41,592 bases of DNA from Candidatus Methanomethylicota archaeon. Lineage in GTDB: Archaea > Thermoproteota > Methanomethylicia > Culexarchaeales > Culexarchaeaceae. The stretch is from NCBI GenBank assembly GCA_020833005.1, contig JAJHRD010000010.1, positions 1-41,592 of the forward strand, in the 5' to 3' direction. Below the pieces are notes generated by a model. It did no database searches. It saw nothing but the letters and a program-made list of their open reading frames with translations, and was not told the DNA's origin. Of the stretch, positions 1 to 41,592 are shown piece after piece. Positions within the stretch are counted from its first letter, which is position 1; every line of letters starts with the position of its first letter. Position numbers and translations under genes: made by a program.

Positions 1-1
1 A

Positions 2-631
2 TTGAGGAATTTGAAGTTTAGGTTTGATGGATTCCTAGCATATGCATTGGATCATTTTGACGTTAGAATTGTGGTTTCAAGTTCGGAGGCTGGTTTGCTA
101 AATAAATTCTTAAGGGTTGAGGATCCTGAAGCACCACTATACGGTAGACCATGTAAACTCGTAGAGCTTAAACCATTAACTAGGGATGCTGCAATAGACT
201 TCCTCAAGAAGGGGTTTGAACAGGAGGGGTTAGACGTAGATGATGAATTGATCAGTGAAGCTGTGGAGAATTTCAATGGAATTATAGGTTGGCTAACATA
301 CTTTGGATATAATTATGCGAGGGGTTTGAGATCCATGAATTCAATAATTGATGCTGCAATCAACATAGTTTTAGCTGAAGTTGAACATTTCCTTGAAACT
401 AGGGGTGTTGGTAGGGGTAGGTATAGTGAAGCTTTGAAGACAATTTCAGTTATGGGGAGGTGCTCATGGAGTGAAGTTAAGAGGAAGCTGGAAGCTAAAC
501 TTGGACGCATACCAGACACTACACTAGCAAATATACTTAGAAGTTTGATGGATTATGGATTGATAGTTAAGGTTGATGGCGAATACATGATCACAGATCC
601 AATTCTCCGCAGAGCCGTTATGAGGATTTAA
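2..631 (+). CDS. Archaeal AAA-type ATPase, C-terminal part (truncated by window edge)
   Basis: The reading frame is open to the first base of the window, so the true start and the Walker A/B ATPase core lie upstream. The 209 visible residues look like the C-terminal half of an archaeal ATPase_2 (SSO1545-type) protein. There is a lid region with a segment reading VELKPLTRDAAIDFLKKGF, followed by a helical stretch ending in GWLTYFGY. From about residue 140 a winged-helix domain follows (SEALKTISVMG, then LANILRSLMDYGLIVK). Members of this family are expanded in archaea and mostly uncharacterised. The assignment rests on overall resemblance of the C-terminal part; no catalytic motif is visible here. 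Confidence 0.7.
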   Translation: MRNLKFRFDGFLAYALDHFDVRIVVSSSEAGLLNKFLRVEDPEAPLYGRPCKLVELKPLTRDAAIDFLKKGFEQEGLDVDDELISEAVENFNGIIGWLTYFGYNYARGLRSMNSIIDAAINIVLAEVEHFLETRGVGRGRYSEALKTISVMGRCSWSEVKRKLEAKLGRIPDTTLANILRSLMDYGLIVKVDGEYMITDPILRRAVMRI

Positions 632-686
632 ATGAAATCTTTTTCTTTAGGGGTTTGTAAGTTCAATTGTTTATGTGGGGTTTCAT

Positions 687-1733
687 ATGAAGATTTTGAT
701 GATTTCGCCAAGGGTTTCAGGTATTGGTGGTGTGGCTCAGCATGTTTCCAGTTTGATGGGTAGGTTGAGGGGGGTGGGTTTCGATGTGGATTACATTTCC
801 ACTGAGAATACTGTTCATATACCTGTTAAGGGGTTGTATAATCCAAGCTTCTCATTCTCATCTTTCTGGAAGGGGTTGTATAGGAGGGTTTTGGGTGTTG
901 AGTATGATGTTGTCCATGCACATAATATTCCATCCTGGTTCTGTCTTAAAGCTTCTAGGGGGAGGGTTAAAGTTTTAACTCAACATGGAGTTTACTCTCA
1001 ACAGATATCATTCCTTCATGGCGGATTCTTCGGCTATATTGGTGGGAGGCTTGAGAAGTATGCTTTGAAGAGGGTTGATGCAGTTACATGCATATCCAAA
1101 TCGGTTTACGAGTATTATAGGGGGATTGGAGTCAATGCATTCTATATACCTAATGCCATAGACTTCAATGACCTCCCAAGTGATGGTGTTAGGTTTTATG
1201 ATAGGCAAGTGGTTTTTATTGGTAGGGTTAGCTTGGAGAAGGGGGTTGACACACTACTTAAATCCTTAGAATATCTTGGTAGGGATGTTCATGTATTGAT
1301 AATTGGTTCTGGAACTAGGGATATGGAAAGCCTAATAAATTCACATGCAAATAGACATCCAAACCTACATTTCCTAGGCTACAAGCCTAGAAGCGAATGC
1401 TTGAAGATTTTAGCTGGAAGTGATGTACTGGTTTTACCATCAAGATTTGAGGGCATGCCAACAGTTCTATTGGAGGCTATGGCCCTAAAAATCCCAATAA
1501 TAGCCACAAGGATACCTGGAGTCTTGGATGTGGTTGACGATTCATGTGCAATCCTAATTCAACCAGACAACCCAAAAGCTCTTGCTGAAGCAATAAATAA
1601 CTGTTTAAGTGGATACCCGGAGGGATACATTTCAAATGCATATGAGAGGGTGAAGATGGAGTTTAATTGGGATGTGGTTTCAGAGAAGTACGTGAAGTTA
1701 TATATGGATTTATTGCATGGGAAGGGTTTCTGA
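687..1733 (+). CDS. GT4-family glycosyltransferase
   Basis: This is a group 1 (GT4, GT-B fold) glycosyltransferase of about 348 residues. The N-terminal Rossmann half begins MKILMISPRVSGIGGVAQH, the usual acceptor-side opening. The C-terminal half has VVFIGRVSLEKGVDTLL and the donor-binding FEGMPTVLLEAM segment near residues 254-265, which carries the E-x7-E pair of the family. Substrates cannot be told; a lipid, glycan or protein glycosylation step at the cytoplasmic membrane is usual. I chose the ATG at 687, which follows a GGGG run, although an in-frame GTG at 675 would add four residues. The 3' end overlaps the convergent transporter gene by 24 bases. Confidence 0.88.
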   Translation: MKILMISPRVSGIGGVAQHVSSLMGRLRGVGFDVDYISTENTVHIPVKGLYNPSFSFSSFWKGLYRRVLGVEYDVVHAHNIPSWFCLKASRGRVKVLTQHGVYSQQISFLHGGFFGYIGGRLEKYALKRVDAVTCISKSVYEYYRGIGVNAFYIPNAIDFNDLPSDGVRFYDRQVVFIGRVSLEKGVDTLLKSLEYLGRDVHVLIIGSGTRDMESLINSHANRHPNLHFLGYKPRSECLKILAGSDVLVLPSRFEGMPTVLLEAMALKIPIIATRIPGVLDVVDDSCAILIQPDNPKALAEAINNCLSGYPEGYISNAYERVKMEFNWDVVSEKYVKLYMDLLHGKGF

Positions 1734-2882
1734 GGGGGCTCTATCACCATATGTGATGGCTATTGCAACCGCCACTAATGATAATGCTGCTACCAGTGGG
1801 TATATCATGTTTATACCGTAATTGTCTGCTATTATTCCAGCTATGTATGGCCATATGGATCCGAATGCCCATGTGAATGTTAGTGAAGCGCCATATGTTA
1901 GGCCCATATGCTCTTGTGGTGAGCTTCTCGATATTGTGGAGTATACTGGTGGCCATACGCTTAAGATTAGTATCCAGATTGGGACTAGTATTATTGTGGT
2001 TAATGCTGTGTTTGATGATGCTGTTAACGTTATGGATAGTATTGAAATTATCGTCATCTCCAATGCCACAATCCTCATTCCACCTCCACCCTTCAATAAT
2101 ATTCCAGTCATCACCGGCCCCATTATGCTTATGGCTAGTATTAATGAGAAAATGTAGTTTGACCATTCAATGCTTAAGCCCATGTGGTTTAGGTATGTTG
2201 TTGTGAATGTTAGGATTATCCTGTAGCATGATGTTATTATTCCTAGAACTATTAGTGGCTTTATTAATTGTTTTATTAGTTTGTAGTTTGAGATGGTTTT
2301 GCCGCTAACCCTCCTGTTAATGTTGATGTTTGATGATGCCTTGTATAGGATTATGCTTATGGAGGTTGCTGTTAAGCCGTAGCAGATCATTATAATCCTC
2401 CAGCTAATCATCCCAGTCAATGCCTCAGTAACTGCGAAGACCATTGGGAGTGAGATATCCCCAGCTGCACTTACAAAGCTTAGATACCTCCCCTCCAAAC
2501 CAGCATAATGGCTGCTGGTTATTGAGTATATTGTGGGATGGGTGAAGGATGCCCCTAAACCAACTATGCATGCTGATATTAGGAGTTGATTGAAGTTTTG
2601 CGATAAACCCATAAGGGTTGTTCCAAAACCTAAAAGCATTGCACAAACCAACATTATCCTTGACACATGAACCCTATCAGCAAGATGCCCAGTGAAGGTT
2701 TGTGGTATAATGGCAATCAATGTGGGTATGGTCATCAGCAAACCTTGATCAGCATAGCTTAATGAAAATTCACTCCTCAAGATTAGTATGATTGCCGGTA
2801 TGAGCGTTGTTATGAAGTCGTTTATGAAGTGTAGTATTGAGGCGTAGATCCATATGAAGCTTCGCTTAAACACATACTTCAA
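1710..2882 (-). CDS. MFS transporter, possibly fosmidomycin-resistance (Fsr)-like
   Basis: This 390-residue integral membrane protein has about 12 hydrophobic segments and the major facilitator layout. The N-terminus (SILHFINDFITTLIPAIIL) followed by SYADQGLLMTIPTL and the loop 2-3 motif GHLADRVHVSRIM resemble the Fsr-like branch of MFS exporters. A second, weaker copy of the loop motif is expected in the C-terminal half, as usual for the family. The substrate is unknown. The gene is divergent from the CBS-domain gene and converges with the glycosyltransferase, so it is probably its own transcription unit. Confidence 0.85.
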   Translation of the reverse strand: MKYVFKRSFIWIYASILHFINDFITTLIPAIILILRSEFSLSYADQGLLMTIPTLIAIIPQTFTGHLADRVHVSRIMLVCAMLLGFGTTLMGLSQNFNQLLISACIVGLGASFTHPTIYSITSSHYAGLEGRYLSFVSAAGDISLPMVFAVTEALTGMISWRIIMICYGLTATSISIILYKASSNININRRVSGKTISNYKLIKQLIKPLIVLGIITSCYRIILTFTTTYLNHMGLSIEWSNYIFSLILAISIMGPVMTGILLKGGGGMRIVALEMTIISILSITLTASSNTALTTIILVPIWILILSVWPPVYSTISRSSPQEHMGLTYGASLTFTWAFGSIWPYIAGIIADNYGINMIYPLVAALSLVAVAIAITYGDRAPSETLPMQ

Positions 2883-2922
2883 AAAGCCAATACAATTTAA
2901 TAACCCTTTTGAATGGGCAATC

Positions 2923-2930
2923 CTTATATG
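2923..2930 (+). promoter_or_regulatory. TATA-like box for the CBS-domain gene
   Basis: CTTATATG lies 38-45 bases before the ATG at 2968. A GAGGG Shine-Dalgarno-like stretch at 2954-2958 falls where a transcript starting about 25 bases after the box would begin. It sits in the 85-base divergent gap between the MFS and CBS genes. Called on position and composition only. Confidence 0.4.
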
Positions 2931-2967
2931 TAATCATTGCAGATATCCTTTTTGAGGGCTGATTTGA

Positions 2968-3405
2968 ATGGTATATACGGTTAAGGATTTCATGACCAAA
3001 ACCATATACACCGTTGACTGCAATGCCACAGTGGCTGAAGCTTCAAAGATCATGTTGGAGAAGAATGTTGGCTACCTAATAGTATTGGATGGTGGACAAC
3101 CAGTTGGAATGATTAGCGAAAGGGATATAGTGTTCAAAGTTGTAGCTTTGGGGAAGGATCCAACAAACGTTAAGGTTAGCGAAATCATGAGCAAACCATT
3201 GATAACCGTAGACCCGGATGCAACCATCAGCGATGCTGTGGAGATTATGGTTAAGAATGAGCTTAGAAGGATACCTGTTGTTAGAGATGGGATAATTTAT
3301 GGCGTATTCACCACGAGGGATTTAGCTGCACACTTCAAGGAGTATGAGGATAAACTCGTAAGAGACCTATTGAGATCACTATCGAGATTTACAATACCAT
3401 TCTAA
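2968..3405 (+). CDS. Two-CBS-domain protein
   Basis: This is a stand-alone pair of CBS domains (145 residues). The first spans about residues 1-62 (KDFMTKTIYTVDCNATVAEA to VGMISERDIVFKV) and the second about 70-132 (SEIMSKPLITVDPDATISDA to GVFTTRDLAAH). Such Bateman modules bind adenine nucleotides such as AMP, ATP or S-adenosylmethionine and usually regulate a partner protein. No enzyme domain is fused, and the neighbours do not reveal a partner. The ATG at 2968 is well placed after a GAGGG motif. Confidence 0.9.
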   Translation: MVYTVKDFMTKTIYTVDCNATVAEASKIMLEKNVGYLIVLDGGQPVGMISERDIVFKVVALGKDPTNVKVSEIMSKPLITVDPDATISDAVEIMVKNELRRIPVVRDGIIYGVFTTRDLAAHFKEYEDKLVRDLLRSLSRFTIPF

Positions 3406-3452
3406 ATTGGTTTGAGTTAAGGTTAAATTCGAATAAATGCATAGTTAATTAT

Positions 3453-4472
3453 ATGCCAGAGAAGATTAGGGTTGGAAATATTGAAGTTGGTAGGGGGGAA
3501 TTCGGTAAGGGGGTTATTAGGGGGGTTGAATTAGCCAACTGCGTCAGCATAGATATACCTGTAATGGTTATGAATGGAATTGAAGACGGCCCAACACTAC
3601 TATTAATGTCAACACAACATGGAATAGAAATTCAGGGGATTGAAGTCATACGTAGAGTTATGAGGGAGATTGTTAAGCCGGAAAAGCTTAGGGGGGCATT
3701 GATAGGTATACCAGTTGGGAACCCATTGGCATTCATGCATCACAAATATCTATCATGGATAGATGATCTAGATGTTGGAGCAGTTAGAGCAGACAACCCA
3801 AAGGGGAATACGACGGAGAGAATTGCATACGCCCTATGGAGTGAAGCATGGAGTAAAGCAAACCTAATAATAAACATACACTGCAACACAAGACCAGACT
3901 CACTAATATACCAATGGATAAACGTTTCAAACCCAAAGACTAGAGATGCCGTTTGGAGGATGGCTAAAGCCATAGGGGTAACAACAATAGTTTCAGAAGA
4001 GCCAGTACCAGAATGGGCGCCGCCAACACTGGAAAACCTAGCATACAGGAATAATATACCAGTAGTATTATTCGAATTGATAGATGGGAGATGGATATCA
4101 GAACCATCCACAACAGTAGGTGTTAGGGGAGTATTAAATGTGATGAGGGAATTCGGAATGATGGATGGAACCATAGAACCCCAAACTGGAATAACAATAA
4201 TACCTGGAATAAACAGGTTTTACGGTATACTAAGAGCCAATAGAGGTGGATTGATAAGATTCCTCAAGAAGCCAGGGGAATTCATAAGGAAGGGTGAAAC
4301 GGTATCGGAAATATACGATCTATATGGAGACGTATTGGAGGAGGTTAAAATGCCAGTGGATGGGTATATATGGGCATACCCATGCGGACAAGCCCTAGGG
4401 ACAAGTGGAGGACTACAAGTAGTGCAAAGTGGAGCAAACATTGGATACGTATTCATACATGAAAGAGATTAA
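3453..4472 (+). CDS. Succinylglutamate desuccinylase/aspartoacylase-family metallohydrolase
   Basis: This 339-residue protein belongs to the AstE/AspA zinc hydrolase family (M14-like fold). The expected zinc ligands are visible: H56 and E59 in QHGIE, and H143 in NIHCN. NPKGNTTERIAYALW at about 115-129 matches the substrate-binding arginine region. The C-terminal part (residues about 255-330, with GLIRFLKKPGEFIRKGETV) looks like the beta-barrel end domain of the family. The substrate is unknown; N-acyl amino acids are the usual class. The start at 3453 has no clear Shine-Dalgarno motif, so a leaderless message is possible. Confidence 0.85.
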   Translation: MPEKIRVGNIEVGRGEFGKGVIRGVELANCVSIDIPVMVMNGIEDGPTLLLMSTQHGIEIQGIEVIRRVMREIVKPEKLRGALIGIPVGNPLAFMHHKYLSWIDDLDVGAVRADNPKGNTTERIAYALWSEAWSKANLIINIHCNTRPDSLIYQWINVSNPKTRDAVWRMAKAIGVTTIVSEEPVPEWAPPTLENLAYRNNIPVVLFELIDGRWISEPSTTVGVRGVLNVMREFGMMDGTIEPQTGITIIPGINRFYGILRANRGGLIRFLKKPGEFIRKGETVSEIYDLYGDVLEEVKMPVDGYIWAYPCGQALGTSGGLQVVQSGANIGYVFIHERD

Positions 4473-4548
4473 ATATCAACGCTACGGGTAGCATATAAAG
4501 AAGAAGGCCAAGTAGTGGAAGGAAGAATTTGAGGAGGTAATGTGAATA

Positions 4549-5100
4549 TTGTGTGGATTGGTGCTCATATTGGATTTTGATGGAGTTATAACTAGGTTGA
4601 ATATTGATTGGGTTAAAGTTCGTGAGGAGGTTTCTAGGGTTATTGGATTTAATGTGGATAGCCTTGTGGATTTCTGGGATAAATATTTTGGCACGGAAAT
4701 ATTTGATTTGGCTAGTAGGATTGTTGAGAAGTATGAGTTGGAGGAGGTTTTGAGGGTTAAGCCATATGATGATGTGGAGAAGGCCCTCCAATCATTTAAT
4801 GGCAAAGTATACATAGCCTCACTCCAATCGAGGAATGCACTAAAAATATTCCTTCAAAGGAATAGGCTTAATGGTTATTTCGAGGAGGTTTTGGGGAGGG
4901 AGGATTTTGGAAGTAAGTTTAGGCAGGTTCAATACATAATGGGTAGGGAGGTTGATGCTGAGAGGATAATATTTGTGGATGATTCTAAGAGGAATATATT
5001 GAGTTGCAAGCCTCTAGGAGTGGAATGCATATTGTTTGATAGGAATTCTGGGAGCAATCTCATAAGTTTAGTTGAGGGGATTAAGAGTCCTAGGAAATAA
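4549..5100 (+). CDS. HAD-superfamily hydrolase
   Basis: This 183-residue HAD-fold phosphatase has motif I LDFDGVI (nucleophile D9, D11), a motif II region YIASLQSR and motif IV FVDDSKRN near residue 147. The cap is a small helical insertion after motif I, typical of subfamily I enzymes. The substrate is unknown. The start is a TTG at 4549 preceded by a strong GAGGAGGT at 4531-4538. An in-frame GTG at 4561, right before the DFDG strand, is too short to be likely. A TATA-like ATATAA lies at about 4493-4498. Confidence 0.82.
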   Translation: MCGLVLILDFDGVITRLNIDWVKVREEVSRVIGFNVDSLVDFWDKYFGTEIFDLASRIVEKYELEEVLRVKPYDDVEKALQSFNGKVYIASLQSRNALKIFLQRNRLNGYFEEVLGREDFGSKFRQVQYIMGREVDAERIIFVDDSKRNILSCKPLGVECILFDRNSGSNLISLVEGIKSPRK

Positions 5101-5104
5101 TCAT

Positions 5105-5416
5105 TTATTTCTGTATTATTATCTCTCTGCCTTCGATTAGTGCTCTAACAAGCTTCTCCCTTGCCGATTTAACTATCCTCCAAACGGTATTCCTTGAGGT
5201 ATTCATCCTCAATCCAGCTTCTTCAAAAGATAGGTTGTCTAAGTCTATTAGTTTTAATGCTTCAAGTTCCACGACATCTAGGTATATTGGTTCTTTTGTG
5301 GATTGTGGATTTGGAGTGAATCTATCCACAAGTGGCATTAACGAAACTTTTAGCGGTATGGGTTGCCTACCAACACGCCCACATCTACATCTCCTACGCC
5401 AACAACTTCCATGCAT
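5105..5416 (-). CDS. DUF134 (UPF0251) helix-turn-helix regulator
   Basis: This is a small DUF134-family DNA-binding protein. The N-terminus is rich in Cys and Arg (HGSCWRRRCRCGRVG). The C-terminal half is a sigma-70 region 4-like helix-turn-helix (LDNLSFEEAGLRMNTSRNTV, then WRIVKSAREKLV). In other prokaryotes this family sits next to NifX/NifB-type iron-molybdenum-cofactor proteins, exactly as here. I chose the ATG at 5416. The frame extends to a GTG at 5434, but that GTG lies inside the palindrome that I read as this gene's operator, and the family normally starts just before the Arg-rich stretch. It probably autoregulates and controls the divergent pair. Confidence 0.82.
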   Translation of the reverse strand: MHGSCWRRRCRCGRVGRQPIPLKVSLMPLVDRFTPNPQSTKEPIYLDVVELEALKLIDLDNLSFEEAGLRMNTSRNTVWRIVKSAREKLVRALIEGREIIIQK

Positions 5417-5422
5417 GATTTT

Positions 5423-5434
5423 ATGATATATCAC
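5423..5434. promoter_or_regulatory. Operator-like palindrome, copy 1
   Basis: ATGATATATCAC is an 11-of-12 match to the perfect palindrome GTGATATATCAC found 44 bases away. It lies 7 bases upstream of the chosen DUF134 start, where it would cover that gene's 5' leader. Likely target of the DUF134 protein itself (inference). Confidence 0.6.
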
Positions 5435-5438
5435 AAAA

Positions 5439-5446
5439 TTTATATA
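5439..5446 (+). promoter_or_regulatory. TATA box between the two palindromes
   Basis: TTTATATA lies midway between the two palindromes and 52-59 bases before the ATG at 5498. Transcription starting about 25 bases downstream would begin inside the second palindrome, so a protein bound there should block initiation. Confidence 0.5.
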
Positions 5447-5466
5447 CTTTTTGTTTCAATTATTAT

Positions 5467-5478
5467 GTGATATATCAC
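5467..5478. promoter_or_regulatory. Operator-like palindrome, copy 2
   Basis: GTGATATATCAC is a perfect 12-base palindrome centred between the TATA box at 5439 and the GGAGGTGAT Shine-Dalgarno sequence at 5485-5493. It is a second copy of the site at 5423. The pair flanks the divergent promoter in the manner of an archaeal repressor operator. Confidence 0.65.
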
Positions 5479-5497
5479 GAAAATGGAGGTGATGTAA

Positions 5498-5734
5498 ATG
5501 GGGTGGAGGGGTTGGATGGGATACTGGCCTAGAGGATGGTGGTGTCCAAGACATCCGTGGCCTCCAGCATGGGCTAGATGGCACCCATACTGGTCTTACT
5601 GGTGGGGCACTGGTAGACTGGATCCAAACGAGGAATATAGGATGCTTGAAGAGGAAAAGGAGTATTTGGAGAGGGAGCTTGAAGAGATTAAGAAGAGATT
5701 GGATGAGCTTAAGAAGGAATTGGAGAAGAAGTGA
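5498..5734 (+). CDS. Tryptophan-rich coiled-coil miniprotein (DUF5320-like)
   Basis: This 78-residue protein has two distinct halves. Residues 1-39 contain eleven tryptophans plus many Pro, Gly, Arg and Tyr residues (for example MGWRGWMGYWPRGWW). Residues 43-78 are a charged heptad-like coiled coil (EEEKEYLERELEEIKKRLDE). The composition and position resemble small DUF5320-type proteins found beside NifX-like genes, but family membership is by analogy only. The ATG follows a strong GGAGGTGAT. It ends 10 bases before the next gene, so the two are probably co-transcribed. Function unknown; binding of a metal cofactor or partner protein is conceivable. Confidence 0.72.
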   Translation: MGWRGWMGYWPRGWWCPRHPWPPAWARWHPYWSYWWGTGRLDPNEEYRMLEEEKEYLERELEEIKKRLDELKKELEKK

Positions 5735-5744
5735 GGGGTGAAGG

Positions 5745-6086
5745 TTGACTGTTAAGAGGATTGCAATTGCCACTGTGGGCTACGGGGGGCTTGAAGACCA
5801 CGTCTCAGGGGAGTTTGGACACTCAAGAACATTTACAATCGTGGAAGTTGAAGATGGCGTTGTGAGGGATGTTAAGATTATTGATAATCCCGCTGGACCT
5901 ATGACTCATGGTAGGGGACCTGTAGTTGCTAAGAGGATTTCAGATATGGGTGTGGAAGTCGTCATATCAGGTGAACTTGGACCTGGAGCATCAATGATCC
6001 TACAAGAGCTGGGTATATCGAGGATTATTGTGAAACCTGGACTTAAAGTTGTTGACGTCTTAAAGGAGAAGGGGTTTATCAAGTGA
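5745..6086 (+). CDS. NifX/NafY-type dinitrogenase iron-molybdenum cofactor domain protein
   Basis: This 113-residue single-domain protein of the NifB/NifX/NafY C-terminal family (PF02579) has the ribonuclease H-like fold. Typical elements are KRIAIATVG at the start, SGEFGHSRTFTIVEVEDG, and the GVEVVISGELGPGASMILQE segment ending in a short helix. The family binds Fe-S or Fe-Mo cluster precursors. In organisms without nitrogenase the role is unknown, and no nif gene is in this window. The start is a TTG preceded by GAGGGGTG at 5733-5740. A T7 run downstream probably ends the unit. Confidence 0.88.
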   Translation: MTVKRIAIATVGYGGLEDHVSGEFGHSRTFTIVEVEDGVVRDVKIIDNPAGPMTHGRGPVVAKRISDMGVEVVISGELGPGASMILQELGISRIIVKPGLKVVDVLKEKGFIK

Positions 6087-6148
6087 TCGAATAACGTTCT
6101 ACTAGGCGGTGAATATTAATCGAACAAAACCACAACTACTCTATTCTA

Positions 6149-6155
6149 TTTTTTT
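6149..6155 (+). terminator. T-rich archaeal-type terminator
   Basis: Seven consecutive T residues lie about 63 bases after the NifX-like stop. Intrinsic termination in archaea occurs at such T-runs on the coding strand. No hairpin was seen. Confidence 0.4.
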
Positions 6156-6160
6156 GTAAT

Positions 6161-6170
6161 AAAGTTTAAG
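6161..6170 (+). promoter_or_regulatory. TATA-like box for the gene at 6189
   Basis: AAAGTTTAAG ends 18 bases before the ATG at 6189, which would put the transcription start at or very near the ATG. No Shine-Dalgarno sequence precedes the gene, consistent with a leaderless message. Confidence 0.35.
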
Positions 6171-6188
6171 CGTACTTTCTTCGAATTT

Positions 6189-7373
6189 ATGTTGGGCATG
6201 TTTATGGGTAGTGGAGTTCATATTGCTGGGGATTTGATGCTTAAATTTGCTGAGAGAACTGGGTTGAATTCAAATCTACCTCCAAGGAGGTATTTGTGGA
6301 CTGATTCCTTTGCAGTATGTAATTTCCTTGCACTCTACACTTTTAGTGGGGATGGTGGATGGCTTGATTTGGCTTTGAAGCTTGTGGATCAAGTTCATAA
6401 TGTTCTTGGTAGGCATCGTGGTGATGATGGGAGGAGTGGATGGATAAGTGGTTTAAGTGATGATGAGGCTAGGGAGCATCCAACAATTGGTGGATTGAGG
6501 ATTGGTAAAAAGCTTCCTGAAAGGAGGCTTGATGAACCTCTAGATTGGAATTTGGAGTGGGATAGGGATGGGCAATACTACCATTACTTGACCAAGTGGA
6601 TGCATGCATTGAATAAGGTTAGCATTGTAACTGGTGATGGGAGGTTTAGGAGGTGGGCTTATGAACTTGCAAAGAAGGTTCATTGGGCATTCACATACAC
6701 CCTACCGGATGGTAGGAGGAGGATGTATTGGAAGATGAGCATAGACTTAACACGCCCACTGGTTGAATCCATGGGTCAACATGACCCATTGGATGGATAT
6801 GTAACATATAATGAAATTCAAGCCACAATGAAGGGTGAAGTTCAGGGAAGCCTTGAACAGGAGATCAAAGACATTTATGGTATGATTGGTGGAGAAGCTG
6901 ATTGGGCAACTGAAGACCCACTAGGCATAGGTGAACTACTATCCACAGCATATAAGATCGCTGAACTAATACATTTGGGATATTGGAATGAAACCGAGCT
7001 ACTCATAAGGGTTTTGAGATCAGCATATCTAAGCCTAGAAGTCTATGGAGGTGTTGGATTCATAAATCTACCATCATGGCAGAGACTTGCATTCAGGGAA
7101 TTCGGCTTATCCATAGGTTTAAAAAGCCTCATGAAACTATCAAAAATGATTGAAATAAATGAAAAGTTAAGTGGAATTGAAGATCTGAAAGCAATTGTGA
7201 AACTCCTATTACAGTATACGCCAATAGCTGAGAAGATAGAGAAGTTTTGGATGAGTGATGAGGCTAAGAGGAGTAGGCTTTGGAGGGAACATCAAGACAT
7301 AAATGAAGTTATGCTTGCCACAAGCCTAATCCCAAATGGATACATGGGAGTAAATATTCAAAGGGATTTGTAG
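6189..7373 (+). CDS. Six-hairpin-glycosidase-like protein of unknown function
   Basis: This 394-residue soluble protein has no signal peptide or membrane segment. It has repeated aromatic helical hairpins that suggest an (alpha/alpha)6 toroid, for example YLWTDSFAVCNFLALYTF, LDLALKLVDQVHNVLGRHRG and YYHYLTKWMHALNKVS. A polar block at about residues 72-115 (GRHRGDDGRSGWISGLSDD, then GLRIGKKLPERR) is rich in charged residues and could be the active site. I recognise the pattern as a conserved hypothetical protein, not a characterised glycosidase, and assign no substrate. It stands 12 bases before the thiolase gene and may be co-transcribed with it. Confidence 0.7.
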   Translation: MLGMFMGSGVHIAGDLMLKFAERTGLNSNLPPRRYLWTDSFAVCNFLALYTFSGDGGWLDLALKLVDQVHNVLGRHRGDDGRSGWISGLSDDEAREHPTIGGLRIGKKLPERRLDEPLDWNLEWDRDGQYYHYLTKWMHALNKVSIVTGDGRFRRWAYELAKKVHWAFTYTLPDGRRRMYWKMSIDLTRPLVESMGQHDPLDGYVTYNEIQATMKGEVQGSLEQEIKDIYGMIGGEADWATEDPLGIGELLSTAYKIAELIHLGYWNETELLIRVLRSAYLSLEVYGGVGFINLPSWQRLAFREFGLSIGLKSLMKLSKMIEINEKLSGIEDLKAIVKLLLQYTPIAEKIEKFWMSDEAKRSRLWREHQDINEVMLATSLIPNGYMGVNIQRDL

Positions 7374-7385
7374 AGGCTGAAAATA

Positions 7386-8306
7386 ATGGTGATATGTAGT
7401 AGATGCAAATCCAACGAAGCCGTTGCCAGAATACCATACGCTAAAATGAATCTATGCATGGAATGCTTTAAGAAATTCTATGTTAATAAACTTAAGAAGA
7501 CCATTGAAGAATACCACATGATAAGAAGTGGAGACATAGTTGCAGTGGCAGTTTCAGGTGGCAAAGATAGTGCGGCATTATTACATGCATTAAGGAATGC
7601 ATACCCAAAACTTGAAGTTAAAGCAATACACATAAACCTAGGGATAGAGGGGTACTCAAACCACTGCCAAGAGAAGGTTGAAGAATTGGCGAAGCAATTG
7701 GATGTGGAATTACACATCATAGACATTAAGAGGAAGATTGGGATAAGCATAGACGACTTCAAGAAAACCAAATTCAAGGGGAAAATGTGCTCAGTATGTG
7801 GAACTATGAAGAGGCACATAATTGATGAAGCTGCAATGAATATTGGTGCAAACACAATTGCCACAGGACACAACATGGATGACTACATGACATTCATTGT
7901 TAAAAACTTCATGGGGAGACAATGGAATCAACTGGTAAAACTGAAACCAGTAGTACCACCAATAATGATTGGAATGCCAAAGAAGATAAGGCCACTAATA
8001 AAATTCCCAGCAGAAGAAAACATGCTATACTGCTACTACACGAAAATACCTGTAAATGAAGTGGAATGTCCACACTCCAAGGGAGCTAAAACATTGGAAA
8101 CCATGAAAATTCTAAATGAACTATTCAAGGATAAGCCGAACATGAAATATCAAGTTCTCGGAAGCTTCCTAAACCTAATACCACTATTGGAAAATGCAAT
8201 AAAGGAGGAAAGTGTGATTCCATGTAGGAAGTGTGGATTCCCATCAAAGGATGGATTATGCGCATACTGTAAGAGGATTGAATTATTAAAGAGTGTGTTG
8301 AAATAA
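7386..8306 (+). CDS. ttuA: TtuA/NcsA-type tRNA 2-thiolation enzyme
   Basis: This 306-residue PP-loop ATPase is of the TtcA/TtuA family, which makes 2-thiouridine derivatives in tRNA. All family landmarks are visible: an N-terminal zinc finger (C4, C7, C24, C27), the PP-loop SGGKDS at 57-62, the cluster-binding cysteines C135 and C138 in CSVCG with C228, and a C-terminal zinc finger (C280, C283, C292, C295). In TtuA homologues the three central cysteines hold an oxygen-sensitive [4Fe-4S] cluster. The target may be U54 (TtuA, common in thermophiles) or U34 (NcsA). The sequence alone does not decide, so the symbol is the better-matching guess. Confidence 0.85.
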   Translation: MVICSRCKSNEAVARIPYAKMNLCMECFKKFYVNKLKKTIEEYHMIRSGDIVAVAVSGGKDSAALLHALRNAYPKLEVKAIHINLGIEGYSNHCQEKVEELAKQLDVELHIIDIKRKIGISIDDFKKTKFKGKMCSVCGTMKRHIIDEAAMNIGANTIATGHNMDDYMTFIVKNFMGRQWNQLVKLKPVVPPIMIGMPKKIRPLIKFPAEENMLYCYYTKIPVNEVECPHSKGAKTLETMKILNELFKDKPNMKYQVLGSFLNLIPLLENAIKEESVIPCRKCGFPSKDGLCAYCKRIELLKSVLK

Positions 8307-8348
8307 TTATTTACATTATGTTTTTGAATAATAGTTGGGAGGATTAGG

Positions 8349-9200
8349 TTGATAAGGCCTGTAAGCCCCTACCCAGCTCTAATAATAGAGGAGAGCCATG
8401 AGAAAATCATGGTGATATCTGATCTACATTTGGGGTGGGAGGCATCACTGGCTGAAGATGGAATACACATACCATCACAAACTGGGAAAATGCTTAGGAA
8501 GGTTAAGGAGGTTTTAGCTAGTGAAAATCCAAGTAGCCTAATAATACTTGGAGATCTAAAGCACACAGTGGAGAAGATAATGCTCGAAGAGTGGAGGGAT
8601 GTCCCATTATTCCTAGAGGAAGTAAAAAGGATGGTAGGGGAGGTTAGGGTTATCCCTGGAAATCATGATGGAGATATAAGCATACTACTCCCAAATGGAG
8701 TTAAATTGGAGCCACAGCAAGGGGTTATAGTTGGAGATGTGGGTTTATTCCATGGACATGCATGGCCAGACATAAGAATGCTAAATTGCAAGACGCTAGT
8801 AATAGGGCATGTACACCCAGTAATAACCTTCAGAGATCACACTGGATATAGAGTTACAAGCCAAGTTTGGGTTAAAGCTCCATGTAACAATATAACCCTA
8901 GCAAAAGCCATCTTGAGGAGGTATAAGATCAAATTTAAAGATGAGGAGGAAGCTTTAAGAATACTTTCAGAGGAATACTCAACACAACCGAGAGTTGAAA
9001 ATCTAATAATAATGCCATCATTCAATGAATTCCTTGGTGGTAGAGCTGTAAATAAGATATCCATAGCAAGAGATGAAGCACTAAAAGATTTCATTGGACC
9101 AATACTTAGATCTGGAAGCATAAATCTCGAAGATGCTGAAGTATACCTATTGGATGGAACATACCTAGGAGAATTAAACCAGCTTACAATTTCAAGATGA
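8349..9200 (+). CDS. Archaeal SbcD-related metallophosphoesterase
   Basis: This 283-residue calcineurin-type phosphoesterase shows all five metal motifs: DLHLG (D25, H27), GDLKH (D69), GNHDGD (N105, H106), HGHAWPD and GHVHP. It matches the archaeal SbcD-related (MJ0037-like) family, which lacks the capping domain of true SbcD/Mre11. The substrate is unknown. The C-terminal 90 residues (from about KFKDEEEALRILSEEYS) end in LLDGTYLGELNQ and are less conserved in my recollection. The start is a TTG at 8349 preceded by GGGAGG. Confidence 0.85.
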   Translation: MIRPVSPYPALIIEESHEKIMVISDLHLGWEASLAEDGIHIPSQTGKMLRKVKEVLASENPSSLIILGDLKHTVEKIMLEEWRDVPLFLEEVKRMVGEVRVIPGNHDGDISILLPNGVKLEPQQGVIVGDVGLFHGHAWPDIRMLNCKTLVIGHVHPVITFRDHTGYRVTSQVWVKAPCNNITLAKAILRRYKIKFKDEEEALRILSEEYSTQPRVENLIIMPSFNEFLGGRAVNKISIARDEALKDFIGPILRSGSINLEDAEVYLLDGTYLGELNQLTISR

Positions 9201-9253
9201 CACTTGAAATCAATGTAACTGGGAAAGAGCTGTTCAATCTCTAAGAGTAAATG

Positions 9254-9261
9254 TTTTAAAT
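9254..9261 (+). promoter_or_regulatory. TATA box of mer
   Basis: TTTTAAAT ends 21 bases before the ATG at 9283. Initiation about 25 bases after its centre falls at or just past that ATG, consistent with a leaderless or nearly leaderless mer transcript. Confidence 0.5.
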
Positions 9262-9282
9262 AGAATTTTTATTAGGATTGTT

Positions 9283-10293
9283 ATGGTGAACATTATGGTT
9301 AATGTGAAATTTGGATTGGAATTCCTACCATCAATACCAACATCCGATACAATTGCACTTTCAAAATATGCCGATGAACTTGGATATGATGTTATATGGG
9401 TAACAGACCACTATAACAATAGGAATGTATATGTAACCTTAACAGCTATAGCTCTAAATACCAAGAGAGTTGCACTTGGACCTAGCGTTACAAATCCATA
9501 CGTGGTAAACCCCATATGGACAGCCTCAGCCATAGCATCCATAGATGAAGTATCCAATGGTAGGGCAATTCTAGGAATTGGAGCTGGAGATAAAGCAACA
9601 TTGGAGAAGATGAATATTGAATGGAAATCCCCACTAAAAGCTGTAAGGGAAAGTGTGGAGGTCATTAGACGTCTACTCAAGGGGGAGGTGGTGCAATTCG
9701 ATGGCGAAATAATTAAGAGTAGGGGTGCAGCTTTAAGCTACAAACCACCACATGAAATACCAATATATATAGGTGCACAGGGACCTAAAATGTTAGCATT
9801 AGCTTCAACTATTGGTGATGGAATACTCATAAATGCTTCAAACCCAAAGGATTACGATTACGCCATGAATATCATAAGGAAGGCTGCTGGAGATAGGGTT
9901 GGGAAGATAGATGTGGTGGCATGCACAAGCTTCTCAATAGATAGGGATATAAATGTGGCTCAGAAGAATGTGAGGATAGTTGTGGCATTCATAGTTGCAG
10001 GGGCAAGTGAAGAGGTTTTGAAGAGCCACAATATAGATTTAGAGAAAGCGAAGATCATTGGAGACTACATATCTAAGGGGAGATTTAAAGATGCCTCAGC
10101 AGCAGTGACAAATGAGATGATAGATGAATTCTCAATAACTGGAACCCCGGAGAAATGTGTGGAAAAGATAAGTGAACTATTGAAGAGGGGGGTTACACAA
10201 ATAGTATTCGGCTCACCAATAGGTAAAGATAAGAAGGCAGCATTGGAAATGATAGCCTCAGAAGTCATACCACACTTCAAACAGGTAAAATAA
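9283..10293 (+). CDS. mer: F420-dependent 5,10-methylene-H4MPT reductase (Mer)
   Basis: Mer reduces methylene- to methyl-tetrahydromethanopterin with F420H2, the last step of the methyl branch. The 336 residues match Mer along the full length. The bacterial luciferase-like barrel opens VKFGLEFLPSIP and continues with VIWVTDHYNNRNVY (F420-binding region, near residue 40), LGPSVTNPYV, RAILGIGAGDKAT near 94-106, IYIGAQGPKM near 160 and the C-terminal ITGTPEKCVEKI to VFGSPIGKDK. An alternative ATG at 9295 preceded by GGTGA gives the more usual short N-terminus. The gene lies apart from the ftr-mch operon, on the opposite strand. Confidence 0.93.
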   Translation: MVNIMVNVKFGLEFLPSIPTSDTIALSKYADELGYDVIWVTDHYNNRNVYVTLTAIALNTKRVALGPSVTNPYVVNPIWTASAIASIDEVSNGRAILGIGAGDKATLEKMNIEWKSPLKAVRESVEVIRRLLKGEVVQFDGEIIKSRGAALSYKPPHEIPIYIGAQGPKMLALASTIGDGILINASNPKDYDYAMNIIRKAAGDRVGKIDVVACTSFSIDRDINVAQKNVRIVVAFIVAGASEEVLKSHNIDLEKAKIIGDYISKGRFKDASAAVTNEMIDEFSITGTPEKCVEKISELLKRGVTQIVFGSPIGKDKKAALEMIASEVIPHFKQVK

Positions 10294-10319
10294 GCTGTTT
10301 GCTGTCTAGAAAACATTAA

Positions 10320-10943
10320 GTGGAACTTATGGATGCAACGCTAATAGTACTGGCTGGTGGAACTGGAAATAGGGTAGGGGTATATAAGCCATTACTGAAA
10401 TTGAAGAATTCAACTTTAATTGAGTATGTATTGAGGAATCTCATGGGGGAATTTAATGAAGTAGTAATAGTCTTAAAGGGGGAGGAGCAGAGAGAGCTAC
10501 TTGAATCCAATTGTGAAATTCTAAGGGATGGTAAATTCAAATACGCTTACGATCCACCAAACATGGAGGGGTTACTTGCAGCCATATATGCTGGCACCTC
10601 AATTGCAAGTAACGGGAAGATAGCCATATCACCATCAGATACACCATTCATAAAACCACATGTATATGAGAAGATGCGCAAATACTTGGATTATGGGTAT
10701 GAAGCTGTAATTCCAAAGTGGCCTAATGGATTCATAGAACCATTAATATCAATGTATATTAAAACGCCACTACTAAAGGTTTTGGAAAGCAAGATTTCAC
10801 ATGAAGAGAGAAGTGTTCGCTCAATACTGGATTCCATGAAAACCCTATATGTAGATGTATATGAAGTTTCATTGAAACCTGAAATAGAATTCTTAAATGT
10901 GAATACAATTGAGGATTTGATTTTAGCGGAGAAGCTCATTTAA
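10320..10943 (+). CDS. MobA-like nucleotidyltransferase
   Basis: This 207-residue protein of the MobA-like NTP-transferase family opens with LIVLAGGTGNRVGVYKPLLK, the nucleotide-binding loop with its catalytic lysine. It has ISPSDTPFI near residue 102, where the aspartate binds the metal. Such enzymes attach GMP or CMP to molybdopterin, or make other nucleotide-activated compounds. The neighbouring formylmethanofuran dehydrogenase needs a bis-MGD Mo/W cofactor, so a MobA role is plausible, but other MobA-like functions are not excluded. The start is a GTG at 10320 (ATG at 10329 possible). The 3' end overlaps the convergent gene by 21 bases. Confidence 0.75.
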   Translation: MELMDATLIVLAGGTGNRVGVYKPLLKLKNSTLIEYVLRNLMGEFNEVVIVLKGEEQRELLESNCEILRDGKFKYAYDPPNMEGLLAAIYAGTSIASNGKIAISPSDTPFIKPHVYEKMRKYLDYGYEAVIPKWPNGFIEPLISMYIKTPLLKVLESKISHEERSVRSILDSMKTLYVDVYEVSLKPEIEFLNVNTIEDLILAEKLI

Positions 10944-12011
10944 CCATTTAATAGGCTTTATGTAATCTCCACCGGAAGCTTCAAATGAACCCACAGTCAC
11001 TTGACAATAACTTTCACCACTATTCAAATTGTAAACCTCCTCCAATTTACCCCTAACAACAATTTCGTCACCTGGATCAGCTAAATCCATATATAAACCC
11101 TCATAACTCACAACTCTAGATATTGGCTTTTCAGGTTTAACACCATCAATAACCTTCACATCATCAACGATATATGTGGCTGGAATGAATATGGAATCCT
11201 TTGAATCAACAACTCTAGCTTTAATTGTCGTAATCCCCATAAACCTATACTTCTCACACTCCCAGCATCCCCTAACCTCATCATCCAACTTAACTGGGTG
11301 AACTGAGAACTGCCTACCCCTATATAAAGCCCTATTCCACTTATACTTACCATACAGCAACAATGCCTCTTCAAAAGTTAATGGGTGAATTTTAATTATA
11401 TCCTTAGCCCAAGACTCCAAAACTTCACCCTTCGGTAGAGAGAAACTGGAATCTTCAAGTGAATATAACCTCTTCAAAGCATCCCTAACTTTAATTGCAT
11501 TGGAGTAACCGTAAACCACAAGATCTATATCTGAAAAGGATGGGTTATGTATACCTAAGAGTATAGAACCAGTTACCCCAAAGAAATCCAAATCCACATC
11601 GGACTCACTAGATAATCTTAAAACAATATCTCTAACCATACCCTCCAAGGGATCCATAGGTGAATTCATCAATTCCCTAAGCCTAAATTCAGGTTTATAG
11701 TGGAATTTTATCCTATCAATTGGCACTTCAGTGAATTCCATGGATCTATTATCATCATAAATTAGGTATTGAGGGTAATTTGCCTTCAAGAAGTTGATGG
11801 TTTCCCTAACACCCATAGCACTATAATGTGGAAGTATCCTACCATAAGATACACCACTCCTAGACCACTTAACCCTAATTTGAGATTGAAAGTTTGGTAC
11901 ATATTTAAGGTATGATATCACCCTACCCCTAGGATGAACATTACCTATAACACAGAATATTAAACCCTCAACGGATTCAATGAAGTCTCTATCCCTAAAC
12001 CCCCTAACCAT
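10923..12011 (-). CDS. Predicted nucleotidyltransferase (COG1665-like)
   Basis: This 362-residue archaeal protein of unknown role has a pol-beta-type nucleotidyltransferase signature in the middle: GVTGSILLGI followed by SFSDIDLVVYG, i.e. the GS and D-x-D motif at about residues 148-163. The N-terminal 120 residues (VEGLIFCVIGNVHPRGRVIS and following) and the C-terminal 110 residues (containing CWECEKYRFMGIT and VRGKLEEVY, the latter OB-like) are extra domains typical of this archaeal group. Substrate unknown. An A/T-rich 56-base gap separates it from the divergent ligase gene. Confidence 0.75.
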   Translation of the reverse strand: MVRGFRDRDFIESVEGLIFCVIGNVHPRGRVISYLKYVPNFQSQIRVKWSRSGVSYGRILPHYSAMGVRETINFLKANYPQYLIYDDNRSMEFTEVPIDRIKFHYKPEFRLRELMNSPMDPLEGMVRDIVLRLSSESDVDLDFFGVTGSILLGIHNPSFSDIDLVVYGYSNAIKVRDALKRLYSLEDSSFSLPKGEVLESWAKDIIKIHPLTFEEALLLYGKYKWNRALYRGRQFSVHPVKLDDEVRGCWECEKYRFMGITTIKARVVDSKDSIFIPATYIVDDVKVIDGVKPEKPISRVVSYEGLYMDLADPGDEIVVRGKLEEVYNLNSGESYCQVTVGSFEASGGDYIKPIKWLNELLR

Positions 12012-12030
12012 AATAAACCCACGTAAACAC

Positions 12031-12057
12031 TAAAATAAATGTTTCAATTTTAAATAT
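12031..12057. promoter_or_regulatory. A/T-rich divergent promoter region
   Basis: The gap between the nucleotidyltransferase (start 12011) and the ATP-grasp ligase (start 12068) contains TAAAATAA at about 12032-12039 and TTTTAAATATAT at about 12048-12059. Either could act as a TATA box for the minus-strand gene. The first is better spaced for the plus-strand gene. Which box serves which gene cannot be resolved by eye. Confidence 0.3.
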
Positions 12058-12067
12058 ATTCATTGAG

Positions 12068-12979
12068 GTGGGGGAAATACTAATTGGTTTAATAACTAGA
12101 AATCCGAATAGCTGGTCTTCATACAATTTGATTAGAGCAATAGAAGATGCTGGGCATAAGGCAATGCCCTTCCAATTCAACGATCTAATTGCATTCATAG
12201 ATTACGATGGTGTGAAAATTAAGGTTAGAGATGTCGATCTAATTAGGGATGTATCTGCAATAATAGTTAGACCATTCGGTAGGATGAGTTTGGATCAAGC
12301 CATATTCAGAATAGACCTATTATACGCATTAAATGATATTGGAATACCAGTATTCAATAAGCCATATGCAATAGAGAGGTGCGTAGATAAGTTTAGAGCT
12401 TTATGCACATTGAAAATGCATGGAATACCAGTTCCAAAAACCATAGTTACGGAAAAACCCAATACAGCCTTCAAAAACCTTGAATTCATAAAGAGTAAGA
12501 GGGTTGTGCTTAAACCAATGTTTGGATCTAAAGGTCATGGAAGTACGAGGATAAAAGTTGATGAGAAGGATGTGTTATGGGAAGTTCTACACACAATAGG
12601 GTTCGCCAAACACACAATATACATGCAAGAATACTTGAAGCATGGTGGCAGAGATATAAGGGCATTCGTACTTGGAAATAAGATTCTAGCAGCAATGTAT
12701 AGGAAAGCGCCAAAGGGGATGTGGAAGACAAATATAGCTCAAGGGGCAATTCCAAGGAGGATAGAGAAGCTGGAACCAGAATTAGAGGAAATTGCATTGA
12801 AATCCACCGAAATACTTGGATGCGAAATTGCTGGTGTAGATATGGTGGTAGTGGAGGGGTCTCCATATGTACTTGAAGTGAATAGTCAACCAGGATGGAA
12901 AGGTCTTCAAAGCGTTGTAACAGATATAGATATCGCCACGGAGATAGCTAAGTATGTGATTGAGAAAGCAAAAAAGTAG
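12068..12979 (+). CDS. mptN: RimK-type ATP-grasp alpha-L-glutamate ligase, probably MptN
   Basis: This 303-residue ATP-grasp ligase is of the RimK/MptN/CofF group. It shows FNKPYAIERCVDKFRALCTL (hinge before the ATP-grasp domain), VLKPMFGSKGHG (nucleotide-binding lysine and glycine loop), MQEYLKHGGRDIRAFVLG and the metal site GVDMVVVEG to VLEVNSQPGWKGLQ. MptN adds glutamate to tetrahydromethanopterin to make tetrahydrosarcinapterin; CofF adds it to F420. Position beside mer and mch favours MptN, but this is a context argument. The GTG start overlaps a GAGGTGGGGG stretch that may serve as its ribosome binding site. Confidence 0.75.
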   Translation: MGEILIGLITRNPNSWSSYNLIRAIEDAGHKAMPFQFNDLIAFIDYDGVKIKVRDVDLIRDVSAIIVRPFGRMSLDQAIFRIDLLYALNDIGIPVFNKPYAIERCVDKFRALCTLKMHGIPVPKTIVTEKPNTAFKNLEFIKSKRVVLKPMFGSKGHGSTRIKVDEKDVLWEVLHTIGFAKHTIYMQEYLKHGGRDIRAFVLGNKILAAMYRKAPKGMWKTNIAQGAIPRRIEKLEPELEEIALKSTEILGCEIAGVDMVVVEGSPYVLEVNSQPGWKGLQSVVTDIDIATEIAKYVIEKAKK

Positions 12980-13001
12980 TTTGATTATTGAAATATCTCA
13001 A

Positions 13002-13946
13002 TTAGATCGCTAAAGCCTTCCTTAAAAGATCGTAGTTTATGTAGCCAGCCTTCAAAATAGATCCAGTCCTAAAATTGTTGACAACAACCACTGCTGGGGC
13101 AAAGACACTTGGATCCAACTTGAATAGGAACTCCACACCCACTTGTGAAACAAGTTCAGTGAAGGATTTACCATAATCCTTCGATGCTGAACTTGGGGAT
13201 GCATTAACGTAACTTGAGAGTTTAGAGTCATCTGGGTAGTCAACTATGTAGAATGTTGATCCACCATAAAGTAGCATATCATTGGTTTTACCCAACATAA
13301 CCATTGGATTTGGATGTAATGGAGCTATTGGGCATACTCCAAAACCATACTTCACAGTTTTTATGTCGAATCCAATTGCATGGAACTTATGCATACCAGT
13401 TTCAACTATCCTAGCACTAATCTGCACGGAGCCAGCTACACTACTCGATGATGCAACAGCCAAATATAGGTTTTCAGGTTTAACATTAGCCGATTCACTA
13501 ATAAACTTAACAACATCTTCATTGGGGAGGGATTCAGCTTCCAATACGAGGACAGCTTCATCTGAAACTTCACTATAACCCAACTCCTCATACAACTTCT
13601 TAGGCTTCCTCGCAAGAGCCCTAGCAGGTCCACTGGCATTGGCAAAGTATTCCCCAACCTTAATCCTCCAACCAGCAAGTTGTGAAGCCATACATGCCTC
13701 CACAGGGTGATCCGTATAAACCGTAACTGCTGGTATTGTTAAACCATCAATATTGAATCCTGTTAACCCAACTTCACCTAAACCTCCAAGACATATCTTT
13801 GAAAGTATTAATCCAGCTTCAAAACCACCAGGGCTCTTCACACCCATATCCACAACAGTTGCACCAGCAACTTTGCTATAACTTATCTGAAGCTCCTTGC
13901 ACCTATCAATAGCCTTCATCAATATGTCAACGGCAATTTTATTCAT
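13002..13946 (-). CDS. mch: Methenyl-H4MPT cyclohydrolase (Mch)
   Basis: Mch interconverts formyl- and methenyl-tetrahydromethanopterin. The protein matches along its length: GATVVDMGVKSPGGFEAGL near the N-terminus, CLGGLGEVGLTGF, VYTDHPVEACMASQLAGW, FANASGPARALARKPKKLYE, and FGVCPIAPLHPNPMVMLGKTNDM-like core elements around residue 215. I start it at the ATG 13946, 4 bases after the fmdC stop. That places MNKIAVDILMKAI where Mch proteins normally begin, whereas the frame runs back to 13997 inside fmdC. No strong Shine-Dalgarno is present, so translation is probably coupled to fmdC. It is the last gene of the ftr-mch operon. Confidence 0.93.
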   Translation of the reverse strand: MNKIAVDILMKAIDRCKELQISYSKVAGATVVDMGVKSPGGFEAGLILSKICLGGLGEVGLTGFNIDGLTIPAVTVYTDHPVEACMASQLAGWRIKVGEYFANASGPARALARKPKKLYEELGYSEVSDEAVLVLEAESLPNEDVVKFISESANVKPENLYLAVASSSSVAGSVQISARIVETGMHKFHAIGFDIKTVKYGFGVCPIAPLHPNPMVMLGKTNDMLLYGGSTFYIVDYPDDSKLSSYVNASPSSASKDYGKSFTELVSQVGVEFLFKLDPSVFAPAVVVVNNFRTGSILKAGYINYDLLRKALAI

Positions 13947-13950
13947 AGGT

Positions 13951-14823
13951 CTACTCAACTTCCACCCTCTCCTCCATGAAGTCTTTATACTGCTCAATTA
14001 ATGATTTATTATCTTCGAGGGATATATATACGCTACCCCTACCGCCAACAACTGCATCTGCTATGAATACTGCGAAGGGTTTATTCATGGATATCTTGCC
14101 AACCCTAACTGATGGGACTATTGAATCGAAGTAGAAGCTTGGCAGAATCCCCTCAACAACTCCACCCACAATAACCCTGCCAGCAGTCATCCTGGCACCG
14201 GGGTATAAGTCGCAATTCTTCTGGATTAGTATAGTTCCACCCATCATATTCAATCCACATAGCATTCCAGCATTACCATCTATTATTATCCTTCCACCCT
14301 TCATTCCAAACCCTATCTGCGACCCAGCATCACCATGTATCACTATTTCTCCACCAGACATCCCCTTACCAGGCCTTTCACCTGGAAGTTTCCCTCCAAC
14401 ACAATCACCACACCCCTTCATAACCTCAATACTTCCACCCTTCATCTTAGCACCAAGATAGCTTCCAGCCTTCCCCTCAATAAGTATGGATCCACCAATC
14501 ATCCTATAACCAGCGAAATGCCCAACATCACCTTTAACAACAATCCTTCCACCACTCATCCTATATCCAATGTACTTCAATTTCCCAGAACCCAACCCTT
14601 CAATTAGTATTTCAATGGAATTTACATCTCCAGGAGCATTTGAGGGGCCGCTGACATCAAATAGATCCTTCAACTCAACGGATACCCCACCTTCAAGGAT
14701 GCCGAGTTTAAGGATGTCATTTAAACTCTTACCAGCAAATGAATTTGGAGATATGTTTCTAGCATCCACTGGAACTTTAGGTTCATACTTCAATTTAACA
14801 ATATAGGTTGATTTAACACTCAT
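13951..14823 (-). CDS. fmdC: Formylmethanofuran dehydrogenase subunit C
   Basis: This 290-residue FmdC/FwdC forms a right-handed beta-helix. From about residue 75 to 245 it shows regular short repeats of the form GxxMxGGxIxIxG (for example YIGYRMSGGRIVVKGDVG and QIGFGMKGGRIIIDGNAG). In the solved Fwd complex this subunit is structural, packing FwdA against FwdB. I chose the ATG at 14823 because GAGGTGA sits five bases upstream. A GTG at 14832 overlaps the fmdA stop and is less well placed. Fourth of the five subunit and enzyme genes preceding mch in the operon. Confidence 0.92.
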   Translation of the reverse strand: MSVKSTYIVKLKYEPKVPVDARNISPNSFAGKSLNDILKLGILEGGVSVELKDLFDVSGPSNAPGDVNSIEILIEGLGSGKLKYIGYRMSGGRIVVKGDVGHFAGYRMIGGSILIEGKAGSYLGAKMKGGSIEVMKGCGDCVGGKLPGERPGKGMSGGEIVIHGDAGSQIGFGMKGGRIIIDGNAGMLCGLNMMGGTILIQKNCDLYPGARMTAGRVIVGGVVEGILPSFYFDSIVPSVRVGKISMNKPFAVFIADAVVGGRGSVYISLEDNKSLIEQYKDFMEERVEVE

Positions 14824-14828
14824 ATATT

Positions 14829-16550
14829 TCACCTCAAACTGGTTTTTAATGGTATTTCCATAGGATTCCTCAACTCCCTCTCCTCTATGAAGAAGTTTCT
14901 AAGTGAAATAGAGTAATACTTCTTGAATGCGGAATTCAAGTATCCTTCAACCTCCAAAACCATATCCTTTGGGATTTCAGGCTTAACGTATAGGGTTCTA
15001 CCATAAACTTGCTTAACGATCTCACCACCCTTAACAATTATTTCACCACCCTTAATTGTCATGTAAGCTCTCCTAAAAGCCTTTGAAATCCTCTCATAAT
15101 CCTTACTTAAATCCACAATTCTAGGGTCAATATCATATATTGCTATGTCAGCATCAGCTCCAATTCCAAGATGACCCTTAAACTTCTCTAAACCAAGAAG
15201 CTTTGCTGGAGAAGCTCTAGTGATTATTGCTATATCATACAATGTTAATTCACGGTCTAATGATGGTATCACACACCTCTTCAAAGCCTTCCTATTCAGT
15301 TTAGCCATGAAATCCTCCCTAGCCTTCTTACTCATAAGCCAACTCATAACTACTGGATAATCTATGAATGGACCACCATTGGGGTGATCTGTGGTTAAGA
15401 AGACTCTCCACAAATCCCTAGATAGCAATACAACTTCAAGTCCAATTGCCCATTGAACCGTATTAACATAACTCTTCTTCTTATACTTGTATGGAACAAT
15501 CCCGGAAGCAGTTTCCACCTCAGTATCAGTGGCACTCCACTTCCAACGGGTCAAATGATATAATACGAATTCGAAGGGTGCATCCGCAGTCATGGTTGTT
15601 GCAGGTCTACCTGGAATAACCTGCCCCATATCCAAAGTCACATATGGATTTGCATTTAAAACATTAGCTATATCTTCACCACCACTCTCCAATGAACCCC
15701 AAGAATCACCCTTATAACCAGTAAATTGAACGTGCGTCACATGTAGAGCTGAACCTTCAGAGACTATCTTCAAATCCTTAGTTAAATTCATAGTTTCCAT
15801 GGTCACCAAATAGTTTCCAGGATACCCAAGCCTATTACAGTGAACATGAACTTTATGTGGCAAATTTAATTGCTGAGCTGATTCAGCTATAGCCTTAATT
15901 ATATCCCTTGGAGTTAAACTATACCCTGGAACTTGATCATCCAAACCTAAACCTCCACCCTTAATCATCCAAGCAACATCAGAACCGGCATCAACAATCT
16001 TAAGGGAATAAGTTTTTGTTGCATATAGTAGCCAAGCAAGATATGCTGTAAGCATATCTCTACGGGATTCTTGAATTAAGTCCAATACAATCCAATTGGA
16101 GTCCACAAGGACGAAAGCCATCTTATCGATCATTGGAATTGCATTGAGCTCTTCATGCGTATGTCTAGTCTTCAATGGTGGAGTTGCAGGTTCAGCCACA
16201 AGGGTGTAACCCATCCTAGCATAATCATAACCAAATCTGAATACGTTGGGTACTGTTAAGCCAGTTTCAGCCCTCTTAAATGGAGGTTTATGTGGTACAT
16301 TCGTCATGTAGTGATCTTCAGGTCTAATCAACCTACCAACATTAACTTTAGGTCCAGCTATATGTGAATGTATATCTATACCACCTGGAAGGACAACTTT
16401 ACCACTAGCATCCACAACAATAGCTTCACTCAAATTTATCTCGGAAGGATCAACTATCCTACCATCCTTAACACCTAAATCCATAACCTCCCCATTAATT
16501 GAATTCAATGGATCATAAACCAACCCATTCTTAATGAGTATTTGAGCCAT
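14829..16550 (-). CDS. fmdA: Formylmethanofuran dehydrogenase subunit A
   Basis: This 573-residue amidohydrolase-fold subunit condenses formate with methanofuran after formate has been made in FmdB. Visible metal ligands are HSH (H61, H63) in PGGIDIHSHIAGPK, a lysine in YSLKIVDAG near residue 185 that fits the carboxylated lysine of the family, KVHVHCNRLG and the TDHPNGGPF region with the conserved aspartate. The C-terminus carries KLLGLEKFKGHLGIGADADI, usual for this fold. The ATG follows the fmdDB stop directly (TAA then ATG with no gap), indicating coupled translation. Confidence 0.95.
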   Translation of the reverse strand: MAQILIKNGLVYDPLNSINGEVMDLGVKDGRIVDPSEINLSEAIVVDASGKVVLPGGIDIHSHIAGPKVNVGRLIRPEDHYMTNVPHKPPFKRAETGLTVPNVFRFGYDYARMGYTLVAEPATPPLKTRHTHEELNAIPMIDKMAFVLVDSNWIVLDLIQESRRDMLTAYLAWLLYATKTYSLKIVDAGSDVAWMIKGGGLGLDDQVPGYSLTPRDIIKAIAESAQQLNLPHKVHVHCNRLGYPGNYLVTMETMNLTKDLKIVSEGSALHVTHVQFTGYKGDSWGSLESGGEDIANVLNANPYVTLDMGQVIPGRPATTMTADAPFEFVLYHLTRWKWSATDTEVETASGIVPYKYKKKSYVNTVQWAIGLEVVLLSRDLWRVFLTTDHPNGGPFIDYPVVMSWLMSKKAREDFMAKLNRKALKRCVIPSLDRELTLYDIAIITRASPAKLLGLEKFKGHLGIGADADIAIYDIDPRIVDLSKDYERISKAFRRAYMTIKGGEIIVKGGEIVKQVYGRTLYVKPEIPKDMVLEVEGYLNSAFKKYYSISLRNFFIEERELRNPMEIPLKTSLR

Positions 16551-18281
16551 TTAAACCCACCCCCTCTTCTCCTTAACCTTACTCAATATCTTGGATAAAA
16601 TCTCCACATCAGATAAAACCCCCTTAGGTGGATCTACAACCTTCCTCATCCTTATGGGTACACCATCCATCCTATAAGCAGTCCCCTCAAATTCAATTCC
16701 AACAAAGCCTGAGGGTATTATTACGTCGGAGAATAGCGTTGTAAGAGACCACTTAGCATCAATAACTATGACTGGGATCTTCGATAAATGTTGAACAGCC
16801 TCAATGGGTAGATGAGCTGCAGGATCACTTGCAACCACCAACATTGCATCAACATCACCATTTGCAAGTAGATCCACCGTGGTGGTAACTCCAGGGATCA
16901 TCTTCGGAAACCCCCTTGAGAAATCAACTCCATATGGGTATCCAGTGAGCCATAGAATTGTCTCATTGGATCCACTAACATTGTAATGCCCCCTCATGGG
17001 TATTATTGCAAACTTAGTCCACTCATTCAATTCCTGAACCAACCTTATCACCTCTTGGAGATTCCTATTCTTAGCTCCACTCATAGTCACACCAACACCG
17101 ACAAATATAACTCCATACCTAGCCCTCATCATCATATCAGCCAACTCCAAAACCTTCTCCCTGGGAACGCCTGCAATTTTGGGGGCTTCAATATCCAAAT
17201 CCTTTAAAACCATCATTAAAGCAGTTATTAATTCAAGATCCCTCCTAGGTTCAATTTGAATGAATAAGTCTGCTTGATCAGCTATTGGAGTTTTCCTAAC
17301 ATCAATAACCACAATCTTCCTATCCCTACGACCCTTGGAAAACCTCCCCTCACGTAGAATTAAGCGTGTAAAGTGGTTTAAGTGAGCGTGGGATGGATTT
17401 GAACCCCAAAATATTATTAGATCAGCCAACTGTATAACTGTCCCAAAAGTCGTCCTAACAGTACCAACCTCCTGAGCCCCCTGAATGGTGGGGCCATGAC
17501 ATATAGTGCTCGTGTTATCTATAACCCCATGCAATATCTCAGCCAACTCAACACCAACCTCAACAGCTTCATTGGAAGTGTTAGACCAACCGTAGAGTAG
17601 TGGATACTTGGATTTAACAAGTATATCTGAAGCTAAATCTATAGCTTCATCTAAATCAACTTCAACGAGTTTGCCATCCCTCCTAACGTAAGGTTTCAGT
17701 ATCCTATGCCTCCAATAATTGAGGAATTTAGCCATGGAAATGGCGCATCCACCAACATTCCTAACAATCCTATCACCCTCAACCTCAATCTTCAAATGAT
17801 CGCATAAATCTCCACAAAATGGGCATGGAACATCTTCAAAAACCCTCCTCTCACCTGAATTCAATGGTTTATCCATGGGGTAAACTTCAAGCCCCTTAGC
17901 ACCAAGACTCCTCAAAATATCATTTAAGGATGTAATTCCATCAGTGGTGGATTCAACTGAAACCTTAACGGACTTCAAACTAGGCATACCAGTACCATCA
18001 GTCAATGAATGCATAATGAAGTTAGCCCATGGACCCATAGGAATAAAAATAACGCCTGAAGGAACCCTATCACTAGACTTAACTGGTAGAACAACGGAAT
18101 ATTTGGATGTTGAAACCTTAACCCTATCAGTAACGCCAAGTCTACCCATATCCTCAGGGTTCATCTCCACAACGGCCACAGCTTGAAAATACCTATCACT
18201 AAGTTTACCATCACTCTCCATGGAAACTCCTTGAGACAACGTCCTCCCAGTAACTAAAAAGAATTGTTGGGAGGAGGTCAT
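16551..18281 (-). CDS. Fused formylmethanofuran dehydrogenase subunits D and B
   Basis: One 576-residue frame carries two subunits. Residues 1 to about 125 are FmdD, the molybdopterin-dinucleotide-binding domain (LVTGRTLSQGVSMESDGKLS, then VIFIPMGPWANFIM and GTGMP). After a linker with LRSLGAKGLEVYPMDKP, FmdB starts: the [4Fe-4S] motif C153, C156, C160, C179 in CPFCGDLCD to VGGC, then STICHGPTIQGAQE with C261 as the expected Mo/W ligand. FmdB reduces CO2 to formate. In well-studied methanogens D and B are separate neighbouring genes. The ligand is Cys, not selenocysteine. It overlaps mtd by four bases (ATGA). Confidence 0.93.
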   Translation of the reverse strand: MTSSQQFFLVTGRTLSQGVSMESDGKLSDRYFQAVAVVEMNPEDMGRLGVTDRVKVSTSKYSVVLPVKSSDRVPSGVIFIPMGPWANFIMHSLTDGTGMPSLKSVKVSVESTTDGITSLNDILRSLGAKGLEVYPMDKPLNSGERRVFEDVPCPFCGDLCDHLKIEVEGDRIVRNVGGCAISMAKFLNYWRHRILKPYVRRDGKLVEVDLDEAIDLASDILVKSKYPLLYGWSNTSNEAVEVGVELAEILHGVIDNTSTICHGPTIQGAQEVGTVRTTFGTVIQLADLIIFWGSNPSHAHLNHFTRLILREGRFSKGRRDRKIVVIDVRKTPIADQADLFIQIEPRRDLELITALMMVLKDLDIEAPKIAGVPREKVLELADMMMRARYGVIFVGVGVTMSGAKNRNLQEVIRLVQELNEWTKFAIIPMRGHYNVSGSNETILWLTGYPYGVDFSRGFPKMIPGVTTTVDLLANGDVDAMLVVASDPAAHLPIEAVQHLSKIPVIVIDAKWSLTTLFSDVIIPSGFVGIEFEGTAYRMDGVPIRMRKVVDPPKGVLSDVEILSKILSKVKEKRGWV

Positions 18282-19123
18282 TTGCCACGTGCCTCCTCCA
18301 TCAACTTCTCCTTAAACAGTATAGTGCCATCAGAGCTATGTGGTGTTCTAACCAATGTATCACCATACTTCTCTATTTCGCGAGCTTCATCAGCCAATTT
18401 AGCTGCATACCTCATGATCTCATGGGCTGCGGCAAGTATTGGTATGTATCTCTCACGCTCCTTAATCTTGAAGCATCCCTCCGTGGTTAGATCTGAAACC
18501 TTCACAGCAATGTCATAGGCAGCCATAGCCTTAGCCTTAGCATATGGATTCCTATACTCAGCATATGTTACTGCAACCTCCCTATCCACAACGATCTTCG
18601 GTAATGATGGCTTTTCACCAGCCTTCAACGAATTTATAACTTTATCCAATTCAACTTGTAGAAGCCTAACAACTCCAGTGGCAGCTAAAACCTTAATTAC
18701 ATCGGTATTGAATATTGTCATTTCAACTGGATCCAAGAAACCTCTACGAGCTCCAATCATGGAATCAGCCAACACAATTATGTATCCAAAACCCTTCTCC
18801 TCAAGCTCCTTAGTAATCCTCCTAGCAGGTGCATCTGAAATTACAATCACATTCTTACCCTTCTCACCAAGAGCATTCCTAACCTTAGTTGGACCTGGGA
18901 GGGATGCATTTGGACTTGGAATTATGTATAGATCGTAGTCTTCAGCTAAAGCCTTCTTGGCAAGTTCCTCAGCATTAGCTTCAGTCATCTTAGCACCCAC
19001 ACTTAAAACTCTAACTTCAATATCCCCCCTATCAGCCCTCTCATCCAAAACATACTCTAGGAGTGGCGATGAACCAATACATCCAAGCTTCAAAATACAA
19101 ACCTTCACAACTTTACTCGACAT
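18278..19123 (-). CDS. mtd: F420-dependent methylene-H4MPT dehydrogenase (Mtd)
   Basis: Mtd transfers hydride between F420 and methenyl/methylene-tetrahydromethanopterin. Full-length identity is clear: VKVCILKLGCIGSSPLLEYV, LDERADRGDIEVRVLSVGAK, ADSMIGARRGFLDPVEMTIF near residue 130-150, RNPYAKAKAMAAYDIAVKV near 210, and RYIPILAAAHEIMRYAAKLA with DTLVRTPH at the end. The frame extends to a GTG at 19135 touching the ftr stop. I prefer the ATG at 19123 (MSSKVVKV), preceded by GGTGAT, because Mtd proteins begin just before the first beta strand. Second gene of the operon. Confidence 0.94.
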   Translation of the reverse strand: MSSKVVKVCILKLGCIGSSPLLEYVLDERADRGDIEVRVLSVGAKMTEANAEELAKKALAEDYDLYIIPSPNASLPGPTKVRNALGEKGKNVIVISDAPARRITKELEEKGFGYIIVLADSMIGARRGFLDPVEMTIFNTDVIKVLAATGVVRLLQVELDKVINSLKAGEKPSLPKIVVDREVAVTYAEYRNPYAKAKAMAAYDIAVKVSDLTTEGCFKIKERERYIPILAAAHEIMRYAAKLADEAREIEKYGDTLVRTPHSSDGTILFKEKLMEEARGK

Positions 19124-19134
19124 ACCCATCACCA

Positions 19135-20067
19135 CTAAACTTCAACTTCAATACTTTTAACACTTTCTAAAGCCTCCTTCAAACGCAAATGATATGGGCC
19201 AAGCTTACCACCATAATTCCCAGCATCAATCTTGACGACACCTGGAACGCTTGCAGCGGCTTTAATGGCCAACCCCATAGCCATCAAAACATCATCCCTC
19301 CTAAGACCATTGATCACAATCTCATAAACTGATTCAACACCCTCAGGGATCCTTGTATCCTTAACAATATTCCTTAAAACTGGGCAGTATGGATGGTTTG
19401 TTGTAGCTCTAAGCTTCGGATACTTCAATGAACCCACCTTGGAACCTGAGCGGACAATACCCCCAGGGAATGGTGTCACCACATACTTACCATACCTATG
19501 TATGGCTTTCACAGCCTTTTCAGCTGCATTTAAACATGCATCCCTACTCTTAGCCAATATGAGTATATTTCCACCAGCAACCCCCTTAACCAAGCCAAAT
19601 GAATCTTCAATTATGAATTCACCCTCCATAACTGGGATCCTCCAAACCTTCCTCCCACCAATAGTATCCTCCCTCTCAAATCCATCACCAAACTTTGCAA
19701 GAGACTTACCAATATACATCTTCCTCTTAACCTTTGGAAGACCATTAAATGCAGATGCAGTGGCTGCTGTGAGAACGCATTGACCAATCCTAATTAATGT
19801 TACAAGCTTCAATGTTGCTGGATCATTATGATATATATGTATAGCTGCCCCAGGACGCTGATCTGGAGTCAACTTACTTGAAACAAGCTTTTCAATTCCA
19901 GCTTCACCTGGACATGCAATAACAGATGTACCAAGACCAGTAGCTGCACGTGCAGCCACAAGAGCCCATTTGGCATTGATAGCCGTTATGAAAACTCTAG
20001 TTGCATACATTGGGAATGCTTCAGCAAAAGTATCTTCAATTAAAACATCACCCAACTTAAAACTCAA
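19135..20067 (-). CDS. ftr: Formylmethanofuran:H4MPT formyltransferase (Ftr)
   Basis: Ftr moves the formyl group from methanofuran to tetrahydromethanopterin. The 310 residues match the family throughout: EDTFAEAFPMYATRVFITA at the start, CPGEAGIE, RPGAAIHIYHN, RIGQCVLTAATASAFNGLP, VWRIPVMEGEFIIEDSFGLV, VTPFPGGIVRSGSKVGSLKY and KYPKLRATTNHPYCP. The start is a TTG at 20067 preceded by GGTGAGG (20072-20078 on the other strand). As first gene of the operon it sits just downstream of the promoter region at 20095-20116. Confidence 0.95.
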   Translation of the reverse strand: MSFKLGDVLIEDTFAEAFPMYATRVFITAINAKWALVAARAATGLGTSVIACPGEAGIEKLVSSKLTPDQRPGAAIHIYHNDPATLKLVTLIRIGQCVLTAATASAFNGLPKVKRKMYIGKSLAKFGDGFEREDTIGGRKVWRIPVMEGEFIIEDSFGLVKGVAGGNILILAKSRDACLNAAEKAVKAIHRYGKYVVTPFPGGIVRSGSKVGSLKYPKLRATTNHPYCPVLRNIVKDTRIPEGVESVYEIVINGLRRDDVLMAMGLAIKAAASVPGVVKIDAGNYGGKLGPYHLRLKEALESVKSIEVEV

Positions 20068-20094
20068 AGACCCTCACCACTCCTAATTTAAGTA

Positions 20095-20116
20095 GGTTAT
20101 TTAAATTTAAAGTTAA
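20095..20116. promoter_or_regulatory. Bidirectional A/T-rich promoter of the ftr operon and the CofE-like gene
   Basis: The 65-base divergent gap contains a near-symmetrical block of two overlapping boxes. Read on the minus strand it gives TTTAAATAACC, 31-38 bases before the ftr TTG. Read on the plus strand it gives TTTAAATT followed by TAAAG, about 25-30 bases before the TTG at 20133. The shared block means the methyl-branch operon and the CofE-like gene may fire from one TATA region. Confidence 0.45.
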
Positions 20117-20132
20117 TGAATAGTGAGGAAGC

Positions 20133-20990
20133 TTGTGGAAGTTAAAGGGGTATAGGAGGCCATTCAAATACTGGATTCCAGGCACAAATGTAATTGATGA
20201 AATTGTAAAGGCATATGGGAAACTATTGAGGGATGGAGATTTAATAGCAATATCTGAAAAGGCCATATGTACAGCTAAGGGGAACATATATGATGAGAGT
20301 AGGATAACATCGGTTGACCCAATAACCAAGATTTCATCATATATTGTAAATAAGGTTTTATGGGGTAAAGTTCTCAGCTCAAAACTACCATCAGAAGCTG
20401 TGGAGATGATTAGATGGGTGCCAATAAGATATGTGGCTTCACATAAAAAGTTGGCTTTAAAATATGGTGGATTAATACAATTCTTAAAACCATACTCGGA
20501 AGCAGGGATAGATGCCACAAACCTACCATACACATACGTATCACTACCATTAAGGGAAGCAGACAGAGAGGCAAGATACATCAAGTATAAGGTTGAAAGG
20601 AAATTGAAGATCAAAGTTAACATTCTAATCATAGATACTGATAGAACATTCAAAATTAAGGGGGTAGATAACATTGCAATAACAACCAGACCATCAACAA
20701 TAAAAGGCTTAATAGATATGGGGGGATTGGGATTCATAATTGGTAAGATTTTCAAGAATAAATTCTTCGAAGAATACCCAACGCCAATAGCATATAAAGG
20801 TGAATACATGAACTTAACAGACATACTTAGAGCTACGAAATTTGCAGATAAATTGATGGGGCATGGATTTGGGAGGGATGTCATGGAGATGTTGAGAAGG
20901 ATGGGCAAGGGGAGTTTTGAGGAAATCAAGTGGATTGACATGTATAGAATAAAGCATTACCCAGCAGTGGTCATCAGAAAATGTCAATAG
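20133..20990 (+). CDS. CofE-family (F420-0:gamma-glutamyl ligase-like) protein
   Basis: This 285-residue protein resembles the CofE fold that adds glutamate to coenzyme F420-0. The N-terminal region (YWIPGTNVIDEIVKAYGKLL, then GDLIAISEKAICTAKGNI near 34-51) is the most recognisable part. DTDRTFKIKG near 166 and MGGLGFIIGKIFKN near 193 fall where CofE has its DTFGR-like and glycine-rich elements. It is clearly diverged from canonical CofE, so it may be a paralogue with another substrate. The start is a TTG preceded by GAGG. A long open frame on the opposite strand is a shadow. Confidence 0.7.
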   Translation: MWKLKGYRRPFKYWIPGTNVIDEIVKAYGKLLRDGDLIAISEKAICTAKGNIYDESRITSVDPITKISSYIVNKVLWGKVLSSKLPSEAVEMIRWVPIRYVASHKKLALKYGGLIQFLKPYSEAGIDATNLPYTYVSLPLREADREARYIKYKVERKLKIKVNILIIDTDRTFKIKGVDNIAITTRPSTIKGLIDMGGLGFIIGKIFKNKFFEEYPTPIAYKGEYMNLTDILRATKFADKLMGHGFGRDVMEMLRRMGKGSFEEIKWIDMYRIKHYPAVVIRKCQ

Positions 20991-21045
20991 AATAGATTTT
21001 TAAGTCAAAATAAAACTACTATAGCTTGTATAAAGGTGTTAATGA

Positions 21046-21243
21046 ATGTGTGAATCTGATGCTTACATTAAAGTTGATGGTAAGGAGGAATTACTCGCCA
21101 AAGAGATAGTTACACTAATGCCAAAAGGGGATGGATACATACTAATAGACTTATCGGGAAATAAGTATGAATTGAATGATGTGGTAATAGACCACATAAA
21201 CTTCGTAGCACACAAAATATTTTTCAAGAAGATTAAGCGTTAG
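21046..21243 (+). CDS. cooT: CooT-family nickel-binding accessory protein
   Basis: This 65-residue protein begins MCESDAYIKVDGKEELLAKE. CooT-family proteins share a short beta-barrel and an N-terminal Met-Cys whose Cys2 binds Ni(II) in the bacterial CODH accessory protein. The rest (PKGDGYILIDLSGNKYEL, then VVIDHINFVAHKIFF) fits the family pattern. It is followed after 11 bases by a CooC ATPase and then the CODH genes, which strongly supports a role in nickel supply to the C- or A-cluster. GGTG at 21035-21038 is the likely ribosome binding site. Confidence 0.8.
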   Translation: MCESDAYIKVDGKEELLAKEIVTLMPKGDGYILIDLSGNKYELNDVVIDHINFVAHKIFFKKIKR

Positions 21244-21254
21244 AGGACTATTAA

Positions 21255-22022
21255 ATGAAGATAGCTATCGTTGGAAAAGGTGGAACTGGGAAAACAACCA
21301 TATCAGCATGCCTAGCCAGACTACTTGGAAGAGATGGATATAGGGTTATAGCTGTAGATGCAGATCCAAGCTTAAACCTATCAATAGCATTGGGCGTACC
21401 TCCAGAGGAAGCCGCTAAGAAGCCAATACTATTCAATGAAGAAGAATTCATAAAATCCAGAACTCAGCTATCAGGCGGATTATATATAATGAACCCAAAA
21501 GTTGATGATGTAATAGAAAAATTCGGCATCAAAGCTCCAGACAACGTGATACTAATAAGATTTGGTGAGATAAAGCAAGCGGGATCTAGATGCCTATGCC
21601 CAGAATATGCATTCCTAAGAGCACTATTCTCCCACCTAGTACTCGGCAGGAAAGATACAGTCATATTCGATATGGTTGCAGGATTAGAACATATGAGCAG
21701 GGGGGTATTGAGGGGGATAGACTTAATGCTATGCGTGGTGGAGCCAAGTGTAAAGTCAATTGACGTGGCTATACAAATGGAGAAGTTTGCAAGAGATCTA
21801 AACATAAGGGGGTTCTCAGTGATTGCAAACAAAATTAGAAATAGTAAGGATGTGGAATTGATATTGGAACTAATGAAGAAGCAACCAATAATATCAATAC
21901 CATACGATGAAGCTGTAATTGAAGCCGATAGAATTGGAGTACCACTCCTAGACTACTCACCAAACTCAGATGCCGTAAAAGCCATATCTAAATTGAAGGA
22001 TATCATAAAACAAAACATATAA
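21255..22022 (+). CDS. cooC: CooC-type CODH nickel-insertion ATPase (CooC1)
   Basis: This 255-residue MinD/SIMIBI ATPase has the deviant Walker A GKGGTGKTT (residues 7-15) and the CooC hallmark C113-L-C115 in SRCLCPEYAF. In CooC dimers this CxC pair binds Ni or Zn. Other family elements are VIAVDADPSLNLSIALG and VIFDMVAGLEHMSRG. It should drive ATP-dependent nickel loading of the CODH active site encoded 92 bases downstream. A second, divergent CooC lies at 31174, so the two may serve different clusters. Confidence 0.9.
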   Translation: MKIAIVGKGGTGKTTISACLARLLGRDGYRVIAVDADPSLNLSIALGVPPEEAAKKPILFNEEEFIKSRTQLSGGLYIMNPKVDDVIEKFGIKAPDNVILIRFGEIKQAGSRCLCPEYAFLRALFSHLVLGRKDTVIFDMVAGLEHMSRGVLRGIDLMLCVVEPSVKSIDVAIQMEKFARDLNIRGFSVIANKIRNSKDVELILELMKKQPIISIPYDEAVIEADRIGVPLLDYSPNSDAVKAISKLKDIIKQNI

Positions 22023-22063
22023 GCACAAACCATTATGGGGAGGGGAAATCTCTAATCACAACA

Positions 22064-22070
22064 TTTTAAA
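22064..22070 (+). promoter_or_regulatory. TATA-like box upstream of cdhA
   Basis: TTTTAAA lies 45-51 bases before the cdhA ATG, inside the 92-base gap after cooC. A GGAGATGAT ribosome binding site (22100-22108) follows at the right distance. The cdh operon may therefore have its own promoter in addition to reading through from cooT-cooC. Confidence 0.45.
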
Positions 22071-22114
22071 GTACATATGCTTCATAAGTTAATAGGCTTG
22101 GAGATGATGATTAG

Positions 22115-24487
22115 ATGTCCATACCCCACAAAAATTTCAGATTAAAGATAGATGAATTGAAGAGTGCATTAGCTGAAATTAAGGGTTTGGATATAAGTGT
22201 AGGTTACATAGTGGAGGAGTGGGCTGAACCCCAAGGTCCAACACCATTCCCAACAATAACAAGTTTAAGGAGATGGGATCACATACTACTAAACAAATAT
22301 AAACCACTATACCTACCATACTGCGATCTATGTTGTCTATGCACATATGGTAGATGCGACCTATCCAGAGATAAGAGGGGGGCATGTGGATTAGGATTAT
22401 CAGAACAGCAATCAAGATTGGTGACATTGGTATGCGCAATAGGAGCAGCAACACATGCAAGCCATGCACGTGAAATGCTAGATAAATTGATAGAGAGATA
22501 TGGTAGAGATGCACCAATAAATCTCGGAGAACAAGTACATGTTGAAATGCCAGTAACGAGGCTTGTGACGGGAGTAAAACCAAACACCTTAGGAGATCTA
22601 GAGATAGTAATGGATTACGTTGAGAGGCAAATAGTTCAAACACTGGCAAGCGTACATACCGGTCAAGAGGGCAGTTTAATAGATTATGAATCAAAAGTAT
22701 TCCATCTGGGGATGCTAGACCACGTGGCATTGGAGATAGCTGACGTAATACAAACTTCATCACTAGACTTCCCAAAAGCAGATCCAGAAGCACCACTAAT
22801 AGATCTCGGAGCAGGAGTTGCGGAATCAAGGAAGCCAGTAATATTGGTGATAGGGCATAACGTTTTACCAGCATCATCAATAATAGATTACCTAGAGGAA
22901 AATGGAATTAGAGATCAAGTGGAAGTATGTGGATTATGCTGCACAGCACACGATATAACTAGATATGAGAAGAAGAGGGCAAAGATAATTGGGCCAATAT
23001 CATGGCAATTGAGATTCATAAGAACAGGATTACCAGATGTAATAGTGATAGATGAACAATGCATACGAACAGATGTGGTTGAAGAAGCTAGGAGGATAGG
23101 TGCAGTGGTAATAGCAGCATCAGATAAAGCATGCCATGCACTACCAGACAAAACCATGGAAGATGCTGATAAAATTGTTGACGAATTGGTTAATGGAGTA
23201 ATACCGGGAGCATTAATACTTGATGATGAGAGGATGGCTGAAGTAGCAGTGAAGACAGCACTCAAAATATTCCCAACGAGGAGGAGTAAAATTTCTGGAT
23301 TAATGGGTGAAAATGAACTCATCGAATATGCCAAGAAGTGCACTGGATGTAGAGAATGTGAAAGGAGTTGCCCACAAAGTTTACCAATATCCACAGCCAT
23401 GGCTAAAACAGCTAAGGGGGATGTGAAGGCTTTAGCCTCACTATACAATAGATGCTTCGCCTGCAGTAGATGTGAGAAGGCATGCCCAAGAAACATACCA
23501 ATATTAAGCATGATACTGAAATCCTCAGAGGAAATCATGAAAAATGAGAAGTTTAAGATGAGGGTTGGTAGAGGGCCCATACAAGACACTGAGATAAGAG
23601 CTGTGGGTAGGGATATAGTTTTGGGGACAATACCCGGAGTCATAGCCTTCGCTGGATGCGCCAACTGGCCTGATGGAGCAAGTGATGTAGCTGAAATGGC
23701 ATATGAATTCGCCTCTAGGAGGTATATAGTTGTGGCATCAGGATGCTCAGCTATGGCAATTGCAATGTATAAAACTGAAGAAGGGAAAACGCCATATGAA
23801 GAATTCAGCGGAGAATTTACAGCTGGAGGTTTAGTTAACGTTGGTTCATGCGTAGCCAATGCACATATATCTGGTGCAGCAATAAAGATTGCAAACATAT
23901 TCGCCAGACTACCATTAAGGGCGAACTATGCTGAAATAGCAGACTACATACATAATAGGGTTGGAGCCGTGGGGATAGCTTGGGGTGCAATGAGCCAGAA
24001 AGCTGCAGCAATAGCCTCAGGATTCTGGAGGCTTGGAATACCAATAATAGTTGGCCCCCATGGAATAAAGTATAGGAGAATGCTATTGGGGAATGCTGAA
24101 GATGAGAATGCATGGTACGTTTATGATGCTAAGACTGGAGAGAAGGTTTACGGTGGACCTGCACCTGAACACCTATTCTATGCAGCTGAAACTAAGGAGG
24201 AAGCTATGGTTATGGCTGCAAAGCTATGTATAAGACCAGCAGACACACCACAAGGTAGAGCAATAAAACTCACAAACTACATATCATTATATAAGAAGTT
24301 CTTCGGAGAGGAGAAGCTGCCAAAGGATATACACTTATTCATTAGAAGTGAGGGGGATATACCAATAACATATAGGGATGAAGTCATGAGATATCTTAAG
24401 GAGGTTGGATGGATAGAGAAGCCAGTAACATCAAACCCAACACATCTAACCGAAGTTGTTGAAAAGATGAAGGTGAGAGAAACATGA
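22115..24487 (+). CDS. cdhA: CODH/ACS complex alpha subunit, carbon monoxide dehydrogenase
   Basis: This 790-residue archaeal CdhA interconverts CO2 and CO at a Ni-Fe-S C-cluster. The N-terminal B/D-cluster region reads YCDLCCLCTYGRCDLSRD with CGLG after it. A conserved HTGQEGSLID near residue 180 is present. C-cluster cysteines are seen in EVCGLCCTAHD, FAGCANWPDGA, ASGCSAMAIAMYKTEEG and NVGSCVANAHI. An inserted two-cluster ferredoxin domain, diagnostic of the archaeal subunit, has CTGCRECERSCP and CFACSRCEKACP near residues 410-460. All expected metal ligands appear intact. The ATG follows GGAGATGAT, and the stop overlaps cdhB by four bases. Confidence 0.96.
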   Translation: MSIPHKNFRLKIDELKSALAEIKGLDISVGYIVEEWAEPQGPTPFPTITSLRRWDHILLNKYKPLYLPYCDLCCLCTYGRCDLSRDKRGACGLGLSEQQSRLVTLVCAIGAATHASHAREMLDKLIERYGRDAPINLGEQVHVEMPVTRLVTGVKPNTLGDLEIVMDYVERQIVQTLASVHTGQEGSLIDYESKVFHLGMLDHVALEIADVIQTSSLDFPKADPEAPLIDLGAGVAESRKPVILVIGHNVLPASSIIDYLEENGIRDQVEVCGLCCTAHDITRYEKKRAKIIGPISWQLRFIRTGLPDVIVIDEQCIRTDVVEEARRIGAVVIAASDKACHALPDKTMEDADKIVDELVNGVIPGALILDDERMAEVAVKTALKIFPTRRSKISGLMGENELIEYAKKCTGCRECERSCPQSLPISTAMAKTAKGDVKALASLYNRCFACSRCEKACPRNIPILSMILKSSEEIMKNEKFKMRVGRGPIQDTEIRAVGRDIVLGTIPGVIAFAGCANWPDGASDVAEMAYEFASRRYIVVASGCSAMAIAMYKTEEGKTPYEEFSGEFTAGGLVNVGSCVANAHISGAAIKIANIFARLPLRANYAEIADYIHNRVGAVGIAWGAMSQKAAAIASGFWRLGIPIIVGPHGIKYRRMLLGNAEDENAWYVYDAKTGEKVYGGPAPEHLFYAAETKEEAMVMAAKLCIRPADTPQGRAIKLTNYISLYKKFFGEEKLPKDIHLFIRSEGDIPITYRDEVMRYLKEVGWIEKPVTSNPTHLTEVVEKMKVRET

Positions 24488-25017
24488 GCATAGAATATTG
24501 GGCTAAGGGGGATATACCACCAGGACCAATAAAAGCAACTGTAGTGCCAGATGTAAAGAGGTTGGCAAGCATAATTAAACAACATAAAAAGCCAATAATG
24601 ATGATAGGTCCAGAAATACATAGGTTAAGTGAATTGATTGGTGGAGATATATTGAGCAACTTAATAAGTATATCCAATAGTATAAAGGCTGAGATAACAG
24701 TCTCGGATAGTAAAACTGTTAGGGAACTCGATTCAAGGGGGTTCAAAAACTATGTGATAGCATTCCCACTGGAAGTGGTTCAAAAAATATCATCAAATAA
24801 ATCCAATTACGATCTAGCAATACTCATTGGATTCCACTACTACTACGGCTGGCTACTACTAAACTACCTAAAACACTACGCATATAAACATCTAAATACA
24901 ATGTCAATAGACCCATACCCACAACCCAATGCCACATGGACCTTCCCACTACTCCCACTCTCCATATGGTACAAAAACCTATGCCAATTAGAGGGGGAAC
25001 TTAAAGTCGTAAGTTGA
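24484..25017 (+). CDS. cdhB: CODH/ACS complex epsilon subunit
   Basis: This 177-residue CdhB is the small partner of CdhA in the archaeal CODH component. It has a Rossmann-like fold of the DHS type (KPIMMIGPEIHRLS, then LAILIGFHYYYGWLLLNYLK). The start MSIEYWAKGDIPPGPIKAT is typical, with the segment contacting CdhA. Its biochemical role is unsettled. It overlaps cdhA by ATGA and is followed by a 61-base gap with a likely new promoter. Confidence 0.92.
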   Translation: MSIEYWAKGDIPPGPIKATVVPDVKRLASIIKQHKKPIMMIGPEIHRLSELIGGDILSNLISISNSIKAEITVSDSKTVRELDSRGFKNYVIAFPLEVVQKISSNKSNYDLAILIGFHYYYGWLLLNYLKHYAYKHLNTMSIDPYPQPNATWTFPLLPLSIWYKNLCQLEGELKVVS

Positions 25018-25027
25018 ATAGCATAAA

Positions 25028-25034
25028 CTTTAAA
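25028..25034 (+). promoter_or_regulatory. TATA-like box upstream of cdhC
   Basis: CTTTAAA lies about 45-51 bases before the cdhC ATG in the gap after cdhB. A GAGGCGAG stretch just before the start can act as ribosome binding site. This suggests an internal promoter separating cdhAB from cdhCDE. Confidence 0.4.
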
Positions 25035-25078
25035 ATCCATTATTAACACATAATTATGGCTTCATAGAGGCGAGTTAG

Positions 25079-26578
25079 ATGGGCTTAACGATAAACATAC
25101 TAAACCCAATTCAAGTTCCAGAAAATATTCCAGTAAGAGTTTATGATGTACCACCAGCACCGGAGAAGGGGATGTTCCTAGATATACCAGTAGATGTTGG
25201 ACCACAATATGAAGGGCAGAGGGTTAGAAGGGAAAACATGTTTGTAGAATTTGGTGGACCAAAATTGAAACACAAATTTGAACTTGTTAGGATAAAGGCA
25301 AATCCTGAGGAAGTTAATGATGGAAAAGTGATAATTGTAGGTGAAGATATAAATGAATTGAAACGTGGAGGAACATACCCCCTCGCAATAATACTGGAAG
25401 TTTATGGAAGTAAGCTGGATCCAAATGCTGAAGGTGTAATAGAGAGGAGAGTTCATGAATTCTGCAATTACATACAAGGATTCATGCATTTAAACCAAAG
25501 ATACGATATATGGCTTAGAGTCGCAGATAAATCTTATAGTAAGGGGTTAACATCATTCAAATATATAGGCACAGTACTATATAGGCTATTCAAATCTGCA
25601 TTCCCAATAATAGAGAAGATGCAAATAACATTTGTAACCAATGGAGAAATCGTTGGAAAACTATTTGATCAAGCATTGAAGGTATATGAAGCTAGAGATG
25701 CAAGGATATTCGGACTTAGGGATGAAGATGTAGATGTATTCTACTCATGTAGATTATGCCAATCCTTCGCACCAACACACGTATGCATCATAACACCTGA
25801 AAGATCGGCAAATTGTGGTGCAATAACATGGATAGATGCCATGGTGGCTGCGAAGATAGATCCGAAGGGACCCATAGCCCCAGTTCCTAAGGGTAAACTG
25901 CTAGACCCAATAAGGGGGGAGTGGGAGGGAGCCAATGAAACTGTTAGAAAGCTTTCAGGAGGTTCAATACAAAGGGTAACATTATACTCGGCCTTCGATT
26001 ACCCACATACATCATGTGGATGCTTTGAATGCGTAACATTCTACGTACCCGAAGTCGATGGACTGGGAATAGTTCAGAGAGGATACGCGGGCGCAACCCC
26101 AGTTGGACTTAAATTTGGAGATATAGCTGATTCAGCTGGTGGAGGGAAGCAGATACCTGGATTCTATGGTCTTGGAGTATTATACATGAGGTCGAAGAAG
26201 TTTCTACAAGCTGATGGTGGATGGAATAGAATTGTATGGATGTCATCTGAATTGAAGGAGAAGCTACTGGATGCAATACCACAAGAATTGCGTGACAAAA
26301 TTGCAACTGAGAAAGATGCAAAGACGGTTGAGGAATTAAAGAAGTTTTTAATTGAAAGGAAGCATCCACTTGCAATCAAGATATTGGAGAAAAAAGTTCC
26401 AGAGGAAAAGGTTGTTGAAAAACCAGTAACCATAACACCCACGGAGAAGGAGAAGGTTGAAGAGGTAATATCAATACCTGAAATACCAGTAAGCATGGGC
26501 GGTATAAGCTTCATATTAAAGAATGTTAAAATTAGAGCTGAAAAGATCGTGATAAAGAGGACTGAGGAGAGGAAGTGA
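25079..26578 (+). CDS. cdhC: Acetyl-CoA synthase (CODH/ACS beta subunit)
   Basis: This 499-residue archaeal CdhC joins CO, a methyl group and CoA at the Ni-Ni-[4Fe-4S] A-cluster. The cluster motif is split as expected: CRLCQSFAPTHVC near residue 225-237, then ANCGAITW, and CGCFEC near 315-320. AYAGATP-like and DSAGGGKQIPGFYGLG elements follow. Like other archaeal forms it lacks the N-terminal CODH-binding domain of bacterial AcsB. The last 75 residues are a charged Lys/Glu/Val linker and a short GGISFILKNVKI tail. The stop overlaps cdhD by GTGA. Confidence 0.95.
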   Translation: MGLTINILNPIQVPENIPVRVYDVPPAPEKGMFLDIPVDVGPQYEGQRVRRENMFVEFGGPKLKHKFELVRIKANPEEVNDGKVIIVGEDINELKRGGTYPLAIILEVYGSKLDPNAEGVIERRVHEFCNYIQGFMHLNQRYDIWLRVADKSYSKGLTSFKYIGTVLYRLFKSAFPIIEKMQITFVTNGEIVGKLFDQALKVYEARDARIFGLRDEDVDVFYSCRLCQSFAPTHVCIITPERSANCGAITWIDAMVAAKIDPKGPIAPVPKGKLLDPIRGEWEGANETVRKLSGGSIQRVTLYSAFDYPHTSCGCFECVTFYVPEVDGLGIVQRGYAGATPVGLKFGDIADSAGGGKQIPGFYGLGVLYMRSKKFLQADGGWNRIVWMSSELKEKLLDAIPQELRDKIATEKDAKTVEELKKFLIERKHPLAIKILEKKVPEEKVVEKPVTITPTEKEKVEEVISIPEIPVSMGGISFILKNVKIRAEKIVIKRTEERK

Positions 26579-27816
26579 TCATCGTGACAGATAAGGAGAA
26601 GAAGATGATGGAGGAATTGGGGAATAAGGTTATAAGTGAATTACTATCAAACATAATGGAGGCTATAAATAAGGGCATAGTTGAATTACATGACGTTGAA
26701 ATTGAAGCTGAAGAATTACAAATAACCCTTCAACCAATGGTTAGGAGAACTCTAAAACCAGCAGTGGAAGTTGTTAAGAAGAAGGTTATTGAAATCTCGA
26801 AATTGGCATTTGAAGAACCAAAAATATCATTTCCGGGGAGGGTTGTGGAAGTTAAGATGGGGGCAACTAAGAGTGAAGGTGGATCGAGGGATAGGGTATT
26901 AGTATTGGGGGGACATACACTACCACCATACTACTATATAACTGGAGTAACCCAAACAAATCCACCACGCTTTGGTGGAGACGTATTCGATATGAAGATA
27001 TCATTACCTAGAGCCGTTAGACAAATTTTCGGAGATGCCCTAGACAACCCAGTTGAATGGGCTAAGATTTGGGTTGAGAAATTCAAAGCTGAAGCCATAA
27101 ACATACACTTAATCAGCACAGACCCAGCCATAAAGGATACAAATCCACAAGAATCAGCCAAACTCGTTGAAGAGATAATGCAACAAGTGAAAGTGCCAAT
27201 AGTAGTTGGTGGAAGCGGAAACCCAGTAAAAGATGTTGAAGTATTCAAGAAGATTTCAGATGTAACTGAGGGGGAAAGAGTTGTTCTAAATAGTTTAAAT
27301 TTGGATATGAAACTTGAAGACATATGTAAACATATATCGAAGAAGGATACCGTGGTAATAGACTTCTCACCAATGGACCTAGATAAAGCTAGGGAAATAA
27401 ATAGGAAAGTTTACGATTGGATACAGAAGGACAGGATAATACTGGATTTGAACATTGGAGGTATAGGTTATGGAACTGAATATGGATTTACAGCCATGGA
27501 GAGAGCTAGATTGGCAGCTTTAATTGGAGACACTGAACTTCAACATCCATTCAATGTTGGAGCTTCAAATGCTTGGGGTGCTAGGGAAGCATGGATAACG
27601 ATGGATCCATATTGGGGTCCAAAGGAGATTAGGGGGCCATTATGGGAAACTCTGACATGCATAATATGCCTCCTAGCAGGAGCTGACTACTTCATGATGC
27701 TACACCCAACAACAATGAAAACCCTAATGGAGTTGAGGGAGAGCATGTTCTCCCAACCCAAACCACAATTGGAAGACTCCATGAAATGGTTATCATCAAA
27801 ATTACCGGTGATATGA
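26575..27816 (+). CDS. cdhD: Corrinoid iron-sulfur protein small (delta) subunit
   Basis: This 413-residue CdhD is the TIM-barrel partner of the corrinoid Fe-S protein that accepts the methyl group from methyl-H4MPT and presents it to acetyl-CoA synthase. Recognisable blocks are VLVLGGHTLPPYYYITG, INIHLISTDPAIKD, VPIVVGGSGNPVKDVEVFKK, LDLNIGGIGYGTEYGF and HPFNVGASNAWGAREAWITM. The N-terminal 90 residues are a charged helical region. The start is a GTG overlapping the cdhC stop; a second GTG three codons on is also possible. cdhE follows after one base. Confidence 0.94.
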   Translation: MIIVTDKEKKMMEELGNKVISELLSNIMEAINKGIVELHDVEIEAEELQITLQPMVRRTLKPAVEVVKKKVIEISKLAFEEPKISFPGRVVEVKMGATKSEGGSRDRVLVLGGHTLPPYYYITGVTQTNPPRFGGDVFDMKISLPRAVRQIFGDALDNPVEWAKIWVEKFKAEAINIHLISTDPAIKDTNPQESAKLVEEIMQQVKVPIVVGGSGNPVKDVEVFKKISDVTEGERVVLNSLNLDMKLEDICKHISKKDTVVIDFSPMDLDKAREINRKVYDWIQKDRIILDLNIGGIGYGTEYGFTAMERARLAALIGDTELQHPFNVGASNAWGAREAWITMDPYWGPKEIRGPLWETLTCIICLLAGADYFMMLHPTTMKTLMELRESMFSQPKPQLEDSMKWLSSKLPVI

Positions 27817-27817
27817 T

Positions 27818-29257
27818 ATGCCGTGGAAAGCACCAAACCCAATAGAAATATACAAGATGCTCCCAAAAACCAATTGTGGGAAGTGTGGAGAAGCAAATTG
27901 CATGGCATTCGCAGTTAAACTTATAAATTTTGAAGCAGACCTTGACCAATGCACACCACTACTTGAAGAAGGGTATAGGGAAAATTACCAGAAGATAAAA
28001 GCTTTAGTGGCACCACCAGTAAGGGAAATTGCATTGAAATCCCCACAGCGGACAGTTAAGATAGGCGGAGAGTACGTGCTATATAGACATGAACTCAAAT
28101 ATATGAATCCAACAGCCATAGCCATAGATGTCGATGACTCTATGGATAAAGATACACTAATAAAACGCTTAAAGACTATTGAAAACTTTTCATATGAATA
28201 TGTAGGTCGTAAACTGAAACTTGATTTAGTGGCCCTAAGATCAACATCAAAAGATCCAAAACAATACATGAAAGCCACACAAACAGTAATTGAAAACTGC
28301 ACACTACCATTAATTCTATGCTCACAAGACCCAAGAATAATAGAGGCAGGACTCTCAGTATTAAATGGGAGATATAAACCACTAATTTATGCTGCAACGA
28401 AGGATAATTGGAGGGAAATGGCTGATCTTGCAAAAACATACAATTCAGCATTAACAATAGCCAGCCCAGGAGACCTAGATACACTAATATCCCTAGCAAA
28501 AACATTAACGGAAGATGTTGGCATAGAAGATGTAGCTTTAGATCCGGGGTGCTTCACCGGCATTGGCGGATTATCATACACGATAAAGGCATATACACAA
28601 TTAAGGTATAAGGCTATGAACGAAGGTTATAAGTATGCATCATACCCATTAATAGGAACGCCAATATCCATATGGACGAAGCCACATGAAGATCCCATTC
28701 AAACAATGATGTGGGAAACAATTCTATCCACAATAATGATGACCAGATATGCAGATGCCATAATAATGCATTCCCTCGAAGGCTGGACTCTACTACCACT
28801 AGTCATGTGGAGATTCCAGATATACACAGATCCGAGGAAGCCAGTGGCAGTTGAGAAGGGTCTTAGAGCCATTGGAAATCCGGATGAAAATTCACCAGTA
28901 TTCATAACAAGCAATTACGCTTTAACATACAGTATAGTTTCAAACGATATACAGAAAGGTGGCTTAAATGCATGGTTAATAGTTATAGATACCGAAGGGT
29001 TAGCTGTAGATGTCTCTGTAGCTGCTAAGAAGTTCATTGGAGACAAAGTTTTAGAGGTAATCAAGGAAAGCGGTCTTGAAGGAAAGGTTAAAAATAAGAT
29101 ATTAATAATACCGGGAAAAGCTGCCAGAGTTTCAGGGGATATAGAAGAAGCAACTAAATGGAAGGTTGTAGTTGGACCAATGGATTCAAGTGAAATACCA
29201 TCATTCATAAAGAAGATGTGGACTCCAGAGAAGATTAAGGAGATATTAGAAGGATGA
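27818..29257 (+). CDS. cdhE: Corrinoid iron-sulfur protein large (gamma) subunit
   Basis: This 479-residue CdhE carries the [4Fe-4S] cluster and the cobamide. The N-terminal cluster motif is TNCGKCGEANCMAFAVKL with a fourth cysteine in DLDQCTPLL (about residues 19-46). A TIM barrel follows (TAIAIDVDDSMDKDTLIKRL, then ASPGDLDTLISLAKTL, and DPGCFTGIGGLSYT). The C-terminal cobalamin-binding domain contains SPVFITSNYALTYSIVSNDI and VVGPMDSSEIPSF. The cluster reduces the cobalt for methyl transfer. The ATG is one base after the cdhD stop. Confidence 0.95.
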   Translation: MPWKAPNPIEIYKMLPKTNCGKCGEANCMAFAVKLINFEADLDQCTPLLEEGYRENYQKIKALVAPPVREIALKSPQRTVKIGGEYVLYRHELKYMNPTAIAIDVDDSMDKDTLIKRLKTIENFSYEYVGRKLKLDLVALRSTSKDPKQYMKATQTVIENCTLPLILCSQDPRIIEAGLSVLNGRYKPLIYAATKDNWREMADLAKTYNSALTIASPGDLDTLISLAKTLTEDVGIEDVALDPGCFTGIGGLSYTIKAYTQLRYKAMNEGYKYASYPLIGTPISIWTKPHEDPIQTMMWETILSTIMMTRYADAIIMHSLEGWTLLPLVMWRFQIYTDPRKPVAVEKGLRAIGNPDENSPVFITSNYALTYSIVSNDIQKGGLNAWLIVIDTEGLAVDVSVAAKKFIGDKVLEVIKESGLEGKVKNKILIIPGKAARVSGDIEEATKWKVVVGPMDSSEIPSFIKKMWTPEKIKEILEG

Positions 29258-29263
29258 TGACTA

Positions 29264-31132
29264 ATGGATTATGAAGAAGGAGAACACGCTAGAATATCAA
29301 TCCCACAATACAACCTAGAATTCCACGTTAAGAAGGGTTCAACAATACTTGAAGCGCTAAGAGAGAAGGGGATAGGGATTAGGAGTGTATGTGGTGGTAA
29401 GGGATTCTGTGGTAAATGTAAAGTTATAGTGACGAGAGGTAGGGTTGAACATAGGGTTAGGGATAAAGAAGTAATATCAGTGGAGGAGCTATCCAAGGGA
29501 TATGTACTCGCATGCCAAGCAAAGATCATAGAGGATATTGAGATAACAATACCGCCTGAAAGCATAATGGGTAAAGCGAAACTCCTAGCAGACTTCATGA
29601 GTGAAAGTGTTGAAGTAAAACCATACACGCATAAAATAATTATAAGCAAGGGAAATATACATGAATTAAAGAAGATATTAAGCGAATATAAGGTAGCTTG
29701 CGAAGAGAAATGGAGCTTCGAGGAATTATTTGATAAAATATTGGAGGATAATGCAACTCTAATCGTAAACTCATACCTTAAAGAGATAGTTAAAATCGAA
29801 TTTGCAAAGAAGGTTGAGAAATTCTATGGTTTAGCTGTAGACGTTGGAACCACAAAGATAGTTGCATCAATAATTGATATGAGCAATGGAAACATCCTAG
29901 CAACTGATTCGGAATTCAATAAACAATTGGTTTATGGAGAAGATTTAATGTCAAGAATATCATATGCAATGGAAATAAAGGATGGTTTAAAGGAGCTTCA
30001 AAGGGCAGTTGTGGATACAATAAATGAACTCGTAAAGAGGTTATGTGGGAAACTTGGCGTAAATGCCAATGAAATATGTGAAGTAGCTATTGCTGGAAAC
30101 ACTGTAATGACATATACAACAGTAGGGTTGAATCCAAGTCCACTGGTAAAATCATTTAAAGAGAGAGTTAACATTCCAAGAAACCCATACACACTACATG
30201 CAAAGGATCTAGGATTAAAATTGAATGGGAATACACCAATATACGTACTTCCATGTGCAGGTAGATTCTTCGGTGGAGACGTCATAGGAGACATCATAAC
30301 TTCAAGATTAAGCTTCCAAGAACAACCATCCATACTAATAGACATAGGAACAAACACAGAAGTTGCTATTGGATGTAGAGATTGGGTTTTGGGGACCACA
30401 GCTCCAGCTGGACCAGCCTTTGAAGGGTGGGGACTTAAATGTGGTGTAAGGGCCATTGAGGGGGCAATTGAAAGTATAAAGATAGATTCAGAAACGTTAA
30501 AAGCACATTACAACACAATAGGTGGAGCAAAACCAATTGGAATATGTGGTTCTGGGTACATAGATTTACTAGCAGAACTATTCATAAATGGAGTAATAGA
30601 TGTGTTTGGCAAATTCAGAAGGGATATAGAATCACAGTACATTAGATTGGGGGCTGATGGATACGAATATGTAGTTGCATCTAAAGATGAAACTTCAATT
30701 GGAAGGGATATAGTGATAACGGAGAAGGACATATACAATCTAATTGATGCAAAATCCTCAGTTTGCGCTGCAATATCAATTCTATTGAAGAAGATGTTGA
30801 TGAACGTAAACGATGTTAGAAAAGTGTACATATGTGGAGCTTTCGGAAAATACCTAAACGTAAATAACGCCATAGCAATAGGAATGATACCGGAATTCAC
30901 AAATGCCGAAATAATTTACATTGGGAATGGATCCCTCGGAGGATCATATCTATCATTGATATCAAAGGATTATAGGGAGGAGGCTGAGAGGATTTCAAAG
31001 ATAGTGGCGATCATAGAATTACTATTAGACCCAGACTTCATGGATGAATATCAAGCTGGATTCGTACTCCCAGGTAAGAGGGAGCTATTCCCAACATGGT
31101 GGGAAGCCAGTAGGAAAATACGTCATAAATAA
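29264..31132 (+). CDS. RACo-like reductive activator of the corrinoid Fe-S protein
   Basis: This 622-residue ATPase restores inactive Co(II) corrinoid protein to Co(I). It has an N-terminal plant-type [2Fe-2S] ferredoxin domain with C43, C49, C52 and C84 (CGGKGFCGKC then VLACQ), a linker of about 90 residues, and an ASKHA/DUF4445 domain from about residue 185 (GLAVDVGTTKIVASIID, then ILIDIGTNTEVAIG, and KVYICGAFGKYLNV). This order matches bacterial RACo. The archaeal RamA activators I know of carry [4Fe-4S] clusters at the other end. Six bases after cdhE, it is clearly part of the operon. Confidence 0.88.
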   Translation: MDYEEGEHARISIPQYNLEFHVKKGSTILEALREKGIGIRSVCGGKGFCGKCKVIVTRGRVEHRVRDKEVISVEELSKGYVLACQAKIIEDIEITIPPESIMGKAKLLADFMSESVEVKPYTHKIIISKGNIHELKKILSEYKVACEEKWSFEELFDKILEDNATLIVNSYLKEIVKIEFAKKVEKFYGLAVDVGTTKIVASIIDMSNGNILATDSEFNKQLVYGEDLMSRISYAMEIKDGLKELQRAVVDTINELVKRLCGKLGVNANEICEVAIAGNTVMTYTTVGLNPSPLVKSFKERVNIPRNPYTLHAKDLGLKLNGNTPIYVLPCAGRFFGGDVIGDIITSRLSFQEQPSILIDIGTNTEVAIGCRDWVLGTTAPAGPAFEGWGLKCGVRAIEGAIESIKIDSETLKAHYNTIGGAKPIGICGSGYIDLLAELFINGVIDVFGKFRRDIESQYIRLGADGYEYVVASKDETSIGRDIVITEKDIYNLIDAKSSVCAAISILLKKMLMNVNDVRKVYICGAFGKYLNVNNAIAIGMIPEFTNAEIIYIGNGSLGGSYLSLISKDYREEAERISKIVAIIELLLDPDFMDEYQAGFVLPGKRELFPTWWEASRKIRHK

Positions 31133-31173
31133 GTTAAAGAATTTGGAAACGCATACTATTATGGTGTTGAAGC

Positions 31174-31950
31174 ATGATAAGACCATTCATAGCCTCAATA
31201 TCAGGTAAGGGGGGTAGTGGGAAGACAACCCTAACAGCACTACTACTAAAAGTTCTACTTGAAAGTGGTAGCAATGATGATATAATAGTGATAGATGCCG
31301 ATCCAGCAATGAATCTACACGAATTATTAGGTGTAAATGTTGAGAAGAGCATTGCAGAGATAGTTGAAGAGTTTAGGCGTAAAGTGGATGATGTGGAGGT
31401 GGCTGTGGGATTCTCTAAAGATGCATTGATAGAATATTGGGTTTATAGGGCAATAGTGGAAGCAAATGGCTTCGACTTCCTATCCATGGGTAGAGGGGAG
31501 GGGGAGGGATGCTACTGCTACATAAACGCAGTATTAACAAAAATTACTGGCAAATTAGTAAAGAATTACAGTGTTGTATTAATGGATATGGAAGCTGGAT
31601 TGGAACATTTAAGTAGAAGGACAGATAGATATGTGGATACCCTAATAGTAATGGTAGATCCATCAATGATGAGCTTCAAAACAGCTGAAAAGATCAAACA
31701 ATTGGTAAGGGAGGTAAATATAGAAGCTAAACACATGTATATTGTTGGAAATAGGATACCAAAATCCAACGAAGGAAAACTGCGTGAATGGTCTGAGAAA
31801 GTTGGATACGAATTTGCAGGGATAATACCTGAAGATGAAATGATACTGGAATATAGTGTGAATGGGAAGCCAATACTGGATTTGCCAAGCAACAGTCCAG
31901 CAGTAATGGCGGCAAGGGAAATAGCAAGGAATATAAAGTTGATAGATTAA
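31174..31950 (+). CDS. Second CooC-type nickel-insertion ATPase (CooC2)
   Basis: This 258-residue paralogue of the CooC at 21255 has Walker A SGKGGSGKTT (10-19), VIDADPAMNLHELLG, and the CxC metal pair C113-Y-C115 in EGCYCYINAV. VVLMDMEAGLEHLSRRTDRY corresponds to the switch II region. It differs enough from CooC1 that a recent duplication is unlikely. Lying after RACo, it may serve acetyl-CoA synthase, as bacterial AcsF does, while CooC1 serves CODH; this division is inferred. A 41-base gap separates it from the RACo-like gene. Confidence 0.87.
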   Translation: MIRPFIASISGKGGSGKTTLTALLLKVLLESGSNDDIIVIDADPAMNLHELLGVNVEKSIAEIVEEFRRKVDDVEVAVGFSKDALIEYWVYRAIVEANGFDFLSMGRGEGEGCYCYINAVLTKITGKLVKNYSVVLMDMEAGLEHLSRRTDRYVDTLIVMVDPSMMSFKTAEKIKQLVREVNIEAKHMYIVGNRIPKSNEGKLREWSEKVGYEFAGIIPEDEMILEYSVNGKPILDLPSNSPAVMAAREIARNIKLID

Positions 31951-31953
31951 TGG

Positions 31954-31968
31954 GGGATTGATGATCCC
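31954..31968 (+). promoter_or_regulatory. Small hairpin at the DUF3786 start
   Basis: GGGAT, a five-base loop TGATG, and ATCCC form a perfect 5-bp inverted repeat ending one base before the ATG at 31969. The left arm is part of the only G-rich ribosome binding site (31952-31956), so folding would hide it. It could lower translation of the last gene, or be chance. Confidence 0.35.
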
Positions 31969-32592
31969 ATGGCACTCCTCTCATACTGGAAGAATTGGGA
32001 TAAAGTTAAAGATACTGTTAAAAGTCTTGCTGGGAGATTTGGATTTGAGAAGGGGAGGGAAATCCGCTTCCTAGGATTCAAATTATCATTGGAGAATGGG
32101 AAGATATATGATGAAATTCTAAATGAAGAGGTTGAAGATGATAGGAAAGGCGAAATATACTATGTATTATACATACATTCCCAAGCAACAGAAGATGTTG
32201 GGGAAACTGGGGAATACGCTTCATTCACAGAATTATTCAAGGCATATGGAGAATACGCTTTAAAACACTGTCCAGCATTTAAGAGTGTATGTAAAGAGTT
32301 TGAAGAGGGGTTTGGTAGAAATCCAGAACCACTACGTAAAGTTGCAGAGATATTGGGATGTGAAATTGTAGATTATGGTGATATGGCATTAAAGATATAC
32401 GCCCTACCAAAAGTACCAATAATACTGGTAATATGGGTTGGCGATGAGGAAATGCCACCCTCAAGCAACATACTATTCGATAAATCGGCAGTCAACTATA
32501 TACCGGAATGTGAAGCCCTCGTAAGACTTGCAAAGATAACTGTTGAAAGAGTCTTAAGCATTGCAAAATCACATAAACCCATCAAAACTTAA
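31969..32592 (+). CDS. DUF3786 protein, CODH/ACS-associated
   Basis: This 207-residue soluble protein is of the DUF3786 type. Landmarks are GREIRFLGFKLSLENGKIYDE near the N-terminus, the conserved FTELFKAYGEYALK, a region with C and F residues (HCPAFKSVCKEF), and LPKVPIILVIWVGDEEMPPS-type segments with ILFDKSAVNYIPECEALV near the end. Proteins of this family occur with CODH/ACS and corrinoid-dependent genes, but no activity is known to me. It starts 18 bases after the cooC2 stop and appears to be the last gene of the operon. Confidence 0.78.
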   Translation: MALLSYWKNWDKVKDTVKSLAGRFGFEKGREIRFLGFKLSLENGKIYDEILNEEVEDDRKGEIYYVLYIHSQATEDVGETGEYASFTELFKAYGEYALKHCPAFKSVCKEFEEGFGRNPEPLRKVAEILGCEIVDYGDMALKIYALPKVPIILVIWVGDEEMPPSSNILFDKSAVNYIPECEALVRLAKITVERVLSIAKSHKPIKT

Positions 32593-32652
32593 AATTATCA
32601 AAGAAAGCATTATTCCAAAATAAAATCATTAATTCAGCAATTTTGAGGATGA

Positions 32653-32663
32653 TTTTTATTTCC
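32653..32663 (+). terminator. T-rich terminator after the cdh operon
   Basis: TTTTTATTTCC follows the DUF3786 stop by about 60 bases, at the head of a 180-base gap that holds no gene. The rest of this gap (to 32772) is A/T-rich with nothing else I can identify. Confidence 0.4.
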
Positions 32664-32772
32664 CCACTTGACTTGATGATTTTGCAATACTTATTCGTCA
32701 TTCATCAACTACAATAATGGGCTTTAACATTCCCTAGGAGAATTAAACAAACTAAACAGTTGTGAAATTATG

Positions 32773-33294
32773 CTACTTTGCAGTTCGCATCTCCCTATTA
32801 ATTTCAATTTTATTCGTCATACCATACCTACGTTTAATTATAAGCCCTTTAGATTCAAGTTCACTTAAAATTCTCGTAACTTTAGCGTTGGAGAATCCAC
32901 TTTTCTCAACTATCTCACTCTGCAGAATGCTACCACCAGACTCAACAATTAAGAGGAAAATCTTCTTCTGATCCCCCTCTAAAAGACGTAATGCAAATTT
33001 AATGTCGGATTCTATGGAGTTAGAGGGGTTTAATGCTTTCCCCTCCAAACGTGTTGAGAATAGTATGTAAAAGGAGGTCATGCAAACTATAATCGTGGAT
33101 GCAACAACCACAATGACATCAATTAGAGTATAAGTCACAAATTCCCTAACCACTATAGGTTGACCCTCGCTACTCACAATTATCTGTATAGGTGTTGGAT
33201 TCAGCAATTTGTTAACTAGAATAAATGAGGATATGAGCAAGAGAATGCTTACAGCCAAATCCTTCAAGCTAATTCTCATAACACCCTTCACCAT
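32773..33294 (-). CDS. Membrane-anchored winged-helix protein
   Basis: This 173-residue protein has two predicted transmembrane helices (about residues 12-30 and 56-80) separated by a short external loop, followed by a cytoplasmic winged-helix domain (about 95-170). The DNA-binding part reads GGSILQSEIVEKSGFSNAKV and RILSELESKGLIIKRR, like MarR/DUF7343-type archaeal regulators. Its topology suggests a sensor that binds DNA from the membrane. It starts 17 bases after the gene for a secreted or anchored protein at 33312, so the two are probably one unit. Confidence 0.8.
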   Translation of the reverse strand: MVKGVMRISLKDLAVSILLLISSFILVNKLLNPTPIQIIVSSEGQPIVVREFVTYTLIDVIVVVASTIIVCMTSFYILFSTRLEGKALNPSNSIESDIKFALRLLEGDQKKIFLLIVESGGSILQSEIVEKSGFSNAKVTRILSELESKGLIIKRRYGMTNKIEINREMRTAK

Positions 33295-33311
33295 AAAATT
33301 ACCGAGGGAAA

Positions 33312-33866
33312 TTATGTGGAGGGTGCGACCACCATGAAATTGAAGGCCAAAACACCATCATCACTAGTAAACCCTGAAACCCAAAAATATGATTTACCAA
33401 CATATGTTGAATCATAACCCCTTGGAAACTCCAAATGATAAGTTTCACCATACCTTAAAGCACCAGTCAAGAGGACATATGGTTTAACTGTAAAGTTTAT
33501 TGGAAGGCAGACTTTAACATAATACCAAGATCTAGGTGAAAGCCCAGCAACCTCCACCACACCAAATATGAAAACCGAGTTATTGAAAGATAACATTTTA
33601 TAATTGTAATCTTTAGGGGTGAGCTCAATAATATTTCCATGTTCAGGTTTTGAAGTATCAAGCCTTATTAGGGTGAATGTGGAATTAGGATGAGAAATTG
33701 AAATGACAACTCTACTAGTCTCGGTATAATTTGAAAGGTTAAGACTAATTGTGAAGGAATGTGAGGGGAATATCTTTAATCCAGCAAAATTGTTCAATAT
33801 GAAGGAAAATGCGGATACTGTGAATATTATGAATAGTAAAAGAATTATTCTCCTCAAAAGCTCCAC
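33312..33866 (-). CDS. Membrane-anchored extracytoplasmic protein of unknown function
   Basis: This 184-residue protein begins with a hydrophobic helix (LLRRIILLLFIIFTVSAFSF, about residues 3-22) and continues as an outside domain rich in beta-prone Ser, Thr, Tyr and Val residues, with several N-x-S/T sites that archaea could glycosylate. No family was recognised. The start is a GTG at 33866. A TTTTAAAA box 27-34 bases upstream fits a leaderless message. It shares a unit with the membrane winged-helix gene, so it may be its signal receptor partner (inference). Confidence 0.6.
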   Translation of the reverse strand: MELLRRIILLLFIIFTVSAFSFILNNFAGLKIFPSHSFTISLNLSNYTETSRVVISISHPNSTFTLIRLDTSKPEHGNIIELTPKDYNYKMLSFNNSVFIFGVVEVAGLSPRSWYYVKVCLPINFTVKPYVLLTGALRYGETYHLEFPRGYDSTYVGKSYFWVSGFTSDDGVLAFNFMVVAPST

Positions 33867-33892
33867 CTAACATACTAATTTACTTGAAAAGC

Positions 33893-33900
33893 TTTTAAAA
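33893..33900. promoter_or_regulatory. TATA box upstream of the 33312-33866 gene
   Basis: TTTTAAAA is self-complementary and lies 27-34 bases before the GTG at 33866. It is the only clear TATA-like box for that gene. For the plus-strand gene a separate box near 33926-33936 is better spaced. Confidence 0.4.
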
Positions 33901-33976
33901 TTATGCTGAAAAGAATTTCAAGCAATTCTTAATAGCTATTTCACGGTATGATTTTACATTGGGGGTGAACAGATAT

Positions 33977-34714
33977 ATGAAAAGGGAATATGTAGCAATA
34001 ATGATTTCAACAATTATAATTGCAATATTGACATGTGAATTGTTAAACATGAATCTAGTGGCATCAAAAGAGATCATGATAAATGAAGATGAAAATTTAG
34101 AGCGTATCATTAAAGCATTAAATATTGGTGAAGGTGGCCAATGGCCTGAAGGTTATACTGGGTTCGAATTCACAGTAGTGGGTTTAAAGGGTAATTATCT
34201 CATCGTAAAAGTTACGAAAATACATGGCATGTCAGGAATAAATGTTGGGGATATATTGTACATGTCCATACCCCAGAAGATATTGGAATGTATGGCTATG
34301 AAGAAGCCTCCAATAAATCAACCACTGAAAGTGGTTAAAGATTTAGGTTATATCGTTATTAAAGGTATGAAGTTGAGAGTGTGTGAAGTTAAGCCATTAC
34401 AAGAGACAGGGACCTACCCGATATATGGGACTATAGAACCAGGACAGCTGAACTTTCATGGATACCACTACTTATATACAACACAACGCGTAGACATATC
34501 ATGTAAATGGAATCCTGCCTATCAACCAATAGATATTGGGATAGTGTACTGGGCTTATAGACACTTCTACTATTATAGATGTTATGGTGGATGCGCGGAA
34601 GTACATATATACCCACCATATGAAGGGTGGTATAGTATAGGAATAGGGAATCCTATGGAAAATTCTGAAGCAATAAATTATGATGGATATTACATTTTGA
34701 ACCCAGCAGAGTAA
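33977..34714 (+). CDS. Secreted or membrane-anchored protein of unknown function
   Basis: This protein of about 245 residues has an N-terminal hydrophobic helix (EYVAIMISTIIIAILTCELL) acting as signal or anchor. The mature part has a first domain with GYTGFEFTVVGLKGNYLIVK and a C-terminal aromatic beta-sandwich-like domain: VDISCKWNPAYQPIDIGIVY, then YYRCYGGCAEVHIYPPYEGW and NYDGYYIL. Two of its cysteines (CYGGC) are close enough to pair. I chose the ATG at 33977 because GGGGGTGA (33961-33968) precedes it; a TTG at 33959 is in frame. No family was recognised. Confidence 0.6.
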   Translation: MKREYVAIMISTIIIAILTCELLNMNLVASKEIMINEDENLERIIKALNIGEGGQWPEGYTGFEFTVVGLKGNYLIVKVTKIHGMSGINVGDILYMSIPQKILECMAMKKPPINQPLKVVKDLGYIVIKGMKLRVCEVKPLQETGTYPIYGTIEPGQLNFHGYHYLYTTQRVDISCKWNPAYQPIDIGIVYWAYRHFYYYRCYGGCAEVHIYPPYEGWYSIGIGNPMENSEAINYDGYYILNPAE

Positions 34715-34784
34715 CAAGTCATAAATTCCCATAATTTTATTTACATTTTTTAATGTGGATTATCATTGCAAACTAAATTGTGAA

Positions 34785-34804
34785 GTAATTATTACTTTTT
34801 CTTT
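34785..34804 (+). terminator. Short hairpin with T-run
   Basis: GTAAT-T-ATTAC is directly followed by TTTTT and CTTT in the 93-base convergent gap. Read on the plus strand it could end transcription of the 33977 gene before it runs into the convergent metal ATPase gene. T-rich stretches at 34734-34751 may also contribute. Confidence 0.35.
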
Positions 34805-34807
34805 AAG

Positions 34808-36943
34808 TTAAGCCTGGCTTTCATTCTTCAATAGTTTTGAGAAGTATTTTTCTGGGTTTCTCTTAAACTTTTCTTGGCATTCTTGTGAGCAGAAGTATAT
34901 TGTTATACCTTTGTACTCGATTTTCCCGTAAGCTTGACTTGGATCAACCTCCATTCCGCATACTGGGTCTATAGTGATGTGCTTCTCCATATATTCTGGA
35001 ATTTTCGGCTCATATCTTCTTAGAGTACTACTATTCAATGTAACTATTACATCGCTTACCGACATTATTATTGCTCCAATGGCTGGTGGAATTGTTAAGC
35101 CTAAGTTTGATAGAACTCCAGCCGCCATGGGTATTGTGATTGCATTGTATCCCGCAGCCCACCATAGGTTTTGAATCATCTTTGAATACGATTTCTTAGC
35201 TATTTCAAGTACTTTGACCACTCCCCTAGGATCATTACCCACCAATATTATATTGGCACTCTCAATTGCCACATCAGTTCCAGCTCCAATTGCTATTCCA
35301 ACTTGAGCTGAAGCTAATGCAGGGGCATCATTTACTCCATCTCCAACCATTGCAACTCTATAACCCATACGCATTAAATCCCTAACTTTTTCAGCTTTTT
35401 CATGTGGAAGTACATTTGCAAAGTATCTATCTATGTTAAGCTCTTCAGCAACCCATTTAGCCACATCCTCGGAATCCCCTGTAATCATATAAACGTTTAC
35501 ACCCATATCTTTAAGTGCTTTAACAGCTTCATAGGATTCGGGTCTTATGACATCTGATAATGCAAATACACCGGCTAAAGCCCCATCAACCACTGTGAAT
35601 ACTAATGTTTCGCCTCTCCCACTAACTTCCTTAACCACATCATCTTTAATTGGAATTTTGAGCTCTTTGATTAGATTCCAACCTCCAACGTAAACCTCCC
35701 TATCATCAATTCTACCGTAAACCCCCCTTCCAGGAATGGATTTAAACTCTTCAACCCTCCTTAAACCTACATCAATTGATTTAGCATACTCTACAATGGC
35801 CTTTGCAATTGTATGCTCAGAATTTGATTCTAAACTTGCAGTTAAACTTACAAGTTCATCTAAATCAATATATGAAATAACTCTTGTAACCTTCAATTCA
35901 CCAAGAGTTAATGTTCCAGTCTTATCAAAAACTACAGTGTCAATGTTCCTTGCAAGTTCAAGAGCCATCCTATCCCTAATTAGGATACCCATCTTCGCAG
36001 TTATGGATGTTGTGAGGGCTACCACGAGGGGGATTGCTAAGCCTAATGCATGTGGACAAGCTATCACCAGAACCGTGACTGTTCTCGATAGAGCTGCGTA
36101 AACTCCACTTACTGGATACCAGTATAGGAATGTTATTACCCCAGCAGCGAGGGATATGTAGAATAGTAGTGCAGCTGCTTTATCAGCGATATCTTGAATT
36201 CTTGTTTTACTTTCTTGAGCTTGCTTAACTAGCCTTATGACTTGCGCTAAGTATGTTTCATCCCCAGACTTATCCACCCTAACCTTTAAAACGCCATCAC
36301 CATTAATTGAACCACCAATAACCCTATCACCAACCCCCTTATGGACTGGTTTAGATTCACCTGTCAAGAGAGCTTCATCAACATGACTCTCCCCCTCAAC
36401 CACAACACCATCACATGGAATCTTCTCACCAGGCTTAACCAGCACAATATCTCCAACCCTCAAATCTGAAACTGAAACATCCTTAACATCACCATCAACA
36501 ATTAAATGGGCATATTTAGGCATAAGTTTTGCAAGCCCCTCCAAAGCCATGGAAGCACCCATAACACTCCTAGCTTCAACCCAATGTCCTAAAAGCATAA
36601 TATCAATCAATGTGGCAAGCTCGAGGAAGAATCCTCCACCACTAAAAACAGTTAAAACAGAATATGCAAAGGCTATGGTTATGGCGAAACCCACAAGGGT
36701 CATCATACCAGGGCGGCGAACCCTAACCTCATAAACCAAACCGGATAAGAATGGAAACCCACCATAAAAGAATATTACTGTGGAAAGCATTAGTGAGAGG
36801 AAAGCACCATAAGGGATTGAGAATTCAATACCGAAGAAGCTGTAAATGGATTCTGAGAGGAATAGGAGGGGGATTGTTAGCAAAACAGATAACGTAAACC
36901 TCCTCTTGAAATCCATTACATGATGATGGTGATGTCCACACAT
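34808..36943 (-). CDS. copB: CopB-type heavy-metal P1B-ATPase with C-terminal YHS domain
   Basis: This metal-exporting P-type ATPase has about 711 residues. The N-terminus is MCGHHHHH, a short metal-binding tail. TGES (about 195), the membrane metal site CPH in [12 protein letters not shown] (about 297), DKTGT with the phosphorylated aspartate (about 340) and [13 protein letters not shown] are present. CPH with a His-rich tail points to the CopB branch (Cu or Ag). The usual SEHP motif reads SEHT here. A YHS metal-binding domain is fused at the C-terminus ([20 protein letters not shown], then [11 protein letters not shown]). The frame runs nine bases further to a GTG at 36952; I prefer the ATG. 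Confidence 0.9.
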
Positions 36944-36966
36944 ATTTCTCACAAAGGACTTAAATT

Positions 36967-36991
36967 AGTTATTATAGGGGTATATATAACT
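36967..36991 (-). promoter_or_regulatory. copB promoter with possible operator
   Basis: TATATATA at 36981-36988 is a strong TATA box 38-45 bases before the copB ATG. It is partly covered by an inverted repeat AGTTAT (36967-36972) and ATAACT (36986-36991). A metal-responsive repressor bound here would mask the TATA box. The repeat is short, so this is tentative. The rest of the 175-base gap up to the tRNA shows nothing more. Confidence 0.4.
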
Positions 36992-37127
36992 ATTGTCATA
37001 ATACTACAATTTAAAACTTATCAAAATGCTAAGGTTTGTCAAACTTTTAGTACATTACTATTTTGATTGTTGAAATCCTCAAACATGATCATAATTTCAG
37101 CATAAACCAGATATGTACAATCAATGG

Positions 37128-37205
<78 letters not shown>

Positions 37206-37231
37206 CAATAAAATATTGGGTGCTTTGACAA

Positions 37232-37239
37232 TTTAAAAG
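37232..37239 (-). promoter_or_regulatory. TATA box of tRNA-Arg
   Basis: Minus-strand TTTTAAAT lies 27-34 bases upstream of the mature tRNA 5' end, the standard archaeal spacing. Just downstream of it, at 37204-37220, is an inverted repeat CCCAATA/TATTGGG that reaches into the tRNA 5' end. Confidence 0.5.
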
Positions 37240-37300
37240 TGTCCCAACATATAATGTATGCTTAATTCTTTGAATGTCTTGATCGTGGGATTTTGATGCG

Positions 37301-38176
37301 TTACATGTAGTATATTCCCATTTCCCTGGCAATCTTCTTTAATCTTTCAACCCTCTTCTCCACTGGTGGATGTGTTGAGAATAGTTCTTCTAGAGTTGAC
37401 CCTCTCAGTGGGTTTACTATCCACATGTGGGATGTTGATGGATTCACATTTAATGTTAATCCAGCATTCTTGGCTCCACTGATCTTTATTAGGGCGTTGG
37501 CTAAGCTCATGGGTTTACCTGTGATCTTCGCTCCACCCTCATCGGCTCCATACTCCCTCTCACGGGATATTGCCAATTGCACTAGTGTTGCAGCTATTGG
37601 GGCTAGTATTGCTGCCAACAATGCAGCCACTATGGATCCCTCATCCCTCCTACGTTCACCAGCCCCCCATAATATCCCCCATCTTCCGAGGAATGCTAGG
37701 TAGCTTATTGCGCCAGCAAGGGTTGCAGCAATTGTTGATACAAGTATATCCCTATTCTTGATGTGCGTTATCTCATGCCCTATTACCGCTTCAATTTCAT
37801 CTTCATTTAGTATTGACATTAACCCCCTGGTTACAGCTACAACGCTTCTCCCAGGACCCCTACCAGTTGCAAAGGCATTTGGGGCATTACTATCTATTAC
37901 TGCAACTTTTGGTTTTGGTATGTTTGCCGCATTGGCTACACGTTCAACTATCCTGTGTAAACGTGGATATTCTGCTTCACTAACTATTCTAGCTCCACAC
38001 ATGCTTAAGACGATTTTATCTGAGTATAGGTATGTGATTAGATTCATGAATAGAGCCATAGCTAGGGATAATTCAACAGCAGTTAATGGGCTTCCAAATA
38101 GTGAGCCTATGGCGTAACCCACAAGCATTAAGAGCCCAGTCATTATCCCAAAGAGCAGTATGACTCTACCCATCAT
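37301..38176 (-). CDS. htpX: HtpX-type M48 membrane protease
   Basis: This 291-residue membrane zinc protease of family M48B takes part in quality control of membrane proteins. Two N-terminal transmembrane helices (about 5-27 and 35-52) are followed by the active site HEITH (134-138) in EAVIGHEITHIKNRDILVST, two more helices around 145-200, and the third zinc ligand in SREREYGADEGGAKITG. FATGRGPGRSVVAVTRGLM before the active site and STHPPVEKRVERLKKI at the end are typical. A TATA box 33-40 bases upstream leaves almost no leader. Confidence 0.94.
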   Translation of the reverse strand: MMGRVILLFGIMTGLLMLVGYAIGSLFGSPLTAVELSLAMALFMNLITYLYSDKIVLSMCGARIVSEAEYPRLHRIVERVANAANIPKPKVAVIDSNAPNAFATGRGPGRSVVAVTRGLMSILNEDEIEAVIGHEITHIKNRDILVSTIAATLAGAISYLAFLGRWGILWGAGERRRDEGSIVAALLAAILAPIAATLVQLAISREREYGADEGGAKITGKPMSLANALIKISGAKNAGLTLNVNPSTSHMWIVNPLRGSTLEELFSTHPPVEKRVERLKKIAREMGIYYM

Positions 38177-38208
38177 AATTATCCATTATATGTAGAAAAT
38201 GCTTAGGC

Positions 38209-38216
38209 TTATAAAA
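38209..38216 (-). promoter_or_regulatory. TATA box of htpX
   Basis: Minus-strand TTTTATAA, 33-40 bases before the htpX ATG. It lies within the short gap behind the triosephosphate isomerase stop. No Shine-Dalgarno sequence follows, consistent with a very short or absent leader. Confidence 0.45.
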
Positions 38217-38218
38217 AC

Positions 38219-40017
<1,799 letters not shown>

Positions 40018-40050
40018 TATTTATCACCGAAAATATTGTGTTTCAATGGG

Positions 40051-40058
40051 TATTTAAA
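40051..40058 (-). promoter_or_regulatory. TATA box of the fbp-tpiA unit
   Basis: Minus-strand TTTAAATA preceded by CC (a BRE-like context), 34-41 bases before the TTG at 40017. It lies in the 51-base gap after the Rli1 gene, so the gluconeogenic pair need not depend on readthrough. Confidence 0.5.
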
Positions 40059-40068
40059 GGTATCCAGC

Positions 40069-41592
40069 TTACTCCTTAGCCTCATAATAGTAGTATTCGC
40101 CTATACTCTTCTGATGCCTATCAAGCCATGAATCTGGCTTATTAACTCTAGGTCTACCGGTCTGGGGATCCCTCCTAAAAGTTACATCCACATCCCTCAA
40201 GAACCTATTCATTCCACTCCTTAAACCTGTGGGCGTGTGGGCTATTCCAAATTTACCCGGGATACCTGAAAATACCATTAAGCTGTTGGCTATTATGCTT
40301 TGAATTATTAGGTCATGTTCCACAACGAATGCAGCTGAAGATTTCGCCTCCACAATCCTCTTGATAACCCTAGCCACGGAGATTCTCTGCTCAACATCTA
40401 AATATGCACTTGGCTCATCCAGTAGGTATATGTTTGCATCCATGGATAGACATTTAGCTATGGCAACCCTCTGAAGCTCACCACCACTAAGCTCAGATAG
40501 ATGTGAATCCAGTAGGTCTATGAGGTCTAGTGGTATTAGAATTTCACTCTTAAACCATGAGGAATTAAACTTGTCACCAGCAGCTTCAGCCAAAACCTCC
40601 TTAACAGTTAAATCCTCCTTAAAGGATATGTATTGAGGCTTGTAGCTAACCTTTAAACTGGATGTTGGAGTGTAACCTTCATCAACCTCCAAAACTCCTG
40701 CAAGAAGCTTTATGAATGTCGTCTTACCAATACCGTTTGGACCTAGAATCCCAATAACTTCACCTATATGTATGCTGCCAGGTTCAACCTTAAGTTCAAA
40801 ATCCCCAAGCCTCTTCCTCATAGGACCCCACTCTAGGAATAAGCTTCCAGGAGCCCATTCAATATGTGGTGGAGCCACATCAAACCTAACTGGTTCACGC
40901 CTAAATAGGACGTTGTCTGAGGATATGTATCCATCAAGATAAATGTTTATTCCAACCCTAACACCATAAACTGGGGTTACAACACCATAAACCCCTGGAT
41001 TCCCATAGAATATGCAAACTTGATCTGAAATGTAATCTAAAACTGCAATATCATGTTCCACAACAATCACATATTTATCCTTTGAGGCAAGCCCCCTAAT
41101 GACTTTGGCAACCCTCATCCTCTCATAAACATCGAGGTAGCTTGAAGGCTCATCAAATAGGTATACATCGGCATCCCTAAGGGCTACAGCTGCAACAGCA
41201 ACCTTTTGAAGCTCACCACCACTGAGCACACTTAAGGGTCTATCCCAAATCCCCTTTAGACCCAGTGAATCAGCCAAATCACGTAGAACTCCACGCTCAT
41301 CAATTCTGGATAGAACCTCCCCAACGGAGCCCTTAACTACACTTGGAATCTTATCAAGATACTGCGGTTTCAAGAATACCCTAAGGTTGCCATGGGATAG
41401 CTTCTCAAAGTATGTTTGAAGCTCAGAACCCCTATAGAAGCGTATGATCTCATCCCAATCGGGAGGTGAATCCCATCTACCAAGATTTGGCTTAATAACT
41501 CCACCCAAAATCTTGATGGCAGTGGATTTACCCACAGCATTTGGGCCAAGTAAACCTAGAACTATCCCAGGTTTTGGTATTGGAAGCCTATA
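40069..41592 (-). CDS. ABCE1/Rli1 ribosome-recycling ATPase (5' end outside window)
   Basis: This twin-ATPase ABC protein splits ribosomes after termination. The frame is open to the window edge, with RLPIPKPGIVLGLLGPNAVG preceding the first Walker A (GKST). Visible are the first signature LSGGELQKVAVAA with YLFDEPSSYLDVYERM and VVEHDIAVLDY, the hinge, the second Walker A GPNGIGKTTFIKLL, and the second signature LSGGELQRVAIAK with LLDEPSAYLDVEQR and VVEHDLI. The N-terminal two-cluster ferredoxin domain, expected in this family, would lie outside. The true start is not visible; the GTG at 41535 within the Walker A is not a start. Confidence 0.96.
   Translation of the reverse strand, partial: YRLPIPKPGIVLGLLGPNAVGKSTAIKILGGVIKPNLGRWDSPPDWDEIIRFYRGSELQTYFEKLSHGNLRVFLKPQYLDKIPSVVKGSVGEVLSRIDERGVLRDLADSLGLKGIWDRPLSVLSGGELQKVAVAAVALRDADVYLFDEPSSYLDVYERMRVAKVIRGLASKDKYVIVVEHDIAVLDYISDQVCIFYGNPGVYGVVTPVYGVRVGINIYLDGYISSDNVLFRREPVRFDVAPPHIEWAPGSLFLEWGPMRKRLGDFELKVEPGSIHIGEVIGILGPNGIGKTTFIKLLAGVLEVDEGYTPTSSLKVSYKPQYISFKEDLTVKEVLAEAAGDKFNSSWFKSEILIPLDLIDLLDSHLSELSGGELQRVAIAKCLSMDANIYLLDEPSAYLDVEQRISVARVIKRIVEAKSSAAFVVEHDLIIQSIIANSLMVFSGIPGKFGIAHTPTGLRSGMNRFLRDVDVTFRRDPQTGRPRVNKPDSWLDRHQKSIGEYYYYEAKE

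Follow-up and report, generated by a model that had tools for sequence, protein, structure and literature searches.

A single-chain FwdD-FwdB fusion of formylmethanofuran dehydrogenase in Candidatus Culexarchaeum, with one main origin among Thermoproteota copies and apparent lateral transfer of its operon

Do the FwdD and FwdB subunits of formylmethanofuran dehydrogenase truly share one polypeptide at this locus, and does such a fusion mark a distinct lineage of the enzyme? The window, by which we mean the whole analysed stretch of 41,592 nucleotides from a Candidatus Methanomethylicota archaeon, belongs to a draft genome in 150 contigs, and a first-pass annotation had read a D-B fusion at positions 16551-18281. 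These limits proved exact, and we could add the strand, which had not been given: fwdDB is one unbroken frame of 576 codons on the minus strand, starting with its ATG at 18281, ending with its stop codon at 16551 and encoding 576 aa, and the plus strand across the same interval is stop-rich. A genome-wide search returned this gene as the sole Fwd-type match within its own genome. It lies in a minus-strand operon with the order ftr-mtd-fwdDB-fwdA-fwdC-mch, in which the mtd stop overlaps the fwdDB start in a 4-base ATGA junction. The features are as follows.

19135-20067, minus strand: ftr, formylmethanofuran:H4MPT formyltransferase (profile matches)
18278-19135, minus strand: mtd, F420-dependent methylene-H4MPT dehydrogenase (profile matches)
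16551-18281, minus strand: fwdDB, fused FwdD-FwdB (single frame, domain and PDB matches, AlphaFold model)
17904-18266, minus strand: FwdD domain, residues 6-126, molybdopterin-dinucleotide-binding (PF01568, NF042908, solved FwdD chains)
17838-17903, minus strand: linker, residues 127-148, free of stop codons and frameshifts
16575-17837, minus strand: FwdB catalytic domain, residues 149-569 (TIGR03129 over its full length, Foldseek)
17745-17825, minus strand: [4Fe-4S] cysteines C153, C156, C160 and C179
17499-17501, minus strand: Cys261 of the CHGP motif, predicted Mo/W ligand (invariance, alignment to the CHGP of solved FwdB)
14829-16550, minus strand: fwdA, amidohydrolase subunit (TIGR03121, 726 bits, above cut-off)
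13951-14832, minus strand: fwdC, beta-helical (GXGXG) subunit (TIGR03122, above cut-off)
13002-13997, minus strand: mch, methenyl-H4MPT cyclohydrolase (TIGR03120, above cut-off)
22115-31132, plus strand: CODH/ACS cluster with cdhA, cdhB, cdhC, cdhD and cdhE-type subunits and an AcsV-like corrinoid activator, divergent from the fwd operon

The annotation had described an FmdD-like domain in the first ~125 residues followed by a complete FmdB with its [4Fe-4S] motif and Cys ligand, and both parts of this description were confirmed by profiles and solved structures. Pfam places Molydop_binding (PF01568) at residues 7-105 with 61.8 bits and Molybdopterin at 193-566, both exceeding the cut-off, while the NCBIfam FmdB model TIGR03129 is matched from end to end (1-421 of 421) by residues 150-569, scoring 514.8 bits (cut-off 327.8). 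The FwdD model NF042908, an exception-level model of the tungsten isoform, matches residues 6-126 (of 129) with 104.3 bits, and since this score stays under the curated cut-off of 175, we do not claim the tungsten isoform. Solved FwdB chains match residues 149-573 (5t5i_B, 7e-132), and the solved FwdD chains 2ki8_A, 8rja_D, 9sfi_S and 5t5i_D match residues 8-128, with 2ki8_A reaching 5.6e-26 over residues 9-127 in the whole-query search. All four cluster cysteines as well as Cys261-His262-Gly263-Pro264 are invariant across 36 fused homologues.

An AlphaFold2 model built on the alignment of these 36 sequences reached a mean pLDDT of 92.7 and a pTM of 0.92, and the linker block, with a pLDDT above 90, is placed confidently as well. 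FwdB chains are the top PDB matches of this model in Foldseek (TMt 0.94-0.97; 0.96-0.97 for the FwdB chains of 5t5i), ahead of other molybdopterin enzymes such as formate dehydrogenases. Escherichia coli FdhF, to which the model aligns, NapA and NuoG likewise hold these domains in one chain, but their dinucleotide-binding domain is C-terminal, whereas that of fwdDB is N-terminal. Where the NapA and NuoG models match the fusion, their C-terminal segments fall on its N-terminus, so that the fwdDB chain is a naturally permuted molybdopterin enzyme with the domain order IV-I-II-III. The tungsten enzyme FwdABCDFG of the methanogen Methanothermobacter wolfeii (PDB 5t5i) shares full-length FwdB and FwdD homology and the same catalytic motifs, but carries both subunits as separate chains; it also includes FwdF and FwdG, of which none was seen in the window next to FwdA and FwdC, and the window organism is not a methanogen. 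A different joining is found in 9sw6_K, a chain of 400 aa annotated as Mo-FMD subunit C that is an FmdC-FmdD fusion and whose residues 279-384 are matched by the D domain of fwdDB. Both chains thus have FmdD fused with another Fmd subunit, which is FmdC in 9sw6_K and FwdB in fwdDB.

In most archaea examined, the D and B genes are adjacent, often in the same frame with one intervening stop, so that a frameshift, a stop-codon error or a misassembly in a 150-contig draft might join two neighbouring genes artificially. However, full fused frames occur in many genomes, from which 36 distinct fused proteins were recovered, and one of these frames lies on a single contig of 1,875,953 bases (putative Ignisphaera aggregans), the size of the closed genome of this species (PMC3035270). 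In the window's class, every member whose gene escapes contig ends has a full-length fused frame, and two fragments in one further genome of this class (G007) lie at contig ends and are consistent with fusion. Among the Thermoproteia, as the class is assigned here, 16 genomes carry the fusion and the other 2 matches are contig-end fragments that are equally fusion-consistent. Chance is not in question, since relatives carry this fused frame in each case where no contig end interrupts the gene. Stops flagged inside the loci of G053/G060 and G113/G204 are genuine gene boundaries, and the frame through D and B in G314 (L027) is open.

The linker, which the annotation had singled out near residues 126-148 as possibly conserved, has a narrow length of 20-28 aa in the 36 distinct fused proteins and, in the two comparisons with close relatives that could be computed, a dN/dS of ~0.16, and so is under purifying selection, although it is the least conserved section of the protein. 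The frameshift or sequencing error considered in the same annotation is excluded by the independent genomes together with this dN/dS, and we regard an artefactual origin of the frame as extremely improbable. The D-B fusion in one polypeptide is thus real.

The kind of fusion, however, is not new. A 2024 mSystems study, 'Fusion/fission protein family identification in Archaea' (PMC11237513), reported the same two subunits in one open frame as its cluster 525, with B+D fusions in 16 Methanomicrobiales and 14 TACK assemblies. Nor are fwdD and fwdB separate in all known methanogens, since a Methanomicrobium genome in our own set (L098) has a D-B fusion with a 24-aa linker in addition to a separate unfused D/B pair.

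To place the fusion, a tree of 82 FwdB domains was calculated, in which Methanomicrobiales are represented by L098. The fused copies of Thermoproteota all fall into a single clade (support 100/98), and this topology argues for one main origin, in the common ancestor of these copies. Just one clade member is unfused: in L117 (G361; L117:1191-2931), the D domain is interrupted by a frameshift close to seven consecutive A, which may be genuine or due to sequencing. Outside the clade, near relatives have D and B as separate neighbouring genes, and in one of them (L121) the TAA stop of D directly abuts the ATG of B in the same frame, so that a single stop loss would produce the fusion. Most parsimoniously, the fusion therefore probably arose when the stop that separated fwdD from a directly adjoining fwdB in the same frame was lost. 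A tree of the short D domain was poorly resolved and did not recover the fused group as a single clade.

The Methanomicrobium fusion has the same domain order and a linker of similar length, and joint monophyly of all fusions is rejected only weakly (p-AU 0.036), which speaks for one fusion event ancestral to all of them, Methanomicrobiales included. Against this, the Methanomicrobium copy is placed among euryarchaeal FwdB and not in the Thermoproteota clade, and bootstrap trees require three label changes, one of them being the frameshifted L117. A shared ancestral event hence appears unlikely, and the Methanomicrobium fusion is apparently a second, independent one. Two further observations concern FwdB diversity in general. 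Many bathyarchaeial FwdB proteins (L015, L016, L035-L039 and others) have a ~45-50-residue insertion near B-domain position 170 that is absent in fused copies. Divergent stand-alone FwdB-like proteins with 26-32% identity (L101, L017, L102-L106) occur in several class members, mostly alongside a fused copy.

Within the fused clade, the history of the gene appears to depart from that of its host. FwdDB of Culexarchaeum clusters with the copies of Sulfolobales archaeon SKYB35 and of the Ignisphaera type, apart from the same-order Culexmicrobium (L006), with an identity of 70% to SKYB35 and ~50% to Culexmicrobium; the SKYB35 locus has the identical gene order ftr-mtd-fwdDB-fwdA-fwdC-mch at 59-74% identity. 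Vertical inheritance alone, with the fusion passed down with the organisms and the operon never transferred, would fit the single clade of fused copies and the presence of the fusion in every member of the window's class that has Fwd. It fits poorly with the nesting of the Culexarchaeum copy among those of Sulfolobales and Ignisphaera, since a tree constrained to unite the Culex copies is rejected (p-AU 6.1e-5). In addition, FBPase on the window contig follows the organism while FwdDB does not: its identity declines with organism kinship from 98% (to congener G001) over 95, 87, 80 and 74% to 68-72%, so that the contig, unlike the operon, seems to be native. Congener G001, although 99% complete, lacks fwd, mch and a full-length cdhA, while two of its congeners have all three; the distribution of the Wood-Ljungdahl module in the window's genus is patchy. 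Purely vertical descent is thus improbable. A mis-binned contig behind the Sulfolobales-like operon was also considered and is unlikely, given the kinship-like FBPase and two other related genomes carrying the same operon. Differential loss of ancient paralogues instead of transfer is possible, yet the grouping of the Culexarchaeum operon with those of Sulfolobales and Ignisphaera implies an apparent lateral transfer between lineages in which Culexarchaeum was involved. The suggestion that the fusion marks a distinct lineage consequently holds for the gene, which forms one FwdB clade, but not for the organism, as the operon has apparently passed from one archaeal class to another.

As the operon lies beside the CODH/ACS cluster and the genome lacks mcrA, fwdDB of Candidatus Culexarchaeum is predicted to serve the Wood-Ljungdahl pathway and not methanogenesis. 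No TIGR03256 match for mcrA was found in the window genome, its genus or its order, by which a methanogenesis context is rejected and the methanogen framing of the first reading does not fit the organism. Neither FwdF nor FwdG is represented by a polyferredoxin-like multi-[4Fe-4S] ORF within the window, where four-Cys ferredoxin motifs occur in CdhA only. FmdE is present elsewhere in the window genome (contig C99), which also has a second mch (G000:C31:12666-13664, 366 bits against TIGR03120), and a DUF3786 protein is encoded at window positions 31969-32592, shortly downstream of the CODH/ACS cluster. The main text of the Culexarchaeia paper does not name Fwd (PMC9723716).

In the solved complex, CO2 is reduced by the FwdBD module, and the resulting formate passes through an internal FwdC-stabilised cavity to the FwdA amidohydrolase in a two-step tunnelling mechanism (PMC11656701). 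By homology to such structures, the N-terminal FwdD of the fusion would supply the domain that is C-terminal in formate dehydrogenases and nitrate reductases, and CO2 would be reduced to formate at a bis-pterin centre, presumably with Mo or W, fed by the [4Fe-4S] cluster. Formate would then travel through the FwdC-stabilised cavity to FwdA and be condensed there with methanofuran, after which Ftr, Mch and Mtd may carry the C1 unit toward CODH/ACS, or the whole path may run in reverse. The fusion would leave CO2 reduction and tunnelling intact. That it fixes the D:B ratio, as had been proposed, adds little, because FwdBD is already treated as one CO2-reducing module in that work. Taken together, we consider it very likely from these comparative data that fwdDB is a functional single-chain FwdB-FwdD module of formylmethanofuran dehydrogenase with a single Thermoproteota origin, whose operon later moved.

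The fused gene also occurs in a reduced setting. Two loci, L120 (G177:C1:338000-343000) and L111 (G192:C1:28000-33000), contain fwdDB-fwdC pairs without fwdA, in which the catalytic motifs of fwdDB are intact, and a MobA-like gene adjoins the L120 pair. FwdA gave no match at 1e-10 in genome G177, the putative Ignisphaera aggregans, and Ftr was likewise undetected there; a congener has fwdDB-fwdC as a second copy. Because the pair persists with intact motifs in the absence of detectable FwdA and Ftr, the single-chain DB might tentatively be seen as a mobile CO2 reductase that needs no other part of the pathway to function and acts in Ignisphaera aggregans as a methanofuran-independent formate dehydrogenase/CO2 reductase, a speculative reading that we consider rather doubtful. 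Our literature search found neither a paper on Ignisphaera Fwd nor biochemical work on any fused protein.

As this kind of fusion was already known, fwdDB is a genuine lineage marker and not a discovery. The accessible part of PMC11237513 gives counts, and does so without the Culexarchaeum case, the domain order, the single-clade origin, the transfer or the FwdA-less copies. The present analysis contributes the order of the domains, an origin in one clade next to an unfused relative with D and B in frame, a transfer that apparently involved Culexarchaeum, and the DB-C pairs of Ignisphaera that lack FwdA. For annotation, a 'missing' FwdD in these archaea can mean an FwdD fused to FwdB. For the enzyme family, the fusion indicates that a permuted domain order in a fixed single chain is compatible with the Fwd catalytic module. 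It also provides a clean marker, at the level of the gene, for a single lineage of CO2-fixing enzymes in archaea, and this marker suggests that the H4MPT methyl branch moves between archaeal classes.
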